A stretch of 15,941 nucleotides of DNA from Paenibacillus sp. UBA6285 (lineage in GTDB: Bacteria > Bacillota > Bacilli > Paenibacillales > Paenibacillaceae), in assembly GCA_002438345.1 (NCBI GenBank), contig DJUJ01000115.1:19059-34999 (forward strand), written 5' to 3'. A program made the translations under genes and the position numbers. Under the pieces are notes generated by a model. The model searched no databases. It was given only the letters and a program-made list of their open reading frames with translations, and was not told the origin of the DNA. Positions within the stretch are counted from its first letter, which is position 1. Every line of letters begins with the position of its first letter. Positions 1-15,941 of this stretch are shown here, piece after piece.

Positions 1-1
1 C

Positions 2-718
2 AGGCAGATTTTTAAGGACTATACAGATATCTGCTTTAGAGAAAAGTACTCTTATGATTTATTTGAGGATCTAGCTAATGTCCGTTTAGCGCCAGATATT
101 ATTTTTCAGCTAGACCCGCCAGATCTTCAAAGCGAACCCGAGGATTACATCGTCTTATCCGTCATTAAGCCTTCTGCTAAAGGTCTGAACGGTTTTGACA
201 ACCTCTATTATGAAAAAATGAAAGATCTCGCAATTTATTTCATTGAAAAAGGCTACGCTGTTCATTTCATGTCATTTTGCGAACACGAAGGCGATCCGTT
301 AGCGATTGAAGAAATCCAGAATCTTATGGGTCCCTCCTACGAGGATGCCATTCAAGTGCATTTATATAAAACGAATATGGAAGAGGTCTTGGCCGTTCTA
401 GCCCATTCCAGCTTTATCGTTGCTTCAAGATTCCATGCGATGATCCTGGGCTGGGTGTTGGGTAAACCAGTGTTTCCTGTGGCTTACAGCAAAAAAATGA
501 TCAATGTAATGGAAGATGCCCAGTTCAAAGGGATATATACCGATTTCACTACACTGGAGCAGCTCCAGCCTGCGCAGGTTTTTGAAAGCATGACTACTCA
601 CTACATGGATGTCACACCGCAAGCCAAACATGCCGAGAGACATTTCGAGCATCTGGATACGTATTTATCGCTTTACGAAAGGAGGATACGTTATGAGAGC
701 CAAGCGGAGCATTCTTAA
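2..718 (+). CDS. Polysaccharide pyruvyl transferase family protein (5' truncated)
   Basis: The reading frame is open from the window edge, so the N-terminus is missing; 238 residues are visible. Enzymes of this family (CsaB / PS_pyruv_trans) transfer a pyruvyl ketal from phosphoenolpyruvate onto a sugar of a cell-wall polysaccharide or exopolysaccharide, usually in the cytoplasm. Seen here: a FREKYSYDLF...NVRLAPDIIFQLD segment at the start, typical of the family's central part, and the C-terminal SSFIVASRFHAMILGWVLGKPVFPVAYSKK block, whose SRFH and Y..K residues are the conserved signature. The 3' end overlaps the flippase gene by 26 bp, which points to one operon for building and exporting a surface glycan. 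An internal ATG at 218 is not the start, because family sequence continues upstream of it. The family call is firm; the sugar acceptor cannot be told. Confidence 0.88.
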   Translation, partial: RQIFKDYTDICFREKYSYDLFEDLANVRLAPDIIFQLDPPDLQSEPEDYIVLSVIKPSAKGLNGFDNLYYEKMKDLAIYFIEKGYAVHFMSFCEHEGDPLAIEEIQNLMGPSYEDAIQVHLYKTNMEEVLAVLAHSSFIVASRFHAMILGWVLGKPVFPVAYSKKMINVMEDAQFKGIYTDFTTLEQLQPAQVFESMTTHYMDVTPQAKHAERHFEHLDTYLSLYERRIRYESQAEHS

Positions 719-2240
719 CTTATCCTTTGGACTCGGGAGTCAGCTCATCACGATCATCCTCGGTTTTTTCATACCCAGACTGATTATGGTGAACTATGGC
801 TCAGAGGCCAATGGTTTAATTGCTTCTATTGTACAGATCATTAGTTATTTGGCCCTGCTGGAAGCCGGCGTAGGCGCCGCTTCGATCCAAGCTCTTTATA
901 AGCCGGTAGCTTCGGATGATAAGAACCATATCAACTCTATTCTAGCCGCCACCTCTAGCTATTATAAAAAAACAGGCATTTATTATTTCTTCGCTGTCCT
1001 TCTAATCGCCATTGTGTATCCATTAGTGATCACTTCTGACATCGATCGATTATCGATTATGCTCATTATTTTGCTCACAGGAATGGGCGGAGCGATCAAT
1101 TATTATTTTCAAGGAAAATTCAAAGTGCTGCTCGCTGCAGAGGGAAAAAGTTATGTAGAGACATCTATAGTCACCGTGGCTAACATTCTGAACAATGTGA
1201 TTCGGATCCTGTTATTACTTCAAGGCGTTAACATCATCGCTGTGCAAGCTTCCTATTTCATATTGACCATACTTCAAATCGTCGTCTTCTATATCTATAT
1301 CAATAAGCATTACAAATGGATCAACCTACATCTCAAACCAGACTACGAAGCCATTGGTCAAAAAAATTCCGTGTTAGTCCATGAGATCTCCTACTTGGTG
1401 TTTAGAAATACCGACGTGCTAACCCTGACTATATTTACGAACTTAAAGATCGTCAGCATCTATGTTATGTACAATATGATTTTTACGATTGTAGATAACA
1501 TCGTCCAAACCATAAACGGAAGCGTGAAAGCTGCTCTAGGCCAGAGTTTTCATGAGAGTAAAGAAGCATTCATTAAATTTTATGATGCTTACGAAGTGTA
1601 TTTTATGGGGCTCATTTTCTCGATTCTAACGGTGGCTTATATTCTAATTCTACCTTTTATGAAATTGTATACAGCTGGGGTAAATGACGTGAATTATATC
1701 GATATGTGGCTGCCGATCCTGTTCGTAGTCATCAAATTATTAACCAATGCCAGAGCTTCTTCTAATAATGTGATTACCATCGCCGGACATTTCAAGAACA
1801 CACAGAACCGTTCCATTCTGGAATCCGCCATCAATCTGGTCGCATCTATTGTCTTCGTTATCTTTATGGGGATTTACGGTGTATTGATGGGAACGATAGC
1901 CGCTCTCTTGTACCGCTCCATAGATATTGTGGTCTATGCCAGCAAACATCTGTTGCATCGCAGTCCTTGGGTCACCTTTAGAAGATGGCTCACGAATGCA
2001 TTGATTTTTGTAGGCATTATTCTAATCACCACCGCAATCGACATCCCCATCCATTCCTATGCGGGAATTATGATATGGGGCGTAATTTTAGGAATTGTGA
2101 TCTTGCCTATATATTTCGTTATCGCCTCTTTGATGGAACGGGAAGTATTCCTGTACACGTGGGAGCATCTCCAAAAATATCGATATAAACTCAAAAGTAA
2201 AATTGTAGCTAGACCTAAGGTAAGTGGTTTATCCAAATAA
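693..2240 (+). CDS. Polysaccharide flippase (Wzx/MOP superfamily membrane protein)
   Basis: This 515-residue, very hydrophobic protein has the layout of oligosaccharide/lipid-linked glycan flippases: an N-terminal RAKRSILNLSFGLGSQLITIILGFFIPRLIM segment, then about 12-14 membrane helices, with LLEAGVGAASIQALYKP between early helices. It most likely moves a lipid-linked sugar unit across the membrane for surface polysaccharide assembly. I chose ATG 693 because a strong AAAGGAGG site (about 679-686) sits 6-7 bp upstream; the frame stays open back to 609, but that part lies inside the previous gene and does not look like a flippase N-terminus. It overlaps the pyruvyl transferase gene by 26 bp and is followed 19 bp later by a GT2 gene, so the three are probably co-transcribed and translationally coupled. 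The substrate is unknown. Confidence 0.88.
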   Translation: MRAKRSILNLSFGLGSQLITIILGFFIPRLIMVNYGSEANGLIASIVQIISYLALLEAGVGAASIQALYKPVASDDKNHINSILAATSSYYKKTGIYYFFAVLLIAIVYPLVITSDIDRLSIMLIILLTGMGGAINYYFQGKFKVLLAAEGKSYVETSIVTVANILNNVIRILLLLQGVNIIAVQASYFILTILQIVVFYIYINKHYKWINLHLKPDYEAIGQKNSVLVHEISYLVFRNTDVLTLTIFTNLKIVSIYVMYNMIFTIVDNIVQTINGSVKAALGQSFHESKEAFIKFYDAYEVYFMGLIFSILTVAYILILPFMKLYTAGVNDVNYIDMWLPILFVVIKLLTNARASSNNVITIAGHFKNTQNRSILESAINLVASIVFVIFMGIYGVLMGTIAALLYRSIDIVVYASKHLLHRSPWVTFRRWLTNALIFVGIILITTAIDIPIHSYAGIMIWGVILGIVILPIYFVIASLMEREVFLYTWEHLQKYRYKLKSKIVARPKVSGLSK

Positions 2241-2259
2241 CACATCAGGAGGACTTGAA

Positions 2260-3576
2260 ATGGATCATAGCGAGGTTTTACAGCAAGCCTGTTACGTCTT
2301 TCTAAATGACCTTAATGATGAAATGAACCATTCATCTGCCCTTCAAATGGATGATCAAGAAATAATCCAACAATGCCGCCTTATCATAGATAAAGAACAA
2401 AATGCGCAAACCAAAACCTTTCTAGAAACCTTATCTGAGGTGATCCATGCTTATCTCACAGGGAGAGCTTCAGAGGATGCATTAAGGTTCTATCTGTCAG
2501 AACAATTCAGTATCGTGAACGAAGAAATCGACGGATTAATTCATGGGCTAGTTACAATCAAAAACCAGTCTTCAGATACGGGTATTTCACACCCAGCAGC
2601 TTATTCCTTAGCCGAGCATCCCAAGGTCAGTGTCATCATCACTACTTACAATAGAAAAGCATTCCTATATCAAGCGGTCCAAAGCATCTTAATGCAAGAC
2701 TATCCTCATAAAGAGATCACAGTGATCGACGATTGTTCTACAGATGGTACGGAAGAGTTAATGCATCAAAGCTTCGGAGACGAGACGCAGGTAATCTACA
2801 TGCGGAACGAAAAGAATAGCGGTCCTGGAAATAATCGCCGTAAAGCCTTTGCCGCTCATGGTGATGGTGACTATGTTCTTTTTCTCGATGATGATGACTA
2901 TCTGATTGACATGAATTATTTAAGTAAGGCTGTGGAATTTCATAGTCTCCATCCAGAAATATCATTTGTGGCCGCTAATGTGTTTCTTGAGTATTCCAAG
3001 GTTAAACAACTGAAAATCTCTAATCTGCAGCTTAGCAGTATTATTAAGAAACGCGATTATTTCATGAATTTCGAGAAAAAAGGATACCCAAAGCCAGCCT
3101 CAACTTTAACTACTGTCTTTAAGCGTGAGGCCTTAATGGCTATGGATATCCTGAATATGAACATGGTCAACGATGCTTCTATTTATCTGCGTTCCTTGTT
3201 GGTCGGTGATGCTGGCTTCATAGATACCCTTGCAGGTGTGTATAGATTACACGGGGACAACATTACCTTTAATCTGAGCCAGGGATTCTTAATTGAGAAT
3301 CTGGAGGAAAAGCTGTTGATTAAGAATATGGCCGTTCAGAAATATGGATATAGCGAGCAGGAAATGACCGAATGGTTCAACCATAATGCTTATGATACGA
3401 TCTCATACTATTTATTAAATTCTGCAAAAGACGCTACAGACTTTAAATTCATGTATCACTGGGCCCTTAACCATTGCCCGCCGATCTACAATACATTAAG
3501 AAATGAATTTCGTATGAAGCTTATTAAAAAACAATTATTACGGATTTCGTTACTTCGAACGCTGCTCGGAAGATGA
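2260..3576 (+). CDS. Glycosyltransferase family 2 protein with N-terminal helical extension
   Basis: 438 residues. Residues from about 120 form a GT-A glycosyltransferase domain: HPKVSVIITTYNRKAFLYQAVQSILMQDY, then VIDDCSTDGT, then the metal/nucleotide-sugar site LFLDDDDYLID (about 207-217). It should add a sugar from an NDP-sugar to a growing glycan at the cytoplasmic membrane face. The first ~115 residues are charged and helix-like, without recognised motif, and may be a docking or oligomerisation part. No membrane segment is seen. The start at ATG 2260 is set by a CAGGAGGA site at 2246-2253; a GTG at 2224 in the same frame lies inside the flippase gene and lacks such a site. It is the last gene of the surface-polysaccharide operon, and its 3' end overlaps the opposing aldolase-like gene by 27 bp. 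Confidence 0.88.
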   Translation: MDHSEVLQQACYVFLNDLNDEMNHSSALQMDDQEIIQQCRLIIDKEQNAQTKTFLETLSEVIHAYLTGRASEDALRFYLSEQFSIVNEEIDGLIHGLVTIKNQSSDTGISHPAAYSLAEHPKVSVIITTYNRKAFLYQAVQSILMQDYPHKEITVIDDCSTDGTEELMHQSFGDETQVIYMRNEKNSGPGNNRRKAFAAHGDGDYVLFLDDDDYLIDMNYLSKAVEFHSLHPEISFVAANVFLEYSKVKQLKISNLQLSSIIKKRDYFMNFEKKGYPKPASTLTTVFKREALMAMDILNMNMVNDASIYLRSLLVGDAGFIDTLAGVYRLHGDNITFNLSQGFLIENLEEKLLIKNMAVQKYGYSEQEMTEWFNHNAYDTISYYLLNSAKDATDFKFMYHWALNHCPPIYNTLRNEFRMKLIKKQLLRISLLRTLLGR

Positions 3577-4662
3577 TTCACGCATTAGCTTATCAAGCAG
3601 CAGTAAGAATCCTTTCACCTCTTCTTTAGGGATGTCGGCGTATTTGTCTCCAATACTGATCTCACAATAAGAACTATGGTCTCCTGTTGGTCTTATTGCT
3701 GCGCTTAATCCGATTCCTGTTGCCTCATATAGAGAAGACAGAATCGGTTCAATGCTCTCCCTAGACATTTGAAAATGCATATGAAACATGTTAGAGATAG
3801 GCTCAGTGGGCATAGTAGTCACGGCGTGACATTGATTAACTAAGGCAGCAAGCTCCCTGGCTCCTTCATAATACTGCTGCATCTTATCTACTCTTTGCCG
3901 GTAGTAGTGATCTGAGGAAATAATATATGGATACAGACTGATTAGGTCTCCACCATGACGCCGTTTCCATATCTTCGATTGCTTCGTAAAATCCTCACTG
4001 CCTGCCAGAATCGCGCCTGCAATTCCCCCGATACCTTTATACAGAGAGATATAGACACTATCAAAGAGTGCGCAGATCTCAGCAGCTGTCTTGCCATAAT
4101 AGGGAAGCGTCTCAAGCAATCTTGCGCCATCCAAATGCAGCTTAATTCCCCGAGTACGGCAATGTGCAGAAATCGCTTCAAGCTCCTTATACTCCGGTAA
4201 CTGTCCACCAATCTCGCGCTGCGGCAATTCAAGCAGCAGACAAGCAATATCTTCCTTCATATGTAATACATCATCCAAGGTGATTAGTCGATCCTTGTCC
4301 GCAAGTAGGACAGGCTCGATATGATGCAATTCCTTCAACCCATCCTGCTCATGGATCTCCAAATGACATAAAGGATGATAGGCAACGCTCTTGAGTCCTT
4401 TTTCATCACACCATATTCTTAAGGCGATTTGTTGTGCCATCGTTCCACTCGGAAAGAAGACTGCTGTTTCTTTTCCCAAAAGCTTCGCCATCTCCGACTG
4501 AAAATCCTCGATAACCTTTCCAGAGCCATAAATATCAGATGCTGTACTGTTCTCTACAGCTTCAAAGGCTTCCTTCAAGACTTGAACATCTCTATTCCCA
4601 TGTCCTACGATTCGATAAATCGTTTCATTAAAGGCCTCTTGCACTGATTTTTTTCCGTTCAT
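3550..4662 (-). CDS. Threonine aldolase / beta-eliminating lyase family PLP enzyme
   Basis: A fold-type I PLP enzyme of 370 residues from ATG 4662. Seen: DIYGSGKVIEDFQ and the cofactor-phosphate stretch VFFPSGTMAQQ, the PLP-ring aspartate in HLDGAR (176-181) and the Schiff-base lysine in ISLYKGIGG (K209). Relatives cleave L-threonine or L-allo-threonine to glycine and acetaldehyde, but this branch (SLYKG rather than SLSKG) is mostly uncharacterised, so the substrate is unsure. Two starts are possible: ATG 4662, with GAAGGGG about 10 bp upstream, or TTG 4716, with a weak GATGGGA, which adds 18 residues without family character. I prefer the ATG. The gene faces away from udk across a short shared upstream region and runs into the 3' end of the glycosyltransferase gene, overlapping it by 27 bp. 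Nothing ties it functionally to either neighbour. Confidence 0.85.
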   Translation of the reverse strand: MNGKKSVQEAFNETIYRIVGHGNRDVQVLKEAFEAVENSTASDIYGSGKVIEDFQSEMAKLLGKETAVFFPSGTMAQQIALRIWCDEKGLKSVAYHPLCHLEIHEQDGLKELHHIEPVLLADKDRLITLDDVLHMKEDIACLLLELPQREIGGQLPEYKELEAISAHCRTRGIKLHLDGARLLETLPYYGKTAAEICALFDSVYISLYKGIGGIAGAILAGSEDFTKQSKIWKRRHGGDLISLYPYIISSDHYYRQRVDKMQQYYEGARELAALVNQCHAVTTMPTEPISNMFHMHFQMSRESIEPILSSLYEATGIGLSAAIRPTGDHSSYCEISIGDKYADIPKEEVKGFLLLLDKLMRESSSEQRSK

Positions 4663-4747
4663 TGGTAGAATTGCCCCTTCCGTGTTTGCCTTGTCCCTAA
4701 TATAGACGAATTTCAAAAAATCCCATCTTGATTTTACCCGATCTAAG

Positions 4748-4776
4748 GTGAAAAAACATGAGCGCTGTGCTACAAT
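4748..4776 (+). promoter_or_regulatory. Probable sigma-A promoter of udk
   Basis: GTGAAA (4748-4753, 4 of 6 matches to TTGACA) and TACAAT (4771-4776) are 17 bp apart. Transcription would start near 4783, about 28 nt before the udk start. It is called by sequence match and position only. Confidence 0.55.
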
Positions 4777-4810
4777 ATTGGAATTGCAACGGCAATCTTA
4801 GGGAGGGTTA

Positions 4811-5446
4811 TTGAATCACATGCTCATCATTGGTATCGCCGGCGGCACCGGCTCGGGAAAAACAACCGTAGCCCGCTCCGTCATTGACCGTCTTGGAACG
4901 GGAAAGGTAACTTTCATATCTCAAGATAACTACTATAAGGATCATTCGCACCTCAGCTTCGCTGAACGTGAATCCATTAACTATGATCATCCTTTCGCTT
5001 TCGACAACGAGCTGCTTATTGAGCATCTTAAATGTCTGCGAGAAGATCAGACCGCATATGCACCGGTGTATGACTTCAAAGTTCATGCCCGCTCCACTAC
5101 GGAGACCGTAGAACTGAAACCAAACAATATTGTAATCATCGAGGGACTCCATGTTCTATCCGATGAGAACCTCCGCGATATGCTTGACATCAAAGTCTTT
5201 GTTGATGCTGATCCTGATGTACGCATCCTCCGCCGGGTACTCCGGGATATCGAGGAACGCGGTCGGAGCATTCAGTCGATCCATCATCAATATTTGAGCA
5301 CGGTTAAACCGATGCATGAAGCTTTTATTGAGCCATCCAAAAAATACGCCGATTTGATCATCCCTGAAGGTGGCCATAATGAGGTCGGTATCCAGTTGCT
5401 GTCCATATTGACCGAAAAGCATCTGACGAACGACTGGATGTCCTAA
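4811..5446 (+). CDS. udk: Uridine kinase
   Basis: Phosphorylates uridine and cytidine to UMP and CMP in pyrimidine salvage, in the cytosol. The 211-residue length is the family norm. Seen: Walker A GGTGSGKTT (near residue 11), ISQDNYYKD, the INYDHPFAFD substrate-binding stretch, YDFKVHARSTTE, the Walker B-like IVIIEGLHVL, the RRVLRDIEERGRS lid region and a KKYADLIIPEGG C-terminus. Start: TTG 4811 lies only 4 bp after the GGGAGGG site (4801-4807), while an in-frame ATG at 4820 lies 13 bp after it; neither spacing is ideal and only three residues are at stake. It appears to be a single-gene unit, with its own promoter and a factor-independent terminator at 5475-5503. It is a housekeeping gene between two accessory blocks. 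Confidence 0.95.
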   Translation: MNHMLIIGIAGGTGSGKTTVARSVIDRLGTGKVTFISQDNYYKDHSHLSFAERESINYDHPFAFDNELLIEHLKCLREDQTAYAPVYDFKVHARSTTETVELKPNNIVIIEGLHVLSDENLRDMLDIKVFVDADPDVRILRRVLRDIEERGRSIQSIHHQYLSTVKPMHEAFIEPSKKYADLIIPEGGHNEVGIQLLSILTEKHLTNDWMS

Positions 5447-5474
5447 AGTTCTTAAATATCTAGTTCTAACCCTA

Positions 5475-5503
5475 GCTGTCGAGATTCTCTCGACGGCTTT
5501 TTT
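5475..5503 (+). terminator. Factor-independent terminator after udk
   Basis: A 9-bp stem, GCTGTCGAG with CTCGACGGC (one G-T pair), closes a 5-nt loop and is followed directly by six T residues (5498-5503). It lies 29 bp after the udk stop and separates udk from the next gene cluster. Confidence 0.88.
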
Positions 5504-5700
5504 GCGTGCTCATCCCCAAAGCCGTAATAGATTATTCAAAGAATAAGGATGTTGGTACCTTAGTTCGGATGCTCCGTTATTTCTGTATATTTATTTCACT
5601 ACTAGCCCCATCTTTATATGTAGCTATTTCTTTCTTTGAATCTCTTTTTCGAATATTTTAATCATTGGGCACATTTAAATAGCCATTTTATTGGAAAAAC

Positions 5701-5730
5701 TCGCCATTACAAATCTTCAAACGTTATAAT
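5701..5730 (+). promoter_or_regulatory. Probable promoter of the amidohydrolase/Mur-ligase cluster
   Basis: TCGCCA (5701-5706, 4 of 6 matches) and a perfect TATAAT (5725-5730) are 18 bp apart. Transcription would start near 5737, leaving a leader of only about 20-27 nt before the first gene. Confidence 0.5.
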
Positions 5731-5757
5731 AGTTTTAAAATAACTATGAATAGGTGA

Positions 5758-6408
5758 TTGCATATCTTATCTCTGATCGAAAAGTATGAGTTACAATTCT
5801 CTAATAATAATTATTTTGGCGATATCGGGCTTGACCCCTCCTACTCTATTGTAGAAGGCTCACTTCCTATACTTGTGTCTGCTCCGCATGCCATTAACCA
5901 CTATAGAGAACATGCTGTAAAACCTGCGGACATGTATACAGGTTCTCTTGCACTACTGTTACAAAAGCTCACAAATTGCCACTGTATCTATTCCAATAGC
6001 TTCTCCAAAGAAGACCCTAATTACATCCTTGGCGGAGAATATAAGGCTGCGCTTGGAACACTTGTCAAAGAACATCAAATTAACTTTGTTATAGACTTGC
6101 ATGGTGCCTCTAAGGATAGAGAATTCGATATTGATTTAGGTACATTACACGGAACATCCATACAAGACAATAATATAAATGAAGTCATACGTATCTTTTT
6201 CAATAATGGTATTACCAATGTTCTTCAAAACCACACCTTTTCTGCATCTCATCCCGGAACGATCACTTCGTATTCCGCCAAAGAATTGTTAGTTCAAAGT
6301 ATTCAAATTGAAATTAATCGAAATTATCGCAACCCGAAATCATTTGATTTATTCCAAAAAACCATTCATTCCCTTGAACAAATCATCAATCAATTGGGAG
6401 GCGCCTAA
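5758..6408 (+). CDS. N-formylglutamate amidohydrolase-like protein
   Basis: About 216 residues. Motifs resemble the N-formylglutamate amidohydrolase family, metal-dependent hydrolases that remove formyl or other acyl groups from glutamate-type amides: VSAPHAINHYR (H44), KPADMYTG, the metal-site-like VIDLHGA (H115) and a C-terminal IQIEINRNYR (E185, R188, R191; counted from TTG 5758). No signal peptide is evident. The start is a puzzle. TGA at 5755-5757 closes the frame upstream, so TTG 5758 is the first option, but it sits right against the AGGTGAT Shine-Dalgarno sequence (5752-5758). ATC at 5764 has the proper spacing (about 9 bp). The 1-bp gap to the next gene suggests translational coupling. 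The ligase-rich neighbourhood argues for trimming an amino-acid conjugate rather than histidine breakdown. The family call is fairly firm; the substrate is unknown. Confidence 0.72.
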   Translation: MHILSLIEKYELQFSNNNYFGDIGLDPSYSIVEGSLPILVSAPHAINHYREHAVKPADMYTGSLALLLQKLTNCHCIYSNSFSKEDPNYILGGEYKAALGTLVKEHQINFVIDLHGASKDREFDIDLGTLHGTSIQDNNINEVIRIFFNNGITNVLQNHTFSASHPGTITSYSAKELLVQSIQIEINRNYRNPKSFDLFQKTIHSLEQIINQLGGA

Positions 6409-6409
6409 C

Positions 6410-7522
6410 ATAAATATCGAACAGACCTTCACTATATTGGACAAACAAAGTTATACCGCCCGGGAAGAAATCACGATGAACCCCGATGAGCTGGTCGATT
6501 TAGGCTTAGTCCATCATATCTTTGTCGATCTTGCAGCAGTGAATGGCGCTCAGGTTAGTTGTTTACTTTTATCTAAAAGTGATATCCCAAGAGGCAGTAT
6601 TCAATTATCCAAAAGAGCAAAGGACAAGCTAGGGGACTGCCCCATTACAGGATTAACCATCACTAAACCTGAGTACAACACAATCCTTCGGGGAATTCCT
6701 AAAGTGGACGAGATTGCCAAACCTTATGTCAAAGCATGTCCAACGCTCGTCCGTAAATATTCGAATCATGTCGAACTGATTAATCCTAAGAATGGCTTTC
6801 GGGTTAACCTAACTTTAAAAGAAGATGACACAGCCAAGCCGAATACCCTTTATTTCAACAGATACATCATGTTGTTGCTTGAGACCCATTCTGCTGAGAA
6901 CGATCAATTGATCATTACCCGTGCAAGAACACCTCATCAGCCCACGCCAGGCATACATAAACTTATAAATCTGGGAATCAAACGGCCCTTAACCGCATTA
7001 GGAAACTTTTTCATTGGCAAAAGAGAGCTTACCCTAAGAGTAGGACATCCCTACCCTTTTGATGAGCACCAAAATCTATGCCGAATTCATCCCAATGTTA
7101 GAAAATTGCTGGGCATGGAAGAGACCGATAAAATCGTCATTACCTATAACAACAAACAAATAACCGTCCCCATCTTAGATATAGACACTGAGCACATTGC
7201 CCAGTTAATCAAACTTAATGAGGAGAATGAGCAGCTTAAATTTATCGACAGCCACTTATTTATCGGAATCACCGCTTTGTCACGAAACGAATTAGAAATC
7301 CCTAGTATCGGCACATCGGTTACCGTAAAGAGAAGCATGAACTCCCTATTCTTAAAACACTTAAATAAGCTGGTCTTGCCCGTAATCGCTTTGTTGTTTA
7401 CAGTAGTACAGCTGTATAAGGATTTGAACTGGAGCATCGCTTTGACCGTTGCTATTTCTCTGGTACTACTTCCGATAATCATCTATACAACACTATCTGA
7501 AGAACGTGCAAAAATTAACTAA
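6410..7522 (+). CDS. Uncharacterised protein: beta-rich soluble body plus two C-terminal membrane segments
   Basis: About 370 residues; I do not recognise the family with confidence. The body has two stretches that read like double-psi beta-barrel (CDC48-N / aspartate-decarboxylase-like) modules: RGSIQLSKRAKDKLGD (61-76), and HPYPFDEHQNLCRIHPNVRKLLGMEETDKIVITY further on; this is pattern reading only. The C-terminus holds two hydrophobic helices (about 321-336 and 341-360) and a short charged tail, so the protein is probably membrane-anchored with its body on one side. No enzyme motif is seen. The start is probably ATA 6410: GGAGG (6397-6401) is 8 bp upstream and the previous stop is 1 bp away. 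Later in-frame starts (TTG 6437, ATG 6476) lack a good ribosome site, and the TTG at 6308 lies deep inside the previous gene. It may be a scaffold or membrane partner for the ligases around it. Confidence 0.7.
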   Translation: MNIEQTFTILDKQSYTAREEITMNPDELVDLGLVHHIFVDLAAVNGAQVSCLLLSKSDIPRGSIQLSKRAKDKLGDCPITGLTITKPEYNTILRGIPKVDEIAKPYVKACPTLVRKYSNHVELINPKNGFRVNLTLKEDDTAKPNTLYFNRYIMLLLETHSAENDQLIITRARTPHQPTPGIHKLINLGIKRPLTALGNFFIGKRELTLRVGHPYPFDEHQNLCRIHPNVRKLLGMEETDKIVITYNNKQITVPILDIDTEHIAQLIKLNEENEQLKFIDSHLFIGITALSRNELEIPSIGTSVTVKRSMNSLFLKHLNKLVLPVIALLFTVVQLYKDLNWSIALTVAISLVLLPIIIYTTLSEERAKIN

Positions 7523-7536
7523 ATGGAGCGATTATC

Positions 7537-8886
7537 GTGGAATTCACTTCACAATCCCAGGTAGAAGATATGATCTACAGCTCTTATCTAAGAGCCATTA
7601 ACAACATCACAGAAACTTTGGATGAACAAGTTAGAAGACCGGAATTAACCAGAGCATTGCTGGATCTAGTCAGAAGTCCGGATCGAGATCAACAATACAT
7701 ACTAGTCACAGGCAGTAAAGGTAAAGGCTCCACCTCTAGATTTATCTCCTCTTTGTTAAGTCATCTAGGATTTAAAGTGGGCTTATTCACCTCTCCTCAT
7801 CTGGTGGATTTCAACGAAAGAATACGGATTGATGGGCAGGCTATACCCACAGACGATTTTGTACGATTAGGAAATGTAGTTCGCGAGGGATTCCAAACGA
7901 TTGAAAATCAGCTTGCCGCTGATGAGTATCAAGGTCCTGTTGGGGTGGGTCTGGCAATTGCGACGTTGTATTTCAAGGAGAATCATACCAATTTCAATGT
8001 GATTGAATGCGGAAGAGGCGGAAGGTTTGATGACACAAATGTCCTGAAGAATGATTGGGCTGTCATTACTCCGATTATGGAAGAACATGTAGCTAATTTG
8101 GGACCTGACCTGAACAGTATTACACTACATAAACTGGGCATCGTCAAAAACAAGGCTACTAACGTCTATATTAGCAAACAGAAATCGAGCGTACTTGCGA
8201 CTATAAAGGCGAACCTAACTTCCAATTCTGTGCAGTATTATGAGGAGCAGTTCTGGGCTGACTCTATTACAATAACACCCGTTGGAACTACTTTTGATGT
8301 TCGGACAAATCAAGGGGTTTACCCCTCCTTAACAATTCCGTTATTGGGACAATTTCAAGCTCTAAATGCAGCCACGGCAGTCGCACTATGTGAGGATATT
8401 ACAGGTGGTCCCTTGAATAGGGAACTCGTTCTCAATTGCTTTGCAAAACTGCAATGGCCGGGGCGCTGTGAAGTGATCTGCCATGATCCATTAACGATTA
8501 TTGACGGAGCTATTCATAGAGAATCTGCAAGCTATTTGGCCGAACTAATTCAACTAGTGAATCCTGACCGCAGTCGACCTGTAACTTCAATCATCGGTGT
8601 TCCTAAAGATAAAGATTACACAGGGGTCATCGAGGTCATGAGTACGGTATCGGATCAATTAATCGTTACAAGGCCTGATATCAGTCATCTTTCTTTTCCT
8701 ACAGATGCACTCCATGTTGCCAAGCGTTTTATCGAAAAAAGTTCCGAATCCCCCTACTTGGAGGATGCTCTTACGCACATTAAAGCACGCTCGTCTTCCG
8801 AGATTTTTGTAATTGTCGGTACGCAAACCTTTATCGGAAATGCCAAAAGATTATTCGGGCAATCGCTGCTCGATATCGGCTTATAG
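7537..8886 (+). CDS. Mur ligase family protein, FolC-like (not a canonical folylpolyglutamate synthase)
   Basis: A 449-residue ATP-dependent amide ligase of the Mur/FPGS fold, which activates a carboxylate as acyl phosphate and joins it to an amine. Seen: P-loop TGSKGKGST (58-66), GLFTSPHLVDFNERIRIDG (82-100), FNVIECGRGGRFDDTNVL (153-170), PIMEEHVANLG (179-189) in place of the FolC DHxxxLG, KLGIVK (199-204) with the position of the carbamylated lysine, then WPGRCEVI and DGAIHRES (from 323) where FolC has DGAHNP. The catalytic core is kept, but the substrate-side motifs differ, so I read it as a paralogue with another substrate. GTG 7537 follows TGGAG (7524-7528) with good spacing and lies 14 bp after the previous stop. 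Its 3' end overlaps the opposing ATP-grasp gene by 6 bp. Confidence 0.85.
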   Translation: MEFTSQSQVEDMIYSSYLRAINNITETLDEQVRRPELTRALLDLVRSPDRDQQYILVTGSKGKGSTSRFISSLLSHLGFKVGLFTSPHLVDFNERIRIDGQAIPTDDFVRLGNVVREGFQTIENQLAADEYQGPVGVGLAIATLYFKENHTNFNVIECGRGGRFDDTNVLKNDWAVITPIMEEHVANLGPDLNSITLHKLGIVKNKATNVYISKQKSSVLATIKANLTSNSVQYYEEQFWADSITITPVGTTFDVRTNQGVYPSLTIPLLGQFQALNAATAVALCEDITGGPLNRELVLNCFAKLQWPGRCEVICHDPLTIIDGAIHRESASYLAELIQLVNPDRSRPVTSIIGVPKDKDYTGVIEVMSTVSDQLIVTRPDISHLSFPTDALHVAKRFIEKSSESPYLEDALTHIKARSSSEIFVIVGTQTFIGNAKRLFGQSLLDIGL

Positions 8887-9678
8887 CTTCTCAAAGCGCA
8901 TGAGAATTACTTCCTTATAAAGGTCAGATAGAGCTGGCACTTCGCTTGGATTCTGCTTACAATATTCATCTAGCATGACCTTATGATTAACCTCGATAAC
9001 CATGAGGCCTTGATTAGTCTCTAAGATATCTACGGAACAGAAATCAAGGCCCATCGTTTTAGAAGTCTGGGATGCAAGCTCCGCCAGCGCCACTCGTTTG
9101 GCCTGATCGCTAACCTCAATAGCAACAGCCCCGTTAATCAAATTGTGCTTCCAGGAATGAACTCTTTTTTTGCCAAGGAATACACGCGCCTGATGATTAA
9201 AGGTTACGATTCTATACTCAATCTCCGCTTCATAATAAGGTCCTATCGCCCCATTAAGCTGCAAAGAAAATAATACATCTAGCTTCTCGTGTAAATCTTC
9301 CACCTCGTTGACCTTATACACATGATTCCCCTGTGCCCCGTTGTCCTGCTTCACAACCACATGCCCATTGAATTTATAAAAAGAACGCTCAGCTAATAGG
9401 TAGGGATTTGAACGATTAAATCTGGAATCCGGATGTGGCAAATAGAGATGTTCAACGGCAGGTATTCCGCTCTTGTGCAAGACGTCATAAGTTAGAGATT
9501 TACTCATCGCAATGATCGTTGAGGCACTGCTGTTCAGACCTACTTCGGCGTCTACCATCACAAAGGATTTGGCTCCATCTGTCGCTCTATACACAAAATT
9601 CGGCGTGATTTCTTCAAAGGTAATGCCTGAGGATTTCACGGAATGCTGGATCATTTTTAAGTACGTTCTTGTCGTCAC
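8881..9678 (-). CDS. ATP-grasp family ligase (RimK/CphA-like)
   Basis: A compact 265-residue ATP-grasp enzyme; such enzymes join a carboxylate, via acyl phosphate, to an amine or thiol. Seen: NSSASTIIAMSKSLTYDVLHKSGIP (49-73), which resembles the segment before the ATP lid in cyanophycin and glutathione-type ligases, the ATP-binding VVVKQDNGAQGN (107-118) with K110, EYRIVTF (R156), and the metal-binding residues in CSVDIL (D217) and VIEVNHKVML (E229, N231). The N-terminal pre-ATP-grasp part is short. GTG 9678 is set by GAGGAG on the minus strand (9684-9689) with 5-bp spacing. It has its own probable promoter. It is tail-to-tail with the Mur ligase gene, overlapping by 6 bp; the pair recalls the ATP-grasp plus Mur-ligase fusion of cyanophycin synthetase. 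The substrate cannot be told from sequence. Confidence 0.85.
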   Translation of the reverse strand: MTTRTYLKMIQHSVKSSGITFEEITPNFVYRATDGAKSFVMVDAEVGLNSSASTIIAMSKSLTYDVLHKSGIPAVEHLYLPHPDSRFNRSNPYLLAERSFYKFNGHVVVKQDNGAQGNHVYKVNEVEDLHEKLDVLFSLQLNGAIGPYYEAEIEYRIVTFNHQARVFLGKKRVHSWKHNLINGAVAIEVSDQAKRVALAELASQTSKTMGLDFCSVDILETNQGLMVIEVNHKVMLDEYCKQNPSEVPALSDLYKEVILMRFEKL

Positions 9679-9717
9679 TCAGTCTCCTCGATTCTAAAAA
9701 AGATATGACCAAGCCTA

Positions 9718-9726
9718 ATCATAGCA
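9718..9726 (-). promoter_or_regulatory. Possible extended -10 promoter of the ATP-grasp gene
   Basis: On the minus strand the sequence reads TGCTATGAT, an extended -10 element (TGn plus a 5/6 match to TATAAT). No convincing -35 is present, which extended -10 promoters tolerate. A transcript would begin near 9711, about 33 nt before the GTG start. Confidence 0.4.
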
Positions 9727-9799
9727 CGGGATATAACAATCGAGAACGATAAAATTATGTTATAATACATAACGCAACCCGTATCTAAATTCTATTTTC

Positions 9800-9830
9800 A
9801 TCGACTTTTTATAAAAAATAGTCGATTTTA
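9800..9830. terminator. Hairpin with short T-rich tail, possible terminator
   Basis: ATCGACT (9800-9806) pairs with AGTCGAT (9820-9826), and after one mismatch three further T-A pairs extend the stem inward; TTTTA follows. It could end plus-strand transcripts that run through the Mur ligase gene and antisense across the ATP-grasp gene. The stem is AT-rich, so strength is doubtful. Confidence 0.4.
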
Positions 9831-9876
9831 TGTCATATTAAGTGACGGGTAGCGCTTTTATGAATAAAAAAAAGTA

Positions 9877-9905
9877 TTGATTATTTAGTGATGATCCTCT
9901 ATGAT
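9877..9905 (+). promoter_or_regulatory. Promoter of the ABC-sugar operon
   Basis: TTGATT (9877-9882) and TATGAT (9900-9905) are exactly 17 bp apart. Transcription would start near 9912, so the first operator (9926-9947) lies just downstream of the start site, where a bound LacI-type repressor would block transcription. Confidence 0.7.
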
Positions 9906-9925
9906 AACCTTATCAGGTGGGCCAG

Positions 9926-9947
9926 AAAGTTAAAGCGGTTAAACTTT
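9926..9947. promoter_or_regulatory. LacI-family operator 1
   Basis: A 22-bp imperfect palindrome with core AAAGCGGTTAAA and flanks AAAGTT/AACTTT. It is identical to operator 2 except for one base in the core. The central CG flanked by A/T half-sites is typical of LacI-family sites, and the likely ligand protein is the LacI regulator encoded downstream at 13393. Confidence 0.75.
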
Positions 9948-9997
9948 CTTTCCTAAATTCCTAGTAATCTAGCATATTAGTAGTGTTAGTACGTGCT

Positions 9998-10019
9998 AAA
10001 GTTAAAGCGCTTAAACTTT
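9998..10019. promoter_or_regulatory. LacI-family operator 2
   Basis: A 22-bp near-perfect palindrome with core AAAGCGCTTAAA and the same flanks as operator 1; only one symmetric base pair of positions breaks the symmetry. Its centre is 72 bp from that of operator 1, and it ends 23 bp before the first permease start. The core also partly matches CcpA cre sites, but the cre-conserved outer bases are not present. Confidence 0.75.
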
Positions 10020-10042
10020 TTAATGTGAGAGGTTGGTGTGTC

Positions 10043-10936
10043 ATGATCAATCGCGAGAACAGGCGGCAGACGTTCTACATGTATCTGTTCATTTCCCCTT
10101 GGATTCTCGGCTTCCTTGTATTCGCCCTTTATCCTATTTTATCATCGCTTTATTTTAGCTTTACTGATTATGACATTATCCACCCGCCCAAGTTCATCGG
10201 ACTCGCTAACTACACAGAGATGTTTCACAACGAACTGTTCTGGAAATCAGTAGTAGTCACACTGAAATACACCTTTATCGGCGTACCTATCCAGCTTGTG
10301 CTTGGTCTTGGATTCGCACTGCTTCTTCATCAGACGATCCCGCTTCGCGGCTTCTTCCGAACTGCAATGTATTTCCCAAGTATGGTATCTGGCGTGGCTA
10401 TGTCGCTTCTATGGTATTGGATCTTCAATCCACAAATCGGACTCTTCAATTATATCCTCTCCTGGTTTGGTATTCATGGACCGGCTTGGCTGATGAACCC
10501 AGACACCGCACTGTATGCTCTGATTATCATGACCTTCTGGACCGCAGGATCAGGAATGATTCTATTCCTTGCAGGTCTGCAAGGCGTACCGGCAAGCCTG
10601 ATTGAAGCCGCTAACCTTGACGGTGCTGGACGCTTTAGAATTTTTGTAAACATTACCTTACCTATGATCTCTCCTGTGCTGCTCTTTCAGCTAATTATGG
10701 GACTGATTGATTCCTTCCAAGTCTTTACCCAAGCTTTTGTTATGACCCAAGGTGGTCCGAACTACTCTACTTGGTTCTATGTCTACAATTTATACACCAG
10801 TGCTTTCAAAGAATATCGCGCCGGTTACTCCTCAGCCCTGGCTTGGGTGTTGCTCATCGTAGTTATGCTATGCACGGCACTTATTATGAAATTATCTAAC
10901 CGTTATGTTCACTACGAAGGAGGCGGACGCAAATGA
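10043..10936 (+). CDS. ABC sugar transporter permease (MalF/UgpA type)
   Basis: 297-residue inner-membrane permease, one half of the transmembrane channel of a CUT1 carbohydrate importer. Seen: an N-terminal helix FYMYLFISPWILGFLVFALYP, about six membrane helices in all, LKYTFIGVPIQLVLGLGFALLL, and the EAA loop EAANLDGAGRFRIFVNITLPMISP that docks on the ATPase. I chose ATG 10043 with GAGAGG (10027-10032) upstream; the longer open frame from 9983 would start inside the operator region and adds residues unlike any permease N-terminus. It is the first gene of the operon, directly under control of the promoter and operators upstream. It overlaps the second permease gene by four bases (ATGA). No ATPase gene follows, so a shared MsmX-type ATPase encoded elsewhere is likely. 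Confidence 0.93.
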   Translation: MINRENRRQTFYMYLFISPWILGFLVFALYPILSSLYFSFTDYDIIHPPKFIGLANYTEMFHNELFWKSVVVTLKYTFIGVPIQLVLGLGFALLLHQTIPLRGFFRTAMYFPSMVSGVAMSLLWYWIFNPQIGLFNYILSWFGIHGPAWLMNPDTALYALIIMTFWTAGSGMILFLAGLQGVPASLIEAANLDGAGRFRIFVNITLPMISPVLLFQLIMGLIDSFQVFTQAFVMTQGGPNYSTWFYVYNLYTSAFKEYRAGYSSALAWVLLIVVMLCTALIMKLSNRYVHYEGGGRK

Positions 10937-11811
10937 GTACAGTTAGAGCCCTAAGCCACCGCCCCAAAGATACAAGACGTCGCCGGAAAATGGAACCGAT
11001 TAAGATATTAAGCTTTATCACTTTAGTAGTTACAACATTTCTGATGTTACTCCCGTTGTTCTTCATGGTCTCCACTTCATTGAAGTCGAAGCGTGAGATG
11101 CTAAAATTCCCTCCCTCCTTTCTCCCGGAGAGTTGGCAGTGGAGCAATTACACGGAAATCTTTGATACTCTACAATTCGGTACACTTTACAAGAACAGTC
11201 TAATTATCGCCGGCTTTAGCGTTGTGGGTACTCTGATATCATCAGCGCTGGTCGCCTATGGGTTCGCCAGATTCAGAGGTAAAGGCAATCAAATTTGGTT
11301 CATCATGCTGCTAAGCACCATGATGTTGCCATATCCGGCTATCATGATTCCGCAATTTGTACTCTTTTCTAAGATGAATTGGATTGATACCTTCTTTCCG
11401 CTAATCGTGCCTGCGTTCTTCGGCTCAGCCTATAACATTTTCTTGCTGCGCCAATTCTTTTCCACCCTGCCTGAAGAGCTGTTTGATGCTGGACGCATTG
11501 ACGGCTGTGGTGAAATAAGGATGTGGGCTACCATAGCCCTCCCACTCTCCAAACCAGCTCTCGCAACTGTGGCCATCTTTGCCTTCATCTACAACTGGAA
11601 CGATCTACTCACACCGGTGCTTTACTTAAGCTCGTCAGATAAGTTCACACTTCCAGTCGGTATGTCCTCCCTTACCTCTTCACGGTTTCGCATTCCGCCT
11701 TGGCATCTGCTAATGGTTGCGTCCGTACTAGCTATGGTTCCTATCGTTACGCTATTTGCTGTAGCTCAGAAGCAGTTCGTTGAAGGTATTGTACTTACGG
11801 GAATCAAGTAA
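10933..11811 (+). CDS. ABC sugar transporter permease (MalG/UgpE type)
   Basis: 292-residue partner permease. Seen: basic N-terminal cytoplasmic tail (RPKDTRRRRK), first helix IKILSFITLVVTTFLMLLPLFFMVSTSLK, the periplasmic-side MLKFPPSFLPESWQWSNYTEIF segment typical of MalG relatives, LPYPAIMIPQF, a divergent EAA loop (EELFDAGRIDGCGEIRMWATIALPLSKPAL) and a terminal FVEGIVLTGIK. The start ATG overlaps the stop of the first permease (ATGA), with AAGGAGGCGG at 10917-10926, so translation of the two is coupled and gives a 1:1 heterodimer. The EAA loop has DAGRIDGCG where EAARIDGAG is usual; this is a mild divergence and probably still functional. A small hairpin follows the stop before the binding-protein gene. 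Confidence 0.93.
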   Translation: MSTVRALSHRPKDTRRRRKMEPIKILSFITLVVTTFLMLLPLFFMVSTSLKSKREMLKFPPSFLPESWQWSNYTEIFDTLQFGTLYKNSLIIAGFSVVGTLISSALVAYGFARFRGKGNQIWFIMLLSTMMLPYPAIMIPQFVLFSKMNWIDTFFPLIVPAFFGSAYNIFLLRQFFSTLPEELFDAGRIDGCGEIRMWATIALPLSKPALATVAIFAFIYNWNDLLTPVLYLSSSDKFTLPVGMSSLTSSRFRIPPWHLLMVASVLAMVPIVTLFAVAQKQFVEGIVLTGIK

Positions 11812-11815
11812 TAAT

Positions 11816-11829
11816 CCGCCATTAGGCGG
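11816..11829 (+). other. Intercistronic hairpin between permease and binding-protein genes
   Basis: CCGCC (11816-11820) and GGCGG (11825-11829) close an ATTA loop. There is no T-run, so it is unlikely to terminate; it may protect or separate mRNA segments so that the binding protein is made in excess. The role is inferred from position only. Confidence 0.45.
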
Positions 11830-11863
11830 CCAAATATAATTCAAATCATGGAGGGTTTAGCTA

Positions 11864-13249
11864 ATGAACAAGAACAGGAAAACCATTGCGTGTTTACTCG
11901 CAACAACCATGCTCGTTGTTCTGGTATTGTCAGGCTGTAGCGGAGGTAAATCAGCAGGTAACACGCTATCTGAAGAAAACGGCGGCTCTACTAATTCCGG
12001 AGGCAAAGCGGAAACGGTAACGATTACCCATTACACGATTGATTCAGAAGACCGCACATTTGTCGAAAAGTTAATCCCTGATTTCGAGAAACAACATCCG
12101 AATATTAAAGTCAAAGTGGAAAAAGCACCTTACGAACAGTTCGATAGCAAGCTACAAACGCTAATTGCTGGAGGTAAATCGCCCGATGTGACAAGTCACT
12201 GGGGGTATGGCGGCTTCGCAGAATACTATAACAAGGGTATGCTACTCGATATGACCGACCTTATGAAAGAGGATGGTTTCAAGGCAGAGGATTACAACAT
12301 CCCAGAGAATTTGATGAACATCTACAAGGTTAAAGACCATACCTATGGCATCCCGGTTAATATGTATGTCACCTTGATGCTTTATAACAAAGACATGTTT
12401 GATGCTGCCAGCCTGTCTTACCCAACAAGCGATTATGAAGATAAGAGTTGGACCTATGACAAAATGGTGGAGAATGCCAAAAAGATGACACTGGTATCCG
12501 ACGATATTGCCAAGACACAATACGGCGTAGACTTTACCTGGTCTGAACGGGATATGCGGCCGTTATACTTTGGAGCTGAGCCTTATTCAGAGGATACATG
12601 GACCAATGGCGGTGTGCCATCCGAGACCTATTTTGACTCCCCAGAGGTAATCGCCGCATACAACAAGCTGTTCGATCTCGTCTTCAAAGATAAAGTATCT
12701 CCATCCACCGAGTGGAGCAAAAGCGTAGCCGGTCAGAACGGCGATCCCTTTGTTGCAGGTAAAATCGGTATGTCTATCGGAGGCTCATGGAACCTCGCAG
12801 GCGCTAATGACTTCCCATTCAAGATCGGTGTTGCTGCTGTACCATGGGGCGGAAATGACAAAGTACGGAGTACTCTGTATGTTGACCCGCTGTTGATCTT
12901 GAAAGACTCCAAGCATCCGAAGGAAGCTCTTGAATGGATTAAATACCTGATTACAACCGAAGTGCAAGAGAAATCCATTGACCTGAGCGGCGGTAACCCA
13001 CCGGTCAATACAGAAGCTGCGGAAGCCTACTATAAACATTTTGACGGTATCGATCCACAAGATATCAAGAATGTCTACGAGGGCGCTGTCAATTACGGCT
13101 TTGAATCCTACAACCACTTAATCACTAACTACTCGCAAATTAATGACATGTTTATTAATGAATTACAGCCCGTAGAGACTGGACATAAGACGGTTGAAGA
13201 GGTTATGACGACGATTCAGAAGAAAGTAACAGAAATCATTCATCGATAA
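11864..13249 (+). CDS. Sugar ABC transporter substrate-binding lipoprotein
   Basis: 461-residue extracellular solute-binding protein (family 1, SBP_bac_1). It has a lipoprotein signal peptide: basic MNKNRK, a hydrophobic core and lipobox LSGC with the lipid-anchored Cys at residue 25, then a Gly/Ser-rich linker (about 26-50) before the binding domain that starts at VTITHYTIDSEDRTFVEKLIPDFEKQHPNIKVKVE. Further family marks are KLQTLIAGGKSPDV, YGIPVNMYVTLMLYNKDMF and FVAGKIGMSIGGSWNL. It captures the sugar outside the membrane and delivers it to the two permeases encoded just upstream. GGAGGG at 11850-11855 with 8-bp spacing supports ATG 11864 and strong translation. The aromatic residues suggest an oligosaccharide ligand, but which one is not readable from sequence. 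Confidence 0.93.
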   Translation: MNKNRKTIACLLATTMLVVLVLSGCSGGKSAGNTLSEENGGSTNSGGKAETVTITHYTIDSEDRTFVEKLIPDFEKQHPNIKVKVEKAPYEQFDSKLQTLIAGGKSPDVTSHWGYGGFAEYYNKGMLLDMTDLMKEDGFKAEDYNIPENLMNIYKVKDHTYGIPVNMYVTLMLYNKDMFDAASLSYPTSDYEDKSWTYDKMVENAKKMTLVSDDIAKTQYGVDFTWSERDMRPLYFGAEPYSEDTWTNGGVPSETYFDSPEVIAAYNKLFDLVFKDKVSPSTEWSKSVAGQNGDPFVAGKIGMSIGGSWNLAGANDFPFKIGVAAVPWGGNDKVRSTLYVDPLLILKDSKHPKEALEWIKYLITTEVQEKSIDLSGGNPPVNTEAAEAYYKHFDGIDPQDIKNVYEGAVNYGFESYNHLITNYSQINDMFINELQPVETGHKTVEEVMTTIQKKVTEIIHR

Positions 13250-13270
13250 TACAACATTATACTTGATACC

Positions 13271-13296
13271 TATGCCGTCCCTTTAGGGACGGTATA
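13271..13296 (+). other. Strong intercistronic hairpin after the binding-protein gene
   Basis: TATGCCGTCCC (13271-13281) pairs with GGGACGGTATA (13286-13296) around a TTTA loop, giving an 11-bp stem with one G-T pair. There is no T-run after it. It lies 22 bp after the binding-protein stop and may stabilise the upstream mRNA or lower read-through into the regulator gene. Confidence 0.55.
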
Positions 13297-13392
13297 CCTG
13301 CTTGAAACCATACGTTTAGCGGACAATCAGCCAACCCTGTATACTAAAGGTAGAATACAGGATCGGAAAATCTGCCCCAAGGAGAACTAGAG

Positions 13393-14382
13393 ATGAAAGT
13401 GAGTATTTTTGATGTAGCTAAAAAATCCGGACTATCCGTCGTAACCGTATCCCGGGTCTTAAATGGAGCCAAATCGGTACGAGAAAATAATCGACAAAAG
13501 GTACTGGATGCAATCAAAGAGCTGGATTATCACCCCAATGCCGCTGCACGCAGCCTCGCCAGCGGTAAGACTGGCATTATCGGTTTGATTGTCACGACCC
13601 TGCAGGATTCCTTTTTTGATGCGGTGGTCAAAGAGCTGAATGAGATCCTAGCGATGCATGGATATTTTTTAGCCATATCCATCTCAACCGGCATTGAATC
13701 CGATGATAGCCACTATTTGATTCAGGAGGATCGGGTAGATGGATTGATCTTGCTCTCTCCAATGGAAGAGGACAACTATATTGTTGAATTAAAGCGGCGA
13801 GACATCCCTTATGTACTGATCGATAATCAGAAACCGGAGAATGATACTTACTCCATCACAATCGACAACTTTAAGGGAGGCTATACAGCTGCCAGTCATC
13901 TGCTAGAGCTCGGACATACGTCCATCGCCCATGTCTGCGGTCACGAAATGTTCCGTAGTACGCGCGAGCGTCGCAGTGGATTTATACAGGCGCTTCAGGA
14001 AAAAGGGCTCACCCCGTTCGAGATCGTACATGGCGATTTTGATATCGGTGTGGGGTACGATACCTGCAAGCGTTGGCTAGACGAAGGAAAGCTGCCTTCC
14101 GCGGTATTCGCCGGCGATGACAATATCGCCCTTGGGGTCATTAACGCACTGATGGAAGCCGGCATCCGTGTGCCGGAACAGGTAGCTGTGGTCGGCTATG
14201 ATGATCATTACATTGCTTCACAGCTTCATCCACATCTGACAACGATACGTCAGCCTTCAGATAAAATCGGGCTCGCAGCCGCAGATATGCTGCTCAGACG
14301 CATCTCTGGAAAGATGAAACGTGGAGCCGGTATGCGGATTGACCCAGAAATTATTGTGCGTGAATCTACCACAGCCAAGTAG
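13393..14382 (+). CDS. LacI family transcriptional regulator
   Basis: 329-residue LacI/GalR repressor. The N-terminal helix-turn-helix and hinge are clear: VSIFDVAKKSGLSVVTVSRVLNG (3-25), then YHPNAAARSLASGKTGIIGLIV. The rest is a periplasmic-binding-protein-like sensor domain, with VAVVGYDDHYIASQLHPHLTTIRQP near the C-terminus, typical of the family. AAGGAG at 13379-13384 sets ATG 13393. It lies inside the sugar operon, after the transporter and before the kinase, so it most likely binds the two palindromes at 9926 and 9998 and is itself under their control. The inducer is probably the imported sugar or its phosphorylated form. Whether it also has its own promoter in the 143-bp gap upstream is unclear; I see TATACT (13340-13345) but no good -35. 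Confidence 0.93.
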   Translation: MKVSIFDVAKKSGLSVVTVSRVLNGAKSVRENNRQKVLDAIKELDYHPNAAARSLASGKTGIIGLIVTTLQDSFFDAVVKELNEILAMHGYFLAISISTGIESDDSHYLIQEDRVDGLILLSPMEEDNYIVELKRRDIPYVLIDNQKPENDTYSITIDNFKGGYTAASHLLELGHTSIAHVCGHEMFRSTRERRSGFIQALQEKGLTPFEIVHGDFDIGVGYDTCKRWLDEGKLPSAVFAGDDNIALGVINALMEAGIRVPEQVAVVGYDDHYIASQLHPHLTTIRQPSDKIGLAAADMLLRRISGKMKRGAGMRIDPEIIVRESTTAK

Positions 14383-14413
14383 ATTACATACTATACACTA
14401 GGAGTGATAACCA

Positions 14414-15409
14414 TTGACTTACTACTTAGGGATCGATGGCGGAGGTACAAAAACCTATGCTCTGCTAAGCGATGAACTTGGTAATGTTCTCGGTAAAGGC
14501 AAGAGCGGTAACGGTAACCACCAGACTGGCGCCCTTGAGGCAGCTAACAGCATTCGAGAGGCCACATTCGGAGCACTGGCAGAGGCTGGACTCCGATTGG
14601 AAGACATCAAGCACGCCTATCTTGGGCTTGCCGGTGCCGACCGCGAGGCCGATTATGCCATTCTCCATCCTATGATACGCGAGATCGGATTTACCAATTA
14701 CACCATTAACTGTGACACCATGATCGGACTACGAGCAGGGACGACTCGCCCTTATGGAGTTGCACTAATCTGCGGCACTGGTACCAATTCAGCAGGAAGA
14801 AATTTGCAGGGGGAGCACTATCAGTGCGGCGGATTCGACTACATGTACGGTGATTTCGGTGGGGGCGGTGCACTCAACATTGAAGTCTTTCGCTCCGTCA
14901 TAAGAGCTTGGGATGGACGAGAACAGCCTACCCTCTTGACCGAACTTTTGCTCAAAATGCTAGGTTATGAGAAAGTTGCACATATGTTTAATGATTTCCT
15001 CGATCATTGGAAACAGGTGCCTGTGCACGCTGCACGTTTGCTCTTCGAAGCGGCTGCTGAGGGAGATGTCGTAGCCTTAGAGATTCTAAATCGGCAAGGC
15101 GTTGAATTAGGAAAATCCGCCGTTGCTGTCATACACAAGCTTGGCATGGAACAAGATACCTTCGATGTGGTTCTGGCGGGAAGTCTGCTAACCCGTGGGG
15201 ATCGCGGCTGGATTCGCGAACCTATTGAGAAGGCCGTGCAGGCTGCAGCTCCACAAGCAACTGTGGTGACCCTTGCCACAGAGCCTGTAGTAGGTGCCGT
15301 ATGGTCAGCGATGGATCATGACGGTTTGACTCTTAGTAGTGAAGTCTATGAGAAAATGCGGCAATTTCAAGATTATGAATCTATCCAACAACAAATAAGA
15401 CAGGAGTGA
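14414..15409 (+). CDS. BadF/BadG/BcrA/BcrD-type sugar kinase (N-acetylglucosamine kinase-like)
   Basis: 331-residue member of the ASKHA fold (actin-like ATPase) in the branch that includes N-acetylglucosamine, glucosamine and MurNAc/GlcNAc kinases. Seen: phosphate-1 loop YLGIDGGGTKTYALLSD (4-20), AYLGLAGADRE, NCDTMIGL holding the likely catalytic Asp (about 101), CGTGTNSAGR (phosphate-2, about 120) and VVLAGSLLTRG (adenosine motif, about 252). The usual GDEGSG is GDFGGGG here, a divergence near the substrate side. TTG 14414 lies 9 bp after AGGAG. It sits between the regulator and a GH4 6-phospho-glycosidase gene, so it probably phosphorylates the imported sugar to make the substrate that GH4 needs. 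Free GlcNAc, or the non-reducing sugar of a disaccharide, are both possible substrates. Confidence 0.85.
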   Translation: MTYYLGIDGGGTKTYALLSDELGNVLGKGKSGNGNHQTGALEAANSIREATFGALAEAGLRLEDIKHAYLGLAGADREADYAILHPMIREIGFTNYTINCDTMIGLRAGTTRPYGVALICGTGTNSAGRNLQGEHYQCGGFDYMYGDFGGGGALNIEVFRSVIRAWDGREQPTLLTELLLKMLGYEKVAHMFNDFLDHWKQVPVHAARLLFEAAAEGDVVALEILNRQGVELGKSAVAVIHKLGMEQDTFDVVLAGSLLTRGDRGWIREPIEKAVQAAAPQATVVTLATEPVVGAVWSAMDHDGLTLSSEVYEKMRQFQDYESIQQQIRQE

Positions 15410-15415
15410 TTGATC

Positions 15416-15941
15416 TTGGCAACTAATCAAGGATTAAAGATCGCAGTTATCGGTGGGGGTTCTTCGTATACACCCGAATTGGTAGAGGGATTTATTCTTC
15501 ATTACAAGGAGCTTCCTGTTCGCGAACTATGGCTTGTAGACATTGAGCCTGGACTCCGCAAGCTGAATATCGTTGGAAATCTCGCTAAGCGTATGGTAGA
15601 GAAGTCCGGACTTCCGATTGAAGTTCATCTCACTACAGACCGCCGCAAAGCTATCGAAGGCGCGGACTTCGTCAGCACTCAGATGCGTGTCGGCATGCTA
15701 GATGCCCGCGCACGTGATGAATCGATTCCTCTTAAATATGGTGTTATTGGTCAAGAAACAACGGGTCCTGGCGGAATGATGAAAGCACTGCGTACGATCC
15801 CTGTCATACTGGATGTGTGCCGTGATATTGAAGAGCTGGCTCCTAACGCATGGTTGCTCAATTTCACCAACCCTGCAGGGATGGTCACTGAGGCTGTTCT
15901 GAAATACTCCAACGTAAAGAGTATCGGTCTTTGTAATGCAT
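15416..15941 (+). CDS. Glycoside hydrolase family 4, 6-phospho-beta-glucosidase-like (3' truncated)
   Basis: 175 residues are visible before the window ends. GH4 enzymes use NAD+ and a divalent metal to cleave 6-phospho-glycosides by an oxidation-elimination route, in the cytosol. Seen: the Rossmann NAD motif LKIAVIGGGSSYTPELVEGF (7-26), STQMRVGMLDARARDESIPLKYGVIGQETTGPGGMMKALRTIPV, NFTNPAGMVTEAV, and GLCNA at the cut end, whose Cys-Asn is the metal and substrate site. These match the 6-phospho-beta-glucosidase branch (LicH/CelF-like) better than the alpha-glucosidase branch, but the specificity is not proven. TTG 15416 lies 9 bp after AGGAG and 6 bp after the kinase stop; kinase and hydrolase genes thus share the same TTG start plus AGGAGTGAT ribosome-site pattern and are likely co-translated. 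Confidence 0.9.
   Translation, partial: MATNQGLKIAVIGGGSSYTPELVEGFILHYKELPVRELWLVDIEPGLRKLNIVGNLAKRMVEKSGLPIEVHLTTDRRKAIEGADFVSTQMRVGMLDARARDESIPLKYGVIGQETTGPGGMMKALRTIPVILDVCRDIEELAPNAWLLNFTNPAGMVTEAVLKYSNVKSIGLCNA

Follow-up and report, generated by a model that had tools for sequence, protein, structure and literature searches.

The described systems closest to the locus reported here are scattered over several pathways. Cyanophycin metabolism follows a plan in which one Mur ligase module and one ATP-grasp module, both parts of cyanophycin synthetase, are combined with a hydrolase, cyanophycinase. Among single enzymes, the nearest counterparts are the folylpolyglutamate synthetase FolC, the ATP-grasp ligases RimK, CofF and MptN (the last of which is a tetrahydromethanopterin ligase), N-formylglutamate amidohydrolase, the poly-gamma-glutamate hydrolases PghP and PghL (YndL), and the double-psi barrel of the CDC48/VCP N-terminal domain. 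RimK is reported to attach glutamates to ribosomal protein S6 (PMC4431377), and alpha-linked glutamates have been reported in the folate tails of Escherichia coli (PMC1971073).

We analyzed a stretch of 15,941 nucleotides from Paenibacillus sp. UBA6285 (the window), in which a preliminary description had placed four adjoining genes, here called A to D, with D convergent. The four open frames were confirmed at 5758-9678 (Table 1), with the 3' ends of C and D sharing 6 bases. The mechanical frame of B opens at TTG 6308, which is probably not the true start; judging from the sequence, the ATA at 6410, behind GGGAGG, is the probable and better-fitting one. The promoter-like site upstream of A is weak, since the consensus scan found 9 sites compared with a mean of 12 in shuffles; a TATAAT stretch likewise lies 5' of A in L031, L030, and L007. 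No name for the gene set was found in titles or shown abstracts among the matches listed from the open-licence literature.

Table 1. Coordinates of the four genes and of associated candidate signals in the window.
Feature	Position	Strand	Description
Promoter-like site TCGCCA-18-TATAAT, 5' of A	5701..5730	+	consensus scan, 10/12 matches
Gene A	5758..6408	+	216 aa; TTG start; predicted zinc-hydrolase-fold protein (N-formylglutamate amidohydrolase / poly-gamma-glutamate hydrolase type); no apparent signal peptide
Likely ribosome-binding site of B, GGGAGG	6396..6401	+	within the 3' end of A; from sequence; retained in most of the close relatives compared
Gene B	6410..7522	+	370 aa; probable ATA start; predicted CDC48/VCP-type double-psi barrel and C-terminal membrane hairpin
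Gene C	7537..8886	+	449 aa; GTG start; FolC-derived Mur ligase paralogue, motifs altered
Gene D	8881..9678	-	265 aa; GTG start; short RimK-like ATP-grasp ligase, convergent with C

The same gene set recurs elsewhere. Searches of 40 genomes with the four proteins as queries placed the close homologues of each in one and the same set of four genomes (G000, G001, G007, and G023), and the order of the four genes, with convergent D, was found again in Pseudalkalibacillus at identities of 48% for B and 58% for C. The genes thus co-occur beyond chance. Their distribution is patchy (10 of the 392 genomes in the order carry B), and the flanks of the cassette differ among Paenibacillus, Pseudalkalibacillus, and Sporosarcina. 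Among 17 non-redundant Bacilli loci with B, drawn from the neighborhoods of part of the homologue matches (20 regions, 16 regions, and others) and counted with the window standing for its near-identical Paenibacillus copies (L003, L007, L008, L030, L031, L044-L047) and with L142 omitted (contig shared with L009), A lies within 1.9 kb of B in every case and adjoins it directly in 15. An ATP-grasp ligase is found near B at 15 of these loci, with two such ligases in several relatives, and the FolC paralogue C at nine, leaving eight without C; Sporosarcina L010 shows A and B only. Each of the six non-redundant Bacilli loci that were found through B or given (the window, L009, L010, L042, L029, and L043) contains A together with B, and the two are fused into a single protein in P0017. 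Because both ligases are less constant than this pair, the core of the cassette is A and B, not the two ligases. Homologues are not found mostly apart, as A accompanies B at all 17 loci, but 26 A-family loci lack B (G1232 and G1245 contribute two each, and L083 and L148 span less than 7 kb on one side) and a Halobacterium relative of B has no A annotated beside it. Overall, it is well supported that A, B, C, and D belong together as one cassette.

Some other assignments of the gene set were rejected. Phage or plasmid cargo was dismissed given the near-absence of matches in the corresponding collections: the phage collection gave none for B and one for A, in an unannotated record, and the plasmids gave none for A and a single distant match for B, in Halobacterium. 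A known anti-phage defense system was discarded as well, as PADLOC-DB gave one weak match, for B at E 0.027, and nothing for the other three proteins up to E 1. An AAA protein that L029 encodes 6.5 kb downstream of B was left out of the cassette.

Protein A matches the FGase family (PF05013) with 32.9 bits (gathering cut-off 28.9), several of its relatives falling below this cut-off, and no N-formylglutamate model in NCBIfam matched it up to E 0.1. Its predicted fold is that of N-formylglutamate amidohydrolases and poly-gamma-glutamate hydrolases, and the top two fold matches are of the former kind, not the latter; a search for solved relatives by sequence returned noise only. Despite the common family and fold, A is shorter than N-formylglutamate amidohydrolase (216 vs. 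251-271 residues). It likewise shares the fold of PghP and PghL, but is only 15-18% identical to them and has no PF05908 match up to E 0.1 (its relative P0071 passes, 24.6 vs. a cut-off of 22). Four positions (H44, H115, E185, and D/E58) are kept in 56 of 56 A sequences and are plausible counterparts of the zinc and catalytic residues described for PghL (PMC6506827), paired by order and not by superposition. No clear equivalents of the PghL substrate residues His77, Thr79, and Ser80 were seen in A. Relatives of A are encoded near a gamma-glutamyltranspeptidase at 6 of the 26 loci without B and together with capsule-type genes in L146, L147, and L099, and in L099 A adjoins a PgsB-like Mur ligase.

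For protein B, nothing scored above a family cut-off and two hydrophobic helices were found at the C-terminus, in agreement with its first description as an unrecognized protein with two membrane segments; prediction supports a membrane protein anchored through this hairpin. The second half of B has a CDC48/VCP-type double-psi barrel fold in the predicted structure. The first half may form a second barrel, as suggested by the model, by fold matches that align from residue 1-4, and by two CDC48_N stretches in a haloarchaeal relative; an internal duplication visible in the sequence was rejected, since the two halves gave no alignment with each other (hhalign probability 0.14%). PF02359 was not listed for B, and the scanned Bacilli members remain below its cut-off (P0016, 30.1 vs. 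35.1). Unlike CDC48/VCP, with which it has the barrel in common, B contains no AAA ATPase domain and carries the membrane hairpin in place of the AAA modules. Ordinary folate biochemistry has no place for such a protein.

Protein C matches the Mur ligase family PF08245 and the folC model TIGR01499 (236.3 bits, curated cut-off 162.65), has the Lactobacillus casei folylpolyglutamate synthetase as best PDB match (1fgs, E 1.8e-40), and keeps the FolC regions GKGS, TSP...ERI, HK.GI.K, and GR. However, the cassette FolC form one clade (support 1.000) apart from 15 other FolC, with DG[AS]I[HN] in all 10 cassette paralogues and DG[AS]HN in all 15 others. The P-loop GTNGKGS has become GSKGKGS, G[LMV]GG has become GRGG, the DH loop is also altered, and three cassette FolC score 236-261 bits against TIGR01499 compared with 384-400 for four FolC from valS-folC loci. 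Because the DGAHN histidine is missing, C may not act on folate. The possibility that C is the only FolC of the strain was rejected, as another is encoded at G000:C1:4893586-4894740; every one of the 40 genomes has a FolC match 29-33% identical to C, and C comes on top of this match in the four cassette genomes.

Protein D belongs to the RimK-like ATP-grasp family PF08443 (43.6 bits, gathering cut-off 21); the first family assignments of A, C, and D all stand. Its best NCBIfam model is the RimK family TIGR00768 (rimK_fam), with MptN a weaker match, but at 58.6 the short D remains under the curated cut-off of 143.4 and is not assigned to a known ribosomal-protein ligase family. Some D relatives do pass: the first ATP-grasp ligases of L029 and L137 score 200.2 and 202.4, and the second passes in L029 (145.1) and fails in L137 (121.4); another relative reaches 75.0. 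Weak PDB matches of D are to RimK (5zct and 4iwx, E 0.003), and the ATP-grasp residues K110, R156, D217, and E229 are invariant in five sequences.

The surroundings of the cassette point to folate. At 16 of the 17 B loci, at least one folate gene, whether C, housekeeping folC, or purU, is encoded no more than 3.6 kb from A (housekeeping folC at 10, the FolC paralogue at nine, and purU at two), a figure that overstates the independent evidence because the ten valS-folC loci may stem from few insertions. The cassette occupies the valS-folC place in two orientations, and the corresponding gap of L053 holds A without B, as X728-A; the 728-aa protein found there was considered as a form of B and rejected. 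(The valS and folC labels were checked on samples, as was the Opp gene of L058; spoVID, ysxE, comC, and other Opp labels were assigned by eye.) At the 26 A-family loci without B, no folate gene or ATP-grasp ligase was detected within 7 kb by BLAST at 1e-10 against reference FolC, PurU, and ATP-grasp proteins, a criterion that distant ligases escape, for example the PgsB-like enzyme of L099. The purU gene adjoins the cassette in L029, within the type II clade of A, and in L043, outside that clade, in different arrangements. In G733 the purU in the cassette is a second copy (two matches above the PurU cut-off), and in G042 the adjacent purU is the sole copy. The gene is not needed for the cassette, given that the cassette genomes G1353, G1528, G1338, and G1534 (L010) have no PurU above the cut-off and others encode it elsewhere.

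Tentatively, and with slightly less than even confidence, we interpret the locus as a transferable system, tethered to the membrane, for the addition and removal of glutamyl units, with folates as the most probable target. Gamma-glutamyl chemistry is likely, and gene context makes folate most probably the acceptor, with the lost FolC histidine of C speaking against it. In this scheme, C would extend an acceptor that resembles pterin or folate by a gamma-linked amino acid, glutamate being the most likely one; D, or the RimK-like ligases where there are two, would attach either glutamate in alpha linkage or a different amino acid; A, as a putative zinc hydrolase with the fold of gamma-glutamyl hydrolase and N-formylglutamate amidohydrolase, would take the added residue off; and B, through its barrel and hairpin, would keep the enzymes or the substrate at what is presumably the cytoplasmic face of the membrane. 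A more specific version, which we consider rather doubtful, is the editing of folate tails by a membrane-anchored and transferable set with its own FolC paralogue, RimK-like ligases that make alpha-linked or otherwise capped tails, a bacterial folylpolyglutamate hydrolase with the fold of poly-gamma-glutamate hydrolases, and a barrel of the VCP type to hold the pool at the membrane. The preliminary interpretation is thus partly retained. Its conjugate, built by ligases and trimmed by a hydrolase, gains weight from the fold of A and from the gamma-glutamyltranspeptidase and capsule-type genes near A relatives, although the chemistry is still something that we infer; its membrane tie through B agrees with prediction as far as the membrane part goes; and its amino-acid polymer yields to the gene context, which points to folate rather than to a free polymer.

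It is unlikely, in our estimate, that the cassette serves to make and recycle an oligomer or conjugate of glutamyl or other amino-acid units that has nothing to do with folate, whether cyanophycin-like or a short cytoplasmic gamma-glutamate product, with C having left folate behind. The changes of C in the P-loop motif, the GLGG motif, the DH loop, and DGAHN would fit such a departure, as would the kinship of A with poly-gamma-glutamate hydrolases, the capsule-type and PgsB-like neighbors of its relatives, and the resemblance of a Mur ligase, an ATP-grasp ligase, and a hydrolase to the cyanophycin plan. Yet C retains TSP...ERI and GR and is absent from eight of 17 loci, most of which retain an ATP-grasp ligase, and purU at two loci and the repeated position beside folC would be left unexplained. 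Moreover, C and D score 27.0 and 26.1 against the cyanophycin synthetase model TIGR02068 (cut-off 850) and are encoded by separate genes that are not fused and not always paired, and C reaches 14.1 against PgsB (TIGR04012, cut-off 222.7); with scores so far below the cut-offs, a cyanophycin or capsule synthase was rejected.

A role in protein or peptide modification appears improbable. The RimK-like ligases would add glutamyl or other residues, A would strip them, and the VCP-type barrel of B would recognize the modified protein at the membrane, in line with the greater constancy of ATP-grasp ligases over C (15 vs. 9 of 17), with the glutamylation of S6 by RimK (PMC4431377), and with the protein partners that titles of published work ascribe to the p97 N domain; however, the cassette genes include no AAA ATPase or protease, and the folate genes would remain unaccounted for. 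More improbable still is an accidental link to folate, with the valS-folC gap as an insertion hot spot and the cassette as an accessory island of other use. The patchy distribution, the differing flanks, and the other cargo at the same place in L053 would fit such a site, but the cassette itself includes the FolC paralogue and, in G733, a second copy of purU. Its two orientations at the valS-folC place also argue against an accidental link, and so does the lack of detected folate genes near the A loci without B.

A conserved cassette of amidoligases and a hydrolase for which these searches found no name is a good target for further study even with an acceptor other than folate. If the folate-tail interpretation is correct, the cassette would be a source of enzymes for non-gamma linkages in folate tails, would make it testable which enzymes form alpha-linked tails, and would include a bacterial counterpart of the eukaryotic gamma-glutamyl hydrolase as well as a use for a VCP-type barrel without its ATPase. 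Some Bacilli would then use a transferable gene set to remodel the glutamate tails on folates or on a related compound.

The preliminary description had placed four neighboring genes, here A to D, in the window, and this placement was confirmed. Profile models assign A to the N-formylglutamate amidohydrolase family, C to the FolC-like Mur ligases and D to the RimK-like ATP-grasp proteins, and no family model exceeded its cut-off for B. C and D overlap tail to tail by 6 bases, and B apparently starts on a non-AUG codon directly after the stop of A. This putative start codon is ATA in the window and in five other loci (L007, L008, L044, L045, and L046), ATC at the same position in L031 and ATT in L030; the more distant Paenibacillus-genus locus L042 has ATG at the matching position. 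A 6.11 Mb complete chromosome contains the window, and its nearest named relatives at the protein level are Paenibacillus. The region to the right of the cassette is common to L030, L044, L046, and L047, where the left flank is unlike that of the window.

Coordinates of the cassette, its flank and related genes
Record	Positions	Strand	Feature
Window	5758-9678	A, B, C plus; D convergent on C	Genes A, B, C, D (open frames)
Window	6396-6412		Region with the apparent start codon of B, which directly follows the stop of A
Window	9983-15409		ABC transporter permeases, solute-binding protein, LacI-type regulator, BadF-type/N-acetylglucosamine-kinase-like gene
G733 (cassette genome)	C8:26326-27159		PurU gene over family cut-off
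G733	C29:181505-182341		PurU gene over family cut-off; overlaps the end of B
L053	7322-9508		Large protein in place of B, paired with A
L141	9391-11538		Large protein in place of B, paired with A
L179 (Halobacterium hubeiense)	6725-7807		Plasmid protein, relative of B
L180 (Haloarcula marina)	6130-6810		Plasmid protein, relative of the H. hubeiense protein
MT838589.1	3550-4092	-	Relative of A

We compared 17 non-redundant loci with B against 26 A-family loci without B as a control. A lies within 1.9 kb of B in 17/17 and immediately adjoins it in 15; the search itself ensures this proximity in the eleven loci that A led to, and it holds in 6/6 of those found through B or given. ATP-grasp genes were found in 15/17 of the loci with B, the FolC paralogue in 9, purU in 2 and the housekeeping folC in 10, and at least one of these three folate genes lies within 3.6 kb of A in 16/17. 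The control loci, by comparison, had no match to ATP-grasp, FolC or PurU, and six of the 26 encode gamma-glutamyltranspeptidase. Because the loci share descent, no probability is quoted for this tally. In two more loci, A is paired with a different membrane-ended protein, X728, and folC adjoins one pair.

The large protein paired with A in L053 (an X728 locus) and L141 differs from B and has a hydrophobic C-terminal part; the L053 pair lies between valS and folC. Gamma-glutamyltranspeptidase genes occur close to A-family genes together with poly-gamma-glutamate capsule-type genes in L146, L147, and L099, and together with oligopeptide-type transporter ATPase genes in L058, L083, and L143. No annotated A, C or D stands beside the haloarchaeal proteins in L179 and L180. 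The relative of A in an unannotated phage record (5,087 bases, human faeces) has 34% identity over 83% of A.

A-B-C with convergent D recurs in Pseudalkalibacillus hwajinpoensis, with flanks differing from the window's, and in L042; L144 has A-B-C, the Sporosarcina locus only A-B, and P0017 is a single A-B fusion protein. Gene order is purU-A-ligase-ligase-B in genome G042 and D-A-B-purU in G733. Among the loci fetched, the valS-folC interval (gene identities checked by family models on samples) holds A, B and two ATP-grasp ligases, in two orientations, in L059, L086, and L133-L140, with B and folC divergent and 19 to 142 bases apart in 9/10. In L136-L140 there is in addition a FolC paralogue whose nearest match is the window's C (43-44%). 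With L053, this gap is a repeated site in Bacilli, in either orientation, and could be either a hot spot or a functional site.

All 40 related genomes encode a FolC that is 29-33% identical to C, and the same four (G000, G001, G007, and G023) have both an additional FolC, being C or a close homologue, and D. A set of 60 genomes yielded close homologues of A and B in these four, distant homologues of both in G042 and a weak A match in G038. B is present in 4/37 genomes of the genus within this sample, in 10/392 of the order and 2/398 of the phylum in wider samples, and in four loci of an 84,980-species collection under a pattern-limited scan. The cassette genes are accessory, not household. A search with the second A type matched 30/377 genomes, a count that also covers A types that begin with a signal-like stretch or belong to long fusions.

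G733 has two PurU matches over the cut-off, that of the cassette being a second copy, and the purU beside the G042 cassette is its sole copy. Four other cassette genomes (G1353, G1528, G1338, and G1534) have no PurU over the cut-off, and thus the cassette does not depend on purU. Of the two loci with purU beside the cassette, the A tree puts L029 within the type II clade (support 1.000); L043 branches outside that clade, at an exact position with poor support. Cassette FolC sequences group in a single clade (support 1.000, stem 1.31) that divides into two subgroups, Paenibacillus loci with Pseudalkalibacillus and L144, and L136-L140, so C has probably long been part of the cassette. They share changes in the P-loop motif, G[LMV]GG, the DH loop and DGAHN, and retain TSP...ERI and the GR motif. 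These changes point to an altered substrate or chemistry, an argument that cuts both ways for folate.

Gene context, as far as it reaches, bears out the proposal that this is an undescribed amidoligase-amidohydrolase system, and its reading is sharpened here; among the open-licence papers listed, no title or abstract shown names this gene set. Driven by ATP, C would attach a gamma-linked, and D an alpha-linked, glutamate or other amino acid to a small acceptor, A would hydrolyze gamma-glutamyl amides, and B may assemble A, C, and D at the membrane. Loss of the FolC histidine in C and the existence of loci without C count against folate as this acceptor. The model of MptN, a tetrahydromethanopterin ligase, is among the weaker matches of the cassette ligases (D, 33.9 bits; first ligase of L137, 126.4; cut-off 350). 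Alpha linkages are reported in Escherichia coli folate tails (PMC1971073). Because of the genes neighboring the cassette, folate is our best guess for the acceptor.
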